The notes beneath the pieces are model-generated. The model had not been told where the DNA came from. It was given only the letters and a program-made list of their open reading frames with translations, and ran no database searches. From Mangrovicoccus sp. HB161399 (GTDB taxonomy: Bacteria; Pseudomonadota; Alphaproteobacteria; Rhodobacterales; Rhodobacteraceae): a DNA stretch of 64,000 bases. The translations under genes were made by a program, and so were the position numbers. Each line of letters starts with the position of its first letter. Within the stretch, counting starts at the first letter, position 1. Below are positions 1-64,000 of this stretch, one piece after another. The stretch is taken from assembly GCF_013184745.1 (NCBI RefSeq), contig NZ_JAATVU010000013.1, positions 1 to 64,000 on the forward strand, read 5' to 3'.

Positions 1-153
1 AGGGTGGAGACGAAAATGAACTGCGTGAAGCAGCTCGGCCAGCGGCTGATGTCGCGGGACTTCGACCGCCAGGTGGCCGAGGTCCAGATCCGGGTGGCTG
101 TGCTGAACCGCTTCACGGCGCTCGGCATCCCGATGACCGTGGCCGCAGGATAG
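1..153 (+). pseudogene. IS5-family transposase, C-terminal end only
   Basis: The reading frame enters from the left edge and stops at TAG 151-153 after 50 codons. The residues read R-V-E-T-K-M-N-C-V-K, then LGQRLMSRDFDRQ, then LNRFTALG. This is the conserved tail of IS5-family DDE transposases and aligns with the tail of the second IS element here (near 5920-6068, which has RIEARMRNLKSFGERISSRD). The essential acidic residues lie outside the window, so it cannot be told whether the element is intact. It is called a pseudogene only because it is partial here. Confidence 0.75.
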
Positions 154-190
154 GTGTGTCCGGGGAAAGGGGGGACTGCGGTCATCAGCT

Positions 191-208
191 GATTTGCGCA
201 ACAGTGCC
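191..208. repeat. Right terminal inverted repeat of the first IS element (probable)
   Basis: On the minus strand this reads GGCACTGTTGCGCAAATC, starting with the GGC(A/G)(C/T)TGTTGC pattern typical of IS ends and resembling the GGCGTTGTTGCAGAA ends of the IS at 4940-6122. It lies 38-55 bp past the transposase stop, as expected for an IS right end. The left end is outside the window, so the pairing cannot be checked. Confidence 0.5.
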
Positions 209-393
209 ATGCTGATTAGGTCGTAATTTCCGTTGCCATTGCTTTGCATCCCGACAACAGTCCCACCGCCTGCAGGAGTCGGCGCGTAGGCTTCAAGTAG
301 GATATCGCCGTCATAAATGTCAGCTCCTACAACTTCCTCTGGATCAAAGCTGAACAGAAACTCAAAATTATCAGTCTGTTGTCCTTGGGGCAT
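209..393 (-). pseudogene. N-terminal piece of an unknown protein cut by the IS
   Basis: An ATG at 393 follows an excellent ribosome site (AGGAGG, about 7 nt upstream) on the minus strand and opens a frame beginning MPQGQQTDNFEFLFSFDPEE. After about 61 codons it runs into the IS terminal repeat at 208, so the rest of the gene should lie beyond the element, outside the window. The peptide is acidic with a Gly-rich stretch, has no signal peptide, and I do not recognise the family. Its base composition is clearly less GC-rich than the rest of the window, which suggests acquired DNA. Confidence 0.5.
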
Positions 394-1017
394 GGTTTTT
401 CTCCTCCTGACATTTTTTGAATACCTACTTAGTTCAGCGCGCTCCTTTTCTTACGGAAATTGAACATCGCGCTGCTTGGCCCGAACTTGTCACTCAGAGA
501 GCAGTCTTCGCCCTCTAGCAAGAATTGCATTGATGCGGATCAACCTAAGATTGTTCTTATCCCCGCGAAACTACCCTGTGCATTAGGAAAACGGCTCGCA
601 ACGATCGTCTGCTTAAGTGCGCCCTCCGTCGGCCAGCACGCCGAGATTGCTGCGGAGCGGGTTGAGCGGCTGCTCCGGAGAAGGCTGCAGCGCGGCGTAG
701 CTGGACTCTGAATGGCCGGTCTAGGGAGCGACCGCTCGGCCCTGGCGCTGGCTGGGCCGGTTTACCAAGGACCGCTTCCTGCGCTCTTCGCCAGCAGGGG
801 CGGCAACGATGAGCGGCCGGACTGGCATGGCCCAGCTAGGTCGGCCTCGTCCGACCCAAGATCGGCGCGAGCGGCCGCTTCTGCCGGTTTCCGGGCGCGG
901 TGCCTTCGGGAGGGCAGCATGTCGCACCGCGTTGCTTTCAAGCGTTTTTCAGTTGGCGGGCTGAATGGCGGGTAAGCCGCCCCCATCCAAAAATTTCACA
1001 ATGATCTCAAGGATAGG
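394..1017. other. Gene-free, lower-GC stretch beside tRNA-Ser
   Basis: No reading frame here has a convincing start, codon use or recognisable family. An 83-codon frame at 460-711 and short frames after it lack ribosome sites. Positions 394-620 are much richer in A and T than the surroundings. The stretch lies at the 3' side of tRNA-Ser, the usual position for integrated islands, but no integrase is visible. Confidence 0.5.
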
Positions 1018-1107
1018 TGGCGGAGACGATGGGATTCGAACCCACGAGACGGTTTCCCGCCTACTCCCTTAGCAGGGGAGCGCCTTCGACCACTCGGCCA
1101 CGTCTCC
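1018..1107 (-). tRNA. tRNA-Ser (anticodon GCU)
   Basis: On the minus strand the acceptor arms GGAGACG (1107-1101) and CGTCTCC (1028-1022) pair perfectly. The anticodon stem CTCCC/GGGAG encloses CTGCTAA, giving anticodon GCU (reads AGC/AGU serine codons). A long variable arm and a T arm GTGGGTTCGAATCCCAT follow, with an encoded CCA at 1020-1018. The long variable arm is diagnostic of a class II tRNA, and 90 nt with CCA fits tRNA-Ser. Confidence 0.97.
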
Positions 1108-1110
1108 GCT

Positions 1111-1490
1111 GACCCGTATAGCCGGGCATGGTTGCGAAGTACAAGGTGAAAATGCGAGAGAATTCACCCTGCCCTTGCGGCACCGGAATCCTGCGTAAAT
1201 TCATTGATATATTTATGTTTTCCCAACCTTTTGCCGGGAAGCGCCGCGGGATCCGGACAGACACCACCCGCCAGCCGCCGCCCCCCATGGCCTCCCCAGG
1301 CCAACGCCGCACGGCACCGAGCCTAGCCGTGACCGGCAAGAGGTCCTGCCCCGGCCATGGCGCGCCCGCCTGGCCGTCCTCGCAAATGCGTCTGCGCCGC
1401 ACCCATCGCACCCGTGCCCATCCCGCCCGTCCCGGCCCGCCCCCCGGCAACACGGACGGCCGCTGCACTGGCAGCGGCCGGAGCAGGACA
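1111..1490. other. Intergenic stretch with no supported gene
   Basis: Between the tRNA and the degP terminator there is no frame with a recognisable product. Long GC-rich frames cover it on both strands but look like shadows of low stop-codon frequency. Confidence 0.5.
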
Positions 1491-1493
1491 GGG

Positions 1494-1521
1494 AAAGGGC
1501 CGCCTCCTTGCGGGGCGGCCC
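1494..1521 (-). terminator. Rho-independent terminator of degP
   Basis: Inverted repeat GGGCCGCC (1497-1504) and GGCGGCCC (1514-1521) with a 9-nt loop. On the minus strand it is followed by TTTCCC. It lies about 26 bp past the degP stop codon. Confidence 0.65.
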
Positions 1522-1546
1522 TCGATCCATTCGCGCGGGGGAACGG

Positions 1547-3010
<1,464 letters not shown>

Positions 3011-3249
3011 AAGCGCCTCCTTGAGATTGTGCCTGTGCGGCCGCGGGGCCGCGGGATCCGCCGCGAATGCCGACATGATAGCGCGAAAGGGCACGTGATG
3101 GGCAAGGGCCTGCCGAAAACATAACCGTAACGGGGTTATCACTTCCCTGCGAAAAACCCGGGAGCCGGGTCCGCAATCTGGGCGCGAAGCGCTTTTCCCT
3201 GCGTCAATCCCTGCGTGCCGCCCGGCCGGGACTCCGCCGGAACGCAAAA

Positions 3250-3272
3250 GGGCGGCCTTTCGGCCGCCCCGG
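3250..3272 (-). terminator. Terminator of cycM
   Basis: Hairpin GGGCGGCC-TTTC-GGCCGCCC, followed on the minus strand by TTTT. It lies just downstream of the cycM stop at 3295. Confidence 0.75.
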
Positions 3273-3294
3273 ATTCGCAGGACAAGCAGTCAGA

Positions 3295-3810
3295 TCACTG
3301 GCCGGTGGTCTGCAGGTAGGCCACCAGGTCGGCACGGTCCTCGACCTTCTTCAGGCCGGCAAAGCTCATCTTGTTGCCCGAGATGAAATCCTTGGGGTTC
3401 GCCAGCCAGTGGTCCAGGTTTTCCGGGGTCCAGTCGCCGCCATGGCCCGCGACTGCGTCGGAATAGGCGAAGCCGTCGACCGAACCGATGGCGCGGCCCA
3501 CCACGCCGTCCAGGTGCGGACCGGTGCCGTTGGTGCCGTCGAGCTTGTGGCAGGCCTTGCACTTGCCGAAGACCTTCTCGCCCTTGGACGGATCGGCCTC
3601 CGCCACCAGGGTCGCGAAATCGACCTGAACCTCGGGTTCCGCGGACTCGCCGCCGCCGCCGGTCTCGATCACATAGGCCTGGTCGTGCCCTTCGCCGTGG
3701 CCTCCGCCGGTCGAGTAGAGCAGTTCACCGGCCCAGCCGCCGAGCAGGAACACCAGAAAGGTCCCGCAAAGCCCCGCGGCAACCTTGGTGAACGTCATCG
3801 TGTCAAACAT
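3295..3810 (-). CDS. cycM: Membrane-anchored c-type cytochrome (CycM/c552 type)
   Basis: A 171-residue class I cytochrome c that carries electrons in the periplasm, in Paracoccus relatives between the bc1 complex and cytochrome oxidase. Residues about 8-28 form one uncleaved membrane anchor. A Gly/His/Glu-rich linker follows, then the haem site CKACH and a distal Met ligand in GNKMSFAGL near the end. Length and layout match Paracoccus c552 (CycM). It lies upstream of degP on the same strand but is separated from it by a terminator, so it is probably transcribed alone. Its start faces pheA divergently. Confidence 0.9.
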   Translation of the reverse strand: MFDTMTFTKVAAGLCGTFLVFLLGGWAGELLYSTGGGHGEGHDQAYVIETGGGGESAEPEVQVDFATLVAEADPSKGEKVFGKCKACHKLDGTNGTGPHLDGVVGRAIGSVDGFAYSDAVAGHGGDWTPENLDHWLANPKDFISGNKMSFAGLKKVEDRADLVAYLQTTGQ

Positions 3811-3946
3811 TTCGCTACCCCTGGGTTTCGATGGCCGTATGTAGCGGGTTCCGTTGGCTCACATCAAGGTGTAGAGCCGCGACGAAACGCGCAAATCGCA
3901 TATCTGCGATCCTCCTTGCGCACGAGACTACAGAAGGAGTGAAGGC

Positions 3947-4801
3947 ATGGTAAAGTACATTGCGTTCCAGGGAGAGCCGGGGGCCTACTCCCACCAGGCC
4001 TGCCGCGAAGCGCGGCCCGACTACGAGGTGCTGCCCTGCCGGACCTTCGAGGACGTCTTCGACGCGATGGCCGACGGCAAGGCGGACCTGGCGCTGATCC
4101 CGATCGAGAACACGACCTACGGACGGGTCGCGGACATCCACCGCCTGCTGCCGGGCTCGGGCCTGCACATCGTCGACGAGGCCTTCGTGCGGGTCCACAT
4201 CAACCTGCTGGCCATGCCGGGCGCGACCCTGCGCGACGTGAAGAAGGCCCGCTCGATGTCGGTGCTGCTCGGCCAGTGCAGCGAGTTCCTGCGCGCCAAC
4301 GGCATCGAGGGCGAGAACTGGTCCGACAATGCAGGCGCCGCACGCGACGTGGCAGCGCTCGGCGACAGCTCGGTGGCGGCGCTGGCCTCGGAGCTGGCAG
4401 GCGAGATCTACGGGCTCGACGTGATCGCGCGCCATATCGAGGACCAGTCGAACAACACGACGCGCTTCCTCGTCATGGACCACCATCCGGACCATTCGCG
4501 CCGCGGCACGCACGGCATGATGACCTCGTTCATCTTCCAGGTGCGCAACATCCCGGCCGCGCTCTACAAGGCGATGGGCGGCTTCGCGACCAACGGCGTC
4601 AACATGACCAAGCTCGAAAGCTACATGGTCGGCGGCTCCTTCACCGCCACGCAGTTCTTCGCCGAGATCGAGGGCCATCCCGAGGACGCGCCGGTCGCCC
4701 GCGCGCTGGAGGAGCTGCGCTACTTCACCTCGCGGATGGAGATCATGGGGGTCTACCCCGCCGATCCCCGCCGACAGGACACGGCCCTGGCCGCCGAATA
4801 G
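3947..4801 (+). CDS. pheA: Prephenate dehydratase
   Basis: Converts prephenate to phenylpyruvate in phenylalanine synthesis, in the cytoplasm. The 284-residue protein has the periplasmic-binding-like catalytic fold (FQGEPGAYSHQA at the start, IPIENTTYGRV, and the catalytic NNTTRFLV motif near residue 167), followed by an ACT regulatory domain (KAMGGFATNGVNMTKLES). This is the monofunctional alphaproteobacterial form without chorismate mutase. A ribosome site AGAAGGAG sits about 8 nt before the ATG. Phenylalanine feedback through the ACT domain is expected from the family. Confidence 0.95.
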   Translation: MVKYIAFQGEPGAYSHQACREARPDYEVLPCRTFEDVFDAMADGKADLALIPIENTTYGRVADIHRLLPGSGLHIVDEAFVRVHINLLAMPGATLRDVKKARSMSVLLGQCSEFLRANGIEGENWSDNAGAARDVAALGDSSVAALASELAGEIYGLDVIARHIEDQSNNTTRFLVMDHHPDHSRRGTHGMMTSFIFQVRNIPAALYKAMGGFATNGVNMTKLESYMVGGSFTATQFFAEIEGHPEDAPVARALEELRYFTSRMEIMGVYPADPRRQDTALAAE

Positions 4802-4805
4802 GCAA

Positions 4806-4825
4806 GGCGGCGGCTCCGGCCGCCG
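4806..4825 (+). terminator. Possible pheA terminator
   Basis: Hairpin GGCGGC/GCCGCC with a 7-nt loop, directly after the pheA stop. No T-run follows, so it may be only a stabilising hairpin. Confidence 0.4.
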
Positions 4826-5304
4826 TCCGGACGGCGCGTCCGCGGACGGACCTCGCTCCGCGGATGCCAAGCGCTGCCCTGCCCCGCAGGCCCGGGGAGC
4901 CCGCCGCCCTTCAGCGCGACGGAAGGCAGTCAAGCGACCGGCGTTGTTGCAGAACCCATCGGATTCCGGGATTCACTGCGTGAATCCGGTGGGTTAAGAG
5001 CCTTCCATGACGAAGCCGGAACCCGCCCGCTACTGTACGACGAACTGGAAATCCTATAACCACGCGCTGAAGCGGCGCGGATCCCTGCTCGTCTGGCTGG
5101 ACAAGGACATGACCTGGCTCGCGCCGAAGGCAGGCAAGCCCGGACGTCCACCCGTGTTCTCCGCCGCGGCTATCCAGTTCTACTTGATGGTGAAGGTCCT
5201 GTTCGGCCTGCCACTCCGGCAAACAACGGGCATGGTTTCCAGCATCCTCAAGATGGCAGGGCTGGACTGGCCGGTGCCGGACTTCTCCACGCTCAGCCGC
5301 CGAC

Positions 5305-5353
5305 AGAGTGAGACGGGACAGTGGCCCCTGTGGGGCCGCGAAAGCCCGTCGAA
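5305..5353 (+). repeat. Structured palindromic element, copy A
   Basis: Inner hairpin GGCCCC-TGT-GGGGCC (5323-5337), then GCGAAAGC, enclosed by a six-pair outer stem GACGGG (5312-5317) and CCCGTC (5345-5350). It begins GAGTGAG and ends CGAAC, as copy C does. It interrupts the transposase between SRRQ and the next expected residues and changes the reading frame. Confidence 0.75.
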
Positions 5354-5439
5354 CAATCACCGTCCAGCTCTCGTCTCGCCGGGTGGCAAGCCCTCTGAAC
5401 CTGCTGGCGGACAGTACCGGGATCAAGTTTCTCGGCGAA

Positions 5440-5485
5440 TGAAGAGGGACCGTGGCGCCAGTGGCGCCGCGAAAGCCCGATGAAT
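5440..5485 (+). repeat. Structured palindromic element, copy B
   Basis: Inner hairpin GGCGCC-AGT-GGCGCC (5454-5468), then GCGAAAGC, with a short outer stem GGG (5446-5448) and CCC (5476-5478). The insert brings an in-frame TGA that ends the transposase frame after FLGE. ATGA occurs on both sides of the core and may be a target duplication. Confidence 0.7.
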
Positions 5486-5834
5486 GAGTGGCTGGCGAGA
5501 AAGCATGGCACGCACCGCCGCCGCCAGTACCGCAAGGCCCATCTGGCGATGGACACGGCGACCGGCGACATCCGGGCGGTGGAGTTCACCTCCAGCCGCG
5601 AGGGCGACAGCCCGGTTCTGCCAGCGCTTCTCAACCAGATCCCGGACGGCGAGGAGATCGGCACTGTCACCGGCGATGGAGCCTTCGACACCCGCCGGTG
5701 ACACTCGGCGGTCCTGGCGCGCGGCGGCACGGCGGTCATTCCGATCCGCAGAAACGGACGCCTCTGGAAGGAGGACTGCCCGGCAGCGATCGCCGGAAAC
5801 GACATCCTGCGGGCGACCAGGCGCCTCGGCCGCG

Positions 5835-5881
5835 TTCGCCGGACTTTCGCGGCGCCACTGGCGCCACGGTTCCGGCTCACT
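5835..5881 (-). repeat. Structured palindromic element, copy C (inverted)
   Basis: On the minus strand: GAGTGAG, outer stem GCCGGA/TCCGGC, inner hairpin GGCGCC-AGT-GGCGCC, and GCGAAAGT. It lies in the opposite orientation to copies A and B, splitting the transposase between LGR and WKKW. The outer stem differs from copy A at two pairs, both by compensating changes. Confidence 0.75.
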
Positions 5882-6131
5882 CTGGAAGAAGTGGTCCGGC
5901 TACCATGTCCGGAGCAGGATCGAAGCCCGGATGAGAAACCTGAAGTCCTTCGGCGAGCGGATCTCGTCAAGGGACCCCGATCGCCAGACCGCCGAGATCC
6001 ACATCCGGGTTGCCCTGATGAACCGCTTCAACGCCCTCGGCACCGCCGAGATCGAACGCGTGGCCTGACCTCAACTGGGGAAAGGGGCATCACGTCCTAA
6101 CCCAGACTTCTGCAACAACGCCCAAGAGACC

Positions 6132-6527
6132 TCCCAAGCTGCGGCCGAAGGCGGACGCGGCAGCGCACCTCTCGCGCGGCAAGCTGGCGGCCAGCCCCCG
6201 ACGGGCGGAGGCGCAGCCATTGCGCCGGACCGGCCGGAGCATCTGTCCCGGGCAACATGCGGCAGCCATTGCCGAGGCCGGACGCCGCCGGATCCCCCAG
6301 CCCACCGCGGAGCACGCGCTCGCACGGTCGCCTCCGCCGCGGCGCAAGGGGCGCGGAACAAGGCCCCGCAGGCAGCCAACCGCTTCGCAAAGTTCGGGCG
6401 CCTGCCATGGCTGCAGCCGCCGGGCAGCCGTGACGCGCTCAGGCACGGCCCGCTCGGCAGCAGCCGCTGAACGGGTCCCGGCCGGCAGGCGCCGCAGGGT
6501 GCGGCCGGGCGCCTTGCCGGGCTGCGC
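6132..6527. other. Gene-free stretch
   Basis: GC-rich DNA between the IS duplication and the SRPBCC gene. Overlapping frames exist on both strands, but none has a plausible start signal or recognisable sequence. Confidence 0.5.
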
Positions 6528-6983
6528 TCAGCGCAGGCCCAGCCTGCTGCGGGTGAAATTCACGACGCGGCCGTGCAGCTTCTGCTCCATCGTGCCCTGC
6601 GCCATCCGCAGGGGCTGCAGCATCAGCTTGGCCGCGATGCCGCGCGCCTCGACCCCGATCCCGTAGGCGATCGCGCAGCTCTCCGGCCCCTCCGCCTCGA
6701 TATCGATGCGCACGTCCCCGAAGATGCCGTCCGACTCGTAGGCCAGCGTCAGCCCCTCGCCCCGGCGCACCTCGGAGACATGCAGCTTCACGTCGCGATG
6801 CATGCCCTTGACGCCGACCCCGAGCCGCCAGCGCGTCTCGGTCCCGTCCGGCCAGCCCGGGGCGAATTCGGCGACCTGCACGCCATGGCCCTTCAGGATG
6901 CCGGTCAGCGCCTCGTAATCGGTCAGGGCGGCAAAGGCCTGCCCGGCCGGCACCTCGTAGGTTTCGCGGCTGTGCAGTCTCAT
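6528..6983 (-). CDS. SRPBCC (START/Bet v1-fold) family protein
   Basis: A 151-residue protein beginning MRLHSRETYEVPAGQAFAAL with a ligand-binding-cup pattern of alternating strands. The closing helix (MLQPLRMAQGTMEQKLHGRV) is typical of polyketide cyclase/dehydrase-like SRPBCC proteins. The ligand and reaction cannot be read from sequence. The ATG overlaps the nudC stop as ATGA, so the two are translationally coupled, with nudC first in the operon. It ends with no clear terminator. Confidence 0.75.
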   Translation of the reverse strand: MRLHSRETYEVPAGQAFAALTDYEALTGILKGHGVQVAEFAPGWPDGTETRWRLGVGVKGMHRDVKLHVSEVRRGEGLTLAYESDGIFGDVRIDIEAEGPESCAIAYGIGVEARGIAAKLMLQPLRMAQGTMEQKLHGRVVNFTRSRLGLR

Positions 6984-7966
6984 CGGCAGTCTCCGTCGGC
7001 GGACAGGCTGCCGAGCCGGTCGGCCAGCCAGTGGTCGAGCACGGCGCGGGCGATGGCGCCGTGCCGGGCGGGGGTGATCTCGGGATGCTCGCCGCGGAAG
7101 GACCGCGCCAGCTCCTCTCGGCTGACCCAGCGGGCGTCTTCCAGCTCCTCGGGATCGACGGTGATCCCGTCATCCAGCGCCTCGCCGGCCCAGGCCGTCA
7201 TCAGCTGCGTCGGGAAAGGCCAGGGCTGGCTGGCGAGGTATCGCACGCGCCCGACCGGGACGCCCGCCTCCTCCAGAACTTCGCGGCGCACCGCCGCCTC
7301 CGGGGCCTCGCCCGGCTCGACGAAGCCGGCCAGCAGCGAATACATCCCCTGCGGCCAGCGCGGGTTGCGCCCCATCAGCACGCGGTTGCCATGGGTGACC
7401 AGCATGATCACCACCGGATCGGTGCGCGGATAGTGCTCGCCGCCGCAGGCCGGGCAGAGCCGCTGCCAGCCGCCCTGCGCCATCGCCGTCTTCGCGCCGC
7501 ATTTCGCGCAGTAGCCATGCGTGCCGTGCCACTGGGTCAGCGCGCGGGCCACTGCGGCGGCCTCGGCATCGACCAGCGGCAGCCGGGTCATCACCGCACG
7601 CAGCTCGGCAAAGCGGGTGCCCGGCGGAAAGTCGGGATGGACCTGCTCGGAGAGATCGGCAAAGCGGTCCAGTTCCTCGCCGTCGAGCCCGGCAGGCTCC
7701 CAGCCGGAGATGTCGCAGGCGAAGCAGGGCGCGCCGTCCTCGAGCCCGAGGAAGATCGTCTCCGCCGCGGTGCCCTCCAGCCCCGGCTGGCCGGGCGGCA
7801 GCCAGGCAAGCCGGTCCGCCGGATCGCCCGAAACCAGGAGCTTGCCGCGCCAGACCGGCAGGATGCGTGCATCGGAGCGGGCCAGCAGCTCAGCCGCGCC
7901 CGCGCGAAGGTGCGCGGCACGGTCCAGATCGCTGCCCTGAAAACTGTAGCTGTCCATCTGCGCCAT
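6980..7966 (-). CDS. nudC: NAD(+)/NADH diphosphatase (Nudix hydrolase)
   Basis: Hydrolyses NADH/NAD+ to NMN(H) and AMP; the family also removes NAD caps from RNA. The 328 residues comprise a variable N-terminal domain, a four-Cys zinc ribbon (CAKCG ... CPACG), the Nudix box GFVEPGEAPEAAVRREVLEE followed by AG, and the NADH-specific SQPWPFP motif. I chose ATG 7966 (MAQMDSYSFQ), preceded by AAGGCGG; a frame extends upstream to 8059 but overlaps the divergent gene. It forms a two-gene operon with the SRPBCC gene. Confidence 0.9.
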   Translation of the reverse strand: MAQMDSYSFQGSDLDRAAHLRAGAAELLARSDARILPVWRGKLLVSGDPADRLAWLPPGQPGLEGTAAETIFLGLEDGAPCFACDISGWEPAGLDGEELDRFADLSEQVHPDFPPGTRFAELRAVMTRLPLVDAEAAAVARALTQWHGTHGYCAKCGAKTAMAQGGWQRLCPACGGEHYPRTDPVVIMLVTHGNRVLMGRNPRWPQGMYSLLAGFVEPGEAPEAAVRREVLEEAGVPVGRVRYLASQPWPFPTQLMTAWAGEALDDGITVDPEELEDARWVSREELARSFRGEHPEITPARHGAIARAVLDHWLADRLGSLSADGDCR

Positions 7967-8108
7967 GCTATCCGCCGCCTTGCGAGGTTTCACCGGCGTC
8001 CGAATGACACAGGCCCCGGCAGCGCGCAATTGACCTGCCTCATGGCAGCGCATGGACAAGGACCGGATGCTGTTGATAGCAGTTGTCCCGAGGCCAGCAG
8101 GAGACGTC

Positions 8109-10031
8109 GTGACGCAGATAGACCTTCCGCCCGGAAATGCCGGACGCCCGCGCCTGGGGCTCCGGCTGCTGGGGATTTCCGACCTGCATGCCCATCTGCG
8201 CGCGCATGACTACGACACCGGCCGCAGCCTGCCCGCCGCGGGGCTGACAAGGGTGGCCACGCTGGTGCGCGAGGCGCGCGCCGACGGGCGGGCGTGCCTG
8301 CTCTTCGACAACGGCGACACGCTGCAGGGCACCGCGCTCGGCGACTGGGCGGCGGTCGGCGAGGGCGGGGACGCGCCCCATCCGGTGATCGACGCGCTGA
8401 ACCGGCTGGGAGTGGATGCGGCCACGCCCGGCAACCACGACTTCAACTTCGGCCTGCCCTTCCTGCAGCGCGCCGCGGGCCAGGCCGCCTATCCGCTGGT
8501 CTGCGCCAACGTGCTGACCCGCCGCGGCACTTCCCCGGCCGAGGACGAGACGCTGCTGCCGCCCTGGACGATCCTGGAACGCGACATCGCGGATGGCAGC
8601 GGACGGATGCACCGCCTGAAGATCGGCGTCACCGGCGTCGTGCCGCCGCAGATCATGGACTGGGACCGCCGCATCCTGCACGGACGCGTCAGCCTGCGCG
8701 GCATCCGCGAGGCGGTCGAGGGCCACCTGCCCGCGATCCGCCGGGCGGGCGCGGACATCGTCGTGGTGCTCAGCCACTCCGGGCTGGGCGAGAACAGCGA
8801 AGATCCCCGGCAGGAGCAGGCCGCCGCCGCGCTGGCGCGGCTCGACGGCATCGACGCGATCATCGCCGGGCATTCGCATTGCCTGTTCCCGCCGCCCGGA
8901 CAGCCCGCGGGCGGCGTCCGCGTCCACGGCACGCCGCTGGTCCAGCCGGGATTCTGGGGCTCGCATCTCGGCGTGATCGACCTCGATCTGGAGCATGACG
9001 GCGCGCGCTGGCAGGTCGCCGGGACCGAGACGCGGCTGATGTCGGTGGCCGACGCGTCCGGGGCGCCGGTGCCGGAAGATCCCGAGATCGTCGCCGCCAG
9101 CGAGGCCGCCCATGCCGCGGCCATGGCCTGGCTCGACCGCCCGGTCGGGCAGAGCCCGGTGCGGCTGCACAGCTTCTTCTCGCTGATCGGACCCGATGCG
9201 GCGCAGCAGGCCGTGGCCGAGGCCCAGGCCGCCGCCCTGGCCGAGCTGATCCGCGATACCGGACATGCCGGGCTGCCGCTGCTCTCGGCCGTTTCGCCGT
9301 TCAAGTGCGGCGGCAAGGCTGGCCCGCATTTCTACACCGACGTGCCGGCCGGGCCGCTGTCGCTGCGCCATGTCACCGATCTCTATCTCTATCCGAACAG
9401 CCTCTCGGCCGCGCTGGTCACCGGCGCGATGCTGCGCGACTGGCTGGAACGCGCCGCCAGCATCTTCGCCGCGATCGCCCCCGGCGAGCGGCGGCGCACG
9501 CTCGTGGCAGAGGGCCAGCCGGGCTACGAATTCGACACCCTCTTCGGCGCCAGCTACCAGATCGACCTGTCCGCCCCGGCCCGCTACGACCCCGCAACCG
9601 GCGCGCTGGCCGATCCCGGGGCCAGCCGGGTCCGCGATCTCCGGGCCGCAGGCCGGCCGGTCGCCGATGCCGACCGCTTCGTCGTCGCCACCAACAACTA
9701 CCGCACCGGCGGCGGCGGCAACTATCCCGGGCTCGGCCCGGGCGCCGTGATCGCCGAGGCGTCCACTCCCGTGCGCGAGATCCTCGCCCGTCACCTCGCC
9801 GCCGCCCCTGCCCGGCCGCTTGCCGATCCGCCCTGGAGCTTCGCTCCGGTGCCCGGGGCCAGCGCGGTGCTGGCGACCTCGCCGCGTGCCCGAGGCGCGC
9901 CCGAGGAACTGGCGCGCGCCGGGCTGGCGGATCTGGGCGACCGCGAGGACGGCTTCGCGCTGTTCGAGCTGGATCTGGGCCGCGGGACGGGCTTTTCCGG
10001 CCGCCTCATGGAAAAGCAATCTGCCCGGTGA
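8109..10031 (+). CDS. 5'-nucleotidase family protein (2',3'-cyclic phosphodiesterase/3'-nucleotidase type)
   Basis: A 640-residue two-domain metallophosphoesterase. The dinuclear metal site is visible: GISDLHAHL, NGDTLQG, TPGNHDFNFG, SHSGLG and GHSHCLFPP in order. The C-terminal substrate domain has TNNYRTGGGGNYPG. The architecture matches CpdB-like enzymes that salvage cyclic nucleotides and 3'-nucleotides. GTG 8109 is preferred because AGGAG lies 5 nt upstream; an ATG at 8052 has no ribosome site. No signal peptide is apparent from either start, which is unusual for a family that is mostly periplasmic. It is divergent from nudC. Confidence 0.85.
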   Translation: MTQIDLPPGNAGRPRLGLRLLGISDLHAHLRAHDYDTGRSLPAAGLTRVATLVREARADGRACLLFDNGDTLQGTALGDWAAVGEGGDAPHPVIDALNRLGVDAATPGNHDFNFGLPFLQRAAGQAAYPLVCANVLTRRGTSPAEDETLLPPWTILERDIADGSGRMHRLKIGVTGVVPPQIMDWDRRILHGRVSLRGIREAVEGHLPAIRRAGADIVVVLSHSGLGENSEDPRQEQAAAALARLDGIDAIIAGHSHCLFPPPGQPAGGVRVHGTPLVQPGFWGSHLGVIDLDLEHDGARWQVAGTETRLMSVADASGAPVPEDPEIVAASEAAHAAAMAWLDRPVGQSPVRLHSFFSLIGPDAAQQAVAEAQAAALAELIRDTGHAGLPLLSAVSPFKCGGKAGPHFYTDVPAGPLSLRHVTDLYLYPNSLSAALVTGAMLRDWLERAASIFAAIAPGERRRTLVAEGQPGYEFDTLFGASYQIDLSAPARYDPATGALADPGASRVRDLRAAGRPVADADRFVVATNNYRTGGGGNYPGLGPGAVIAEASTPVREILARHLAAAPARPLADPPWSFAPVPGASAVLATSPRARGAPEELARAGLADLGDREDGFALFELDLGRGTGFSGRLMEKQSAR

Positions 10032-10043
10032 TTGTGCACAATC
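10030..10043. promoter_or_regulatory. Perfect 14-bp palindrome, candidate operator of the ABC operon
   Basis: GATTGTGCACAATC reads identically on both strands. It overlaps the stop codon of the nucleotidase gene and lies about 115 bp before the substrate-binding protein start. This shape suits a dimeric (for example GntR-type) repressor. No candidate regulator is adjacent. Confidence 0.45.
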
Positions 10044-10156
10044 TGCGGGGCGAACCGTATTTGATCGCACCGCAGGATTGTCCCCGCTGACAAGCCCGGC
10101 CGCCGCGGGCAGGCTCCGCGCAGCCAACACATTCCGGATGGGAGGTACGTCCGATC

Positions 10157-11161
10157 ATGTTCCTGCGAGCCATGACCACAGCCGCCGCCTTCGGCCTCGG
10201 CGCGCTTGCCGCCCAGGCCGAAACCCAGGTGCAGCTTGCGCTGGACTGGAAATTCGAGGGTCCGGCCGCCCCCTATTTCGCCGCCATCGACAACGGCCAT
10301 TTCGCCGCTGCTGACCTGTCGGTCGAAGTCGTCGCGGGCCAGGGGTCGCTCGACGCCATCCCGAAGGTGGCGACCGGCGCCTACCCGTTCGGCTTCGCCG
10401 ACATCAACAGCCTGATCAAGTTCAAGGACCAGAACCCGGACGCACCGGTGATCATGGTCATGATGACCTATGACAAGCCGCCTTTCGCAGTGATCGGCCG
10501 CAAGAGCCTGGGCGTCGAGACCCCCGAGGATCTGGAAGGCAAGGTTCTGGGCGCACCGCCGCCCGACGGCGCCTGGGCGCAGTTCGGCCCCTTCGCCACT
10601 GCCAACGGGCTCGACATGGAGAAGATCAAGGTGGAGCCGGTCGGGTTCCCGACCCGCGAGCCGATGCTGGCCGAGGGCAAGGTCGACGCCGTGACCGGCT
10701 ACAACTTCTCCTCCTACCTGAACCTCGCGCGCCTCGGCGTGCCGGAGGACGACATCTCGACCATCCTGATGGCGGATTACGGGCTGTCGCTCTACGGCAA
10801 CGGCATCATCGTCAACACCGACTTCGCCGCCGCGAATCCCGGGCTGGTCAAGGGCTTCCTCGCAGCCGTCGCCGCGGGCTGGAAGGACGCGATCGCCGAC
10901 CCGGCAGCCGGCGCCGCAATGGTGATCGAGCGCAATCCGGCCGGCGACGCCGAGCTGGAGACGCGCCGCCTGCAGATGGTGATCGACGCCAACGTCCTGA
11001 CCCCATGGGTGAAGGAAAACGGCATGGGCGGTGTCGATCCGGACCGTTTCGCCGCCGGCCTGAAGCAGCTGGCCGAGACCTACGAGTTCCAGGGCGACGC
11101 GGACCCGGCCATGTACTTCACCGGCGAATACCTGCCCGAAGGCGGCTTCGCGCTGGACTGA
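10157..11161 (+). CDS. ABC transporter substrate-binding protein (NMT1/THI5-like, NitT/TauT type)
   Basis: A 334-residue periplasmic binding protein. The signal peptide spans about residues 1-21 (ending ALAAQA-ET). The mature part starts LALDWKFEGPAAPYFAA and has the NMT1/THI5-like pattern (VEVVAGQGS, KVATGAYPFGFADINSLI). It forms an operon with the ATPase and permease that follow. The family takes up pyrimidine precursors, nitrate, taurine and similar small compounds. I see no TPP riboswitch upstream, so thiamine-precursor uptake is not supported and the substrate remains open. Ribosome site GGGAGGT. Confidence 0.88.
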   Translation: MFLRAMTTAAAFGLGALAAQAETQVQLALDWKFEGPAAPYFAAIDNGHFAAADLSVEVVAGQGSLDAIPKVATGAYPFGFADINSLIKFKDQNPDAPVIMVMMTYDKPPFAVIGRKSLGVETPEDLEGKVLGAPPPDGAWAQFGPFATANGLDMEKIKVEPVGFPTREPMLAEGKVDAVTGYNFSSYLNLARLGVPEDDISTILMADYGLSLYGNGIIVNTDFAAANPGLVKGFLAAVAAGWKDAIADPAAGAAMVIERNPAGDAELETRRLQMVIDANVLTPWVKENGMGGVDPDRFAAGLKQLAETYEFQGDADPAMYFTGEYLPEGGFALD

Positions 11162-11192
11162 GCGCCGCCCCCACCGCAAACAGACCTGTCGT

Positions 11193-11213
11193 GCCCCGGG
11201 CCCGCCCCGGGGC
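11193..11213 (+). other. Intergenic hairpin after the binding-protein gene
   Basis: GCCCCGG/CCGGGGC stem in the 74-bp gap before the ATPase gene, with no T-run. Such hairpins often protect the upstream message, giving more binding protein than membrane components. Confidence 0.45.
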
Positions 11214-11235
11214 CTCTTCGTGAGAGGCACGCCCC

Positions 11236-12018
11236 ATGTCCGCCGAGATCGAGCTCCGCGCCGTCACCCATGCCTACCGCACCGACAGCGGACCGCTTCC
11301 CGTCCTGAGCCATCTCGACGTCAAGATGCCGCCGGGCAGCTTCACCGCCTTCGTCGGCCCCTCGGGCTGCGGCAAGTCCACGCTGACCAAGCTGATCGCC
11401 GGGCTGATGCGCCCCGACGAGGGCCAGGTCTGGCTCGGCGGGCAGATGGTGAAGTCGCCGCGCTCCACCGTCGGCATGGCCTTCCAGAACCCGGTCCTGC
11501 TGGAATGGCGCTCGATCCTGTCGAACGTGCTGCTCCCGCTCGAAATCGTTCCCAACAAGCTGACCAAGGCGGACCGCGTGGCCCGCGCCCGCGAGCTTCT
11601 GGCCCTGGTCGGCCTCGCCGATTTCGAGGACAAGCGTCCCTCCGAGCTGTCGGGGGGCATGCGCCAGCGCGCCTCGCTCTGCCGCGCGCTGGTCCACCGG
11701 CCGCAGGTCCTGATCCTCGACGAGCCCTTCGGCGCGCTCGACGCCTTCACCCGAGAGGATCTGTGGCAGACCATGCACCGGCTCCGCGAGGAGGAGAACT
11801 TCACCGCCGTCCTCATCACCCATGACCTGCGCGAGAGCGTCTTCCTCGCCGACGAGATCGTCGTCATGTCCGCCCGCCCCGCCCGCGTCCAGTACCGGAT
11901 GGAAAGCCACCTGCCGAAGGACCGCGATCTCGACGTGCTCTACACCCCGCAGGCGGTCGAAATGCTCGCAACCCTGCGCCACCAGATCCAGATCGCCCAG
12001 GGGAGGACCGCGGCATGA
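11236..12018 (+). CDS. ABC transporter ATP-binding protein (NitT/TauT type)
   Basis: A 260-residue ATPase that drives import of the substrate bound by the preceding gene's product. Walker A GPSGCGKST lies near residue 41, the signature is LSGGMRQR, and Walker B is VLILDEPFGALD followed by the H-loop ITHDL. The layout matches the TauB/SsuB subfamily. The stop overlaps the start of the permease gene (ATGA at 12015), indicating coupled translation. Confidence 0.93.
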   Translation: MSAEIELRAVTHAYRTDSGPLPVLSHLDVKMPPGSFTAFVGPSGCGKSTLTKLIAGLMRPDEGQVWLGGQMVKSPRSTVGMAFQNPVLLEWRSILSNVLLPLEIVPNKLTKADRVARARELLALVGLADFEDKRPSELSGGMRQRASLCRALVHRPQVLILDEPFGALDAFTREDLWQTMHRLREEENFTAVLITHDLRESVFLADEIVVMSARPARVQYRMESHLPKDRDLDVLYTPQAVEMLATLRHQIQIAQGRTAA

Positions 12019-12779
12019 CTGTCCTGCGCAAGATCCTCGTGCCCCTCGCGGCCATCGTGATCTTCCTGCTGCTCTGGGAGTGGCTGGTCTGGGCCAAGGG
12101 CTGGCCGGACTACAAGATGGCCTCGCCCTCCGACCTCTGGCCCGCGTTCTGGAAATACCGCTGGCTGTTCCTCGAAAACGGCTGGCAGACGCTCTGGCGC
12201 ACCGTCGCGGGGCTGCTCTTGGCCGTCATCGTCGGCACCGGGATCGGCATGGTCATGGGCTTTTCCCGCATCGCGCGCGAGGGCCTCTATCCCCTGCTCG
12301 TCGGCTTCAACGCCATCCCGAAGGCCACCGTGGTGCCGATCATGGCGCTGATCTTCGTGGGAGAGCATGATTTCAACACGATCATGATCGCCTTCATGAT
12401 CTCCTTCTTCCCGATCGCGGTCTCGGTCTCGATCGGCCTCTCGACGCTGGAACCCGAATACCGCGACATCCTGCGCTCCCTTGGCGCGTCGCAGTTGACG
12501 GTGTTCTGGAAGATCGCCCTGCCGAAGACCCTGCCCGAGTTCTTCGGCGCGCTGAAGGTGGCGGTGACGCTGGCGTTCATCGGCACGAACCTGATGGAGA
12601 TCGTCTCCCCCCACGGCCGCGGCCTCGGCGCGCTGTTCGATAGCGGCAAGATCAGCGCGGATTATCCGCTGATGTTCGCGGTGCTGATCGCCTTGGCCTT
12701 CCTGGGGATCGTGCTCTACTATATCGTGGTGGCGCTGGAGAAGGTCTTCGCGGGCTGGGCGGAACGGGCGCCGGGATGA
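12015..12779 (+). CDS. ABC transporter permease (NitT/TauT type)
   Basis: A 254-residue inner-membrane protein with about six membrane spans, the first in residues 9-28 (LAAIVIFLLLWEWLVW). The cytoplasmic EAA loop reads RSLGASQLTVFWKIALPKTLPE, where the ATPase docks. It completes the three-gene importer; a single permease gene implies a homodimeric channel. The next gene starts 86 bp later behind its own promoter. Confidence 0.93.
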   Translation: MTVLRKILVPLAAIVIFLLLWEWLVWAKGWPDYKMASPSDLWPAFWKYRWLFLENGWQTLWRTVAGLLLAVIVGTGIGMVMGFSRIAREGLYPLLVGFNAIPKATVVPIMALIFVGEHDFNTIMIAFMISFFPIAVSVSIGLSTLEPEYRDILRSLGASQLTVFWKIALPKTLPEFFGALKVAVTLAFIGTNLMEIVSPHGRGLGALFDSGKISADYPLMFAVLIALAFLGIVLYYIVVALEKVFAGWAERAPG

Positions 12780-12804
12780 CGCCGGAGGTACCCCGAAAAG
12801 CCGC

Positions 12805-12835
12805 TTGACTTGGAGCGCGCTCGAACCCCTAGGGT
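12805..12835 (+). promoter_or_regulatory. MerR-type promoter and operator
   Basis: A -35 TTGACT (12805-12810) and -10 TAGGGT (12830-12835) are separated by 19 bp, longer than the usual 17. The perfect palindrome GAGCGCGCTC (12813-12822) sits in the spacer. An over-long spacer with a central dyad is the hallmark of MerR-activated promoters, so the regulator just downstream probably controls its own operon. Confidence 0.75.
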
Positions 12836-12865
12836 CGGACGCGTCTTGATGAGAAGCGACTTGCG

Positions 12866-13291
12866 ATGAAGATCGGCGAACTTGCCAAACGCACCGGACT
12901 TTCGGCCCATACCATCCGCTACTACGAGCGGATCGGCCTCCTGCCCTTCGCTGACCGCGATGCAGGCGGACGGCGCGACTACGACGAGTCCATCCTCGCC
13001 TGGATCGCGTTCCTGGACCGGCTGAAGACCACCGGAATGCCGATCCGCGAAATGCTGCGCTATGCCAGGCTGCGCGCGGCAGGCAGTTCGACCGGCCCCG
13101 AGCGGCGCGCCCTGCTGGAGGCGCATCGCGACCGGGTCCGGACGCATCTGGCCGATCTGCAGGCCTGCCTTCTCGTCCTCGACACCAAGATCGGCGGCTA
13201 TGCCGAAGCGGAGAAAAGGACGCATCCCGATGAACAATCCCCATCCCCTGACGACGGAGAGCCGGCTGGAGCGCGGACGCCGCGCGCTTGA
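12866..13291 (+). CDS. MerR family transcriptional regulator
   Basis: A 141-residue regulator. The winged-helix start MKIGELAKRTGLSAHTIRYY and ERIGLL is the canonical MerR DNA-binding region, followed by a dimerisation helix (about 75-115). There are no Cys residues arranged for metal binding, so a small-molecule or stress ligand is more likely. The 3' end overlaps the decarboxylase-like gene by 62 bp. The spacer palindrome upstream suggests autoregulation of the pair. Confidence 0.9.
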   Translation: MKIGELAKRTGLSAHTIRYYERIGLLPFADRDAGGRRDYDESILAWIAFLDRLKTTGMPIREMLRYARLRAAGSSTGPERRALLEAHRDRVRTHLADLQACLLVLDTKIGGYAEAEKRTHPDEQSPSPDDGEPAGARTPRA

Positions 13292-13649
13292 CGCGATCGA
13301 CGGCCAGGCCGGCCGCAACGTGATCGACAGCCTGGCAGGCATCGCGCCGGATTTCGCCACCTACCTGTTCGAATTCCCCTTCGGCGACATCTACAGCCGC
13401 CCCGGCCTGTCCCTGCGCGACCGCGAGATCGCCACGATTGCGGCGCTGGCGGCGATGGGAACGGCTGCACCGCAGCTCAGGGTGCATATCGAAGCCGGCC
13501 TGAATGTCGGCCTGTCACAGGAGGAGATCACCGAGATCCTGATTCAGATGGCGGTCTATGCCGGCTTTCCGGCGGCGCTAAACGGCCTCGCGGCGGCAAA
13601 GGAGGTCTTTGCCGAAAAGGCGCCGGACGCGGTTGCGGATCTGGCCTGA
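13230..13649 (+). CDS. Carboxymuconolactone decarboxylase family protein
   Basis: A 139-residue all-helical protein with the CMD pattern: RPGLSLRDREIATIAALAAMG, then an HIEAGLNVGLSQEEITEIL-type stretch and VYAGFPAAL. It lacks the CxxC of AhpD peroxidases, so it is closer to the PcaC branch, though a real lactone substrate is not shown. ATG 13230 follows AAAAGGA; the frame is open further upstream but that part overlaps merR. The MerR-CMD pairing is common in proteobacteria and suggests a detoxification role. Confidence 0.85.
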   Translation: MNNPHPLTTESRLERGRRALDAIDGQAGRNVIDSLAGIAPDFATYLFEFPFGDIYSRPGLSLRDREIATIAALAAMGTAAPQLRVHIEAGLNVGLSQEEITEILIQMAVYAGFPAALNGLAAAKEVFAEKAPDAVADLA

Positions 13650-13715
13650 GGCCCGGGCACGGCGTCCGGCGATCCCGGGCACGCCGGAGCGCCGCCGCTT
13701 TTGCGGACATGCGGG

Positions 13716-13735
13716 GCGCGGCGGAGGCCGCGCCT
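13716..13735 (-). terminator. Hairpin at the end of the cobalamin operon
   Basis: Perfect 8-bp stem GGCGCGGC/GCCGCGCC with a 4-nt loop, starting 3 bp past the cobN stop. There is no T-run directly after it, so termination is plausible but not certain. Confidence 0.4.
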
Positions 13736-13738
13736 TGC

Positions 13739-16700
13739 TCAGCCCTGGACAGGCACCGCGCCCCGCAGCCGCTCGATGATGCCGCGCGCCGAGTTCGACC
13801 GCGGCATCCACATGCCCCGCTCCATCGCCTCGGCAAAGCGCTCCGCCATCTCGCGCAGCGCAGGTGCGTTCGCCGACTCTATGAAGTCCCGCACCGTCTC
13901 GTCGCCCAGATAGGCCTCGAAGACCAGGTCGAAATGGTGGCCCTTCACCGCGCCGGTCGTCGCCGCGAAGGCGAAGAGGTAGTCGACCGTCGCCGCCATC
14001 TCGAAGGCGCCCTTGAAGCCGTGGCGCATCACCCCCTCGATCCATTTCGGGTTCGCCGCGCGCGAGCGCACCACGCGGGCGATCTCCTCGTCGAGAGTCC
14101 GGATCCGCGGCGTCTCGGGGCGGGAATGGTCGGGATGGTAGCTGACCGGCGCCTTGCCGCGCAGCGCCTCCACCGTCGCCGCCATGCCGCCCTCGAACTG
14201 GTAGTAGTCGTCCGAGTCCAGAAGGTCGTGCTCGCGGTTGTCCTGGTTCTGAACCACCGCCTCGACCTGTCCCAGACGATGCGCGAAATCGTCCCGCGCG
14301 GCCTCGCCCTCGGCCTTGCCGCCATAGGCATAACCGCCCCAGTCGAGATAGCTCGCCGCCAGATCGTCCCGCCGGTCCCAGAGCCGCTCGTCGATCATCG
14401 CCTGAAGCCCCGCCCCGTAGGCGCCGGGCTTCGAGCCGAAGACGCGGAACCCCGCGCGGGTCTCGCCCAGCTCCGCCGCCTCGGCACGGAAGCGCGCGGC
14501 GGCGGGATTCTCGTGCTCCGGCTCGTCCAGCGCCATCACGGCGCGGGCCGCGCTGTCGATCAGGTCGATCTGCGCCGGGAAGGCATCGCGGAAGAAGCCC
14601 GAGACGCGCAGGGTGACATCCACGCGCGGCCGCCCCAGCGCCGAAAGCGGGATGATCTCGAAGCCGGTGACGCGGCCCGACATGTCGTCCCAGACGGGTT
14701 TCACCCCCATCAGCGCCAGCGCCTGCGCGAGGTCGTCGCCGCCGGTGCGCATGTTCGACGTGCCCCAGGCGGTGATCGCCATCGCCTTCGGCCAGTCACC
14801 CTCGCGCTGCAGATAGTCGTCGATCAGGAGCGATGCGGATTTCCAGCCCAGCGTCCAGGCGGTGCGCGTCGGCAGCGCTCGGCTGTCGACCGAGAAGAAG
14901 TTCCGGCCCGTCGGCAGCACGTCGAGCCGTCCGCGCGTCGGCGCGCCCGAGGGGCCCGGCGCCACGAAGCGGCCGTCGAGCGCGGTCAGCAGACCCGCCA
15001 TCTCGGCGGCGCCGGAGGCCTCGACCGCCGGCCGGATGCGCTCAGCGACTTCCGCCATCACGGCGGCGGAGGCCGGACCCGGTGCAGCCTCGCCCTCGGC
15101 CAGCCGCGCGGCAAGCGCTTCGAGCCGCTCCACCGTGTCGCCCGCCGTCCGCCACGCGTCATCACCCGCCAGAAGATCGGGACGCGGCCCGGTCCATGCG
15201 CTGCCCATGTCGCAATCGAGCGGGTCGAAGCCAAGCCCCAGATCGGCGGCCAGCGCGCGGTGCAGCGAGGCATTGCGCCCCTGCCCGTCGCCGCGCGGCA
15301 CGCGGGCCAGCGCCACCACCAGATCGCGGGCCAGCCGCCCGTCGGGCGAGGCGCCGAAGATATGCAGGCCATCGCGGATCTGGCTTTCCTTCAGCTCGCA
15401 GAGATAGGCGTCGAGCCGCTGCAGCCGCGCATCGTCGTCCAGCCCGCCCAGCCCTGCATCCTCATCCAGACCGGTCACCGACATCATCGACAGGATCTCG
15501 CCGCGCAGATGGCCGATGCGGCGCGCATCGACGCCCGCCGCCTGGTAGTACTCGTCGACCAGCGCCTCCAGCTCGCGCAGCGGCCCGTAGGTCTCGGCGC
15601 GGGTCAGCGGCGGCGTCAGGTGGTCGATGATCACGGCGGAGGCGCGGCGCTTGGCCTGCGTGCCCTCGCCGGGATCGTTGACGATGAAGGGATAGACGTG
15701 CGGCACCGGACCGAGCGCCACCTCGGGGAAGCATTCCGAGCTGAGCGCCAGCGCCTTGCCCGGCAGCCATTCGAGATTGCCGTGCTTGCCCATGTGTACG
15801 ATCGCATGGGCGCCGAACGGCCCGCGCAGCCAGAGGTAGAAGGCGAGGTAGCCATGCGGCGGCACCAGATCCGGCGCGTGATAGGTGTCCTCGGGGTCGA
15901 TGTTGTAGCCGCGCGCGGGCTGCACGCCGACCACGACATTGCCGTATTCGAGGATGGACAGCGCGAAGGCGCCGTCCTCGACGAAGGGATCGGCCTCCGG
16001 CGCGCCCCAGCGCTCCTCGATCTTCAGCTTCGACTCCCAAGGCAGCTCGTCATACCAGGCGCGGTAGGTCTCGACCGGCAGCCGCACGCCGCCCTGCCGC
16101 TCCGCCCGGTCGGCCAGCCAGTTCGTCGGCCCCGCCAGGACCTGCTGCATCAGAGCCGCACCGTCGCGCGGGGCGTCCTTCACGCCATATCCGGCAGCCG
16201 CCAGCGCCTCCAGAACCCCGGCCGTGGCCGCGGGCGTGTCGAGCCCGACGCCATTGGCCAGGCGTCCGTCCTTGTTCGGATAGTTCGCCAGCACCAGCGC
16301 CAGCTTGCGCTCGCCCGGCGCGGCGCGGCGCAGCCGGATCCAGTTCTCGGCCAGATCGACCACGAAGCCCACGCGGTCCATCAGCCCGCGATAGGTGGCG
16401 ATCATGCATTCGGTGGCCTCGTCGAAATAGGCCTCGTCCTTGAAGCTGACAGCGCGGGTCAGGACCCGTCCGTCGACCTCGGGCAGCGCCACGTTCATCG
16501 CCACGTCGCGCGCGGACAGCCCGCGGACCGACTCCAGCCAAGCCTGCCCGGACGCCCCCGAGAGCACCACCTGCAGCACCGGCGCGCCAGTGGAGTCGAG
16601 CACGGTCGCGGGCCGCTCGCCCTGCCAGCGGGCGGGATCGGGCGAGGAGACGGCGAAGGAGGTGGCGTTCAGGATCAGGTCCGGCGCGGCATCCGCGAAG

Positions 16701-17455
16701 ATGCCCTCCAGCGTGGCAATGCTGACCGGGTCCTTCAGCGAGGCTACGAAGACCGGCAGCGGGTTCAGCCCGCGCCGCAGCAGCGTCTTGACGATCTGCC
16801 CGATCGGATGCAGCCCGGCCCCGGCGACCAGCGCCCGGTAGAAGACCAGCGCCACCACGGGCGCGCCCTCGGCCCAATAGCGCTTCACCTCGGACGCATC
16901 GGCAATTCCGGAGCCCGGCCAGTAGAACCCCGCACGCAGAAGGGGCGCGGCGGGCGCGGGCCGCTCGCCCGATCCGGTCATGTGGGCGCAGAGCTCGATG
17001 AACCCCGCGGCGTTCGCGGGACCGCCCTCGACCATGTAGCCCCAGAGCTGTTCCCAGTCCTCGCGGGACACCGTCGAGAGCTGGAACAGCTCCTCGTCCG
17101 GCTTGTCGTCGCCGGGCAGCAGCGCCAGCGCGATCCCGGCCTCGCCGAGCCGCGCCGAAAGCTGCTCGGCGGCGTAGCGGAAATAGGCCGCCCCGCCCAG
17201 CACGCGGGCCACGACCAGCTTCGCGCCCGAACAGGTGTCGCCGATATACTTGTCGACGGTGAAGGGATGGCTCAGCCAGCCCATGTTCGCCAGCCGCAGC
17301 CCCGGCGGCGCCGCCATCTGGCCCCGCGCCTCGCTGAGCGCGGCCAGTTCCGTGTCGGCAGCCGAAAGGAAGATCACGTCCGCCGGGGTCTGCCCCGGAT
17401 CGACGGGTTCGGAGCCGTCATTGACGGCCCCGGGCGTAGCGGCCAGCAGATGCAT
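13739..17455 (-). CDS. cobN: Cobaltochelatase subunit CobN
   Basis: Large subunit (1238 residues) of the ATP-dependent chelatase that inserts Co2+ into hydrogenobyrinic acid a,c-diamide. The family motif MGKHGNLEWLPGKALALS and the MgBmc-like C-terminal blocks (GTSNMRTGGDD, VTGFEIIPLSALGRPRVDVT, SNSARGI) are clear. It is normal full length for CobN. Its start overlaps the cobW stop by one base (TGATG), so it is the last gene of the operon. CobS and CobT are not in the window. Confidence 0.95.
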   Translation of the reverse strand: MHLLAATPGAVNDGSEPVDPGQTPADVIFLSAADTELAALSEARGQMAAPPGLRLANMGWLSHPFTVDKYIGDTCSGAKLVVARVLGGAAYFRYAAEQLSARLGEAGIALALLPGDDKPDEELFQLSTVSREDWEQLWGYMVEGGPANAAGFIELCAHMTGSGERPAPAAPLLRAGFYWPGSGIADASEVKRYWAEGAPVVALVFYRALVAGAGLHPIGQIVKTLLRRGLNPLPVFVASLKDPVSIATLEGIFADAAPDLILNATSFAVSSPDPARWQGERPATVLDSTGAPVLQVVLSGASGQAWLESVRGLSARDVAMNVALPEVDGRVLTRAVSFKDEAYFDEATECMIATYRGLMDRVGFVVDLAENWIRLRRAAPGERKLALVLANYPNKDGRLANGVGLDTPAATAGVLEALAAAGYGVKDAPRDGAALMQQVLAGPTNWLADRAERQGGVRLPVETYRAWYDELPWESKLKIEERWGAPEADPFVEDGAFALSILEYGNVVVGVQPARGYNIDPEDTYHAPDLVPPHGYLAFYLWLRGPFGAHAIVHMGKHGNLEWLPGKALALSSECFPEVALGPVPHVYPFIVNDPGEGTQAKRRASAVIIDHLTPPLTRAETYGPLRELEALVDEYYQAAGVDARRIGHLRGEILSMMSVTGLDEDAGLGGLDDDARLQRLDAYLCELKESQIRDGLHIFGASPDGRLARDLVVALARVPRGDGQGRNASLHRALAADLGLGFDPLDCDMGSAWTGPRPDLLAGDDAWRTAGDTVERLEALAARLAEGEAAPGPASAAVMAEVAERIRPAVEASGAAEMAGLLTALDGRFVAPGPSGAPTRGRLDVLPTGRNFFSVDSRALPTRTAWTLGWKSASLLIDDYLQREGDWPKAMAITAWGTSNMRTGGDDLAQALALMGVKPVWDDMSGRVTGFEIIPLSALGRPRVDVTLRVSGFFRDAFPAQIDLIDSAARAVMALDEPEHENPAAARFRAEAAELGETRAGFRVFGSKPGAYGAGLQAMIDERLWDRRDDLAASYLDWGGYAYGGKAEGEAARDDFAHRLGQVEAVVQNQDNREHDLLDSDDYYQFEGGMAATVEALRGKAPVSYHPDHSRPETPRIRTLDEEIARVVRSRAANPKWIEGVMRHGFKGAFEMAATVDYLFAFAATTGAVKGHHFDLVFEAYLGDETVRDFIESANAPALREMAERFAEAMERGMWMPRSNSARGIIERLRGAVPVQG

Positions 17456-18561
17456 CAGGCAGGCTCGGTCACGGCGCCGAGGCTGGCCGAGATGGCGGCA
17501 CGGTCGAGCCCGGAAAGGCCGATCACCACCAGCCGCGTGGCACGGTCCTCGCCTGCCGCGAAGGGCCGGTCGAAATGGGTGTCGATGCGCGGGCCGACCG
17601 CCTGCAGCACCAGACGCATCGGCTTCGCCTTCACTGCCGCGAAACCCTTCACGCGCAGCAGGTCATGCGCCGCAATCGCACCGGCGACACGGGCCTCCAG
17701 CGATTTCGCGTCGGCAATCTCGGGCAGCTCGACGACGAAGCTCTCGAACTCGTCATGGCCATGGTCGTGATGGTGGTGGTGATCGTGATCGCCGTGATCG
17801 TGATCCCCGTGATCATGGTCATCGCCATCATGGTGGTGATGATGGTGATGCAGCTCGTGGCGCGCCTCCATGTCGTCCTCGGCCCCCATGTCGAGGCCGA
17901 GAAGCACCGCCGGATCCACCGCGCCCTTGCGGGTCGGGATCACCTGCACGCCCTTGCGGACACGGTCATGGACGCTGGCAACCACGGCCTCGGCATCGTC
18001 CATCAGATCGGACTTGTTGACCAGCACCATGTCAGCGCAGGCCAGCTGGTCGGCGAACAGCTCCGAAAGCGGCGTCTCGTGGTCCAGCCCCTCGTCCTGC
18101 GCGCGCTGGCGGTCGACGGCTGCCTCGTCGGCGGCAAAACGGCCCTCGGACAGCGCCGGGCCGTCGACCACGGTCACCACGCCGTCAACGGTGACGCGGG
18201 TGCGGATCGCGGGCCACTGGAAGGCACGGACCAGCGGCTGCGGCAGCGCCAGGCCGGAGGTCTCGATGACGATATGGTCGGGCGCGGGCTCGCGCGCCAG
18301 CAGGCCTTCGATGGCTGGGACGAAATCCTCGGCCACGGTGCAGCAGATGCAGCCGTTCGACAGCTCGATCACGTCATCCTCGGCGCAGCCCTCGATGCCG
18401 CAGCCCTTCAGGATGCCGCCATCGACGCCCAGATCGCCGAATTCGTTGATCACCAGCGCGATCCGCTTGCCGCCTGCATTCTCGATGAGATGGCGGATCA
18501 GCGTGGTCTTGCCGGCCCCGAGAAAGCCGGTGACGACGGTCGCGGGAATCTTCTGGGCCAT
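17455..18561 (-). CDS. cobW: CobW family GTPase (cobalamin biosynthesis metallochaperone)
   Basis: A 368-residue G3E GTPase thought to deliver cobalt to CobN. The P-loop GFLGAGKTTL lies near residue 12, the metal site is NGCICCT near residue 70, and the nucleotide-binding NKSD is present. A strongly His/Asp-rich segment (about residues 235-275, repeats of HDH and GDHDH) lies before the C-terminal CobW domain and is expected to bind metal. The gene sits directly before cobN, which it presumably serves. A 50-bp gap separates it from cobK. Confidence 0.95.
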   Translation of the reverse strand: MAQKIPATVVTGFLGAGKTTLIRHLIENAGGKRIALVINEFGDLGVDGGILKGCGIEGCAEDDVIELSNGCICCTVAEDFVPAIEGLLAREPAPDHIVIETSGLALPQPLVRAFQWPAIRTRVTVDGVVTVVDGPALSEGRFAADEAAVDRQRAQDEGLDHETPLSELFADQLACADMVLVNKSDLMDDAEAVVASVHDRVRKGVQVIPTRKGAVDPAVLLGLDMGAEDDMEARHELHHHHHHHDGDDHDHGDHDHGDHDHHHHHDHGHDEFESFVVELPEIADAKSLEARVAGAIAAHDLLRVKGFAAVKAKPMRLVLQAVGPRIDTHFDRPFAAGEDRATRLVVIGLSGLDRAAISASLGAVTEPA

Positions 18562-18612
18562 GGGGGTCTCCTTCTAAGGTCCGGGGCATTTGCCGGGCTG
18601 GGGGGAGGCGTG

Positions 18613-19323
18613 TCAAGCAAGCCCTTCGATCCAGTCCAGCACCGCTCCGGGCGCCGCGAAGAGCCGCCCCGGCGGCAGCACGGGGCGTGCCACCATCAGC
18701 ACCGGGAGCCCCAGATCGCGCGCGGCATCGAGCTTGGCCCGCGCCGGTCCGCCGGAATTCTTCGCCACCAGATGGGTGATGCCGAGCCTGCGGAACAGCG
18801 CGCGTTCGGCGGCCCGATCCCCGGGCCGGGCGACCAGCGCCTCGACATGGGCAGGCAGCTCCCGCGGCGCGGTCATCTGGCGCAGCACCAGTCGGCAGTC
18901 GCGCCGCGCCGCGAAGGCACCGAGCGAGCCCGCCCCGATCGCCAGGAAGGCCCGCGCGCCCGGAGGCAGCGCGGCGGCGGCCGCGGCCAGATCGGAAAGC
19001 TCCAGCCAGTCCTCGTCCGGACCGGGCAGCCAGGGCGGCCGCTTCAGCATCGCATGCGGCACGTCAGCGGCCGTCGCGGCACGGGCCGCGTGGCGCGGCA
19101 TGGCAGCGGCAAAGGGATGTGTCGCATCGACCAGCCCGGCGGTGCCCCGCGCGGACAGGTACCGCACCAGCCCCTCGGCGCCGCCGAAACCGCCCGTGCG
19201 GACTGGCAGCGGATAGTCCGTGCCCGGCACCAGCCCGGCCAGCGAAACCTCCGCATCGATGCCGCGATCGGCACATAGCCCGGCCAGCAGGCGGGCCTCC
19301 GTCGTGCCGGCGAGGATCAGCAC
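18613..19323 (-). CDS. cobK: Precorrin-6A reductase
   Basis: NADPH-dependent reduction of the precorrin-6 macrocycle. The 236 residues begin VLILAGTTEARLLAG, with the GTxEar nucleotide motif, and contain VDATHPFAA and VAKNSGG, both typical of CobK/CbiJ. I chose GTG 19323. The sequence upstream in the same frame encodes a dispersed palindromic repeat rather than protein, and that repeat provides the GGAGG ribosome site 5 nt before the GTG. Confidence 0.88.
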   Translation of the reverse strand: MLILAGTTEARLLAGLCADRGIDAEVSLAGLVPGTDYPLPVRTGGFGGAEGLVRYLSARGTAGLVDATHPFAAAMPRHAARAATAADVPHAMLKRPPWLPGPDEDWLELSDLAAAAAALPPGARAFLAIGAGSLGAFAARRDCRLVLRQMTAPRELPAHVEALVARPGDRAAERALFRRLGITHLVAKNSGGPARAKLDAARDLGLPVLMVARPVLPPGRLFAAPGAVLDWIEGLA

Positions 19324-19331
19324 GCGGCCCT

Positions 19332-19370
19332 CCCCTCTCCCCGCGGGGAGAGGGGCCGGGGGTGAGGGGA
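19332..19370. repeat. Dispersed GC-rich palindromic repeat at the cobK start
   Basis: Positions 19332-19355 form a perfect 24-bp palindrome (CCCCTCTCCCCG and its complement), followed by CCGGGGGTGAGGGGAA. The pattern resembles a dispersed repeat I recall from other GC-rich bacteria. Here it fills the 53-bp gap between cbiD and cobK. Confidence 0.6.
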
Positions 19371-19376
19371 AAACGC

Positions 19377-20387
19377 TCACCGCGCCTCGGCGAGGATGGC
19401 CCCCGCGCGGTCCACCAGCAGCACATCCACCCGGCACCGCGGCCCGGCAAGGCGCTGCGCCGCCTCCCGCGCTGCCCCGGCCACCAGCGCAGCCAGCGGC
19501 GGATGCAGGCTCAGCGCCTCCAGCGCCGTGTTGCAGCGTGCAAGCTCCGGCCGCCCGGCCAGGCGGGCAAGCGCCGCGAAATCCACCTGGCTGCGCGAGG
19601 AATGCAGGTCGATGGCGCCCTGCGCCAGCTTCGCCAGCTTGCCGATCCCGCCCGCGACCGTCACCCGCGCCACCGGATGGCGCGCCAGGTATTTCAGCAT
19701 CCCGCCTGCGAAATCCCCCATGTCGAGCATGGCATGCTCCGGCAGGCCGAAATGTGCCTGCGCCGCCCTTTCCGAGGTCGCCCCGGTGGCGCCCGCGACA
19801 TGGGAGAGCCCCGCCGCGCGCGCCACGTCAACGCCGCGATGGATCGAGGCGATCCAGGCCGAGCAGCTGAACGGACGCACGATGCCAGTCGTGCCCAGCA
19901 CCGACAGCCCGCCGGTGATCCCCAGGCGCGGGTTCCAGGTCTTGGCCGCGATCTCCGCCCCGCCGGGGATGGAGACCGTCACCTCCCAGCCGCCCGGGCC
20001 GAGCGCCTTGGCGATCATCTCGCGCGGCACCGGGTTGATCGCGGGCTCGCCGGGCGGGATCGGCAGGCCGGGCTTCGTCACCGTGCCGACGCCCTCGCCC
20101 GCGAGGAACCGCACGCCCGCGCCGCCGATCTGGCGCACCCGGGTCCGCACGGTCACGCCATGGGTCACATCCGGGTCGTCGCCCGCATCCTTGATCACGC
20201 CCGCCTCGGCCCAGTCGCCGCCCTCGCGCCGCTCTGCCAGCGCGAAGCGGACCACCTGTCCGCGCGGCAGGACAATCTCGACCGGGTCCTGCCACCGCCC
20301 CGACCTCAGCCACCCTGCCGCCGCCGCCGCTGCCGCGGTGGCGCAGGCGCCGGTGGTGAAGCCGGTGCGGAGCGGCGTCTCGGCCAT
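19377..20387 (-). CDS. cbiD: Cobalt-precorrin-5B C1-methyltransferase
   Basis: SAM-dependent methylation at C1 of the corrin ring. The 336 residues carry the CbiD start RTGFTTGACATAA, then GGTGIVRPFS-like TTGIVRPFSCSAW and the AGGIGKLAKLAQG block. CbiD belongs to the set first known from the anaerobic route and has no counterpart in the classic aerobic enzymes. The ATG abuts the cobM stop with no gap. Confidence 0.93.
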   Translation of the reverse strand: MAETPLRTGFTTGACATAAAAAAAGWLRSGRWQDPVEIVLPRGQVVRFALAERREGGDWAEAGVIKDAGDDPDVTHGVTVRTRVRQIGGAGVRFLAGEGVGTVTKPGLPIPPGEPAINPVPREMIAKALGPGGWEVTVSIPGGAEIAAKTWNPRLGITGGLSVLGTTGIVRPFSCSAWIASIHRGVDVARAAGLSHVAGATGATSERAAQAHFGLPEHAMLDMGDFAGGMLKYLARHPVARVTVAGGIGKLAKLAQGAIDLHSSRSQVDFAALARLAGRPELARCNTALEALSLHPPLAALVAGAAREAAQRLAGPRCRVDVLLVDRAGAILAEAR

Positions 20388-21152
20388 TCAGGCCTTCTCC
20401 ACCTTCCGCAGCACATGCGGCTTGGCGGAGTCGTAGAGCGCGCTGTCCGGGAAGTCGGTCTCCTCGAAGACCCGGCCGACGAAGACCAGCGCGGTGCGCG
20501 TCAGCTTCGCCGCGCGGACCTTGGACCGGATGTCCGACAGGGTGCCGCGCAGGAACGCCTGGTCCGGCCATCCGACGCGGTAGGCGACGACCACCGGGCA
20601 GTCCGCGCCGTAGAGAGGCGCCAGTTCCCGCTCGATATGCAGCAGGTTGCGGATCGACAGATGGATGGCCAGCGTGGCGCGGGACTGCCCCAGCGTCGCC
20701 AGATCCTCGTGCTCGGGCATGCCGGTCGACTGCATCGAGGTGCGCGTCAGGATCACCGTCTGCGCCTGTTCGGGAACGGTCAGTTCCTGCCCCATCGCCG
20801 CCGCCGCCGCGGCATAGGCGGGCACGCCCGGGACGATCTCGAAGGGGATGCCTTCGGCGCGCAGCCGCCGGATCTGCTCGGCAATCGCGCCGTAGAGCGA
20901 CGGATCGCCGGAATGCACCCGCGCCACATCCTCGCCACGCGCATGCGCCGCGACGATCTCGGCCATGATCTCGTCGAGATGCATCGGCGCGGTGTCCATC
21001 ACCTTCGCGCCTTCGGGCGCGCCCGCGACAACGGCGGGCGGCACCAGCGAGCCGGCATAGAGGCAGACCGGGCAGGAGGCGATGAGCCGCTGGCCCTTGA
21101 CTGTGATCAGGTCGGGATCGCCCGGCCCCGCGCCGATGAAATAGACGGTCAT
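20388..21152 (-). CDS. cobM: Precorrin-4 C11-methyltransferase
   Basis: SAM-dependent methylation at C11 of precorrin-4. The 254-residue protein has the tetrapyrrole methylase pattern: FIGAGPGDPDLITVKG at the N-terminus, HSGDPSLYGAI and VPGVPAYAAAAA in the middle. The start overlaps the end of the cbiG-cobJ gene by 4 bp (ATGA). Confidence 0.93.
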   Translation of the reverse strand: MTVYFIGAGPGDPDLITVKGQRLIASCPVCLYAGSLVPPAVVAGAPEGAKVMDTAPMHLDEIMAEIVAAHARGEDVARVHSGDPSLYGAIAEQIRRLRAEGIPFEIVPGVPAYAAAAAAMGQELTVPEQAQTVILTRTSMQSTGMPEHEDLATLGQSRATLAIHLSIRNLLHIERELAPLYGADCPVVVAYRVGWPDQAFLRGTLSDIRSKVRAAKLTRTALVFVGRVFEETDFPDSALYDSAKPHVLRKVEKA

Positions 21153-22948
21153 GCCGTTGCCTCCTCGAGTTTCTTCGCATAGCCGCGCGGCGTGTAGAGC
21201 CAGTGCCCGTCCGCCCCCTTGGAGCGGTCGCCCGACAGGACAGCGCGGCTGGTCGATGCGCCGACCAGGACGACGGTCAGCATGTCGACCTCGTCGACCT
21301 GCAGATCGGCGAGGCGGCGCAGCCGCAGGCTTTCGTCCGGCCGTCCCAGATGCGAGGCCAGCAGGACCGGCGTGTCGGCGGGACGGTGCAGCAGCAGCAT
21401 GTCGCGCGCCTCGGCCAGCAGCGTCCGGCGCCGCATCGAGACAGGGTTGTAGAAGGCGATGACGAAATCGCCCTCGGCCGCGGCCTTGATCCGCTTGGTG
21501 ATCGCCGCTCGGGGCGTCAGCAAGTCCGACAGCGAGATCGTGCAGAAGTCATGGCCCAGAAGCGCCCCGGCGCGGGCCGAGGCCGCCTGCAGCGCCGAAA
21601 CGCCGGGGCAGTTCACCACCTCGACCCGGCGCGCCGCGGCCGAGACGCCATGCGCGCTTTCGGGCCGGTCGAGCAGCTCCATCACCAGCGCGCCCATCGC
21701 GTAGATGCCGGCATCGCCCGAACAGACCAGCGCCACGCGGCGGCCCTTTGCGGCTTCCTCCAGCGCGAAGCGGCAGCGGTCCTCCTCGCCGCCCAGCGGG
21801 AAATCGGCGCGGGCCTTGCCCTTCGCCAGCGGACCCAACAGGTCGATATAGAGCCCGTAGCCGACCAGCAGCTCGGCCTCGGCGATGGCCCGCGACGCCT
21901 CCGGCGTGCGCCAGGACGCCTGCCCCGGGCCGATGCCGACCACGGCCAGCGCGCCGCGCGGGCAGCCCTCCTCACCCGCGCCGAGCCACGCGAGCGCGCA
22001 GGTGGCATTGGCGCTTTTCGCCTTCTCCACCGCCAGAGTTCCGCCCTCGCCGGCTGCCGCCAGCGCCGCGCCCTCGGACACGCCGTGGCATCCGACCTCG
22101 GCAAAGACCACATCGGACGGATTGGCCAGCCGCGGGGTCTCGGCCTCCAGCCGCGCCGCCGGGAAGAACCGTGCAGGCACGCCAAGATGGGCCGCCAGCG
22201 CATGCACCGCCGCCTCGTCGGATTTCACGTCGATCGAGGCGACGGAAGCCACCTGCCCCTGCGACAGCCCCGCCTGGGCCAGCGTCTCCGCGCAAAGCGC
22301 GATCAGCTCGGCGGGATCGCAGCCGCGGGCGCAGCCGACGCCCAGCACCAGGCCCTGGCGGCGCCAGACCAGCGGCTCGGTGCCCGGCACGCGCAGCACC
22401 ACGGTGTCGCCGCCGCCCGGCTCGGCCAGCACGCGGCCATCCTCGACCAGCGGTTCCAGCCAGTCGGCGCGGCCCGCCAGTTCGCCCTGCGCACCGGAAA
22501 GCAGCGCCGCGGCACAGGCCTTGGCATCGGCGGGGTTGTCCAGAACCCAGCCTGCGGGCGGCTCGTCCAGCGCCACGCCCAGGCGGACATCGCCGCCGGT
22601 GGTCAGCGCCGCCCGGATCCCGAGACAGTCGGCGATGCGCGCGGCCAGCTGGTTCGCGCCGTGGTGCCCGCCGATCAGCGGCACCGCGGCGGAGCCGTCC
22701 TCGGCCACGGCCACGACCGGGGCGTCGGACCACTTGTCGGCCAGGAACGGCGCCAGCGCGCGGATCACGATGCCCGCGGCGCAGATCGCGACGACCGGCC
22801 TGCCCGCAAGGAACTCCGCGGCGATGGCGCCGGGCACGTCCTTGCCCAGGTCGGCGCGGGCCAGATGCGGCCAGCCGAGGCGCGCGGCAAGGCGGTCTCC
22901 CAGCTCGGCACCGCCTTGGGTGAGGCTGAGGATGACGGGCTCAGACAT
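21149..22948 (-). CDS. cbiG-cobJ: Fused cobalt-precorrin-5A hydrolase and precorrin-3B C17-methyltransferase (CbiG-CobJ)
   Basis: A 599-residue fusion. Residues about 1-320 are CbiG (N-terminal ICAAGIVIRALAPFL and IGGHHGANQLA; C-terminal VLGVGCARGCDPAEL), which opens the delta-lactone and releases acetaldehyde. Residues about 335-599 are CobJ/CbiH (VVGIGPGQASWRTPEA, GYGLYIDL, CSGDAGIYAMG), the ring-contracting C17-methyltransferase. ATG 22948 is chosen because AAAGG lies 6 nt upstream; an ATG 6 bp earlier is possible. It overlaps the end of cobI. Confidence 0.92.
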   Translation of the reverse strand: MSEPVILSLTQGGAELGDRLAARLGWPHLARADLGKDVPGAIAAEFLAGRPVVAICAAGIVIRALAPFLADKWSDAPVVAVAEDGSAAVPLIGGHHGANQLAARIADCLGIRAALTTGGDVRLGVALDEPPAGWVLDNPADAKACAAALLSGAQGELAGRADWLEPLVEDGRVLAEPGGGDTVVLRVPGTEPLVWRRQGLVLGVGCARGCDPAELIALCAETLAQAGLSQGQVASVASIDVKSDEAAVHALAAHLGVPARFFPAARLEAETPRLANPSDVVFAEVGCHGVSEGAALAAAGEGGTLAVEKAKSANATCALAWLGAGEEGCPRGALAVVGIGPGQASWRTPEASRAIAEAELLVGYGLYIDLLGPLAKGKARADFPLGGEEDRCRFALEEAAKGRRVALVCSGDAGIYAMGALVMELLDRPESAHGVSAAARRVEVVNCPGVSALQAASARAGALLGHDFCTISLSDLLTPRAAITKRIKAAAEGDFVIAFYNPVSMRRRTLLAEARDMLLLHRPADTPVLLASHLGRPDESLRLRRLADLQVDEVDMLTVVLVGASTSRAVLSGDRSKGADGHWLYTPRGYAKKLEEATA

Positions 22949-23639
22949 GGGCATCCTTTCCCGGAATGAGGATCATGGAGAAATACGGCACCGCATCGGG
23001 CGCCTCGGACAGCGGGCAGACCTGCTGGTCCGGCAGGGAGGCATGCTGCACCAGCACCGCGCGCCCGGTCAGGCCGAGCGCGTCGATCACCGCGCGAGCC
23101 TTGGGGAAATGGCGGCCGAGCTTCATCAGCACGGCGGCATCCGTGGCGGAGAGCCGGTCGCGCAGGGTTTCCTCGGGCAGCGTCGCGGGCAGCACGGTCA
23201 GCACGTCGGCGCGGGCGCAGAGGGCGCGGGCGGCACCGGCCGCAGACGCGCCGAGCGACGAGACGCCGGGCGTGATCTCGGCGGGGAAGCGGTCCGCGAG
23301 GCGCGAAAAGAGATACATGAAGGAGCCGTAGAAGAACGGGTCGCCCTCGCAGAGCACCACCACGTCCTCGCCCGCCTCCAAGATCGCGGCCAGCTCGGCG
23401 GCGGCGCGGTCATAGACCTCCTGCGCCGGAAAGCGCTCGGCCCGCATCGGGATGACGATGGGGATCTCGCGCACGCCCGCAGGCAGGTACTGCGCCACGA
23501 TGCGCCGCGCGAAGCTGTCGCCGCTGTCGGGCGCGGGATAGGCGATGGCGCTTGCGCCGGCGATCAGCCGGTGCGCCTTCAGCGTCAGCAGCTCGGGATC
23601 GCCGGGGCCGACGCCCACGCCATGCAGGGTACCGGTCAT
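22941..23639 (-). CDS. cobI: Precorrin-2 C20-methyltransferase
   Basis: SAM-dependent methylation at C20 of precorrin-2, the first committed step here. The 232-residue protein starts MTGTLHGVGVGPGDPELLTL and has CEGDPFFYGSFMYLF and TPGVSSLGASAA, all standard for CobI/CbiL. The ATG overlaps the cobL stop (ATGA), so cobI is coupled to cobL. A longer frame upstream is just the other reading of cobL. Confidence 0.94.
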   Translation of the reverse strand: MTGTLHGVGVGPGDPELLTLKAHRLIAGASAIAYPAPDSGDSFARRIVAQYLPAGVREIPIVIPMRAERFPAQEVYDRAAAELAAILEAGEDVVVLCEGDPFFYGSFMYLFSRLADRFPAEITPGVSSLGASAAGAARALCARADVLTVLPATLPEETLRDRLSATDAAVLMKLGRHFPKARAVIDALGLTGRAVLVQHASLPDQQVCPLSEAPDAVPYFSMILIPGKDAHV

Positions 23640-24832
23640 AGGGTCAGGCTCCACTGGGTGACGGGCATGGCGGGCTTCCAGCCGCGGAACGGCCCGACCG
23701 GTTCGGCGCGGGCGACCGAGATGCGGCGCAGCGTGCCGCCGTGGCGGGCATGGAGCTCGAGCAGCAGCGCCTCGGATTCCAGCGTCACCGCATTGGCGAC
23801 GAGGCGGCCGTAGGGCTTCAGCGCGGCAAGCGAGGCCTCGACCGCCGCCCCGGACAGGCCGCCGCCGATGAAGACGGCATCGGGCGCGGGCAGATCCGCC
23901 AGCGCCTCGGGCGCCTTGCCCTCGACGATCTTCAGGCGCGGCGCGCCCAGCCGCGCGGCATTGGCGGCGGCCAGCGAGATGCGGGCAGGCAAGGGTTCGA
24001 TCCCGATCGCCTGCGCATCGCGGGCGGCGCGCATCCATTCGATGGCGACCGAGCCGCAGCCCAGCCCGATATCCCACAGCACCGCGCCGCGGCGGGGTGC
24101 GAGCGCGGAGAGCGTGACAGCGCGGATCTCCTGCTTGGTCATCTTGCCGTCATGGATGAAGGCATCGTCGGGCAGACCGGTCAGCGGCAGCGGCACGTGG
24201 TCCGGCGCGCTCCGGCAGTCGATGGCCAGCACATGCAGGTCGGGCGCGGTGCCCTCCCAGGCCTCGGCCGTGGCGTCGATGCGGGATTCCTCCGGACCGC
24301 CGAGATGGGCGAGCACCGACAGCCGCGAGGGGCCGAAGCCCGCGCGGAAGAGCAGATCCGCGATCTCCGCCGGGCTGCTGCCGTCCCGGGTCAGCACCAG
24401 CAGCCGCTGGCCCGGAGCGAGGAAGGGCAGGATCTGTTCCGCGGGGCGGCCATGGACCGTCAGGGTTTCCGCGTCGGCGAGGCCCCAGCCCATCCGCGCC
24501 GCCGCCCATTGGAAGGCGGACAGCTGCGGATGCAGGGTCAGCTCCTCCCGCGGGAAGGCCTTGAGGAAGCGGGTCCCGGCGGAGAACCAGATCGGGTCGC
24601 CGGTCACCAGCACCGCGACCGGGCGGCCGCGCATCGCGGCGATCTCGGCCTCGAGCGCGCTGAACGGGCTCGGCCATGCGCGGCGCTCCCCGCGCAGGCC
24701 GGGCGCCAGCGCGTGGTGGCGCGGCGCGCCATAGACCACCTCGGCCGTTTCCAGCCGGGTGCGGGCCGCGGGGGAGAGGCCCGGAAGCCCGTCCTCGCCG
24801 AGGCCGATGATGTCGAGCCAGGGGGCGGTCAT
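23636..24832 (-). CDS. cobL: Precorrin-6B C5,15-methyltransferase (decarboxylating)
   Basis: A bifunctional 398-residue enzyme. The N-terminal CbiE-like methylase (IIGLGEDGLPGLSPAA, VLVTGDPIWFSAG) acts at C5. The C-terminal CbiT-like Rossmann domain (HDGKMTKQEIRAV, LWDIGLGCGSVAIEWMR) methylates C15 and removes the C12 acetate carboxyl. The fusion is normal for CobL. It follows cobH with a 19-bp gap. Confidence 0.94.
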   Translation of the reverse strand: MTAPWLDIIGLGEDGLPGLSPAARTRLETAEVVYGAPRHHALAPGLRGERRAWPSPFSALEAEIAAMRGRPVAVLVTGDPIWFSAGTRFLKAFPREELTLHPQLSAFQWAAARMGWGLADAETLTVHGRPAEQILPFLAPGQRLLVLTRDGSSPAEIADLLFRAGFGPSRLSVLAHLGGPEESRIDATAEAWEGTAPDLHVLAIDCRSAPDHVPLPLTGLPDDAFIHDGKMTKQEIRAVTLSALAPRRGAVLWDIGLGCGSVAIEWMRAARDAQAIGIEPLPARISLAAANAARLGAPRLKIVEGKAPEALADLPAPDAVFIGGGLSGAAVEASLAALKPYGRLVANAVTLESEALLLELHARHGGTLRRISVARAEPVGPFRGWKPAMPVTQWSLTL

Positions 24833-24851
24833 CCTGCTGCCCTTCCCGAAC

Positions 24852-25493
24852 TCATGTGCCGTCGCCCTTCAGCCCGAGCAGCAGCGCGTTCACAGCCGCC
24901 GCCGCCATGGCCGAGCCGCCGCGGCGCCCGGGCAGCGTGGCGAAGGGAATGCCGTGCGGCAGGCGCGCCAGCGCCTCCTTCGACTCCGCCGCGCCGACGA
25001 AGCCGACCGGGAAGCCGAGGATCAGCGCCGGGCGCGGCCAGCCCTTCTCCAGCCCTTCGAGCAGATGGAAAAGCGCGGTCGGTGCATTGCCGATCGCCAC
25101 GACGGCGCCTTCGAGCGCGGGCTTCCAGTGCTCGGTCGCCGCCGCCGAGCGCGTGGTGCCGAGCGCGGCGGCCAGCGCCGGGGTCTCGGGGTCGTTGAGC
25201 GTGACGCGGGGCTGCACGCCCGGCGGCAGGGCGCGGGCGATGATTCCGCGCGCCACCATCTCGGCGTCGCAGAAGATCGGCTTGCCCGCGCGCAGCGCGG
25301 CGCGTCCCGCCGCCATGGCGCCCGGGCTGACGATCAGCTCGCCCCCGACCTCGACCATGCCGCAGGCATGGATGATGCGGATCGCCATGTCATGCGCTTC
25401 GGGATCGAGATGGTCGAGCCGTGCCTCGCGCGCGATGGCCGCGAAGCTCTCCGCGTAGATGCGGGCCGGGTCGCGCTCGTAGGCAAGGCTCAT
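24852..25493 (-). CDS. cobH: Precorrin-8X methylmutase
   Basis: Moves the methyl group from C11 to C12 to give hydrogenobyrinic acid. The 213-residue protein has the expected R-x-I-Y-A-ES start, the active-site His within IIHACGMVEV, and CDAEMVARGI. In the centre, GNAPTALFHLLE is the conserved CobH/CbiC motif. The start overlaps the cbiX stop by 4 bp (ATGA). Confidence 0.95.
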   Translation of the reverse strand: MSLAYERDPARIYAESFAAIAREARLDHLDPEAHDMAIRIIHACGMVEVGGELIVSPGAMAAGRAALRAGKPIFCDAEMVARGIIARALPPGVQPRVTLNDPETPALAAALGTTRSAAATEHWKPALEGAVVAIGNAPTALFHLLEGLEKGWPRPALILGFPVGFVGAAESKEALARLPHGIPFATLPGRRGGSAMAAAAVNALLLGLKGDGT

Positions 25494-26668
25494 GCGTCGT
25501 CCTTCAGGTGCTTGCGCACGCTTTCCGGCCCGAGCGGGTGGTCCGCATGCGGATAGGCCGGGTGGTGGTGGTGACCGTGGCCGTGATGGTGGTGGCCATT
25601 TTCATGATCGTGGTCGTGGCCATGCGAATGGCCGTGGTCGTGGTGGTGATGGTGCCCATGCCCGTCATGGTCGTGATGTTGGTGGCCTGCATCCAGCCTG
25701 CAAGCCCCGGTGCAGAAGGTATCGCAGAGTTGACAATCCGCGACATTCGACCCCGGAGCAGAGGCGCCCTGCCCCTCGACATGGTGGTGGTGGCTTTCCT
25801 GCGCCATCCCGACCTCGGCCTCGAAGCCCAGGACCTGGGTGCGGTACTTGCACATCGCGCAGTTCATCGCGGTGTCGCCGCCGAGGATTTCCGTCACCCG
25901 CTCGGCGAAGGTGGCCAGCACGTCCGGGTGGTCATTGAGATAGCCCGCCTTCACCCACTGGGTTTCCGGATGTGCCGCGGCCACCATGTCGGCGAAGCCG
26001 TAGATGCGGTCGATCAGGATGCCGGTGAAGAGGAAATACGGGAAGACGACGACGCGCTTGTAGCCCAGCCGCGCCGCGTGCTCGAGCGCAGGCTCGACCA
26101 GCGGAAAGGTCACGCCGGAATAGCCGACCTCGCACCAGCCGAAGCCCATGCCCTCCCACAGCAGCCGGGCGATCTTCGAGACGTTGGAATTCGCGTCCGG
26201 GTCGGAGGCACCGCGGCCGATCACCACCAGGCAGGTGTCATGGCGCGCGACCTCGCCCTGCGCCGCATCCGCTTCGGCGATGGCCGCCTCGATCCGGGCC
26301 GAGGCCGCGCGCACCATGCGCGGGTCGACGCCCAGTTCGCGGCCGTACTCGACCTTGACGCCATGCTCGGCGGCATAGGCATTCAGCACGGAGGGGATGT
26401 CGTTCTTGGCATGCATCGCGGCGAAGAGCATCCCCGGCACCGCGAGGATGCGGGTGCAGCCCGCCTCGCGCAGGTTGTCGAGCCCCTTGCGGATCACCGG
26501 GTTGGCGAATTCGAGATAGCCGTAGTCGACTTCCCATTCGGGCGGCAGGTACCGGGGCAGCTTCTCGGCCAGCACGGCGAATTCCGCCACCGCCGCCTCG
26601 CTGCGCGAGCCGTGGCCGCAAAGCATGACGCCGATCTTCTCGGGGGTGTCGTGGGAATGGCTGGTCAT
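25490..26668 (-). CDS. cbiX: Sirohydrochlorin cobaltochelatase, long CbiX type with Fe-S and His-rich tail
   Basis: First gene of the cobalamin operon, 392 residues. Two chelatase half-domains are present: the first starts GVMLCGHGSRSEAAVAEF, the second has CLVVIGRGASDPDANSN and FPYFLFTGIL. Next come MNCAMCKY and CQLCDTFCTGAC, Cys-rich segments like those binding an Fe-S cluster in long CbiX. The last 60 residues are dominated by His, Asp and Gly and probably store or bind cobalt. ATG 26668 has AGGAG 7 nt upstream. The family inserts Co2+ early, into sirohydrochlorin. Confidence 0.9.
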   Translation of the reverse strand: MTSHSHDTPEKIGVMLCGHGSRSEAAVAEFAVLAEKLPRYLPPEWEVDYGYLEFANPVIRKGLDNLREAGCTRILAVPGMLFAAMHAKNDIPSVLNAYAAEHGVKVEYGRELGVDPRMVRAASARIEAAIAEADAAQGEVARHDTCLVVIGRGASDPDANSNVSKIARLLWEGMGFGWCEVGYSGVTFPLVEPALEHAARLGYKRVVVFPYFLFTGILIDRIYGFADMVAAAHPETQWVKAGYLNDHPDVLATFAERVTEILGGDTAMNCAMCKYRTQVLGFEAEVGMAQESHHHHVEGQGASAPGSNVADCQLCDTFCTGACRLDAGHQHHDHDGHGHHHHHDHGHSHGHDHDHENGHHHHGHGHHHHPAYPHADHPLGPESVRKHLKDDA

Positions 26669-26689
26669 CGGCTCGCTCCTCATGCATCG

Positions 26690-27867
26690 CCCGAGGTTGC
26701 AAGCCATCAGGAGGCAGCGGCGCTGCCCCTCCGGACGACATGGCGGCCCGCCCCCGGATTGGGTCGGCGCCCCGCCATTTCCTTGCTAGCCTCGCGGCAT
26801 CGTCGGAGGCGGGCCTAGCAGGCGGCGCGCCCTGCCGCAAGCGCGACGGAGGTCGCGCCCCGGCCCGCGCGGATCACTGCGTGGCGTCCTTCGGCTGGCT
26901 GCACGGCCCGCTGGGCACCTGCGCGTTGCCGAAGGCGTTGCGTCCCGGTCCGGCCGCCATCGGCACCACAGTCGACCTGAGCCCCTGGTACCCGGCGGCC
27001 TCGGGCAGCGGACCGGGACGGGATCCCCGACCTGACCCGACTCAGGCAGCCGCCGTTCAACAGCCCGGTCACGCAGAGCATGAGCCCGCGCTGTGCCGCG
27101 TTGAGCGGCATGCCGTTGCCGATCTGCCCGCCGACGTTCAACTCCCCCGTGACGAAGGTCATGTGGCCGAGGACGGCATGCCGCCGGTTGGCCACGGCCG
27201 CGGGCAACCGGAGCCGTGCCGCATCCGGCACGTCTTCCGCCTCCCGGCCGCTCGAGCCGAGCAGCCCCATGTCGTTGCAGATCTTCACGCACTCGGGGTT
27301 GTGCACCGGCTCTTGCACCGCGGCCGGCCGCCGATGCTGCAGGGCTCAGCTCCACGCAATCTGAGCGCCCGGCGCTGCGGCGGCACTGGTCCCGACGGCG
27401 AACGCGGTGGGTCTCCGCACGCCATGGCCATTTTCGCATCCGATCGCGGCATCCATGAAGTTGCTGCCATTGGCATCCGCAATCCGCTTGGCGGATCGTT
27501 CGACTTCGGCCCAGGCGCCGTGCTGGCTGAAATCCGCATGAATGGGGACGAGGTTCCAAGTGATGGCCGGGCCGCCGAACCGGAGCCCGATCAGAAGCCC
27601 GGCATTCGTGTTCAGCGGGCGCTGGTCGCTCTCCGTCCCTGCCCCGGTCAGGGCCCGCGGAAATGCGCCGGCCATCCGGCGGGGGCGCCCTGCCCAGCCG
27701 CGGCAGCCGCCCCGTCGCGCGCACTTGCCTTCCCCGCAGCGGGCCGCCGCAAGCAAACATCCCGAGTGCCGTGCCGAGGCCGTCCGCGCTTCCGTCAACC
27801 TGCCGTCCGCCCCGGCGCCGCTGCGAACATGGCGCGGGCCGAACGGGACGGCAAGCCTGTCCCTCAG
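26690..27867. other. Long stretch upstream of the cobalamin operon with coding relics only
   Basis: No intact gene. On the minus strand two adjacent frames read like protein: about 27640-27350 (NTNAGLLIGLRFGGPAITW, then NGSNFMDAAIGCENG) and about 27315-27050 (NPECVKICNDMGLLGSSGRE, then HMTFVTGELNVGGQIGNGMP). They look like one frameshifted gene of unknown family. I looked for a B12 riboswitch before cbiX and did not find a B12 box. Confidence 0.4.
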
Positions 27868-27868
27868 G

Positions 27869-28276
27869 TCAGGCCGCACCCCCTGCCGGGGCAATCCAGG
27901 GATCGGGCGCGCCGAAGCGGTTCGCGCCCTCGTCGCTGCGCTGCACGTAGAAATAGAGCAACACGAGGAAACCGATCACCGGAAGCAGCCACAGGAGCAG
28001 CCACCAGGCCGAGCGGCCGGTGTCGTGCAGCCGCCGCGCCGAGACCGCGAGGCCCGGCAGGATCAGGACCAGGCCGAGAATGGCCGACAGGATGCCGGTA
28101 TCTCCCGGCATGCCCAGCATCGGCGAGATGGCGAAGGCATCGATCAGGTTGACGATGATGTTGAGCAGCAGGACCGCCAGCACGTACCACCAGAACTCGC
28201 CGCGCGACGCACGGCCCGCAAAGGTCGCGTAATTCTTCAGGAACACCTTCCTGAACGCGGCAATCATGTCTTCCAT
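27869..28276 (-). CDS. DUF805 family inner-membrane protein
   Basis: A 135-residue membrane protein with the DUF805 pattern: NYATFAGRASRGEFWWYVL at the start, then three or four hydrophobic segments and RRLHDTGRSAWW, the most conserved DUF805 motif. The function is unknown. It stands alone, with an ATG at 28276. Confidence 0.9.
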   Translation of the reverse strand: MEDMIAAFRKVFLKNYATFAGRASRGEFWWYVLAVLLLNIIVNLIDAFAISPMLGMPGDTGILSAILGLVLILPGLAVSARRLHDTGRSAWWLLLWLLPVIGFLVLLYFYVQRSDEGANRFGAPDPWIAPAGGAA

Positions 28277-28393
28277 ATCGTCCCCCTCGCCCTTGGCAGG
28301 CCGGCAAGCATAAATCGAATTTGCCCCACCGTGGCAGATCCCCGAGCTTTCCCCAAGGGTCCCGCTGTCGCGGCGGGTGGGTAGACATGGAAA

Positions 28394-28415
28394 AGCCGCC
28401 GGAAAACCGGCGGCT
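28394..28415 (-). terminator. Terminator downstream of hsp20
   Basis: Perfect 9-bp stem AGCCGCCGG/CCGGCGGCT with a 4-base loop, followed on the minus strand by TTTTCC. It lies about 105 bp past the hsp20 stop. Confidence 0.7.
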
Positions 28416-28520
28416 CCGGCAGGGCCGAAAGGGGATGCGGTGCGCCCGGCGGCAGGGCGCAGGAATTGAGCCGCCGGAGTGCCCGCGATGTCCCGGAGCC
28501 CTGCCCCGGAAGACCGGCCG

Positions 28521-28985
28521 TCAGTTGACGGCTTTCGGTTCCTCCGCCGCGGCGCGGGCCAGGCCGCGCGCGATTTCGATCTGCCGCGGCTTCAGCGCCT
28601 CGGGCACTTCGCGCTTCAGATCGACATGCAGCATGCCGTTCTCGGTCGCGGCGCCGGTCACGCGGACATGGTCCGCCAGGGTGAAGCGGCGCTCGAAGGC
28701 GCGGGTGGCAATGCCGCGGTGCAGGTAGGTGCGCGGAGCGGCTTCCTCGGCCTTGCGGCCGGAAATCACCAGCGCATGGTCCTTCAGCTCGACGGTCAGG
28801 TCGGCCTCGGTGAAGCCTGCGACGGCGATCGAGATGCGGTAGGTGTCGTCCGCGGTCTTCTCGATGTTGTAGGGCGGGTAGCTTTCGCGACTGACGTCAG
28901 TGGCCAGGACGCGGTCCATCAGATCGGCAATCTGGTCGAAGCCGACCGTGGCACGGTAGAGCGGCGCGAGATCGAAGCTGCGCAT
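28521..28985 (-). CDS. Small heat shock protein, Hsp20/IbpA type
   Basis: A 154-residue ATP-independent chaperone that holds unfolding proteins. The alpha-crystallin domain is clear (PPYNIEKTADDTYRISIAVAG at its start, LVISGRK, then ERRFTLADHV and NGMLHVDL). The N-terminus MRSFDLAPLYRATVGFDQI is typical of IbpA relatives. ATG 28985 has AAGGAGG 7 nt upstream, and that site is buried in a probable ROSE thermometer, so heat induction at translation is likely. Confidence 0.93.
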   Translation of the reverse strand: MRSFDLAPLYRATVGFDQIADLMDRVLATDVSRESYPPYNIEKTADDTYRISIAVAGFTEADLTVELKDHALVISGRKAEEAAPRTYLHRGIATRAFERRFTLADHVRVTGAATENGMLHVDLKREVPEALKPRQIEIARGLARAAAEEPKAVN

Positions 28986-29079
28986 GGGGGATATCCTCCT
29001 TGAGCGATGTCCTATGTGATGCCCTCCTCGTCGGACGGGCGGAGCGCGGGCCCCCATCGGGGCGTCCCGCAGGACATAG
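28986..29079 (-). promoter_or_regulatory. ROSE-like RNA thermometer in the hsp20 leader
   Basis: In the leader RNA the stretch from 29008 to 28993 reads AUCGCUCAAGGAGGAU. It folds as AUC-(bulged G)-CUC against GAGGAU with a 3-nt loop. This places UCGCU, a match to the ROSE consensus UYGCU, opposite the AGGA of the ribosome site with the characteristic unpaired G. Two GC-rich hairpins precede it, one of them with GCCCCGAUGGGGGC, as in known ROSE leaders. The fold is inferred by eye. Confidence 0.65.
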
Positions 29080-29116
29080 CTGGGAAGCCTGCGGCGGGGT
29101 TTCAACCCCCGCCCGG

Positions 29117-29941
29117 TCAGCCGCCGCCCGGCGCTGCGGAGAGCCCGGCCGCCAGCGCCGCGAGCCGCGCGGCATCGACCGGCACCACCACCGCGCGGCC
29201 CGGGCCGGGCTGCCCCCCCGCGCGCGACATCCGGCTGGAGATCACCGCCGCGACCCGCGGCTCCCCGGCATCGTCGCGCGCGATCACCGGCGAACCGGAC
29301 ATGCCGCCCACCGCCTCGCAGCTGGTGACCACCGCCCCGTCCAGCGCGGCTAACGCATGGCAGGGAGACTCCTCGGCCAGCGCGAAGGACGCGTCATAGC
29401 CGTAGGAGAAGGTCGCCAGCTCCCGCCCGCGCAGCAGCGGCTCCTCGGCGACCGGGATCGGCGTTGCCACATCGGCCGGGATCGGCGCCTTCAGCCGCAG
29501 GAGCGCCAGGTCGCCGCTTATATGGCCGGTCTCGACATAGCCCTCGCCGATCGCCAGCGCGGCGCCGATCTCGGAGGCGCCGCGGCGGCCGTCGCGGTAG
29601 TCCGGCCAGAACACCGCACGGTAGGGCACCGCCACCCAGGCCTTCTCATGGCTCGCCATGCAATGCGCGGCGGTCAGCACCAGATCCGGCGCGACCAGCG
29701 TGGCGGTGCAGTGCAGCCCGTGCGGCGTGGTCCGGATCTGCCCGACGGCAGCGAACGGCTCCTGGTCGGCCTCCGAGAGGATCCGCCGGGCCGATCCCTC
29801 GGGCAGCCCCGGTTCCGCCGCGCCGCTGCGGGCATGCAGGGCCGGGGCGATCAGCGCAGCCAGGACCGGCATGGCCAGCCAAACTGCGCCCCGGCGCCGG
29901 GCCGGAGCGTGGGAGGGGCTGTCTTTGCGCGTCTCGGACAT
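29117..29941 (-). CDS. Secreted trypsin-like serine protease (S1 family)
   Basis: A 274-residue protease with a signal peptide after a basic stretch (AVWLAMPVLAALIAPALHA). The triad is visible: His in VLTAAHCMAS, Asp in GDLALLRLK, Ser in GGMSGSPVIA, with a CTATLVAP block before the His. It resembles trypsin/V8-type exported proteases common in Rhodobacteraceae; the substrate is unknown. ATG 29941 is preferred; a TTG two codons upstream is possible. It stands alone. Confidence 0.85.
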   Translation of the reverse strand: MSETRKDSPSHAPARRRGAVWLAMPVLAALIAPALHARSGAAEPGLPEGSARRILSEADQEPFAAVGQIRTTPHGLHCTATLVAPDLVLTAAHCMASHEKAWVAVPYRAVFWPDYRDGRRGASEIGAALAIGEGYVETGHISGDLALLRLKAPIPADVATPIPVAEEPLLRGRELATFSYGYDASFALAEESPCHALAALDGAVVTSCEAVGGMSGSPVIARDDAGEPRVAAVISSRMSRAGGQPGPGRAVVVPVDAARLAALAAGLSAAPGGG

Positions 29942-29947
29942 GGGCAA

Positions 29948-30818
29948 ATTCCGGTCGGGCGGCAGGGAAAGGTCTGCAGGCTCTGTCCCAGCATTGCGCC
30001 GATGCGGCCGCGCATCAAGTCCGCGCGCGCGCCGCCGGCCATTCCGCCCTCAATTCGCGCGCCGGGGAGAAGGCATTGCCCTGCGGTGCCAGGCGCTTCC
30101 CCGGCCTGCCCGAATTTTCGCCGCCGCCCTTTCAGACAGACGGTCCGGCATCATGCCGGAGCGTCCGCCTCCCTCGCCGCTGCGACCGGGAGCGCCTGCC
30201 CCGGCCTCCGCGCCACTGCGGCCGCTGGCCGGCGCCGACGCCTTGCGCCCGGGTGGCACCGCCCCGTGCTGCTCAACGGCTCCGATCATGGACGTGGGCG
30301 CCGGCATCGCGGATCGAGAGCGCCGCCGCCGAAGCCTGCGCTGACAGGCATGCCCGGCTGCTACGCGCTTGTGGCAGTCCAAGGCCCGGCGGAGACGGCA
30401 TCGGACCCGAGACGGGCGCATCGCCGAAGGCGCCGAACAATCCGGCATCTCATGGCACCGCCCGACACGCGCAGCCTCTCCCATGTCCCGGCACCCCGGC
30501 ACCCCGGCACCCCGGCACCCCGGCACCCCGGCACCCCGGCACCCCGGCACCCCGGCACCCCGGCACGAAGCGGGTCGCAGGCCATCCCGGACACTGCAAG
30601 CGCTTGGGCGAGATCCGCGGGAATGGTCAGGGCGGTGCCACCCGACGGGCCGTCCCGGCCACCGGCCCGCATCGGCGGGAAGTGACCGTACGCCGACCGC
30701 CGTGCCACCTGACCGGGCTGGCAGATCGGCGGCGCCATCCCGGCAAGCCTGCAGTTCGATGGGCAATGGCATGGACCCCGCCGCCCAGCCGCGGCGCGAC
30801 TTTCCAAGTGGATAGATC
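29948..30818. other. Gene-free stretch with a tandem repeat
   Basis: No frame here is supported as a gene. The notable content is the 8-bp tandem repeat at 30490-30566. Frames crossing it code for repeated Pro/Gly/His residues simply because of the repeat. Confidence 0.5.
30490..30566. repeat. 8-bp tandem repeat, about 9.6 copies
   Basis: GGCACCCC is repeated nine times exactly, plus the partial GGCAC, with no mismatch. The unit length is not a multiple of three, so copy changes would shift any overlapping frame. Perfect identity implies recent expansion. Confidence 0.97.
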
Positions 30819-30866
30819 GGAGAGGAGACATGCCATGGAGATGGAGAGGAGACATGCCATGGAGAT
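30819..30866. repeat. Exact 24-bp tandem duplication at the IS110 start
   Basis: Positions 30819-30842 and 30843-30866 are identical (GGAGAGGAGACATGCC, then ATGGAGAT). Each copy carries a ribosome site and an ATG in the same frame. Confidence 0.95.
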
Positions 30867-31974
30867 CATGGGGATCGGCCCCGACCTTGCCAAGACGGTG
30901 TTTCATGCTGACGGCGCCGGTCGAAACGACCGGACCGTGCCGAGACAGACATTGCGCCGCGACGCCGCCGTGACGTTCCTTGCCCGGCTTCGGCCTTGTC
31001 TCGTCGGCATCGAAGCCTGCAGCGGTTCGCGTTGCCGGGTCCGGGTGGTCCAGGAGCTCGGCCACGAGGTCCGGCTGGCTGCGCCGCTTCCCCGCCGAAC
31101 GGCCGCAACGGCGCCGAGGCGATCCGCGGGGAGGCCGGCCGACCGTCGATGCAGGACATGCCGAAGGCGTAGCTCCGGCACGACGCCACCGAAATCACCG
31201 GAGCGGCTCGAGTTGCAGGCTGTCCACCGGATCCGGCAGAGACTGATCTCCGGTCGGACGCGGCTGGCGAACCGGGTGCGGAGCCTGCTGGCCGAACATG
31301 GCGTGGCCATCGCCCGCACCGTCAGCCATCTGCGGAACGCGCTTGTCCGGACCGCCGGAGAAAGCCGCCGCGAGGACGGGGTGCCGGACATGATCCGGGA
31401 ACTCGCGATGGCAATCCGCGACGAACTGGCAGGGCCCGGCAAGCGTATCGCCGCCTTCGACCGCAGGATCAGGACGCTGTTCCGGTACAACGGGGCCTGC
31501 CAGCGGATCGGCTGCATCGAAGGGATCGGGCCCCTCTCGGCAGATTTCGAGGCGCGCCTTCGGCGTGACGCTGGGACTTGTGCCGAGACAGAGGCCGAGC
31601 GGGGGCAAGGCGCGGCTCTTCGGCAGGGTGCAGCGACCCTGGCCCCTGCGGGGCCGCGAAAGCGCGAGCTCCAAGCGCGGCGGCCGCTACCTCCGCACGC
31701 TGATGATCCTCGGTGCGAGAGCCGTGCCGGGCAAGGCGCGCGGCACGACGGACGCCAGGAGACGGCGGATCGCCCGGCTGCGCGCGCGGCGGCATGCCAA
31801 TGTCGTGGCCGTCGCGCTGGCCGGCAAGAACGCGAGGATCGTCTGGCCGGTTCTCGTGCGGGACGAAGAATGCGATCCGGCGCGTGTCGCGGCGGTGAAG
31901 CAAAGCAAACAGCGCGGGCGATCACGCCGGCCGTTGCCCCAGAGGACTTGCGGCAACTTGGCTGGAGATGGTGA
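30834..31974 (+). pseudogene. IS110-family transposase, decayed
   Basis: The N-terminus reads MGIGPDLAKTVFHADG, then FLARLRPCLVGIEAC and ELGHEVRLAA, the RuvC-like start of IS110 transposases. The frame is then lost: NGAEAIRGEAGRPSMQDMPK (about 31110-31170) lies in another frame and hits a stop. The central part (LELQAVHRIRQRLISGRTRL) and the transposase_20 part (GCIEGIGPLSAD; LGLVPRQRPSGGKARLFGRV; GGRYLRTLMILGARA) lie in different frames. A 39-bp palindromic insert sits at 31630-31668. Not functional. The element boundaries cannot be seen, as IS110 lacks inverted repeats. Confidence 0.85.
31630..31668 (+). repeat. Structured palindromic element, copy D
   Basis: Inner hairpin GGCCCC-TGC-GGGGCC (31641-31655), then GCGAAAGC, with outer stem GCG (31633-31635) and CGC (31663-31665). 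The insert appears to be exactly 39 bp, between LFGRV and SSKRGG of the IS110 transposase, and keeps the reading frame. Confidence 0.75.
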
Positions 31975-32586
31975 AAAGGTCGCTCCCATCGCCTTCCGGA
32001 CCTGATGTGCGGACCGGCACGGCAGCCGCCGATGTCCTGGGAGCATTGAGGAGAAAGCACGCGGGAATCCATCGGGGCTCGCGGCGGCGAAGGATCGGGC
32101 CGCCCGGAGAAGCCGGATATGCGCCCGCAATTGCGAACCTCTTCCAGAGTCGAACAAGGCGTTGCAATCAGGCGGGGTCCATATGCATCGAAATGGGCGC
32201 CCGAACGAACGGACCAACCCGGGCTCCGTCACGGACCTCGGCCAACGTCGCAGGCAGGCTCTGCCCCGCCTGCCCCCGCGAGTGGAGCTTGGATGCGCGC
32301 CAGGATCCCGAGCAGCCCGCGCAAGGTCAGGGCCCCGCGCCGCATCGCGGCCCGGACGGCGCCACCCTGCATCGAGACCACGATCCCGAAGCGCGGACGT
32401 ATCCCCCGCAGGAACAGCGCCGGGGCCATGGCTTGCCGCCACCTGTTCCGCTTGCCCTCCCCATAGCGGCGATCCGGGAGACCCGGCCAGAGGAGCGCGG
32501 ACCGTCCGGGCCTCGGCGACGCCCGGTCGCACGGGACTTGCGCAGGCCGCGCGCTAGCTCCGCCGGAGGACCAGCGAGGCACGGAC
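31975..32586. other. Gene-free stretch before the MFS gene
   Basis: I find no supported coding sequence, RNA gene or clear repeat. The promoter of the MFS gene should lie near its right end but cannot be pinned down. Confidence 0.45.
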
Positions 32587-33849
32587 ATGCTCAGCCAGAC
32601 ACTCTACCGCCTGACCGCCGACGGCGCGGACGGGGCCGACCCCGGAACGGCTCGCCGTTTCGCCACCGAATTCCTCAGCCTTTCCGCCACCAAGATCGCC
32701 GACGGGCTGATCGATCCCAAGCTGGTGCTGGCCTGGCTGTTCTCCGCCCTCGGCGTGCCCGGGGCCTTGACCGGCGCGCTGGTGCCGGTGCGCGAGGCGG
32801 GCGCGCTGCTGCCGCAGCTGGCACTTGCTCGGGCGATCGAGCGCCGCCGGCGGCGGCGCTTCGTCTGGGCCGCCGGAGCTGCGCTGCAGGGTCTTGCGGC
32901 GCTCTCCATGGCCGCCGCGGCGCTGCTGCTGGAGGGCGCGGCAGCCGGCTGGGCGATCCTGGCCGCGCTGGCCGTGCTGGCCTGCGCCCGCGCCGCCTGT
33001 TCGGCGAGCTTCAAGGACGTCACCGCCCGCACGGTGGAGAAGGGCACGCGCGGCACGCTGACGGGCATCGCCGGGACCGTCGGCGCCGCGGCGGTCTTCC
33101 TCTGGGCGGTGCTGCTGGGGCTCGGCATCGTGCCGCGCGATCCGGTCTGGATCGCAGCCTCCATCGCCGCGGCAGGCGCGCTCTGGCTGGCCGCCGGCGC
33201 GCTCTTCGCAACGCTGGAGGAACCCCCGGCCGAGCCGGACGAGACCGGCGGCGCGGGCGCGCTGCTGCGCCCGTTCCGCGACGATCCGCAGTTCCGCCGC
33301 TACCTGCTGGCCCGCGCGCTCATGATCTCCACCTCGCTGGCCCCGCCCTTCCTCGTCATGCTGGCGGGTACAAGCAGCGGCGGCGGTCCGGGCAATCTGG
33401 GGGTCCTGATGATCGCCTCCTCGGCCGCCTCGATCCTGTCTTCCTATGTGTGGGGGCGGCTTTCGGACCGCTCCAGCCGCCGGACGCTGGCCTATGCCGG
33501 CTTCGCCGCCGCGGCGATCCTCGGCGCGGGTGCGGCCCTGGGCCTCGCAACCGGCGGGCTGGGCGGCAGCTGGGGCGCGGCCGGATTCATCTTCGCCGCC
33601 CAGATCGCCTACCAGGGCGCGCGGATCGGCCGGAAGACCCATCTGACCGACATGGAGACCCCGGGCGGCAAGGCGACCTACACGGCGCTGGCCAATACCG
33701 CGATCGGCGCGCTGCTGCTGCTCGGCGGCGGCTTCGGCCTGCTGGCCGAGGCAGCGGGCCCTGCTGCAGTGCTTGCGGTCTTCGCGGCAATGGCCGCGGG
33801 CGGCGGGCTGGCGGCGCTGCGGCTCGGCGAGGTGCAGCAGCCGGGCTGA
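32587..33849 (+). CDS. MFS transporter
   Basis: A 420-residue membrane protein with about ten to twelve hydrophobic helices. The loop RRRRRRF after the second or third helix and SYVWGRLSDRSSRRTLA later are MFS cytoplasmic loop patterns. It begins MLSQTLYRLTADG, with GAGG 7 nt before the ATG. The substrate is unknown. The next gene begins 42 bp on, so the two may be co-transcribed. Confidence 0.8.
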   Translation: MLSQTLYRLTADGADGADPGTARRFATEFLSLSATKIADGLIDPKLVLAWLFSALGVPGALTGALVPVREAGALLPQLALARAIERRRRRRFVWAAGAALQGLAALSMAAAALLLEGAAAGWAILAALAVLACARAACSASFKDVTARTVEKGTRGTLTGIAGTVGAAAVFLWAVLLGLGIVPRDPVWIAASIAAAGALWLAAGALFATLEEPPAEPDETGGAGALLRPFRDDPQFRRYLLARALMISTSLAPPFLVMLAGTSSGGGPGNLGVLMIASSAASILSSYVWGRLSDRSSRRTLAYAGFAAAAILGAGAALGLATGGLGGSWGAAGFIFAAQIAYQGARIGRKTHLTDMETPGGKATYTALANTAIGALLLLGGGFGLLAEAAGPAAVLAVFAAMAAGGGLAALRLGEVQQPG

Positions 33850-33891
33850 TGCCCCTTCCCCGGACCGCCGCGGCTGGGCTAAGGGAGAGGC

Positions 33892-34632
33892 ATGATGGAC
33901 ATCACGACGCTCTTCCTGCTGCTTTCCTGGCCCGACATCCTGGCCGCCGGCTTCACGCTGCTCTGCTGGGGGCTGGTCGGCTGGCATGTCGAACATCCGC
34001 AGCAGTCCCGCCCCTCGGTCAACCGGCTGATGCGCCAGTACCGCCGCGCCTGGATGCTGAACAACATCGACCGCAGCCCGAGGGTGCATGACGCGACGCT
34101 GCTGGGCTCGCTGCGCGACGGCACCGCCTTCTTCGCCTCCGCCTGCCTGATCGCGATCGGCGGCGCGCTGGCGCTGATCGGCAATACCGACCGGCTCGAC
34201 AAGGTCGCCTCCGAGCTGATGATGGGCCCGACGGCATCGATCCTGTGGGAGGTCAAGATCCTGCTGCCGCTCCTCCTGATCACCAACGCCTTCATGAAGT
34301 TCGTCTGGTCGCACCGGGTCTTCGGCTATTGCTCGGTGATGATGGGAGCGATCCCCAACGACGTCTCGGACCCCGAGGCGCGGCGCCGCGCGCTGATGGC
34401 GGCGGAGCTGAACATCGAGGCGGCGCGCTCCTACAACCGCGGCCTGCGCTCGGTCTATTTCGCGCTCGGCGCGCTCGGCTGGCTGATCGGGCCGGTGGCG
34501 CTGGTGCTGACCACGGCAGTCACGGCGGGCACCATCTGGCACCGCGAATTCGCCTCCTCATCGCGGCGGCTGCTGCTGGAAGGCAAGCTCCCCGAGGAAA
34601 GCCTGCGCGAGATCGCGGCAGACAAGGACTGA
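33892..34632 (+). CDS. DUF599 family membrane protein
   Basis: A 246-residue protein with four or five membrane segments. The conserved DUF599 features are visible: RQYRRAWM, then RDGTAFFASACLIAIGG and NAFMKFVWSHRVFGYCSVM, followed by RSVYFALGALGWL. The function is unknown. A tandem ATGATG start makes Met1 ambiguous by one codon; GGGAGAGG precedes it. Confidence 0.88.
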   Translation: MMDITTLFLLLSWPDILAAGFTLLCWGLVGWHVEHPQQSRPSVNRLMRQYRRAWMLNNIDRSPRVHDATLLGSLRDGTAFFASACLIAIGGALALIGNTDRLDKVASELMMGPTASILWEVKILLPLLLITNAFMKFVWSHRVFGYCSVMMGAIPNDVSDPEARRRALMAAELNIEAARSYNRGLRSVYFALGALGWLIGPVALVLTTAVTAGTIWHREFASSSRRLLLEGKLPEESLREIAADKD

Positions 34633-34856
34633 GGCCCGCGGGCCGCCGGAGCAGTCAGGAGGCCGCATCCCTGCGCCTGGACAGCACGCACGCCCCCATG
34701 CCGCCGCCGCGCGCTCTGAGCGGCGGCTGCCGGGCGCGATCCGCCCCTTTGCACGGGATCGCATGTCTCCGGCCGGATGATCCGGCAGAGGCCTCCGGGG
34801 AAAGGTGCGGATCCCGGAGGACGGGTCGGCGCCCGATGCCGGAACGCGGCCGACGC

Positions 34857-36944
34857 TCATAGCGCGCGGCGGCGGCGTCCCTCCAGCAGCCAGGCGGCGA
34901 TCACCAGCCCCGCGGCCAGGAACAGGAAGGCCCAGGGCGGCAGCAGCGGCAGCACCCGCAGGTCGGCGGTGACATAGGCATCGCGCGGGGTGATCCCGAT
35001 CCAGCCGCGTCCTGCCGCAGGACGGCCCGCGCGCACCTCACGCAGATCCGGCATGCCCGCCTCCAGCGGCACGACCCCGCCGCGCGTGCCGGAGACCAGC
35101 GGCGCAATGGCGTCGCCCGAGGCGATGGTCTGCTCGAACTCCCGCGGCGCCGACGGCCCCAGCGCGATCACCGCGTCGAGCGTGCCGTCGGTGATGCGGT
35201 AGAGCCCGATCTCCGGCGCGTCGAACTTGGCTTCGAACCGGCCCGGGCTGACCTCCTCGGGCACCAGGGTCCAGCTGTCGCCGCCCGGGCCCGTCACGGT
35301 GATGTCGCCGGTGCTGTCCTCCAGCGTGCGGCGGATCACGGTCATCGACTGGCCCTCGGCCTCGGCCCAGAGCGCCTCTTCCTCCAGCTCCGGCTCCTTC
35401 ATCATCCAGTGCGCGAGGCGGCGCAGCAGCTCGAGCTGCGGACCGCCGCCCTCGAAACCGCGGTTCCACAGCCAGGCATGGTCGGAGGCCAGCAGCGCCA
35501 CGCGCCCCTCGCCCACCCGGTCGAGCACCAGCAGCGGCTTGTCGTCCGGACCCGACATCACCGTCTCGCCGGATTTCTGGTCGAGGTCGATCATCCGGAA
35601 CCAGCGGCCCCAGAACGGCGCCTCGGCGCCTTCGGGCGCGTTTTCCGCGCCCCAGGCGTCGAGCCCCTCGGTCACCGGATGGCGGCGGCCGAGATCGGTC
35701 AGCTGCGGCTTGAAGCCCTCCTCGTAGACCCGCGCGGTCGGTTCGGCCGGGATGATCTGGTTCAGCGGCGTGCGGTAGATCGAGGTGGCGCCGGCGAAGT
35801 CGGGACCGGCGGCGATCAGCACCGCGCCGCCGTCCTCGACATACTGGCGGATGTTGTCGAGATAGATCACCGGCAGGATCCCGCGCCGCTTGTAGCGGTC
35901 GAAGATGATCAGGTCGAACTCGTCGATCTTCTCCAGGAACAGCTCCCGCGTCGGGAAGGCGATCAGCGACAGTTCCGTCACCGGCACGCCGTCCTGCTTC
36001 TCCGGCGGGCGGAGAATGGTGAAATGCACCAGATCGACCGAGCTGTCGGATTTCAGCAGGTTCCGCCAGGTGCGCTCGCCCGCATGCGGCTCGCCCGAGA
36101 CCAGCAGCACGCGCAGCCGGTCGCGCACGCCGTTGATCTGCAGCACGGCGGCGTTGTTGCGGTCGGTCAGCTCGCCGGGGCTGTCCTCCAGCGTGAACTG
36201 GATGACGTTCATGCCGCCATGGGGCAGCACCACCGGCAGGTCGATATCCTCGCCGACCGGCACCTGGTAGGTCCGCGCCTCGCCGCCGTCGAGCGCCAGC
36301 GACAGGTTCGCGGTCGTGCCGATGTCCTCCGGCACGTCGCCCTGGTCCTCGATCCTCAGCGTCAGGTGGAATTCCTCGCCGAGAATGGCGAAGGCCGGGG
36401 CGTTCTTGACGATCAGGCGGCGGTCCCAGTCGGTGCCGTGGCCGGTCATCAGCAGGTGCACCGGCGCGGGCACGGAGGGCATCTGCGCCATGTCGTGGAT
36501 CTGCCCGTCCGAGACGACGACGATCCCGGCGACGCGGGCGCGCGGCTCGTCGGCCAGCGCCTCGGACACCGCCTGCATCACCAGCGAGCCCTCGTTGCCC
36601 TCGGCATCGTGCACGGTGATTTCGCGCAGTTCGGTATTGGGCCGCGCGGCGACCTCGGCGCGCAGCGTCTCGAGCGCGTCCCCGGTCTGCGCCGCCCGGT
36701 CGGACAGCTTCTGGCTGGCCGTCTCGTCGATCACCGCGATGACGATGTCCGACAGCGGCGCCCTGTCCTCCTCCTGCAGCGAGGGGTTCGCGGCGGCGCC
36801 GAGCAGCGCGACCGCGGCCAGCGCCCGCAGCCACCAGCCCGACAGCCGGTTCACCGCGGCGAAGATCACCAGCGCGGCCGCTGCGGCGGCCAGCACCCAG
36901 ACCAGGCCGAGCGGAACGAGCGGGGCGAAGATTACCTGGTCCAT
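34857..36944 (-). CDS. Large membrane protein of the MoxR/DUF58 operon
   Basis: A 695-residue protein. Two N-terminal membrane segments (VPLGLVWVLAAAAAALVIFA; LRALAAVALLGAAA) are followed by a long soluble domain beginning SDIVIAVIDETASQKLSDR, a von Willebrand-like start with unusual motif spacing. A glutamine-amidotransferase-like region lies around YVEDGGAVLIAAGPDFAG, and one membrane segment near the C-terminus. Conserved in this operon among Rhodobacterales but uncharacterised. It starts 3 bp after the DUF4159 gene. Confidence 0.75.
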   Translation of the reverse strand: MDQVIFAPLVPLGLVWVLAAAAAALVIFAAVNRLSGWWLRALAAVALLGAAANPSLQEEDRAPLSDIVIAVIDETASQKLSDRAAQTGDALETLRAEVAARPNTELREITVHDAEGNEGSLVMQAVSEALADEPRARVAGIVVVSDGQIHDMAQMPSVPAPVHLLMTGHGTDWDRRLIVKNAPAFAILGEEFHLTLRIEDQGDVPEDIGTTANLSLALDGGEARTYQVPVGEDIDLPVVLPHGGMNVIQFTLEDSPGELTDRNNAAVLQINGVRDRLRVLLVSGEPHAGERTWRNLLKSDSSVDLVHFTILRPPEKQDGVPVTELSLIAFPTRELFLEKIDEFDLIIFDRYKRRGILPVIYLDNIRQYVEDGGAVLIAAGPDFAGATSIYRTPLNQIIPAEPTARVYEEGFKPQLTDLGRRHPVTEGLDAWGAENAPEGAEAPFWGRWFRMIDLDQKSGETVMSGPDDKPLLVLDRVGEGRVALLASDHAWLWNRGFEGGGPQLELLRRLAHWMMKEPELEEEALWAEAEGQSMTVIRRTLEDSTGDITVTGPGGDSWTLVPEEVSPGRFEAKFDAPEIGLYRITDGTLDAVIALGPSAPREFEQTIASGDAIAPLVSGTRGGVVPLEAGMPDLREVRAGRPAAGRGWIGITPRDAYVTADLRVLPLLPPWAFLFLAAGLVIAAWLLEGRRRRAL

Positions 36945-36947
36945 GGC

Positions 36948-39725
36948 TCAGTTCCCCAGCCGGTCGAGCAGGGCCGGCACATGGACCTGGTCGGACTTGT
37001 AGTTGCCGGTCAGCACATGCATCACGAGATTGACGCCGAAGCGGTAGGCGACCTCGCGCTGGCGCTCGCCGCCGAGGCCCGAGCCCACGCGCAGCAGCGG
37101 CTGGCGGCGGTCGTCGGTCGCCCAGGCCCCGGCCCAGTCATTGCCGCCGATCACCACGGGCGTCACGCCGTCATTGAGATCGCGGAAGGGCATGCCCTCC
37201 ACCGCCTGCGCGCCGGGCGGCGCCGCCTCGACCCAGACCTCGCGCCCGGCGAAGCGGCCCGGAAAGTCCTGGATCAGGTAGAAGGCGCGGGTCAGCACGT
37301 GGTCCTCGGGGATCGGCTCCAGCGGCGGGATGTCGAGCCCGGCGGCGATTTCCTGCAGGCGGCGGCTTTCCGGCGTGGTGCCGCCATAGCCCGAGACATT
37401 GGCGTCGCGGGTGTCGAAGACGATCATGCCGCCCGTCCGCAGGTAGCGGTTCAGCTTGGCATAGGCCTCGGCCGAAGGCAGCGGCTGGTCCGCCGTCACC
37501 GTCCAGTAGATCAGCGGGAAGAAGCTCAGCTCGTCGGTCTCGACATCGACCTCCGTCGGGTCGGCGGGCTCGATCGAGGTGCGGGCGTAGAGCACGTCGG
37601 AAAGACCGGCCAGACCGGCGCGGGTGATCTCGTCGACCCGCGCGTCCCCGGTGCGGACATAGGCCAGCGTGACCTCGGACGTGGCCGCGATCGCCTTGGC
37701 GTCGGCCGCGTCCTGCGCCTGCGCGCCGCCCTGCGGCAGCCCGGCGAAAAGCGCGGCCAGCAGCAAGGCCGCAGTGCCTGCGCGCCGCAGCCGGGGCATC
37801 TTGCCCGAAAGCCACATCGAGGCCAGCAGGTCGGCCATCAGCAGCAGCAGCGCCGCGGAGAGCACCCCGCCCTTCAGCGGGGTTTCCTTCCGGACGTCCA
37901 GCCCCTCGACCGGGATGCGCTCCGGCCAGGCGGTCGGGGTCAGCACGGTGTCAGCTCCAATCACGTTCAGCGCCAGCCGGCGGTCGCCCTCGGCATAGAC
38001 CCCCGGCGGCATGTCTGCGGCGGGCACCGCGGCGGCCAGCCGCTCGCCGGGCACGCCCGCCATGGTTCCCGCCTCGCCCGAGGCGCCGAACCCGTCGATC
38101 AGTTCCTCGGCCACCCAGGTGGTTCCGGCCAGCGCCTCGGCATCGGGCCGCGCGCTGCCCGCCGCCACGGCGAGGCGTTCCAGCATCGACATGAAGAGGC
38201 CCGAGAGCGGCAGGTTCGACCATTCGGCATTGGCGGTGACGTGGAACAGCACCACCTGGCCGTCGCCCACCGCCTTGCGGGTGACCAGCGGCGTGCCGTC
38301 CTTCAGCGCCGCGATGGTGCGCTCGGCGAGGTCGGGATCGGGCTGGGCCAGCACCTGCGCGGTCACGGTCACTTCCTCGGGGACCTCCAGGCCGTAGAAG
38401 GGCGAGTCCTCGGCGAAGGGCATCAGCGTCTTCGGCGCGCCCCAGCTCATCGCGCCGCCCACCGACCGGCCGCCCTCGCGCAGCCGCACCGGCATCAGCG
38501 GGTCCTCGCTGTCGCGGCTGACATCGGAGGCGGCCAGGCGCGGCCCGGCGAAGCGCAGCAGCAGGCCGCCCTTCTCCACCCATTCGCCGATCCGGTCCTC
38601 CTCGGCGGGCGACAGCCGCGCCACGTCGGCAAGGATCAGCACGTCGGGATTGGCCAGCAGCATGTCGTCGAGGTCGGTCTCCAGCAGGTCGGCATTCGGC
38701 GCCAGGGCCTGGCGCAGGTAGTGCAGCTGCGACAGCAGCTCGAATCCCTCGCCCTCGCCCTGCCCCGACAGCAGCGCGATCTCCCGGCGGCGCAGCGAGT
38801 CGTCGGTCAGGCTGACCGCCCCGGCGGACCGCACGGCCTCGATCTCGAAGCGGGTGACGCGGTTCCGGAGTTCCGCAGGCAGGCTCAGCTCCACCGTGGC
38901 CTCGGCGGCGCCGGGCTCGAAGGCGCCCGCGGCACGGGCCAAGATGCGCTCCGCCCCGGTCGGGTCGAGCCCGCGGGCGGCGACCGCGAACTCCGTCCCG
39001 TCGCCGGTGCGGGCGCGGATCGCTGTGAGCTTGATGATGCCGTCCTCGTAGACGGCGGGCTTCAGCCCCATGACCGGACGCGGCCCCTCGAAGACCCGGA
39101 CAGTGCCGCGATCCTCCAGCGCCGCCAGCAGGCCGGACCGCCCGTCGCGCGCGATCCCGTCCGACAGCCAGAGCGTGTCGAAGCCCTCGTCCGGCAGCGC
39201 CGCCGCCCAGTCCGCCACCGCTTCCGGCGCGGGCTCCCAGGGGGCGGGCTGCAGCGAGGGCAGCCGGGTCAGCCAGGCCTCGGCCGACTGGAAGGCCGGC
39301 GCGCCCGGTTCCAGCGCGGTCAGGGCCGCGACCGCCACCGGACGGCCGTCGCGCGCCGCCTCGGTCAGCGCCGCATCCACCCGGTCGATGCGGCGGCTCC
39401 AGTCGCCGGCATCCGCCCAGCTGCCGTCGAGCAGGATCAGCAGCGGACCGCGCCCGCCCTCGGTCTGGGAGGGATTCAGCACCGGCCCGGCGAAACCGAG
39501 GATCACCAGCGCCACCGCCGCCATGCGCAGCAGCAGCAGCCACCAGGGCGTGCGGTCGGTCTGGCTTTCGTCGTCGCTCAGCCCGAGCAGCAGCGCCACG
39601 CCGGGAAAGCGGCGGCGGATCGGCGCGGGCGGCACGGCGCGCAGGATCACCCAGAGGACCGGCAGGGCCAGCAGCGCGAACAGGAGCGCCGGGGCGGTGA
39701 ATCCCAGGGAGCCGAGGGTGAGCAT
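36948..39725 (-). CDS. BatA-like/DUF4159 domain protein
   Basis: A 925-residue membrane protein. The N-terminal double-membrane BatA domain is clear (LTLGSLGFTAPALLFALLAL; then PWWLLLLRMAAVALVILGF). A large periplasmic region follows, then further membrane segments near residues 620-660. The C-terminal DUF4159 domain (VTLAYVRTGDARVDEITRAG; RTGGMIVFDTRD) completes it. Its start overlaps the DUF58 gene stop by one base (TGATG). It probably works with the MoxR ATPase in envelope quality control. Confidence 0.85.
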   Translation of the reverse strand: MLTLGSLGFTAPALLFALLALPVLWVILRAVPPAPIRRRFPGVALLLGLSDDESQTDRTPWWLLLLRMAAVALVILGFAGPVLNPSQTEGGRGPLLILLDGSWADAGDWSRRIDRVDAALTEAARDGRPVAVAALTALEPGAPAFQSAEAWLTRLPSLQPAPWEPAPEAVADWAAALPDEGFDTLWLSDGIARDGRSGLLAALEDRGTVRVFEGPRPVMGLKPAVYEDGIIKLTAIRARTGDGTEFAVAARGLDPTGAERILARAAGAFEPGAAEATVELSLPAELRNRVTRFEIEAVRSAGAVSLTDDSLRRREIALLSGQGEGEGFELLSQLHYLRQALAPNADLLETDLDDMLLANPDVLILADVARLSPAEEDRIGEWVEKGGLLLRFAGPRLAASDVSRDSEDPLMPVRLREGGRSVGGAMSWGAPKTLMPFAEDSPFYGLEVPEEVTVTAQVLAQPDPDLAERTIAALKDGTPLVTRKAVGDGQVVLFHVTANAEWSNLPLSGLFMSMLERLAVAAGSARPDAEALAGTTWVAEELIDGFGASGEAGTMAGVPGERLAAAVPAADMPPGVYAEGDRRLALNVIGADTVLTPTAWPERIPVEGLDVRKETPLKGGVLSAALLLLMADLLASMWLSGKMPRLRRAGTAALLLAALFAGLPQGGAQAQDAADAKAIAATSEVTLAYVRTGDARVDEITRAGLAGLSDVLYARTSIEPADPTEVDVETDELSFFPLIYWTVTADQPLPSAEAYAKLNRYLRTGGMIVFDTRDANVSGYGGTTPESRRLQEIAAGLDIPPLEPIPEDHVLTRAFYLIQDFPGRFAGREVWVEAAPPGAQAVEGMPFRDLNDGVTPVVIGGNDWAGAWATDDRRQPLLRVGSGLGGERQREVAYRFGVNLVMHVLTGNYKSDQVHVPALLDRLGN

Positions 39726-40597
39726 CAGCGGGTCTTCTCCATCGCGCCGTAAAGCCAGAGCAGCGCGGATTGCGCGCTCTCGCCGGTATGGTGGCAGGCG
39801 AACTGCCAGCCGGTCAACCGCGCCAGATCGGCAAGCCGCGCCTTGCGCTCGGCCAGCCGCTCCAGATAGCGGCTGCGCAGGCTGGCCGCCTGCAGCGTTT
39901 CATGCGCGATGCCGCCGCCCATGCTCTCGAAAACGGTGCGCCCGTCGAAGGGGAACGCCTCCTCGTCCGGATCCAGCACCTGCAGCAGCGCGCCCCGCAC
40001 GCCGCGGTCGGCCGCCTGGGTCAGCGCCGCCTCGACCCGGTCGAAGGGGCCCATGAAATCCGACACGAAGAGCGCGCGGGATTTCGTCATCATGCCGCGG
40101 ATGTCCGGCGCTCCGTAATCGCCGCCGCCGCCGCGCAGCAGACCCTCGGCGATGCGCAGTAGCTGGATTTCGCCGGTTCTCGGCGGCACGTCTAGGCCGG
40201 TCAGCCCGACCCGCTCGCCGCCGCGCAGCAGCAGGATCGCGACCGCCATTGCCAGCGTCCGCGCCCGGGCGGCCTTGGGCGGCACGCCCTTGGAGGCGAA
40301 GTCCATCGATTGCGCCCCGTCGACCCAGAGCAGCACGGTCTGGCTGGCTTGCCATTCTCGCTCCCGGATGAACTGCTGGTCCGACCGCGCCGAACGGCGC
40401 CAGTCGATCAGCCGCGCCTCGTCGAAGGCCTGGGCCGGGCGGTACTGCCAGAATTCCTCGCCCGATCCCGGGCGGCGGCGGCCATGCGCGCCCAGCAGCA
40501 TGTTGGCCGCCAGATGCTCCGCATCCGCCAGCAGCGGCGGCAGCGCGGCGGAAATGTCCTGGGCGTCATGTCTCAGTTCGGCAGGGGTGCCGGTCAT
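39725..40597 (-). CDS. DUF58 domain-containing protein
   Basis: A 290-residue cytoplasmic protein with the DUF58 signature GRRRPGSGEEFWQYRPAQAF then IDWRRSARSDQ, followed by a von Willebrand A-like fold (VLLWVDGAQSMDF). It is the usual partner of MoxR ATPases. ATG 40597 overlaps the stop of the GIY-YIG gene (ATGA). Frames extending further upstream are shadows of that gene. Confidence 0.9.
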   Translation of the reverse strand: MTGTPAELRHDAQDISAALPPLLADAEHLAANMLLGAHGRRRPGSGEEFWQYRPAQAFDEARLIDWRRSARSDQQFIREREWQASQTVLLWVDGAQSMDFASKGVPPKAARARTLAMAVAILLLRGGERVGLTGLDVPPRTGEIQLLRIAEGLLRGGGGDYGAPDIRGMMTKSRALFVSDFMGPFDRVEAALTQAADRGVRGALLQVLDPDEEAFPFDGRTVFESMGGGIAHETLQAASLRSRYLERLAERKARLADLARLTGWQFACHHTGESAQSALLWLYGAMEKTR

Positions 40598-41534
40598 GCG
40601 GCGGCCTCCGTCACCGCGGCCAGCCGCGCGGCTTCCCAGTCCCTGTAGGTCTGGCCGGTGCTCTCGACGCGCCATTCGACCGGTCCGGCGCAGGAGCGCC
40701 CGGCGACGACGGCCCCCGCCGCGCTTGTGCTGTTGAAAGCGTAGTCGCGCACGAAAACCAGCCGCCCCGGTTCCGTCGTGGGCACGAGCACGCCGGAGGC
40801 GACGAGATCCTGATGGATCTGCGCATAGGTCCGCGGCGCCGCGCCCGAGCATTCCGCTCTGGCGAAGGACCCTTCGCGCACGAAGAATTCCCCGCCGATC
40901 TGGCTGGCATGCGCCACGAGGGAGTGCTTGGCCATGCGAAGCTCGAAGGCTGTCGCACCCGACGGCGCCGGCACCCCGCTGCCGGATTGCGGGTCATTGG
41001 CAATCTGGCCGGCCGACGCCGAAATCGCGCGCCGCCGGTCATCGAAAGCGGACACCCCGAGCGCCGGCAGCACCACGCGCAGTTCCGAGAGGAAGCCTTC
41101 CATATTCGCCGCCTGCGCCTCCGACAGCCCCGCCCCGCCGGGGATGTTGCCATTCTCCAGATCGCGGCCGAGGCCGCGGGCGGTCTCGACCAGCCGCGCC
41201 TCGATATAGCGCGCATGCGCCTTGTTGAGCGCATCCGCCCGCGCCGTGACAAGCACCGCATGGTCCCACCAGTCGCGGCCGGCGGCATGCTGCCGGAGCC
41301 GCACCGACAGGCGCTCGGTTTCGCCGATATAGAGCCGCACGCGGCCCTCGCTCTCGCCCATCAGCAGGTGGACGCCGGTATGGCCCGCCTCGGGGCGGCG
41401 CAGCGCGGTTTCCAGCCGCACCCACGGCACCATCAGCACATGGCCCGTCCAGTTGAACATCTCGGCCGTCACCAGCCCGTCCGGCGTGCCTTCGACGAAA
41501 TAGAGCTCCAGGGACCTGCCCCGGCCCGGATCGG

Positions 41535-41538
<4 letters not shown>
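40594..41538 (-). CDS. GIY-YIG nuclease/DUF4357 domain protein
   Basis: A 314-residue protein. The N-terminal half has a GIY-YIG-like core: GHTGVHLLMGESEGRVRLYI then GETERLSVRLRQHA, followed by HARYIEARLVETA. The C-terminal part (AFELRMAKHSLVAHASQIGG, then FFVREGSFARAE and YAQIHQDLVASGVL) matches DUF4357. Such proteins are usually linked to restriction or DNA modification, yet this gene overlaps both MoxR (ATGA at 41535) and DUF58 (ATGA at 40594), so it is locked into the operon. Confidence 0.82.
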
Positions 41539-42542
<1,004 letters not shown>

Positions 42543-42602
42543 GACTTTCTCCTATTCCGGGGTATGTTGCCATCATAGAGCCACGTCTCCGGACAGTTTC
42601 AA

Positions 42603-43202
42603 ATGACAAATGACGGAAAACCGCAAAACATCGTGAGCCCGGAAATGACCACCGACGCCGACAGCCTGATGAAATCCGCCGCCCGCGCCGCCAAGAAGGG
42701 CCCGCCGCCGGTTCACCTGTGGAATCCGCCTTTCTGCGGCGATATCGACATGCGCATCGCCCGCGACGGCACGTGGTTCTACATGGGCACGCCGATCGGC
42801 CGGCCCGCCATGGTCAAGCTGTTCTCGTCCATTCTCAAGAAGGAGGGAGATGCCTATTTTCTGGTCACTCCCGTCGAGAAAGTGGGCATCCAGGTCGATG
42901 ACGCGCCCTTCCTGGCGGTGGATTTCACCGTCTCGGGCGAGGGCGCGGAGCAGGTCCTGACCTTTGCGACCCATGTCGGCGACGAGGTCGCGGCCGGGCC
43001 CGATCACCCGGTCCGGGTGGAGACCGGCGCCGATGGCGAGCCCTCCCCCTACATCCATGTCCGCGCCGGGCTGGAGGCGCTGATCGACCGCAAGAGCTTC
43101 TACCGGCTGGTGGAGCTCTGCGCCGAGAAGGACGGCTGGTTCGGCCTGTGGTCGGGCGGCGCGTTCTTCCCGGTGGCGCCCGCGGCGGCCCTTCCGCAGT
43201 GA
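42603..43202 (+). CDS. DUF1285 domain-containing protein
   Basis: A 199-residue protein with the DUF1285 core: PPVHLWNPPFCGDIDMRI, DGTWFYMGTPIGRPAMVKLF, then YFLVTPVEKVGIQVDDAPF. Function unknown; the fold is known from structural genomics. It frequently neighbours MoxR in Rhodobacterales and here is divergent from it. A strong hairpin follows. Confidence 0.9.
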   Translation: MTNDGKPQNIVSPEMTTDADSLMKSAARAAKKGPPPVHLWNPPFCGDIDMRIARDGTWFYMGTPIGRPAMVKLFSSILKKEGDAYFLVTPVEKVGIQVDDAPFLAVDFTVSGEGAEQVLTFATHVGDEVAAGPDHPVRVETGADGEPSPYIHVRAGLEALIDRKSFYRLVELCAEKDGWFGLWSGGAFFPVAPAAALPQ

Positions 43203-43228
43203 CGGCGGGGCCGGGCGACGGCGAGGGT

Positions 43229-43254
43229 CCGGGAGAGGGACGGCCCTCTCCCGG
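43229..43254 (+). terminator. Terminator of the DUF1285 gene
   Basis: Perfect 11-bp stem CCGGGAGAGGG/CCCTCTCCCGG with loop ACGG, 27 bp past the stop codon. Only a weak T-rich stretch follows. Confidence 0.65.
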
Positions 43255-43330
43255 CCTGGCCCGATTTCCCCTTTCGCGCCGCGGCGGGCTCTTCTAGGTA
43301 GGTCCGGAAAACGGCAAGGAGCGCGCGGCA

Positions 43331-46126
43331 ATGGCCTTCGGCAAGGGACACCATCTGCATCTCATCGACGGATCGGCCTTCATCTTCCGGGCCTATCACG
43401 CCCTGCCGCCGCTGACGCGGAAGTCGGACGGGCTGCCGGTCGGCGCGGTGGCGGGCTTCTGCAACATGCTGTTCAAGTATGTGGAGGACAATGCCGGCCC
43501 CGATGCGCCGACCCATGCGGCGGTAATCTTCGACCATTCCGGCAAGAGCTTCCGCAACGATCTCTACGACAAGTACAAGGCCAACCGTCCCCCTGCCCCC
43601 GAGGACCTGGTGCCGCAATTCCCGCTGACCCGCGAGGCGACCCGCGCCTTCAACATCGCCTGCCACGAGATCGAGGGCTTCGAGGCCGACGACATCATCG
43701 CGACGCTGGCCTGCCGCGCGCGCGAGGCGGGAGGCCGCGTCACCATCATTTCCTCGGACAAGGACCTGATGCAGCTCGTGGGCGACGGCGTCGAGATGCT
43801 CGACGCGATGAAGAACGCGCGCATCGGCATCGAGGGCGTCGAGGCCAAGTTCGGCGTGACCCCCGACAAGGTGGTCGACGTGCAGGCGCTGGCCGGGGAC
43901 AGCGTCGACAACGTGCCGGGCGCACCCGGCATCGGCATCAAGACCGCCGCGCAGCTGATCAACGAGTACGGCGACCTCGAGACGCTCCTGGAGCGCGCCT
44001 CCGAGATCAAGCAGCCGAAGCGCCGCCAGACGCTGCTCGACAATGCCGAGCAGATCCGCATCTCCAAGCAGCTGGTGCAGCTCGATTGCGGCATGGATCT
44101 GGATTTCACGCTCGACAGCCTCGAGGTGAAGGAGCCCGAGGCCGAGGCGCTGGTCGGCTTCCTCAACGCGATGGAGTTCCGCACGCTCACGAAGCGCGTC
44201 GCCGACAAGCTCGGCGCCGAGACCCCGCCCGAACCGAAGGCGCCCGAAGCGCAGGCCGCCGCACCGGCGGAGGACCAGCCTTTCGACGCGGAGAAATACG
44301 AGACGGTCAGCGGCGCCGCGGCGCTGCAGGCCTGGATCGACCTCGCCTATGCCCGCGGCTGGGTGGCCGTCGACACCGAGACCACCGGCCTCAACGAGAT
44401 GGTGGCCGATCTGGTCGGCGTCTCGCTGGCGGTGGAAGAGGGCCGCGCCTGCTACATCCCGCTGGCCCACAAGGCCGAGGCGGAGGATGGCGGGCTGTTC
44501 GGCAGCGACGCGCTGGCCGAGGGCCAGATGCCGATGAACGAGGCGCTCGACATGCTCAAGCCGATGCTGGAGGACCCGCAGATCCTCAAGATCGGCCAGA
44601 ACATGAAATACGACATGAAGATCCTCGCCCGCTACGGGATCGCGGTCGGGCCGATCGACGACACGATGCTGATGAGCTATGCCCAGCACGCGGGCCTGCA
44701 TGGCCACGGCATGGACACGCTGAGCGAGAGATATCTCGGCCACACGCCGATCCCGATCAAGCCGCTGCTGGGCACGGGCAAGTCGGCGATCACCTTCGAC
44801 CGGGTGCCGCTGGAAAAGGCCGTGCCCTATGCCGCCGAGGATGCCGACATCACGCTGCGCCTCTGGCACTGCCTGAAGCCGGGGCTTCACAAGGCCAAGG
44901 TGACGACGGTCTACGAGACGCTGGAACGCCCGCTGGTCCCCGTGCTGGCGCAGATGGAGCGCACCGGCATCAAGGTCGACCGCGACGTGCTGAGCCGCAT
45001 GTCGAACGCCTTCGCCCAGAAGATGGCCGGGCTCGAAGCCGAGATCCACGAGCTGGCGGGCGAGACCTTCAACGTCGGCTCGCCGAAGCAGCTGGGCGAG
45101 ATCCTGTTCGACAAGATGAGCCTTCCGGGCGGCAAGAAGGGCAAGACCGGCGCCTGGTCCACGCCCGCCGACGTGCTGGAGGATCTGGCGACCGAACATG
45201 ACCTGCCTGCCCGCGTGCTCGACTGGCGGCAGCTCTCCAAGCTGAAATCGACCTACACGGACGCGCTGCAGGACCACATCAACGCCGAAACCGGCCGGGT
45301 CCATACCTCCTACTCGATCGCGGGCGCCAATACCGGCCGCCTCGCCTCGACCGATCCGAACCTGCAGAACATTCCGGTCCGCTCCGAGGAAGGCCGCCGC
45401 ATCCGCGAGGCCTTCGTCCCGGAGAAGGGCAACGTCCTGGTCTCGCTCGACTACTCCCAGATCGAGCTGCGCATTCTCGCCCATATCGCCGGGATCGAGG
45501 CGCTGAAGGAGGCGTTCCGCGACGGCCAGGACATCCACGCCGCCACCGCATCCGAGATGTTCAACGTGCCGCTCGACGAGATGACGCCGGAAATCCGGCG
45601 CCAGGCCAAGGCGATCAACTTCGGCGTGATCTACGGCATTTCGGGCTTCGGGCTGGCGCGCAACCTGCGCATCCCGCGTGCCGAGGCGCAGGGGTTCATC
45701 GACCGCTATTTCGAGCGCTTCCCCGGCATCCGCGACTACATGGACGCGACCAAGGCCTTCGCGAAGGAGCATGGCTATGTCCAGACGCTCTTCGGCCGCA
45801 AGATCCACACGCCCGAGATCAACGCCAAGGGGCCGCAGGCGGGCTTCGCCTCGCGCGCCGCGATCAACGCGCCGATCCAGGGCACGGCCGCCGACGTCAT
45901 CCGCCGCGCGATGATCCGCATGCCCGCCGCCATCGAGGGGCTGCCTGCCAAGATGCTCCTGCAGGTGCATGACGAACTGATCTTCGAGGTGGAGGAAGGC
46001 GCCGTCGACGAGACCATCGCCCGGGTGCGCGACGTCATGGAGGGCGCGTCCATGCCCGCGGTGGAACTGGCCGTGCCGCTGACCGTCGATGCCGGACAGG
46101 GGCAGAGCTGGGCCGAGGCGCATTGA
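43331..46126 (+). CDS. polA: DNA polymerase I
   Basis: Repair and Okazaki-fragment polymerase, 931 residues, all three domains present. The 5'-3' exonuclease starts LHLIDGSAFIFRAYHALPP and contains EGFEADDIIATLA. The 3'-5' exonuclease keeps its acidic site VAVDTETTGLNEM (near residue 345). The polymerase carries NVLVSLDYSQIELRILAHIA, the O-helix RQAKAINFGVIYGISGFGL and the LLQVHDELIFEV motif. Normal length. The stop overlaps the next gene's TTG start. Confidence 0.97.
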   Translation: MAFGKGHHLHLIDGSAFIFRAYHALPPLTRKSDGLPVGAVAGFCNMLFKYVEDNAGPDAPTHAAVIFDHSGKSFRNDLYDKYKANRPPAPEDLVPQFPLTREATRAFNIACHEIEGFEADDIIATLACRAREAGGRVTIISSDKDLMQLVGDGVEMLDAMKNARIGIEGVEAKFGVTPDKVVDVQALAGDSVDNVPGAPGIGIKTAAQLINEYGDLETLLERASEIKQPKRRQTLLDNAEQIRISKQLVQLDCGMDLDFTLDSLEVKEPEAEALVGFLNAMEFRTLTKRVADKLGAETPPEPKAPEAQAAAPAEDQPFDAEKYETVSGAAALQAWIDLAYARGWVAVDTETTGLNEMVADLVGVSLAVEEGRACYIPLAHKAEAEDGGLFGSDALAEGQMPMNEALDMLKPMLEDPQILKIGQNMKYDMKILARYGIAVGPIDDTMLMSYAQHAGLHGHGMDTLSERYLGHTPIPIKPLLGTGKSAITFDRVPLEKAVPYAAEDADITLRLWHCLKPGLHKAKVTTVYETLERPLVPVLAQMERTGIKVDRDVLSRMSNAFAQKMAGLEAEIHELAGETFNVGSPKQLGEILFDKMSLPGGKKGKTGAWSTPADVLEDLATEHDLPARVLDWRQLSKLKSTYTDALQDHINAETGRVHTSYSIAGANTGRLASTDPNLQNIPVRSEEGRRIREAFVPEKGNVLVSLDYSQIELRILAHIAGIEALKEAFRDGQDIHAATASEMFNVPLDEMTPEIRRQAKAINFGVIYGISGFGLARNLRIPRAEAQGFIDRYFERFPGIRDYMDATKAFAKEHGYVQTLFGRKIHTPEINAKGPQAGFASRAAINAPIQGTAADVIRRAMIRMPAAIEGLPAKMLLQVHDELIFEVEEGAVDETIARVRDVMEGASMPAVELAVPLTVDAGQGQSWAEAH

Positions 46127-46617
46127 GGCTGTTCGCCCGGCTGGCGCTGGCCGCCTGGACGGCGGGGATGCTGTTCATCCTCCTCGTCGTCGCCACCTGG
46201 TTCGCCACCGAATGGATCGCGCCTGCGGCGGGGCCCGTCGAATTCGGCGCCGGCCAGGCCGAAGCCCTGCTGCACGGCCTTGCCACGGCCGCCGCCGTGC
46301 TGCTGCCGCCGGCCCTGGCCGCGGCTGCCATCCTCAGGATCGCCCTGGCGGTTTCGCCCCTGCGCCTGACCGCGAAGCGGATCGCCGTCTTCGGCGCCGC
46401 CACCGTGCTGGCCGGCATGCTGCTGCAGCCCGTCATCGCCGAAACCCGCTGGGACCCGTGGGAATATGTCCGCTCGGCCTTCGCGCTGACCGTCATCGGC
46501 GGGACGGCCGGCTTCGGCGGCTGGTGCGTCGCCTTCGGGCCCGGCGGCGAGGCAGGCGGCCGCGCCGCGCGCAGGCTCCGCCGTCCCGGAGGGGCGGAAC
46601 GCTCCGCCCCCCTCTGA
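46123..46617 (+). CDS. Small membrane protein (DUF4149-like)
   Basis: A 164-residue protein with four hydrophobic segments (LFARLALAAWTAGMLFILLV; AVLLPPALAAAAILRIAL; AVFGAATVLAGMLLQPVIA; FALTVIGGTAGFGGW). It probably starts at TTG 46123, overlapping the polA stop. The length and the outward WDPWEYVRS loop recall DUF4149, but the match is weak. A hairpin at 46591-46610 near its 3' end may terminate the polA operon. Confidence 0.6.
   Translation: MRLFARLALAAWTAGMLFILLVVATWFATEWIAPAAGPVEFGAGQAEALLHGLATAAAVLLPPALAAAAILRIALAVSPLRLTAKRIAVFGAATVLAGMLLQPVIAETRWDPWEYVRSAFALTVIGGTAGFGGWCVAFGPGGEAGGRAARRLRRPGGAERSAPL
46591..46610 (+). terminator. Hairpin at the end of the polA operon
   Basis: Perfect stem GGGGCGGA/TCCGCCCC with a 4-nt loop, lying inside the last codons of the small membrane protein gene. 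There is no T-run. Confidence 0.4.
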
Positions 46618-46624
46618 ACGCCGT

Positions 46625-47317
46625 TCAGCTGTCCGCCGGAGCCGACGCGCCGAGCGCCAGCGGCAGGTGCTTCTGCAGCTGCTTCGACATGTAGCCGTCG
46701 CGCAGGGCGTTCAGATAGTTCTTGGTGGAATGGTCCTGGCCGTCATGGACGCCTTTCGGGCTCATGGCCAGCACGTTCCCGACATGGGCGAAGCCCAGCC
46801 ACTTCGGCGGCAGCCCGCAGACCAGGTCATCGGCGCGCTGGATGTTCAGCACCCAGTGCCTGCCCTGCGGGCGCTTGGTCTTCTTGAACCTGCGGATCCG
46901 CTGCGTCAGCGGCGAAGCGAAGGCGATGGTCGGCACGCGCAGCGACGACCCTACGATTTGCGCCGAGGCGGCTCCCAGGGAGTGGCCAATGATCAGCTTC
47001 GGCGGCGAGGACAGCCCCGACGCGAAGGCAAAGACGGTTTGGGCATGCTTGAGGAATCCCGCGTGCCATTCGTATTTGCCGCTGTCGCCCATCGCGGTCT
47101 GGCGCGCGACGCTCTCGAAGACGTCGATATTGATGCCGAGCCAGTCATAGACCTCGTTCGATCCGTCGATCAGCAGCGTGCCGTCGGACGTCACTGCCGC
47201 CTGCACGCCGTTATTGTCGAGCCTGGCGACGATCCTGTCGTCCGCTTTTCCCTTGAGATACGCGCGGCAGAGGCGCACCGCCCCGACCAGATCGTCGAGT
47301 CCAACCTTGATTTCCAT
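46625..47317 (-). CDS. Lipase (class 3)-like alpha/beta hydrolase
   Basis: A 230-residue protein. The nucleophile elbow KLIIGHSLGAASAQIVG holds the catalytic Ser, and a downstream His in NVLAMSPKGVHDGQDHSTKN is a candidate triad member. It resembles the lipase class 3 (DUF2974-like) group. No signal peptide is visible. ATG 47317 is preferred, with AAGGA 9 nt upstream. Codon use is less GC-biased than the neighbours, suggesting acquisition. Confidence 0.7.
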   Translation of the reverse strand: MEIKVGLDDLVGAVRLCRAYLKGKADDRIVARLDNNGVQAAVTSDGTLLIDGSNEVYDWLGINIDVFESVARQTAMGDSGKYEWHAGFLKHAQTVFAFASGLSSPPKLIIGHSLGAASAQIVGSSLRVPTIAFASPLTQRIRRFKKTKRPQGRHWVLNIQRADDLVCGLPPKWLGFAHVGNVLAMSPKGVHDGQDHSTKNYLNALRDGYMSKQLQKHLPLALGASAPADS

Positions 47318-47404
47318 CTTCTCAAATCCTTGCTTGCTGAAATACCGCAAGGATTGCAGGCGAATGACCCAAGGCAAAGAGAGGATTGCCGCCCGCGTCG
47401 GGAT

Positions 47405-47614
47405 TCAGCCCGCCTGGCTCATGCCCATGCTGGCCAGGATCGCCTGGGCGCGATCCTCCTCGACATAGAGCTTATCGCAGTAGGGGCACTCGACATAGCC
47501 CTTGTCCGGATCCACCGTCAGCCACACCCGGGGATGTCCCAGAGCGCCCTCGCCGCCGTCGCAGGCCACGCGATGGGCCGAAGTGATCTGGAATTCGGGC
47601 GGCTTGATGGCCAT
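47405..47614 (-). CDS. Zinc-finger (zf-CHCC) domain protein
   Basis: A 69-residue protein related to the mitochondrial complex I subunit NDUFS6. The zinc ligands are visible: Cys in RVACDGGEGALGHPRVWL (with the His) and the pair in VECPYCDKLYV. It is conserved and short in alphaproteobacteria and may assist complex I. A good AGGAGG ribosome site precedes the ATG at 47614. Confidence 0.92.
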   Translation of the reverse strand: MAIKPPEFQITSAHRVACDGGEGALGHPRVWLTVDPDKGYVECPYCDKLYVEEDRAQAILASMGMSQAG

Positions 47615-47720
47615 GGGGGGACTCCTCCTGCTTGCCGGGACGGGCCTGTCGGCTTAGGTCAGCGTTACGGGATGCGCCCCTGCCGGGCAAGCGGTCCCTT
47701 CCGCTATACTAGAGGCCAGG

Positions 47721-48659
47721 ATGTCACAGAACGCAATCGAGATCGAAGGCCTGCGCAAGACCTATGCCGCGCAGAAGGGCGCCCCCGCCAAGGATGCGCT
47801 GAAGGGGATCGACCTGAAGATTCCGCAGGGCTCCATCTTCGGCCTGCTCGGCCCGAACGGCGCGGGCAAGTCGACGCTGATCAACATCCTCGCCGGGCTG
47901 GTGCGCAAGACTGCCGGGACCGTGCGGATCTGGGGTTTCGACCAGGACGTGAACCCGCGCCAGTCGCGCGCCTCGATCGGGGTGATGCCGCAGGAGCTGA
48001 ACATGGACCCGTTCTTCTCGGCCCGCGGCGCGCTCGACGTGCAGGCCGGGCTGTACGGCGTGCCGCGCAGCCAGCGGAAGACCGACGAGATCCTGGAACT
48101 GGTCGGGCTGACCGACAAGGCCGACGCCTATTCCCGCACGCTTTCGGGCGGCATGCGGCGGCGGCTGCTCCTCGGCAAGGCGCTGGTCCATGCGCCGCAT
48201 GTGCTGGTGCTCGACGAGCCGACGGCAGGCGTCGACATCGAGCTGCGCCAGATGCTGTGGCGCAACGTGCGGCGGCTGAACGAGGAGGGCATGACGATCA
48301 TCCTGACCACGCACTACCTCGAAGAGGCGCAGGACATGTGCGGCGAAATCGCGATCATCAACCAGGGCGAGCTGGTGGTGCAGGACACGACCCCGAACCT
48401 GCTTGGCCGCCTCGACGCCAAGACGCTGGTGATCGAGCCCGAATCCCCGCCGCCTGCCCTGCCCGCCATCGACGGCGTGGAGGTCGGCACCCGTCCCGGC
48501 GGCGCCATCGCCTTCGACTACCGCCGCAGCGTCACCTCGCCCGGCGCGATCCTGGAGGCGGTGCGCAACGCCGGCATCCACATCCGCGACGTGCGCACCG
48601 AGGAGGCGGACCTCGAGGACGTCTTCCTCGCCCTCACCCGCAAGCCCGACGCCGCCTGA
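47721..48659 (+). CDS. ABC transporter ATP-binding protein without an adjacent permease
   Basis: A 312-residue exporter-type ATPase of the YadG/CcmA group. Walker A is GLLGPNGAGKSTL, the signature is LSGGMRRR, Walker B VLVLDEPTAGVD, and the H-loop TTHYLEEA. A C-terminal extension (about 240-312) is typical of ABC-2 systems. The expected ABC-2 permease gene is not next to it; downstream lies only a broken VPLPA-CTERM gene. TATACT at 47702-47707 may be its -10 box. Confidence 0.9.
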   Translation: MSQNAIEIEGLRKTYAAQKGAPAKDALKGIDLKIPQGSIFGLLGPNGAGKSTLINILAGLVRKTAGTVRIWGFDQDVNPRQSRASIGVMPQELNMDPFFSARGALDVQAGLYGVPRSQRKTDEILELVGLTDKADAYSRTLSGGMRRRLLLGKALVHAPHVLVLDEPTAGVDIELRQMLWRNVRRLNEEGMTIILTTHYLEEAQDMCGEIAIINQGELVVQDTTPNLLGRLDAKTLVIEPESPPPALPAIDGVEVGTRPGGAIAFDYRRSVTSPGAILEAVRNAGIHIRDVRTEEADLEDVFLALTRKPDAA

Positions 48660-48784
48660 TCCGCGCTCTGCGCAGCGGCGGTTTTCCGTTGCGGCGCACC
48701 GCTTCCCCGGACCTCCTCTCGCCAGGCTGGCGCACCGGACCAATTGCCGGTGCCGCGCGCGATTGCCGGACCGGAGTTTCCGCC

Positions 48785-49285
48785 ATGACGGGCATTTGCG
48801 CCCTTCCCTGCGCCGCCGTGACGGCCCTCGCCGCCCCCGCGAGCTCGGCCACGCCCGATTTCGGCTTCTCCTTCGCCGCCGTCAGGAAATTTCAATCATG
48901 TGGTGGAGGGCATCGGCTTCGGACCGGGGGAGAACGCAACCTGTCCCGCCGCGGGCATGGGGTCACCTCGGACATTGCCGGCTTCGGGACCGGCGGGCAT
49001 CGCACCGCAGCCCGCAACGCCCGAACCGTTTCCGGCAGAACAGCCACCTGCGTGCGCTTCGGCACGGCAACCGCGCCACCGGGCGCGACCTGCTGCTGCC
49101 TCGGGACCGGCGGCCCTCCGGGCTTCCGCGGCGGCCTCCCGGCATCGCCGACCTCCGTCCATTTCAGCCTCTCGACGACGTTCGGCCCCTGCGCCCCTGT
49201 CCCGGTCCCGCTGCCCGCGCCGCCACTTTCCGCTGCCCTGGCAGGACCCGTACCGGCCGCACGGCCGCGGATGCACTGCGCCTGA
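48785..49285 (+). pseudogene. Broken VPLPA-CTERM sorting-domain protein
   Basis: Starts as an exported protein (MTGICALPCAAVTALAAPAS, then DFGFSFAAV), shifts frame to read VEGIGFGPGENAT near 48905, then returns to the first frame as TSDIAGFGTG and later FRGGLPASPTSVHFSLSTTF. It ends with PVPVPLPAPPLSAALAG, close to the VPLPA-CTERM sorting signal (VPLPA followed by a hydrophobic helix). At least two frameshifts. The intact family is exported and probably surface-processed in Rhodobacterales. Confidence 0.65.
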
Positions 49286-49307
49286 TCCGGACGGGTCCGG
49301 CACCGTC

Positions 49308-50000
49308 CTAGCGGGCCAGCATCTCCTCCACCCAGGCCGGGACCAGCTCGGTCGCGGGGCCCTGCCGGGCCTCGTCGAAATCGTGGCTGACCTCGGAGCG
49401 CTCGAGATTGAGTTCCAGCGTCTCCGCCCCGGCCCGGGAGGCATCCTGAACGAAGGCCGCCGCCGGATAGACCTGCCCGGAGGTGCCGATCGCGACGAAG
49501 AGCTCCGCCGCCCGCAGCGCGTCCCAGATCTCTTCCATGTGGTAGGGGTATTCGCCGAACCAGACCACGTCCGGCCGGGTCGCCGCCTTGCCGCAGGCGG
49601 GGCAGGCATCCGACGTCCTCATCTCGCGCGGCGCGTCCCACCGCGCGCCGCAGGCATGGCAGAGCGCGCGCATCAGCTCGCCATGCATGTGCCAGACCGC
49701 CTTGCTTCCGGCGCGCTCATGCAGGTTGTCGATGTTCTGGGTGACGATCAGCACCTCGCCCGGCAGCCCCGCCTCCAGCCGCGCCAGCGCTTCGTGCGCG
49801 GCATTCGGCGCGGCATCGAGCAGGTTCGCCCGCCGGGCATTGTAGAAACCTGTCACCAGCTCGGGATTCCGCGCGAAGCCCTCTGGCGTCGCCACGTCCT
49901 GCAGGTCGTATTTCGTCCAGAGCCCGTCCTTGTCCCGGAAGGTTCCGAGCCCGCTTTCCGCCGAAAGCCCCGCGCCGGTGAGGATCACGATCCGCGCCAT
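49308..50000 (-). CDS. cobB: NAD-dependent protein deacylase, SIR2 family
   Basis: A 230-residue sirtuin that removes acyl groups from lysines using NAD+. The motifs are intact: GAGLSAESGLGTFRDKDGLW at the start, TQNIDNLHERAG, the catalytic His in WHMHGELM, and the four-Cys zinc site (CHACGARW ... CPACGKA). VWFGEYPYHME follows as expected. The cobB name refers to the sirtuin and is unrelated to the cobalamin enzyme of that name. It stands alone. Confidence 0.93.
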   Translation of the reverse strand: MARIVILTGAGLSAESGLGTFRDKDGLWTKYDLQDVATPEGFARNPELVTGFYNARRANLLDAAPNAAHEALARLEAGLPGEVLIVTQNIDNLHERAGSKAVWHMHGELMRALCHACGARWDAPREMRTSDACPACGKAATRPDVVWFGEYPYHMEEIWDALRAAELFVAIGTSGQVYPAAAFVQDASRAGAETLELNLERSEVSHDFDEARQGPATELVPAWVEEMLAR

Positions 50001-50469
50001 TTCAGCCTCCTGTGCCGCTTGCGCCCTCTTCGGACGGGTCGGCGACCGCCGTCAATCGGCGAAAGCCGCGCGCCCCGGCGGCCGATGGTCCGTCCTGCCG
50101 GCCCGGGGCCGCGCAGGCCGGCTGGCATGTCCCGGGCCGGAAAGGCGCGGCAGGCTGTGCCAGACGGAGACGGGCAATGCCAAAGCGCCGCCGCTTGCAT
50201 GGAAATCCGCATCGTCAAGGCCCATCAAGGCTGCAGCACCGGGGCACGCTGGCCGAGATGGGAGTGCTTTGCGGGCAGAGCGCGGAGCGCCCGTGCAGCC
50301 GCCGGGCAGCCCTGCGGACCGGCCGCGCGCGGCTGCACTTGCGGCAGCCCTGCCGGTGCCGAAGACGCCCCGGAGGCGCCGGGATGCCGGCGCGGGCTGG
50401 CACGGCCGGCACCCGGCCCGGAGCGCAGCCGGGCGTCCGCGGCGGCGCCAAGGCACCGCGGCAAAGGCT
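50001..50469. other. Gene-free stretch between sirtuin and HIT genes
   Basis: I see no supported frame, RNA gene or repeat. The sirtuin promoter should lie at the left end (minus strand). Confidence 0.45.
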
Positions 50470-50847
50470 TCACTCGGGCAGGATGCGCCCCAGCGGGCGG
50501 CCCGCCACCAGATGGACATGCATGTGCGGCACTTCCTGGATCGCGTCCGGACCGGCATTGGAGATCAGCCGGAAGCCCGAGCCGTCCTTGCCCGGCTGCA
50601 CGCCCAGCTCCGCCGCGATCTTCCCCAGCACGCGGGTGAAGTCGACGATCTCCGCCTCGGAGGCCTCCAGCGCGAAATGGTCGTAGGTGGCATAGGGCCC
50701 CTTCGGGATCACCAGCACATGGTGCGGCGCCTGCGGGGCGATGTCGGAGAAGGCCAGCGTGTGCTCGGTTTCCATCAGCGGCTTCGAGGGGATCTCGCCG
50801 CGCAGGATCTTCGCGAAGATGTTCTGGTCGTCATAGGGATAGCTCAT
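50470..50847 (-). CDS. HIT family nucleotide hydrolase
   Basis: A 125-residue protein of the HinT branch, hydrolysing nucleoside phosphoramidates. The catalytic histidine triad reads HMHVHLVAG, and FAKILRGEIPSK near the start is the standard HIT N-terminus. ATG 50847 follows the glycosyltransferase gene stop by only 6 bp, so the two are probably co-transcribed. Confidence 0.93.
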   Translation of the reverse strand: MSYPYDDQNIFAKILRGEIPSKPLMETEHTLAFSDIAPQAPHHVLVIPKGPYATYDHFALEASEAEIVDFTRVLGKIAAELGVQPGKDGSGFRLISNAGPDAIQEVPHMHVHLVAGRPLGRILPE

Positions 50848-50853
50848 CGCGGC

Positions 50854-52377
50854 TCACTCTCCGGTCAGGTCTGGATCTGCGCACAGGTCTGTCGCGAGCC
50901 CCAGGGGGATGTCAAGCGCGCGGGCCATGCAGACGGCTGCGGCCTCCCGCCCGTCCCCCGGCTCGATCGCCTTGCACAGCCCGGCCCGGCCGAGCGCGGC
51001 CTCCTCGGCGGCAAGTTCGGCCGCCACCGCCGCAAGCAGGCCGCCGCCCAGGCCGATCCGCGCGCTGTGGCCGGCCAGGAACTCGGGGTCGCGCCTCGTG
51101 CCGATCCTCAGGACCCGTGCGCCCTGCCCGGCCAGCGCCGCCAGCAGGCCGCCATGGCAGGGATCGCAGGGCAATGCCAGCGATCGCGCGCCGATCGCCT
51201 CTGCAACCCGCGCCAGGTACGCCGCCGGAGCCGCCCGCCGGTCCTCCAGCCGCCGCCCGTAGCCGCCCAGATCCGGATCCTGCGCCCCGGCCTCGTCGAA
51301 GAGCGCGCCGGGCGCGGCTGCGCCGGTCCGCTCCGCCAGCCGCCGCGCCAGCCGCGCCGCGACATGCCAGCGCTTGCAGACGATCAGCCGCAGCTCCGGC
51401 GGCGGGCGCTCCCAGGGCGGCGGCGGGCTCGCCCGGCCCTCCCGTCCCCGGCCCGCCAGCCAGAGGTGGCGCTGCCGCAGGTCGGCCGTCGCACCCGCCG
51501 CCGGAGCGTCCTCCAGGAAGCGCCGCTCCAGCTCACGGCGCAGCCCCTCCGCCCCCGGCGCGATCTTGCGCAGGAAGAACCGGTCCGAGGCCAGCACGGC
51601 CTCCGCCTGGTCGTCGTGGAAGCAGACCGGCATGCCGTAGTCGGAGAAGATCAGCTGCGTCAGGATGCGCTGCGAGCGTTCGGCCTCCGGCACCAGATGC
51701 GCGACCACGGTCTGGAAGAAGGTCTCGTCCGGGATCCAGCTGAGGCGGAAGAAGCGCGGAATCCCGGGACGGTCGCGGCAGAGGCCCAGCACCGCCTCTG
51801 CCGTCCGCCGCCTGAGGCACCACCATTGCGAGCCGATCCGAAGCGGCAGGTCCGGCGGCAGCCGCCGTTCCAGCCCCAGCGCGCGCTGCAGCGCCAGCGC
51901 GGCGGCGAAGAGACGGGGATGGCCGCGCTCGTTGAAGGGATGGCGGTAGAGCACCCGCTCCGCCTGCAGCCCGGTCTTGATCCAGCCCGAACGGAAGAAA
52001 TCCCGGGCCTCGATATAGTCGGCCGGCGCCGCGTCCAGATGCGCGCGCAGCTCGGCCAACGGGCGCAGCGGCATGCAGTCCCCCGAGAGCAGCAGCAGAT
52101 GGCCGGCCTCCGGCGCCTCCTTCAAGGCCCGCCGCATCATCGCCAGCGTCGCCTCGACCAGCGACCATTCCCCCCAGCCGCAGCGCCGCCTGCGCCTCAC
52201 CAGATGGACCCGCGGGCGCCCGGCGACGGCCTCCGCAAGCCGCAGCCAGTCCGCCTGGCCTGCATTGCCGTCGAAATGCACCACCACATGGTCGCCCCGC
52301 GCGGCCAGCATCCGCGCCTGCGCCGCCACGCGGTCCGGTTCCTTGTGCGCCAGGAGGAGAAAGGCGATGGACGCCAC
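50854..52377 (-). CDS. GT14-type (beta-1,6-N-acetylglucosaminyltransferase-like) glycosyltransferase
   Basis: A 507-residue protein. The N-terminal half matches core-2/I-branching enzymes: IAFLLLAHKEPDRVAAQARM, HFDGNA, LLLLSGDCMPLRP, then WIPDETFFQTVV. The C-terminal part (from about 330, KRWHVAARLARRL) is an extra domain as in DUF5928-type proteins. The start is GTG 52377, as no ATG fits. It is divergent from a sulfotransferase, suggesting a shared glycan-modifying role. Confidence 0.82.
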   Translation of the reverse strand: MASIAFLLLAHKEPDRVAAQARMLAARGDHVVVHFDGNAGQADWLRLAEAVAGRPRVHLVRRRRRCGWGEWSLVEATLAMMRRALKEAPEAGHLLLLSGDCMPLRPLAELRAHLDAAPADYIEARDFFRSGWIKTGLQAERVLYRHPFNERGHPRLFAAALALQRALGLERRLPPDLPLRIGSQWWCLRRRTAEAVLGLCRDRPGIPRFFRLSWIPDETFFQTVVAHLVPEAERSQRILTQLIFSDYGMPVCFHDDQAEAVLASDRFFLRKIAPGAEGLRRELERRFLEDAPAAGATADLRQRHLWLAGRGREGRASPPPPWERPPPELRLIVCKRWHVAARLARRLAERTGAAAPGALFDEAGAQDPDLGGYGRRLEDRRAAPAAYLARVAEAIGARSLALPCDPCHGGLLAALAGQGARVLRIGTRRDPEFLAGHSARIGLGGGLLAAVAAELAAEEAALGRAGLCKAIEPGDGREAAAVCMARALDIPLGLATDLCADPDLTGE

Positions 52378-52455
52378 GGATTTTACCTGAATTCGTCAGA
52401 CTTTCTTCACCTCATGGCGCCAAACCGTTGAGAAAGGACGAAGAAGGGCAGCGGC

Positions 52456-53259
52456 ATGGGATTTCCCGGCATCTGGATGACCGAGAGCGGCACGGTGGCC
52501 TACCGCGTCGTCCCGAAATGCGCCTGCTCGACCATCGGCCAGATCCTCTACCACTCGGATCACGGGCGGTTCTATGACGGCGACATCCACGACGCCTCCG
52601 AAGGCCTATGGAAATGGTCGATGGAGGAACGCCGCGCCGCGATCGAGGATGCGGTCTTCGCCCCCGACGTCCCGGTCTTCACCTGCGTGCGCAACCCCTA
52701 CCGGCGGATCCTGTCGGCCTTCTTCGACAAGATCTGCGGCGTGCAGCGCAACGGCAACCGCTACCGCGGCAACCTGGTGCCCAAGGTGATGCAGCTCTAC
52801 GGCGTGGAAGTGGACGGCAACTTCGACCAGATCGCCAGCTTCCGCCGCTTCCTGCTCTTCGCCCGCGACACGATCCTGTTCCGCAAGCCGATGGAGCCCG
52901 ACATCCACTGGTCGTCCCAGTCCGGCCATGTCGCGACGCTGATCGCCAATGGCGGCCGCTACGACCGGATCATCGCGACCGAGGATTTCGAGGCGGGGAT
53001 GCGCGCCGTTCTGTCGGATTTCGAGCCGCGCCACCCGGTCGAGCTTGCCGCGCTGCCGCGCTTCAACGAGAGCTCCGGCCACGGCCCCGAGCGCGCCCAC
53101 CCGGTGGAGGCCTATTTCGACGACATGTCCCGGCACATGGTCTGGGAAGCCTACCGCCGGGACTTCGAGCTGTTCCGCTACGACCCGGCCGATCCGGGAC
53201 GCGCCGCGCCTCTGGGCGAGATCGACCTCGGCGAGGTCCATCGCTGCCTGTCGGACTGA
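52456..53259 (+). CDS. Sulfotransferase family protein
   Basis: A 267-residue enzyme of the carbohydrate sulfotransferase type. The PAPS-binding loop is YRVVPKCACSTIGQIL, and the 3'-phosphate motif is CVRNPYRRILSAFFDK. It probably sulfates a surface glycan. ATG 52456 follows AGAAGGG. The gene is divergent from the GT14 gene with only 78 bp between, so their control regions overlap. Confidence 0.88.
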   Translation: MGFPGIWMTESGTVAYRVVPKCACSTIGQILYHSDHGRFYDGDIHDASEGLWKWSMEERRAAIEDAVFAPDVPVFTCVRNPYRRILSAFFDKICGVQRNGNRYRGNLVPKVMQLYGVEVDGNFDQIASFRRFLLFARDTILFRKPMEPDIHWSSQSGHVATLIANGGRYDRIIATEDFEAGMRAVLSDFEPRHPVELAALPRFNESSGHGPERAHPVEAYFDDMSRHMVWEAYRRDFELFRYDPADPGRAAPLGEIDLGEVHRCLSD

Positions 53260-53352
53260 CCGGCCCGCCTGCCGCGATCAGCAATGCCTTGACCGAGCCG
53301 CGCTAGAGTCGCGCGTGCCGCCCCGCCCCGGCGCCCGCACGGAGATGAGCCG

Positions 53353-54690
53353 GTGACGCAGTACCCGACTTTCGGCACGCTGAAGGAGACCGACACGGTA
53401 TTGCCGGAAATCCCAGAGACGCTGGCCGGCGGGGCCTTCCGCCGCCGCCCGGCGGCAGCGGCTGGATGGCAGCGGCGCTGCGCAAGCTGGCCGCGGCAAG
53501 GCAGGAAGACGGCCGGAAGCAGCCTGAGCAGCTCATCGAATTCACCATGCTGTCGAACGAGGTCGCTGCTGCCTGCGGCTCGATCATGGTTTCCAGCGAG
53601 GAGTTCTCCGTCCCGGTGCAATCCATCGGCCAAACGGCCGGCGATTTCCGGAGCGTGTCTCGGGACATGCGCGGCTCCGCGACCGAAGCGTGCCACCAGA
53701 TGGCGGAGGCCGACGGAGCCACCGGCCGCTCGATGGAGGCCATGCGCGCGGCGCTGGCCATGTCCGGACGGCTGGCACGGGCTTCCGGCAACATTGCCAA
53801 GGCGGTCAAGCAAATCGGCCCGATCGCCATGCTGACCAACCTGCTGGCGTCGAATGACAGCCTCGGGGCCGCCGCGCAGGCGATGCCGGGCACGGGATTT
53901 CGGTCGTCGCCGAGGAGGTCCGGGCACTGTCGGAACAGACCAGGACCGCGACGAAGGCGATCCGCGGGACGGTCTCAAGCTTCGACTCCGAGGTCCCGGC
54001 CATCGCCCGGAGCGTCGGCGATGCCGAGGGCACGGCCGAAGTGGCGCAGAAGAACCTCGCAGTGCTCGACGGCGTGCTCGGCCTCGACGACCGCCTGCAG
54101 GGCATCGCCGGCGCGGTGACCTCGCAAGCGGACGCGACCGGCAAGCCGGCGCGCGATGCCGCCGAAACCAGCCGCCTGGCCGAGGCCAATATCGACATCA
54201 CCCGGACCAGCGACACGGCGATCACCGCGCTGGTCCCGGCCTCCGCGCGGGAGCTGGCCAAGGTCGCGGAGCTGGACGTGCCCGCCAAGATCGCGCGCCT
54301 GGCCAAGGCCGATGGCGTGTTCTGGAAGAGGCGGCTCGCGGATCTGTTCTTCGGCCGCACGCGCGTCGACCAGAGCGAGCTGAGCGACCATCGCTGCTGC
54401 CGCCTCGGCAAGTGCCATGGAGGACCCGACTCGGCCGCCTGCCGGGATCTCGAGGCGCCCCATGCACAGGTGCATGCGGCCGGAATCCGCGCGGTCGGCG
54501 CGTTCAACGCGGGACGCCGCCAGGAAGCGCTCGCGGCAATGTCAGAGGTCGAAGCCTGCTCGAAGGAGGTGATCCGCCTGCTGGACCGGCTGATCGCGGA
54601 AGACGCCGCGGAAGACGCGAGGCGCCGAGCGCTCGCTCCGCCGGCTGCATCCGGCACATGCGCTACCATCGGCTGGCGCGCGCCGCAGTA
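53353..54690 (+). pseudogene. Methyl-accepting chemotaxis protein with CZB domain, frameshifted
   Basis: Three frames hold one protein. It starts near GTG 53353 (TQYPTFGTLKETD), shifts around 53440-53465 into AALRKLAAARQEDG and MLTNLLASNDSLGAAAQA, and shifts again near 53874 into GHGISVVAEEVRALSEQT, the MCP hairpin tip. Restoring one C at about 53874 recovers the family's AARAGDAGHGF. The C-terminus is a chemoreceptor zinc-binding (CZB) domain with HRCCRLGKC and HAQVHAAGI. No membrane segments, so the parent was soluble. It ends near 54690. Confidence 0.75.
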
Positions 54691-55575
54691 CAGAACATTG
54701 CCGCCCCATGTTGGGTTCAGACTTGTCTCGGGTCAGCCCGCATCCGGCCCCACCCCGGTCCGGGCTGCGGGGCTCCCGGAATTCCGTCCGCCTGTCCGGC
54801 GACCCGGGCCTCCGCGGCTGCCCCTCCTCCGTCTCCAGGCAACATGGCGAGACGCGCTCCGCGCTGGTCCGGCCCCGGACATGGCAGCGGCGCGTCACGC
54901 GATTTCTTCCCGCCCTTCCCGCGCAAAACGCCTGGCCGCTCTTCGCGGCCAACGCGGGGTCGGCCAATCAGACGTCCCGCTGGCGGGCGAACCCGGCTGC
55001 GCCCGACGGCCAGCCGGCTTTGTCACGGCACTTGGCCCGGGACCCGCGCATTTCCTCCATGATGGCCATGGCGCCCGCCGGGCATGCAGCGCTGCTCCGA
55101 CATCCCCGGCCTGCCCCGAAAGACGCCAGGGACAAACGCCACCCATCCGCGCAAGGGCCTCCGATCGCACACGGCACCGGCATGACGGCTGCGGCGACCT
55201 TGGCGAAGGCGTCCAAGCGCGCATCGCAGCGCGCGTTTGCAGCAACCGGACCGGAGGCAAGGGCGATGCCCGGCAGCCGGGACGACGCCATAGGGCTGGC
55301 GCCGACACCGCATCCGGACGCCCGGTCCGTCAGAGGCAGGCACCTGGCAGTTCCCCCCAAGGCGCGGAGAAGGGCATCGCGGGCCGCCGGCCTGGAAAGC
55401 GCGATGCCTTCCCGGAAAAATGCAGGTATCGGAGGTTCCCGACATCCGGCGCGACGCCCGTCATGCGGCATCTGCCGCGGATGCGCCCCGGTCCGGCTGG
55501 CCCCTGCCTGTCCGTCCGCCCCGGGACAACGCGGGCCGGAGTTCCGCCGCCCCGGACAGGACGGCGGCGGACGGA
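54691..55575. other. Long gene-free stretch
   Basis: GC-rich DNA between the broken chemoreceptor and the kinase gene. A minus-strand frame near 55330-55000 has somewhat protein-like composition but no start signal or recognisable family. No clear gene supported. Confidence 0.4.
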
Positions 55576-56568
55576 TCAGGCGGCGAGGCCGGCCGCGCGG
55601 AAGGCGCCCGCAACGTCGGTCTGGGGCCGCGCGCCCATATGGCGGATGACCTCCGCCGCGGCGAGCACGCCCATCTTGCCGGCCGTCGCCAGGTCGCGCC
55701 CAGAGGCCAGCCCGTAGAGCAGCCCGGCGGCGAACTGGTCGCCCGCGCCGGTGGCATCCAGCGGAACCACCTTCGTCACAGGCACCTCGACCTTCTCGCC
55801 GCCGCGCAGCAGCCAGACGGACTCGCCCGAGCGGGTGCAGATCACGGTCTCGCAGACCGCGGCCGCCTCGGCCAGCGCGGCCTCCAGATCCTCGGTCTCG
55901 TAGAGCGCGCACCATTCATGGACATTGCCGATCACGTAATCCATCTGGCCCGAGATCAGCGCCTTGAAATCGGCACGGTGGCGGTTGACGCAGAACGGGT
56001 CCGAAAGGGCGATCCCGGCCTTGCCGCCGCCCTTGTGGCAGAGCTCGGCCGCCTTCAGGAAGGCCGCCTTCCCCGGGTCCTTGTCGAAGAGATAGCCCTC
56101 GAGGAACAGCAGCCCGCAATCGCCGGCGACCTCCTCGGGGACATGTTCGGGACCGACCGCGGCAGAGACGCCCAGATAGGTATTCATCGAGCGCTCGCCA
56201 TCGGGCGAGACGAAGATCATCGAGCGCGAGGTCGGAAGGTCGGCGGGCGCTGGCGCCACCGCGAAATCCGTGCCGCCGTCGGTCATCGCCTGCGCGTAGC
56301 CCTTCCCGAGGCTGTCGTCGCGGACGCGGCCCATGAAGGCCGTCTTCAGTCCCAGCTGGCCGATCCCGGCAAGCGAGTTTGCCACCGAGCCGCCCGGCGC
56401 CTCGGTGCGTTCCTTCATCGCGGCATAGAGCAGCTCGGCCCGCTCGCGCTCCACGAGCTGCATGATGCCCTTCTCGATGCCCATCAGGTCGAGGAAATGG
56501 TCGTCGACCGGCGACAGGACATCGACGATGGCATTGCCGATTCCGGCAACGGCGTAGCGGTGGCTCAT
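55576..56568 (-). CDS. PfkB family kinase, adenosine kinase-like
   Basis: A 330-residue ribokinase-fold enzyme, annotated in relatives as adenosine kinase. It begins YAVAGIGNAIVDVLSPVDD and carries GGSVANSLAGIGQLGLK, the lid and substrate region, with the catalytic ATGAGDQFAAGLLYGL (Asp base) near residue 300. ATG 56568 with GAGGAGA upstream overlaps the nth stop (ATGA), giving a two-gene operon with nth first. Confidence 0.9.
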   Translation of the reverse strand: MSHRYAVAGIGNAIVDVLSPVDDHFLDLMGIEKGIMQLVERERAELLYAAMKERTEAPGGSVANSLAGIGQLGLKTAFMGRVRDDSLGKGYAQAMTDGGTDFAVAPAPADLPTSRSMIFVSPDGERSMNTYLGVSAAVGPEHVPEEVAGDCGLLFLEGYLFDKDPGKAAFLKAAELCHKGGGKAGIALSDPFCVNRHRADFKALISGQMDYVIGNVHEWCALYETEDLEAALAEAAAVCETVICTRSGESVWLLRGGEKVEVPVTKVVPLDATGAGDQFAAGLLYGLASGRDLATAGKMGVLAAAEVIRHMGARPQTDVAGAFRAAGLAA

Positions 56569-57293
56569 GCGGTCTTCTCCTCGAACGCGCAGTAGTCTCG
56601 GATGATGCAGCGGCCGCAATCGGGCTTGCGTGCCTTGCAGATGTAGCGCCCGTGCAGGATCATCCAGTGATGGGCGTGCAGCTGGTACTCCGCCGGGATG
56701 TTGTCCTCAATGGCGCGTTCCACCGCATCGACGTCGCGGCCCGGGCAGAGTCCGGTGCGGTTGCCGACGCGGAAGATATGGGTGTCGACCGCCTGGGCGG
56801 GGATGCGCCACCACATGTTCAGCACGACATTCGCGGTCTTGCGCCCCACGCCGGGCAGCGATTGCAGCGCCGCGCGCGAGCTGGGCACCTCGCCGCCGTA
56901 TTCCTCGACGAGGATGCGGCTGAGCTTGATGACGTTCTTCGCCTTGTTGCGGAACAGCCCGATCGTCTTGATGTGCCCGATCAGCCCCTCCTCGCCCAGA
57001 TCCAGCATCTTCTGCGGCGTGTCCACCGTGGCGAAGAGCGCGCGCGTGGCGCGGTTCACGCCCACGTCGGTGGCCTGCGCCGACAGCGCCACGGCGACCA
57101 GCAGCGTATAGGCGTTCACGTGGTCGAGCTCGCCCTTCGGCTCGGGCTCGGACTGGCGGAAGGCCTCGAAGGCCGCGCGGACGGTGTTGTAATGGGCCTG
57201 CGGCGCCATCGGCGTCGCCGACGGGGCGGAGGCGGCAGGCGCGCGCAGCTTCTTGCGGCGCGCCGGCCCGGAGGGGGCAGGTGTCTGGGCCAT
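56565..57293 (-). CDS. nth: Endonuclease III
   Basis: DNA glycosylase/AP lyase that removes oxidised pyrimidines. The 242 residues include the helix-hairpin-helix LPGVGRKTANVV with the catalytic Lys, then QAVDTHIFRV with the catalytic Asp, and a C-terminal 4Fe-4S motif of spacing C-x6-C-x2-C-x5-C (CKARKPDCGRC ... YC). The first 35 residues are a basic, Pro/Ala-rich extension. ATG 57293 is preferred; the longer open frame upstream has no family similarity. Confidence 0.94.
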   Translation of the reverse strand: MAQTPAPSGPARRKKLRAPAASAPSATPMAPQAHYNTVRAAFEAFRQSEPEPKGELDHVNAYTLLVAVALSAQATDVGVNRATRALFATVDTPQKMLDLGEEGLIGHIKTIGLFRNKAKNVIKLSRILVEEYGGEVPSSRAALQSLPGVGRKTANVVLNMWWRIPAQAVDTHIFRVGNRTGLCPGRDVDAVERAIEDNIPAEYQLHAHHWMILHGRYICKARKPDCGRCIIRDYCAFEEKTA

Positions 57294-57820
57294 CTTCCCT
57301 AGCTCTTGCAAGGTCGGTTCCCTTTCATAGGCGGCGCACGCCCGGGATGCCAGCCCGGCGGGATGCCGCGCGCCGCCGAAACCGCTGACGGCATGGCGCA
57401 TCCGGAAAACCATGCATTGGCAAGGGCCAACACGTCCTTCCGGGAGCTTTCGGACCGGCATCCTGCAGCGGGGCCCGTTGACCATGGATGCCGAATTCGA
57501 TTGCCTGACAGGCGATCCCGCCGCCACCGGTGCCACGCTCGGCACCGTCGGCCATCCGGTGGCGGGCACAGGTCCCCGGAGCGGTTGGGGCCCCCTCGTG
57601 CGGACCGAAGGCACCTTCCTGCAGATCCCCGCAACCCGGACCGACAGGACCTTCGGCCTGCCCGCAATCCGCATGCAGGAGGGCGGAAGACGTCGTGCAG
57701 CCGCTCGCGGTCGGCAGCACATCCGGTATTCCCTCCGCGGCTGCAGCCACGGCGCTGTCAGCGGCGGGTTGTCCCTGGCTTGAACTGGCCGATACAGCGA
57801 TGCCGACGGCTGCACGCCGG
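57294..57820. other. Gene-free stretch with weak coding relics
   Basis: A plus-strand frame from about 57484 reads MDAEFDCLTGDPAATGATLG and somewhat like a secreted protein, but I do not recognise it and it merges into the RTX-like remnant that follows. Confidence 0.35.
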
Positions 57821-58930
57821 CCACGCAGGTGTGCGAGGCGGATGCCCGCGAGACCGCCGCGATGATTGCCGTGACCACTTCGGACGAAGGCGTCTGGGCC
57901 GGTCCGAGCATGTCGGATCTTGCGACGGGCCAGCCTGCGCCGATCCGGAAAAGCGATTTTGGCATGCGGAAGGCCGAGAGGCTCGAATATGCCGCCGTCG
58001 CCGCCCTAACAGACGGGCGGCTGTCTCCTCGGCAGGACTCCTTGCGAGGCCGGCAGCGAAGGCGGCGGGGCCGGTTTCTGCATCATCGGCCGGTTCTTCG
58101 TCGGCTACGGCAGCGCGGACGACGCCGCCGCGGTCCTGCCCGATGCCGGCCATGCCTGCGCCGAAAAGACCGCCTGCGGGACGAGCCAGCCGCAGGCCAC
58201 CACGCTTGAGAACGGCGGCTTCGCGCAGAGTCCCCGGGCCGGCATCACGCCCCTCCTCCTCTTCGGTGCCGACGACACGGCCATCACCGGCACGCTGGAG
58301 ACCGGCGGTATGGAAAGCGGCGGGATGGAAGGCGGCGCGGATTCCCAGACCTATTGCGGCAGGCGAAGGACGGCATGACCAGCGCGAAGGCCGGAGCGGC
58401 TACCGTCAAGGACGGCGCGGCTGACGACACCGTCAACGGCAATGCCAGCCAGGAACCGCACAGCGGCGCGGATGCCGACGTCATCCCTGGCGGCGGCGGC
58501 GTCAAAAGAGATGCCGGACGCAGCACCGTCGACCTGAGAGGCGACGTATCCCTGATCATGGGGGCAGGCGACTACGCGCTGCGCTGCGGATCGGAGGGCG
58601 ACACGATCTTCGGCGGCAAAGGCCGGTATCGCATGCAGGGCGGATGCGGTGCCGATCTTGCCGGTCTGGACGCGGAAAACGGCCATTGCAGCGGCAACGC
58701 CTCGGACATCGTTGATGGCAACGACGTGCTGACCGGCGATCCCGGAACGGACGTCCTGCTTTTGCGGGCCTGCTCGGCAACCACGCGACCACCGATTGCG
58801 GGAGTGGAACCGGGCGGAGCGGCCATGCGATCAACGATGGAGCCGACCCGTTCGGCACCGTGCTCTATCTGGAGGGTGCCGGCTGGGGCACAAACATTTC
58901 CCGCGCCGGTTTCCCCGGAACGATCCTGAT
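57821..58930 (+). pseudogene. Remnant of an RTX-like calcium-binding repeat protein
   Basis: Several frames in turn read like one decayed exported protein. About 58045-58378 gives CIIGRFFVGYGSADDAAAVL and FGADDTAITGTLETGG, ending at a stop. The next frame (58354-58929) has Gly/Asp-rich nonapeptide-like units: GADADVIPGGGG, GDTIFGGKGRYRMQGGCGAD and GNDVLTGDPGTDVLLL. These match the GGxGxD style of haemolysin-type repeats but are degenerate. No continuous frame, no secretion genes nearby. Confidence 0.55.
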
Positions 58931-59030
58931 GGTCGGAGCCGGCGCGCGCGCTCCCTGTCGGAGAGCAGCTTCCTGTTCCTCTGCGGGCAACCCTTGGGCG
59001 GCAGGGGCGCGTGGCCCCTGCCCCTCTGCC

Positions 59031-59456
59031 TCAGGGGGCCAGCACCAGATGCGGCGTGCCGTCGGAGCGGCGCGCGGGCGAGACGCCGTCCGCCCCCACC
59101 AGCGCCGAGACCTGGCGGCGGAAATTCGAGAAGCTCTCGAACTCCACCACGTCCACAGGCTGGTCGAAGCGCAGCGAGATCTTCCAGTGGCTGCCCTGCT
59201 TCTCCAGCCCCAGCACTTCGCCCGCGAAAGGCTGCCCGAGGAACCGGCCGCGCACGCGCTGGCCGACCATCGCCGGGGTGTCGGGGGCGTTGCGCCGCGC
59301 GAGCGCGGCGGCGGTGTTCCAGTCGCGCACGCCATGGCGGCGGGCGACCTGTTCCAGCGCCTTGGACTGGGTCAGGGGGCGCCCGGCGGCGGCGGCATCG
59401 GCCCGCAGGGCGCGGGCCTCGGATTTCAGGACCTCGAGGGTCGGAAGGGCGGGCAT
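59031..59456 (-). CDS. Glyoxalase superfamily protein
   Basis: A 141-residue protein beginning with the conserved helical segment LKSEARALRADAAAAG then ALEQVARRHGVRDWNTA, a pattern I associate with Rhodobacteraceae proteins annotated as glyoxalase superfamily. The C-terminal half (GRFLGQPFAGEVLGLEKQG; ISLRFDQPVDVVEFESF) is beta-rich. No catalytic metal ligands can be assigned. It stands alone; a longer minus-strand frame over it is a shadow. Confidence 0.72.
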   Translation of the reverse strand: MPALPTLEVLKSEARALRADAAAAGRPLTQSKALEQVARRHGVRDWNTAAALARRNAPDTPAMVGQRVRGRFLGQPFAGEVLGLEKQGSHWKISLRFDQPVDVVEFESFSNFRRQVSALVGADGVSPARRSDGTPHLVLAP

Positions 59457-59636
59457 GGCATGTCCTTTCGCAGAGTCTGCGCCTCGGGATGGACAGGGCC
59501 CGCCTTGCCGTCCGGGCGCAAAAGCGTCGGGAGCATGGAACTTCGGAGCCGGACTTCACCATGGCCACAGGGCCGCGGGCGGCAGGTGCCGGAACCTGAG
59601 CCGCAGGTAAGCCTGCGCGGCCCGACTGTCAACGGC

Positions 59637-60410
59637 TCAGAGCCGCCGCCCCTCCTCGTGCTCCAGCCGCTGCTGCGAGACGGCCTCGTGCTTGTCGGCC
59701 TTCTGCTGTTCCTTGAGGCAGCGGGCGACGAAATCCATGTGCGCTGCCACGGCCTCGCGCGCGGCGGTCGGATCGCGGTCCTGCAGCGCGCGGTTGATGT
59801 CGCCGTGCTGGGCCAGCAGGATGTCGCGGGTGGCGCGCTGCTTGAACATGATCTGGCGGTTGTAGAACACGCCCTCGCGCAGCAGTTCGAACATCGAGCG
59901 CATCATGTGCAGCGTGATCACGTTGTGGCTGGCCTCGACGATGGACAGGTGGAATTCCGCGTCCAGCCGCGCCTCGTCGGCCGGGTTGCGCTTTCGGTGC
60001 GCCATCTCCATGCGGCGGTAGATCGTGTCGATCACTTTCAGGTCGGTATCCGAGGCCATGCGCGCGGCGCGCTCGGCGGCCAGACCCTCCAGGTCGCGGC
60101 GGAAGTCGATATAGTCGAAGACCGCATCCTCGTTGGTGGAGAACAGCCGCACCAGCGCAGGCGAGAAGGCGGAACCCAGCACCTCGGCGACGAAGACGCC
60201 CGAGCCCGCCCTCGCGGTCAGCAGCCCCTGGTCCTGCAGATGCGCCACTGCCTCGCGGAGGCTGGGACGGGAGACGCCGAGCTTTTCGGACAGGTCGCGT
60301 TCGGCCGGCAGGCGCTCGCCCGGGCGCAGCACGCCGCGCAGGATCAGATCCTCGATCTGGCGGACCACCGCCTGGCTGAGCTTCTCCGGCTCTATGCGTC
60401 TGAATGTCAT
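59637..60410 (-). CDS. GntR family transcriptional regulator (FCD domain, PdhR/LldR-like)
   Basis: A 257-residue repressor. The winged helix begins AVVRQIEDLILRGVLRPGER and has ERDLSEKLGVSRPSLREAV. The FCD ligand domain follows, with metal-binding positions suggested by RRDLEGLAAERAA, DAEFHLSIVEASHN and RDILLAQHGDI. This subgroup senses small carboxylates such as pyruvate or lactate. ATG 60410 is chosen. TGGT and AACC arms about 17-34 bp upstream could be an autoregulatory site but are poorly symmetric. Confidence 0.88.
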   Translation of the reverse strand: MTFRRIEPEKLSQAVVRQIEDLILRGVLRPGERLPAERDLSEKLGVSRPSLREAVAHLQDQGLLTARAGSGVFVAEVLGSAFSPALVRLFSTNEDAVFDYIDFRRDLEGLAAERAARMASDTDLKVIDTIYRRMEMAHRKRNPADEARLDAEFHLSIVEASHNVITLHMMRSMFELLREGVFYNRQIMFKQRATRDILLAQHGDINRALQDRDPTAAREAVAAHMDFVARCLKEQQKADKHEAVSQQRLEHEEGRRL

Positions 60411-60509
60411 TTGCCTGCCCCCGATCTGGTCAGATGTTATAACCGGAGCGGCCTGCAGGGCAACGCCCTGCACGGAAACCGCTCCGATTTCCTGACCGGG
60501 AGCGCAGGA

Positions 60510-61163
60510 TCAGGCCGTCGGGCGGATGATGACCTCGACGCGGCGGTTCTGCGCGCGGCCCTCGGGGGTGAGGTTGGAGGCGACCGGCTGGTCCTCGCCC
60601 TTGCCTGTGGAGGTGATGCGGCCGCCCGCGACCCCGGCATTGACGAGCACGCCCGCCACGGCGCCTGCGCGGCGGTTCGACAGGTCGAAATTGTAGCCCG
60701 CCGAGCCGGTGTTGTCGGTATGGCCGACGATCTGGACCGTGGTATCGGGATATTGCTGCAGGTTGCGGGCGAGCGCCTGCAGGTCGCTGCGGCTTGCGGA
60801 AGAAACCGAGGCACTGTCGGTGGCGAAAAGCACGTCCTGCGGGAAATTCACCAAGAGGCTGTCACCGGTATTCGTGACGGTGATCGCATCGTTGCCGAGG
60901 TCGTTGCGCAGCGAGGCCGCCTGGCGGTCGAGATACTCGCCGATTCCCGCGCCGAGAATGGCCCCCGCCGCAGTGCCGATGGCGACTGCCTTCGGATCGC
61001 GGTCGCCCGCCACGACGCCGGCGATCGCCCCGGCCGCCGCGCCAGTCAGCGCGCCGGCATTGCGGTTCTGGTTGTCGGGATTGTTGACGTTGTTCATCAG
61101 GGCCGGGTCGCAGGCCGACAGCGTCAGGGCCGCGGTGGTCAGCAGAAGGGTCGCTCGGATCAT
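60510..61163 (-). CDS. OmpA family outer-membrane lipoprotein (YiaD-like)
   Basis: A 217-residue lipoprotein. The lipobox is LTLSACD near residue 18. Next come Gly/Ala-rich membrane-associating repeats (GALTGAAAGAIAGVVAG; AVAIGTAAGAILGAGIG). The C-terminal OmpA domain binds peptidoglycan (IVGHTDNTGSAGYNFDLSNR, then RVEVIIRP). The layout is the YiaD/glycine-zipper plus OmpA type. GAGGCG precedes the ATG. Confidence 0.93.
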   Translation of the reverse strand: MIRATLLLTTAALTLSACDPALMNNVNNPDNQNRNAGALTGAAAGAIAGVVAGDRDPKAVAIGTAAGAILGAGIGEYLDRQAASLRNDLGNDAITVTNTGDSLLVNFPQDVLFATDSASVSSASRSDLQALARNLQQYPDTTVQIVGHTDNTGSAGYNFDLSNRRAGAVAGVLVNAGVAGGRITSTGKGEDQPVASNLTPEGRAQNRRVEVIIRPTA

Positions 61164-61219
61164 GGATCGCCTCGTTGGTCGTTTTGGCGTCACTATAGAC
61201 GAGCCGGCGGAAAACGAAA

Positions 61220-62080
61220 TCACTCCGCGGTGACCTCTGCGTGTGCATCGGCGCGGGCGCTCTCCCAGGCGAGGATCGCGCGCTTGACCGTCAGCCCCCA
61301 ATGGTAGCCGCCGAGCCCGCCGGATTTCCGCAGCGCGCGGTGGCAGGGGATGAACAGGCTGACCGGGTTGCGCCCGACCGCGGTGCCGACGGCCCGGACC
61401 GCCTTCGGATGGCCGATGGCACGGGCGATGTCGGAATAGGTGGTGACATGGCCGGAGGGGATCTGCAGCAGCGCCTCCCAGACCTTGATCTGGAACGGCG
61501 CGCCGATCAGGTGGAGCTTGCCGCCCCGGCCCTCGAAGGCGGCGCGGGCCAGCGCGCCGACCCGCGCCGGCTCCTCGGCGAAGCGTGCTGCAGGCCAGCG
61601 GGCAGCCATGTCCTCCCAGGCGGCCGCGCGGCCGAATTCCCCGCTGAAGGCCATGCCGCAAAGGCCGCGGGCCGTCGCCATCGCGAGCGCCTCGCCGAAC
61701 GGCGTGTCGATCCAGGCCCAGCCGATCTCCAGCCCCTCTCCCTTGCGCGCGTAGTCGCCGGGGCTCATCGCCTCCCAGGTCAGGAACAGATCGTGCAGCC
61801 GTCCCGCCCCGGACAGGCCGAGCGCATGCGCGGTGTCCAGCGTCGTGTGCCGCTCGGCCAGAAGCCGCCTTGCATGTCCGAGCGTCAGGTACTGCTGGTA
61901 GCGCTTCGGCGAGACCCCGGCCCAGGCCGAGAACAGCCGCTGGAAATGCGCGGGCGACATGCCCATCCGGCGCGCAAGGTCGTCCAGCGCCAGCACTTCG
62001 CCGCCCGCGCGGTCAATCTCCTCGATGGCGCGGCCGATGACGCCGTAATGGTAGTCTGTCTCGAGGGCGGTGTCGGGCAT
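61220..62080 (-). CDS. AraC-type HTH fused to methylated-DNA-[protein]-cysteine S-methyltransferase
   Basis: A 286-residue Ada-like protein lacking the N-terminal phosphotriester-Cys domain. Residues about 15-105 are an AraC HTH (ALDDLARRMGMSPAHFQRLF). The rest is the O6-alkylguanine transferase with IPSGHVTTYSDIARAIGHP and the acceptor Cys in NPVSLFIPCHRAL. It repairs O6-methylguanine and may act as a regulator. ATG 62080 has AGGA 8 nt upstream; an ATG at 62095 is also possible. Confidence 0.92.
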   Translation of the reverse strand: MPDTALETDYHYGVIGRAIEEIDRAGGEVLALDDLARRMGMSPAHFQRLFSAWAGVSPKRYQQYLTLGHARRLLAERHTTLDTAHALGLSGAGRLHDLFLTWEAMSPGDYARKGEGLEIGWAWIDTPFGEALAMATARGLCGMAFSGEFGRAAAWEDMAARWPAARFAEEPARVGALARAAFEGRGGKLHLIGAPFQIKVWEALLQIPSGHVTTYSDIARAIGHPKAVRAVGTAVGRNPVSLFIPCHRALRKSGGLGGYHWGLTVKRAILAWESARADAHAEVTAE

Positions 62081-62162
62081 GGCTGGGTCCTGCATTGGTG
62101 TCGGCCCATCCTATCCGCGCGCCCCGCCCCGCGCGACCCGGAGCTTGCGCCAAATGCAGGAA

Positions 62163-62190
62163 GCCCCGCAGGGGGCGTCCCTGCGGGGTT
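62163..62190 (-). terminator. Terminator of the F0 ATP synthase operon
   Basis: Stem CCCCGCAGGG/CCCTGCGGGG with a 5-nt loop, about 30 bp past the atpF stop on the minus strand. The T-run is weak. Confidence 0.6.
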
Positions 62191-62219
62191 CAGGAATGTC
62201 GCGGCGGCGGAGCGGCGGC

Positions 62220-62777
62220 TCAGTGCAGCTTGGACTTCACCTGGGTCAGGGCGTCCTCGAACAGCGCCTCGGACTGGGCCGGGGCCATCTGCTTGGCGAT
62301 GACTTCTCCCGCGGCGGCAACGGCGACGTTGACGGCCTGGTCGCGGACTTCCTTGATCGCCTGGGCCTCGGCGGAGGCCAGCTGTTCCTCGGCGGCAGCC
62401 ATGCGGCGCGCGATCGAGGTCTCCAGGTCCGCCTTGCCCTTCTCGGCGGCGGCCTTGGCTTCCCGCTTCGCGGTGTCGACGATCTTCTGGGCCTGCTCGG
62501 CCATCTCTTCCTGCTTGCGCTTGTAGGACGCCAGCAGGGCCTGTGCCTCCTCGCGCAGCGCCTTGGCCTCGTCGAGCTCGGAGCGGATCGAGTCCGCGCG
62601 CTTGTCCAGCATCTTGCCCAGGATGCCCGGCACCTTGAAGTACACGAGCACGGCCACGAACAGGATGAAGGCCAGCAGCACGACGAAGTTGGTGTTGTGC
62701 AGCGAGAAGAACGGGCCGGTGGCGGCAAGCGCCGGACCGGCAGCCAGCGAAAGGGCGAGTGCGATGATGCGGGTCAT
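62220..62777 (-). CDS. atpF: F0F1 ATP synthase subunit b
   Basis: Peripheral stalk subunit, 185 residues. There is a cleavable-looking or first hydrophobic segment (IIALALSLAAGPALAA), then the membrane anchor NFVVLLAFILFVAVLVYFKV, and a long charged coiled coil to the C-terminus (LDKRADSIRSELDEAKALRE). It is the last gene of the F0 operon, separated by 4 bp from the b' gene. Confidence 0.95.
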   Translation of the reverse strand: MTRIIALALSLAAGPALAATGPFFSLHNTNFVVLLAFILFVAVLVYFKVPGILGKMLDKRADSIRSELDEAKALREEAQALLASYKRKQEEMAEQAQKIVDTAKREAKAAAEKGKADLETSIARRMAAAEEQLASAEAQAIKEVRDQAVNVAVAAAGEVIAKQMAPAQSEALFEDALTQVKSKLH

Positions 62778-62781
62778 GGTC

Positions 62782-63369
62782 TCAGCCTTTCACGCGGGTG
62801 TCGACGGCAGCGTCGATCGCGGCCTGGTCGGCCGACATGCCGAGCGCGGCAACCAGCGCGGCGGCGGTGTCCTTGGCGACGGCCTCGACGCTTTCCATGG
62901 CACCGGCGCGGATCTCGGCAATTGCCTTCTCGCTCTCGGCGGCCTTGGCGGCGATCTCGTCATCCGCCTTGGCGATGGCGGCGTCGAGCTCAGCCTTGAT
63001 CTCGGCCTTGGCCTCGGCAACGATCCGGGCGCTTTCGGCCTTCGCGTCCGCCAGGGCCTTCTGGTAGGCCTTCTCGGCTTCCAGCGCCTGGGCCTTCAGC
63101 TCCTCGGCGGCGGCAATGTCATTCGAAATGGTGCCGCGGCGCTCGGCCAGGATCATGGCGATGCGCGGCAGCGCGATTTTGGACAGAATCCAGTAGATCG
63201 CGGCAAGCGCGACGATCAGCCAGAAAATCTGGTTGGCATAAGTCGTGAAATCGAGCTGCGGCATGCCGGCTTCGGCCGTCTGCAGCTCGGTCGGGTGCGC
63301 CACGGTCTCGCCGTGCAGGACGACGGCTGCACCATCCGCGTCGCTCAAGCCATGGGTCTCATTGGCCAT
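62782..63369 (-). CDS. atpF2: F0F1 ATP synthase subunit b' (second b-type subunit)
   Basis: A 195-residue paralogue of subunit b, as in photosynthetic bacteria and many alphaproteobacteria, so the stalk is a b/b' heterodimer. It has one membrane segment ([20 protein letters not shown]) and the following [20 protein letters not shown], then a coiled coil rich in Ala, Glu and Lys. About 29 N-terminal residues precede the usual start region. Confidence 0.93.
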
Positions 63370-63404
63370 CTAGGGTCCTCCGGTCCGCCGTTGTCTCCAC
63401 GGGC

Positions 63405-63422
63405 GGGCGCGCTGGCGCGCCC
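63405..63422 (-). promoter_or_regulatory. Hairpin between atpE and the b' gene
   Basis: GGGCGCGC/GCGCGCCC stem with a tiny loop, about 33 bp past the atpE stop. It could protect the message of the highly expressed c-subunit gene or cause partial termination, raising c over b and b'. Confidence 0.45.
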
Positions 63423-63455
63423 CCACCCGGTCGTAAGGATGATCGAGGGTCCGGA

Positions 63456-63692
63456 TCAGACGGCGAACATCAGGAGCAGGGCAACCAGGAACGAGAAGAT
63501 GCCCAGTGCTTCTGCGAATGCGATGCCGATGAACAGGGTCGCGGTCTGGTCGGCAGCAGCGGAGGGGTTGCGCAGGGCGCCGGCAAGGAAGTTGCCTGCC
63601 ACGTTGCCCACACCCATTGCGGAGCCGCCCATGCCCATGCAGGCCAGACCAGCGCCGATGTATGCACCCATTTGAACGATATCGCCTTCCAT
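63456..63692 (-). CDS. atpE: F0F1 ATP synthase subunit c
   Basis: A 78-residue proteolipid that forms the rotor ring. It has two membrane helices: [20 protein letters not shown], then [20 protein letters not shown] with the proton-carrying Glu. The N-terminal helix has the Gly-rich packing motif. ATG 63692 follows a strong AAGGAG site. It sits between atpB and the b' gene. Confidence 0.97.
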
Positions 63693-63747
63693 AGTCGTAT
63701 CTCCTTACGTCGGAAGTGGCAAATTGTCAGGTTTTCGGGATCGGACC

Positions 63748-64000
63748 TCAGTGGCCGGGATGCAGGGCATCCTTCAGGTACACGCAGGTCAGAATGGTAA
63801 AGACGTAGGCCTGGATGAAGGCCACCAGGACCTCGAGGCCGTACATCGCGGTGATGGCGACGACCGAGAGCGGCGAGATCGCGGCGATTGCGGCGAAGCC
63901 CGCGAAGACCTTGATCACGGCATGGCCGGCCATCATGTTGCCCGCAAGTCGGATGGAGTGGCTCACCGGGCGGACGAAGTAGGAAATCACCTCGATGAGC
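63748..64000 (-). CDS. atpB: F0F1 ATP synthase subunit a, C-terminal part
   Basis: Proton-channel subunit; the gene runs off the right edge, so only about 83 C-terminal residues are seen. The essential Arg lies in [14 protein letters not shown], and the last helix is [20 protein letters not shown]. The stop is 55 bp from atpE. Confidence 0.96.

Follow-up and report, generated by a model that had tools for sequence, protein, structure and literature searches.

The gene for an IS5-family transposase in Mangrovicoccus sp. HB161399 (genome of 7.18 Mb in 323 contigs) is broken at three points by a small structured unit, which raises the question of what this unit is and how it came to lie there. 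The stretch of DNA analysed, referred to here as the window, comprises 64,000 nt of contig NZ_JAATVU010000013.1. Its IS5-family insertion sequence (IS; positions 4940–6122, forward strand) is bounded by 15-bp perfect inverted repeats, matches NCBIfam family NF033579, and aligns over its full length to an intact copy in the same genome (L032, at G000:C201), which has a 310-a.a. open frame and lacks all three segments. The L032 transposase matches NF033579 at 2.5e-106; the fragment encoded at window positions 5007–5306 does so at 9.3e-32, below the whole-protein cut-off. Alignment to L032 sets the ends of the inserts in the transposase gene (5007–6068, forward strand): (i) copy A, at 5308–5354 on the forward strand, runs from GTGAG to CGAAC; (ii) copy B, at 5439–5485 on the forward strand, runs from ATGAAG to GATGAAT; and (iii) copy C, at 5834–5880 on the reverse strand, is inverted relative to the gene. 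Each is 47 nt long, has an empty site in L032 and adds a net 43 nt, a few target bases being replaced at each of the three sites. An initial annotation of this locus had described three copies of one unit in an IS5-like transposase, which was correct apart from the ends, here refined to 47 nt, and had regarded them as insertions. Because L032 and other IS copies lack the segments, normal IS coding sequence is ruled out as their origin.

Outside the inserts, the window gene and L032 are free of indels relative to each other and differ at 29, 14, and 104 first, second, and third codon positions, respectively, with 2 stop codons; as a sign of selection on the protein while occupied, this third-position excess is weakened by the possibility that the divergence predates the insertions. 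A pattern search of the window (up to 3 mismatches) returns 4 matches where shuffling expects 0.11, and 0 of 100 shuffled sequences reach 4. The fourth match is a degenerate copy at 31632–31666 on the forward strand, which is also found by the covariance model (E 3.6e-4, model positions 6–40) and adjoins the remnant of an IS110 transposase at 30724–31620 (PF01548, 8.1e-5, under its cut-off). Rfam 15 at gathering scores gives no match at any of these elements; its sole match in the window is a tRNA gene at 1021–1107 on the reverse strand. Rfam 15 models also fail to match four further loci that carry the element (L106, L139, L172, and L108) up to E 5. No description of it was found in the literature within reach of the search, most subscription journals being outside that reach, so that the absence of a fitting named family, as annotated initially, holds to this extent.

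The way in which the element, hereafter F1, enters its target can be read from pairs of occupied and empty sites. Among the fetched loci, 65 of 147 distinct F1 copies have an alignable empty homologue, and the remaining copies matched occupied sites only, or nothing. With junction gaps of at least 12 nt taken as occupied, the net gain in these 65 comparisons, many of which share a site, is +43 in 40, +42 in 16, +41 in 5, +40 in 3, and +45 in 1. Several close pairs resolve the exchange. For instance, Paracoccus versutus (L284) has 47 nt in place of the GGCG of P. pantotrophus (L291, 97% identical), and L065 has 47 nt in place of the CCAGC of L131 (90% identical). At the start of an IS3 orfA, 47 nt in M. 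algicola (L145) replace 4 nt of Paracoccus (L196) and Antarctobacter (L197), and in a prophage tail gene 47 nt in L150 replace 5 nt of L335 (87% protein identity). Insertion of F1 is thus the replacement of 4–5 target nt by 45–48 nt, although the exact ends carry 1–2 nt of doubt because many empty sites are only 65–85% identical. No target-site duplication was found in the F1 junctions examined. A constant small loss of target is, to our knowledge, not typical of any transposase. Among 16 insertion sites, one of them of the second family described below, the target has A at –1 in 12, G at –2 in 13, and A at –3 in 11, a preference that depends in part on junction placement, which can move by one base. 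F1 is found in both orientations, as in copies A and B versus C within one IS5 gene, and of 22 flanking segments with a mobile-element or phage family, 9 read along the F1 direction and 13 against it. Copying of the outer stem from the target was looked for by eye at several sites and not seen.

The commonest form of F1, which is 45–48 nt long, reads RTGAG, the 5' arm of an outer stem, ACC, GTGGCSCC, a 3-nt loop, GGSGCCGC, GNAAG, the other arm of the outer stem, and CGAAY. Conservation of the ends is partial, with single end positions reaching 54–74%. The initial annotation had seen compensating changes among the three window copies and had concluded that the fold is selected. In copy A the outer stem is GACGGG/CCCGTC and the inner stem GGCCCC/GGGGCC; in copy C these are GCCGGA/TCCGGC and GGCGCC/GGCGCC; and copy B shares the inner stem GGCGCC/GGCGCC, but in its outer stem only the innermost GGG/CCC is paired before pairing breaks. 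Moreover, A, B, and C are not three free tests of covariation, because at any one IS site the copies found elsewhere have a common version of the stem. The conclusion stands on a wider base, as copies elsewhere both covary and have empty sites. Insertion contexts were grouped into 58 clusters, each represented by the copy with fewest core mismatches, and 57 remain after removal of one that is cut by a contig end. Over these, 234 of the 285 cells for the five outer positions closest to the loop are paired; treating the contexts as equals, with phylogeny left uncorrected, shuffled 3' arms give 173.8 ± 5.0, and 0 of 2000 shuffles reach 234. Sliding the outer arm by one position leaves 131 or 142 paired cells. 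The 57 contexts, a few of which represent one IS site in copies that have diverged (e.g., L103 and L116) and 6 of which were found by a model already containing the stem, hold 43 different outer arm pairs, 15 of them without a mismatch across 5 bp. At the variable inner pair, 33 contexts have CG, 19 GC, 2 GU, 2 UA, and 1 a mismatch. A like test on 26 copies from the source genome, many of which share IS sites, was positive too. In addition, L324, L334, and L351 have one inner pair changed from G-C to C-G on both sides, with the next pair changed from U.G to U-A. Since the outer arms vary and yet stay paired, selection acts on a folded single strand of F1, either DNA or RNA.

The initial annotation had also read the sequence GCGAAAG as a stable mini-hairpin with a GNRA tetraloop, a reading that does not survive comparison. 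The block occurs as GAAAG, GTAAG, GCAAG, and GGAAG, and in L324 and L334 the base before GNAAG changes along with the inner stem, which would deprive a tetraloop of its closing pair. The GNAAG block is therefore more plausibly one side of an internal loop (ACC/GNAAG). As a separate observation, the copies at L107, L139, L140, and L168 lie between the arms of larger palindromes, an arrangement that appears four times in one metagenome bin.

Within the source genome, the core pattern (up to 3 mismatches) has 48 matches and the reversed pattern 0. The covariance model, built on 26 of 30 loci (alignment A1; the near-duplicates L013, L018, L021, and L025 were left out), finds at least 60 matches at E ≤ 0.01, a lower bound as 150 of 19859 first-look candidates were scored, and one that necessarily includes the 26 model rows. 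The genome-wide model counts that follow are likewise lower bounds, the first-look candidates having been scored in part. In the other three genomes of the genus, at least 52, 61, and 3 matches reach E ≤ 1e-4, and F1 is present in at least 11 of the 61 genomes compared. Of 198 sampled genera of the family, at least 40, its own included, carry F1, the other genera having at least 1–5 copies each. On the other hand, none of 24 genomes of other families gave a match among the candidates scored. A scan of named genomes found 81 stretches with F1, of which 77 belong to Rhodobacterales, an order whose members are mostly marine. The remaining four come from metagenome bins assigned to Methylocystis (L131), Kangiellaceae (L156), Alphaproteobacteria (L148), and Proteobacteria (L151); the copies in L131, L148, and L156 lie in the same insertion contexts as Rhodobacterales copies, which makes transfer or misbinning likely for them. 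F1 is also found in 25 plasmid records from ten genera, all of which we take to be Rhodobacterales (12 records cover most of the query, and a record of Cereibacter sphaeroides 2.4.1 holds a diverged copy), and in 11 viral contigs, while phage records searched with one 49-nt F1 query gave no match. F1 is thus nearly confined to Rhodobacterales.

The genes that F1 enters belong, where they can be assigned, largely to other mobile elements. Eighty open flanking segments were scanned, chosen by openness and base composition and covering most of the 58 contexts, some twice, together with 19 further loci; IS5 contexts were identified separately, by NF033579. Thirty-five segments match transposase, integrase, or phage/gene transfer agent (GTA) families, with 4 of these matches below the cut-off of their family, namely IS3, IS21, IS66, IS110, IS256, IS1182-like, and IS630-like transposases as well as phage integrase, portal, tape-measure, and tail proteins. 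Three match other families (DUF2189, AAA_24 in a viral contig, and DUF6441), 42 match no protein family, and none of the 80 matches a housekeeping family above cut-off. In two viral contigs with a shared context (L172 and L179), F1 is located inside the 3' end of the AAA_24 gene or immediately after it. Some copies are intergenic or sit in palindromes (L107, L139, and L140), and the plasmid copies L280–L287 were found by eye in unannotated transposase remnants. The preference for mobile-element hosts may be simple survival, insertions in needed genes having been lost.

Taken together, these data point to F1 as a non-autonomous mobile element whose folded strand would be recognised by an enzyme acting in trans. 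We give this reading a probability of about two in three; its mobility is deduced from the occupied and empty sequence pairs. In this reading F1 has four parts: the ends, an outer stem that can take almost any sequence, the internal loop, which is conserved, and the inner hairpin with its 3-nt loop. The enzyme would recognise this folded strand, as single-stranded DNA or RNA, and the ends could serve as cutting sites. Insertion may proceed with a 4–5 nt stagger whose overhang is lost, and copies would be tolerated chiefly in genes whose disruption costs little, namely those of IS and prophages, or where they keep the reading frame.

A different account would hold that a few ancient insertions have been carried along by IS and prophage lineages, with selection in place maintaining the fold and F1 no longer mobile. 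The IS5 copies lend this some weight. When the same genomic copy is counted again where loci overlap, 132 of 231 clustered F1 hits fall in two IS5 clusters, and many copies in the genus probably arose by hitch-hiking as occupied IS5 elements multiplied. Each IS5 site carries its own stem version. Among occupied IS5 copies, which were chosen by insertion length, the divergence of F1 is roughly half that of its flanks, for which there are several possible causes; an apparently far better conservation of F1 was dropped, as the copies behind it had been picked by element similarity. The same IS sites are also occupied across genera, as judged by eye from aligned flanks: IS5 site A in Leisingera (L281), the start of IS3 orfA in Mangrovicoccus (L145), Phaeobacter (L195), and Paracoccus (L282 and L284), an IS1182-like site in L119 and L283, and an IS110 site in L099, L104, and L287. 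A tree of 23 IS5 copies fails to settle whether each site was hit once. The insert-laden copies themselves decay nearly neutrally, with a third-position share of differences mostly at 0.35–0.48 and at most 0.52. In L016, L017, and L023 a deletion has left one hybrid element flanked by site A on its left and site B on its right, and the same is seen in a second IS5 lineage (L113 and L154). At site A of L254 and L257–L259 the net gain is +26 and the inner hairpin is lost, as slippage would predict.

Against a small number of ancient events stand the 58 contexts in many unrelated gene families and, above all, the Rcc01698_C tail gene of a prophage/GTA-like cluster. Four copies of this gene carry F1 in frame, with +42 nt and no stop: L150, L324 and L334 (both in genome G210, with open frames of 1338 and 1337 a.a.), and L351, which is cut by a contig end. 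Of 41 homologues among the matches listed that have at least 60% identity and span nearly the whole query, 3 are long enough for the insert and the other 38 span 480–489 nt, too short for F1; the 11 short ones that were read all lack it. Over their 47 nt, three of these four elements show no difference, while their 60-nt flanks are 70–88% identical, and the genome G218 has tail homologues too short to carry F1 as well. Between the two occupied prophages of G210 the nearest 30 nt are 93–100% identical, and local gene conversion is therefore possible for that pair. The tail-gene pattern is the best sign of recent, site-recurrent insertion, and it leaves a set of immobile ancient insertions unlikely as an account of F1.

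If F1 is mobilised in trans, an enzyme should be sought, and the search covered two families, the Y1 or REP-associated tyrosine transposases (RAYT; PF01797) and the reverse transcriptases (RVT_1). The initial annotation had pointed out that no mobilising enzyme lies in the window and had proposed looking for a linked RAYT or IS200-like enzyme. PF01797 was found in none of the four genomes of the genus, which speaks against a resident enzyme of this kind in them; it is present in 10 of 61 relatives, and G010 is the only one of the 11 F1-bearing genomes to have it. F1 could nevertheless be REP- or REPIN-like and have been spread by a Y1 (HUH) transposase that has since been lost or that arrives on plasmids or phages. 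A single-strand hairpin with a short 5' target motif, no duplication, and no cargo does resemble what is seen in IS200/IS605 and REP elements. Y1 insertion, however, is not known to delete 4–5 target nt as F1 insertion does, and the ends of F1 are RTGAG and CGAAY rather than GTAG or CGTC. For CGTC-tagged REPs, too, the absence of a dedicated transposase has been reported (PMC3733652). On balance, a REP-like origin seems distinctly improbable.

Reverse transcription fares worse. Spread through RNA in the manner of a SINE, by which a structured small RNA would be reverse transcribed into nicked targets and the loss of bases would reflect target-primed synthesis, would account for the RNA-style covariation and for the constant small deletion without duplication. 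RVT_1 matches above cut-off do occur in three of the seven other F1-bearing relatives (G006, G010, and G023, with 2, 4, and 1 F1 copies), but RVT_1 was not found in G000, G002, and G003, and the match in G001 is under the cut-off, so that none of the four same-genus genomes, three of which hold the most F1 copies, has one above it. A resident reverse transcriptase is rejected for these genomes on this ground, and the nearly constant length of F1 also speaks against an RNA route, which is left with a slim chance. A resemblance to group II intron ends (GUGYG...AY) is confined to the tips, with the target loss and the missing reverse transcriptase against it. Removal after transcription, by splicing or ribosomal bypass that keeps occupied genes working, would suit structured inserts of this small size that lie at conserved coding positions in genes of mobile elements, and the occupied Paracoccus IS3 orfA that stays open 3' of its insert, but both orientations, even within one gene, and the near-neutral decay of the insert-laden IS5 copies reject it as a general explanation, the in-frame tail insert needs no removal, and there is hardly any probability left for it.

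The reading of F1 as a non-autonomous element moved in trans gains a second member from the same IS copies. A further family, F2, has the core GCGCCAYYGGTYCGAGC and often the same RTGAG...CGAAY ends; in a loose end test the left end was present in 31 and the right end in 34 of 54 instances. Its stem covaries as well (mean 6.39 pairs versus 4.49 ± 0.23 after shuffling, with 0 of 300 shuffles reaching the observed mean, for 142 instances thinned to 54). With TGAG required, F2 is found in the four same-genus genomes and in 3 of 57 other relatives, with 0 control matches, and 8 viral contigs hold its core together with GCGAACG. Two measured F2 insertions gain +37 and +36 nt over the empty site, 4–5 nt below the element length. 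With like ends and unlike cores, F1 and F2 suggest that a single mobilising machinery may serve both. A frequent part of the F2 core is GGTTCGAGC (e.g., in L034), which resembles the tRNA T-loop consensus, and CCAYYGG could pair alternatively with the 3' arm. Other small palindromic insert types recur at set positions in the IS5 copies L034, L043, L047, L072, and L090. These include units of 40 bp (CCCCTCTCGGGCATTGC...) and 43 bp (GTCGGGCAAAAGGTCC...), an insert in two parts that measures about 106 bp, and units of 75 bp whose core resembles that of F2.

A bolder proposal would place F1 and F2 in a new modular class with swappable cores, perhaps more than these two, common ends, and a free paired stem, inserted by a fixed 4–5 nt exchange through an enzyme outside both Y1/HUH and the reverse transcriptases. 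Such a class would be specialised for life in IS, prophage, and GTA-like hosts as vehicles between cells. This is offered tentatively, as a possibility that is less probable than not. We know of no enzyme class that fits a 4–5 nt exchange without duplication, and the enzyme could therefore add a new chemistry of DNA insertion. It can be sought by experiment, as the order has laboratory members such as Cereibacter sphaeroides and Paracoccus. As a small mobile element, F1 conserves base pairing better than anything else apart from a short core, and in practical terms its copies mark broken IS copies that are left blank in the plasmid annotation examined.

Five known kinds of system can be set beside F1. 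Rickettsia and Wolbachia palindromic elements also insert palindromes in frame into coding genes, as F1 does in prophage tail genes; they are, however, about 100–150 nt long versus about 47 nt. Most measured F1 insertions shift the frame (+43 in IS genes), and many lie in IS or phage genes. Mitochondrial GC clusters, double-hairpin elements, and byps are likewise tiny mobile hairpins, some of them inside genes, but F1 is bacterial, occurs in both orientations, and gives no evidence of translational bypass. Miniature inverted-repeat elements (MITEs) are non-autonomous, palindromic, and found inside other mobile elements; unlike them, F1 shows no target duplication, has no terminal inverted repeat that was noticed to tie it to a known IS nor any autonomous partner noticed next to its copies, and conserves its stem as pairing rather than as sequence. 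The ends of IS200/IS605 elements share with F1 a hairpin and insertion after a short motif without duplication, but F1 replaces target bases, has one hairpin in place of two ends, shows an AGA preference over 16 sites rather than a fixed motif, and has no Y1 gene that could be found. REP and REPIN sequences with their RAYT (TnpA_REP) come closest, being small non-autonomous hairpins in many copies, without target duplication and with single-strand recognition likely. F1 works most like these, but has neither REP tag at its commonest ends nor a Y1 gene found in the genus, and it differs from them in its two-part stem with a free outer arm, in the loss of 4–5 target nt, and in its frequent position inside mobile-element genes. 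F1 therefore belongs with the small non-autonomous palindromic mobile elements, and there is a real chance that, together with F2, it forms a class of its own.
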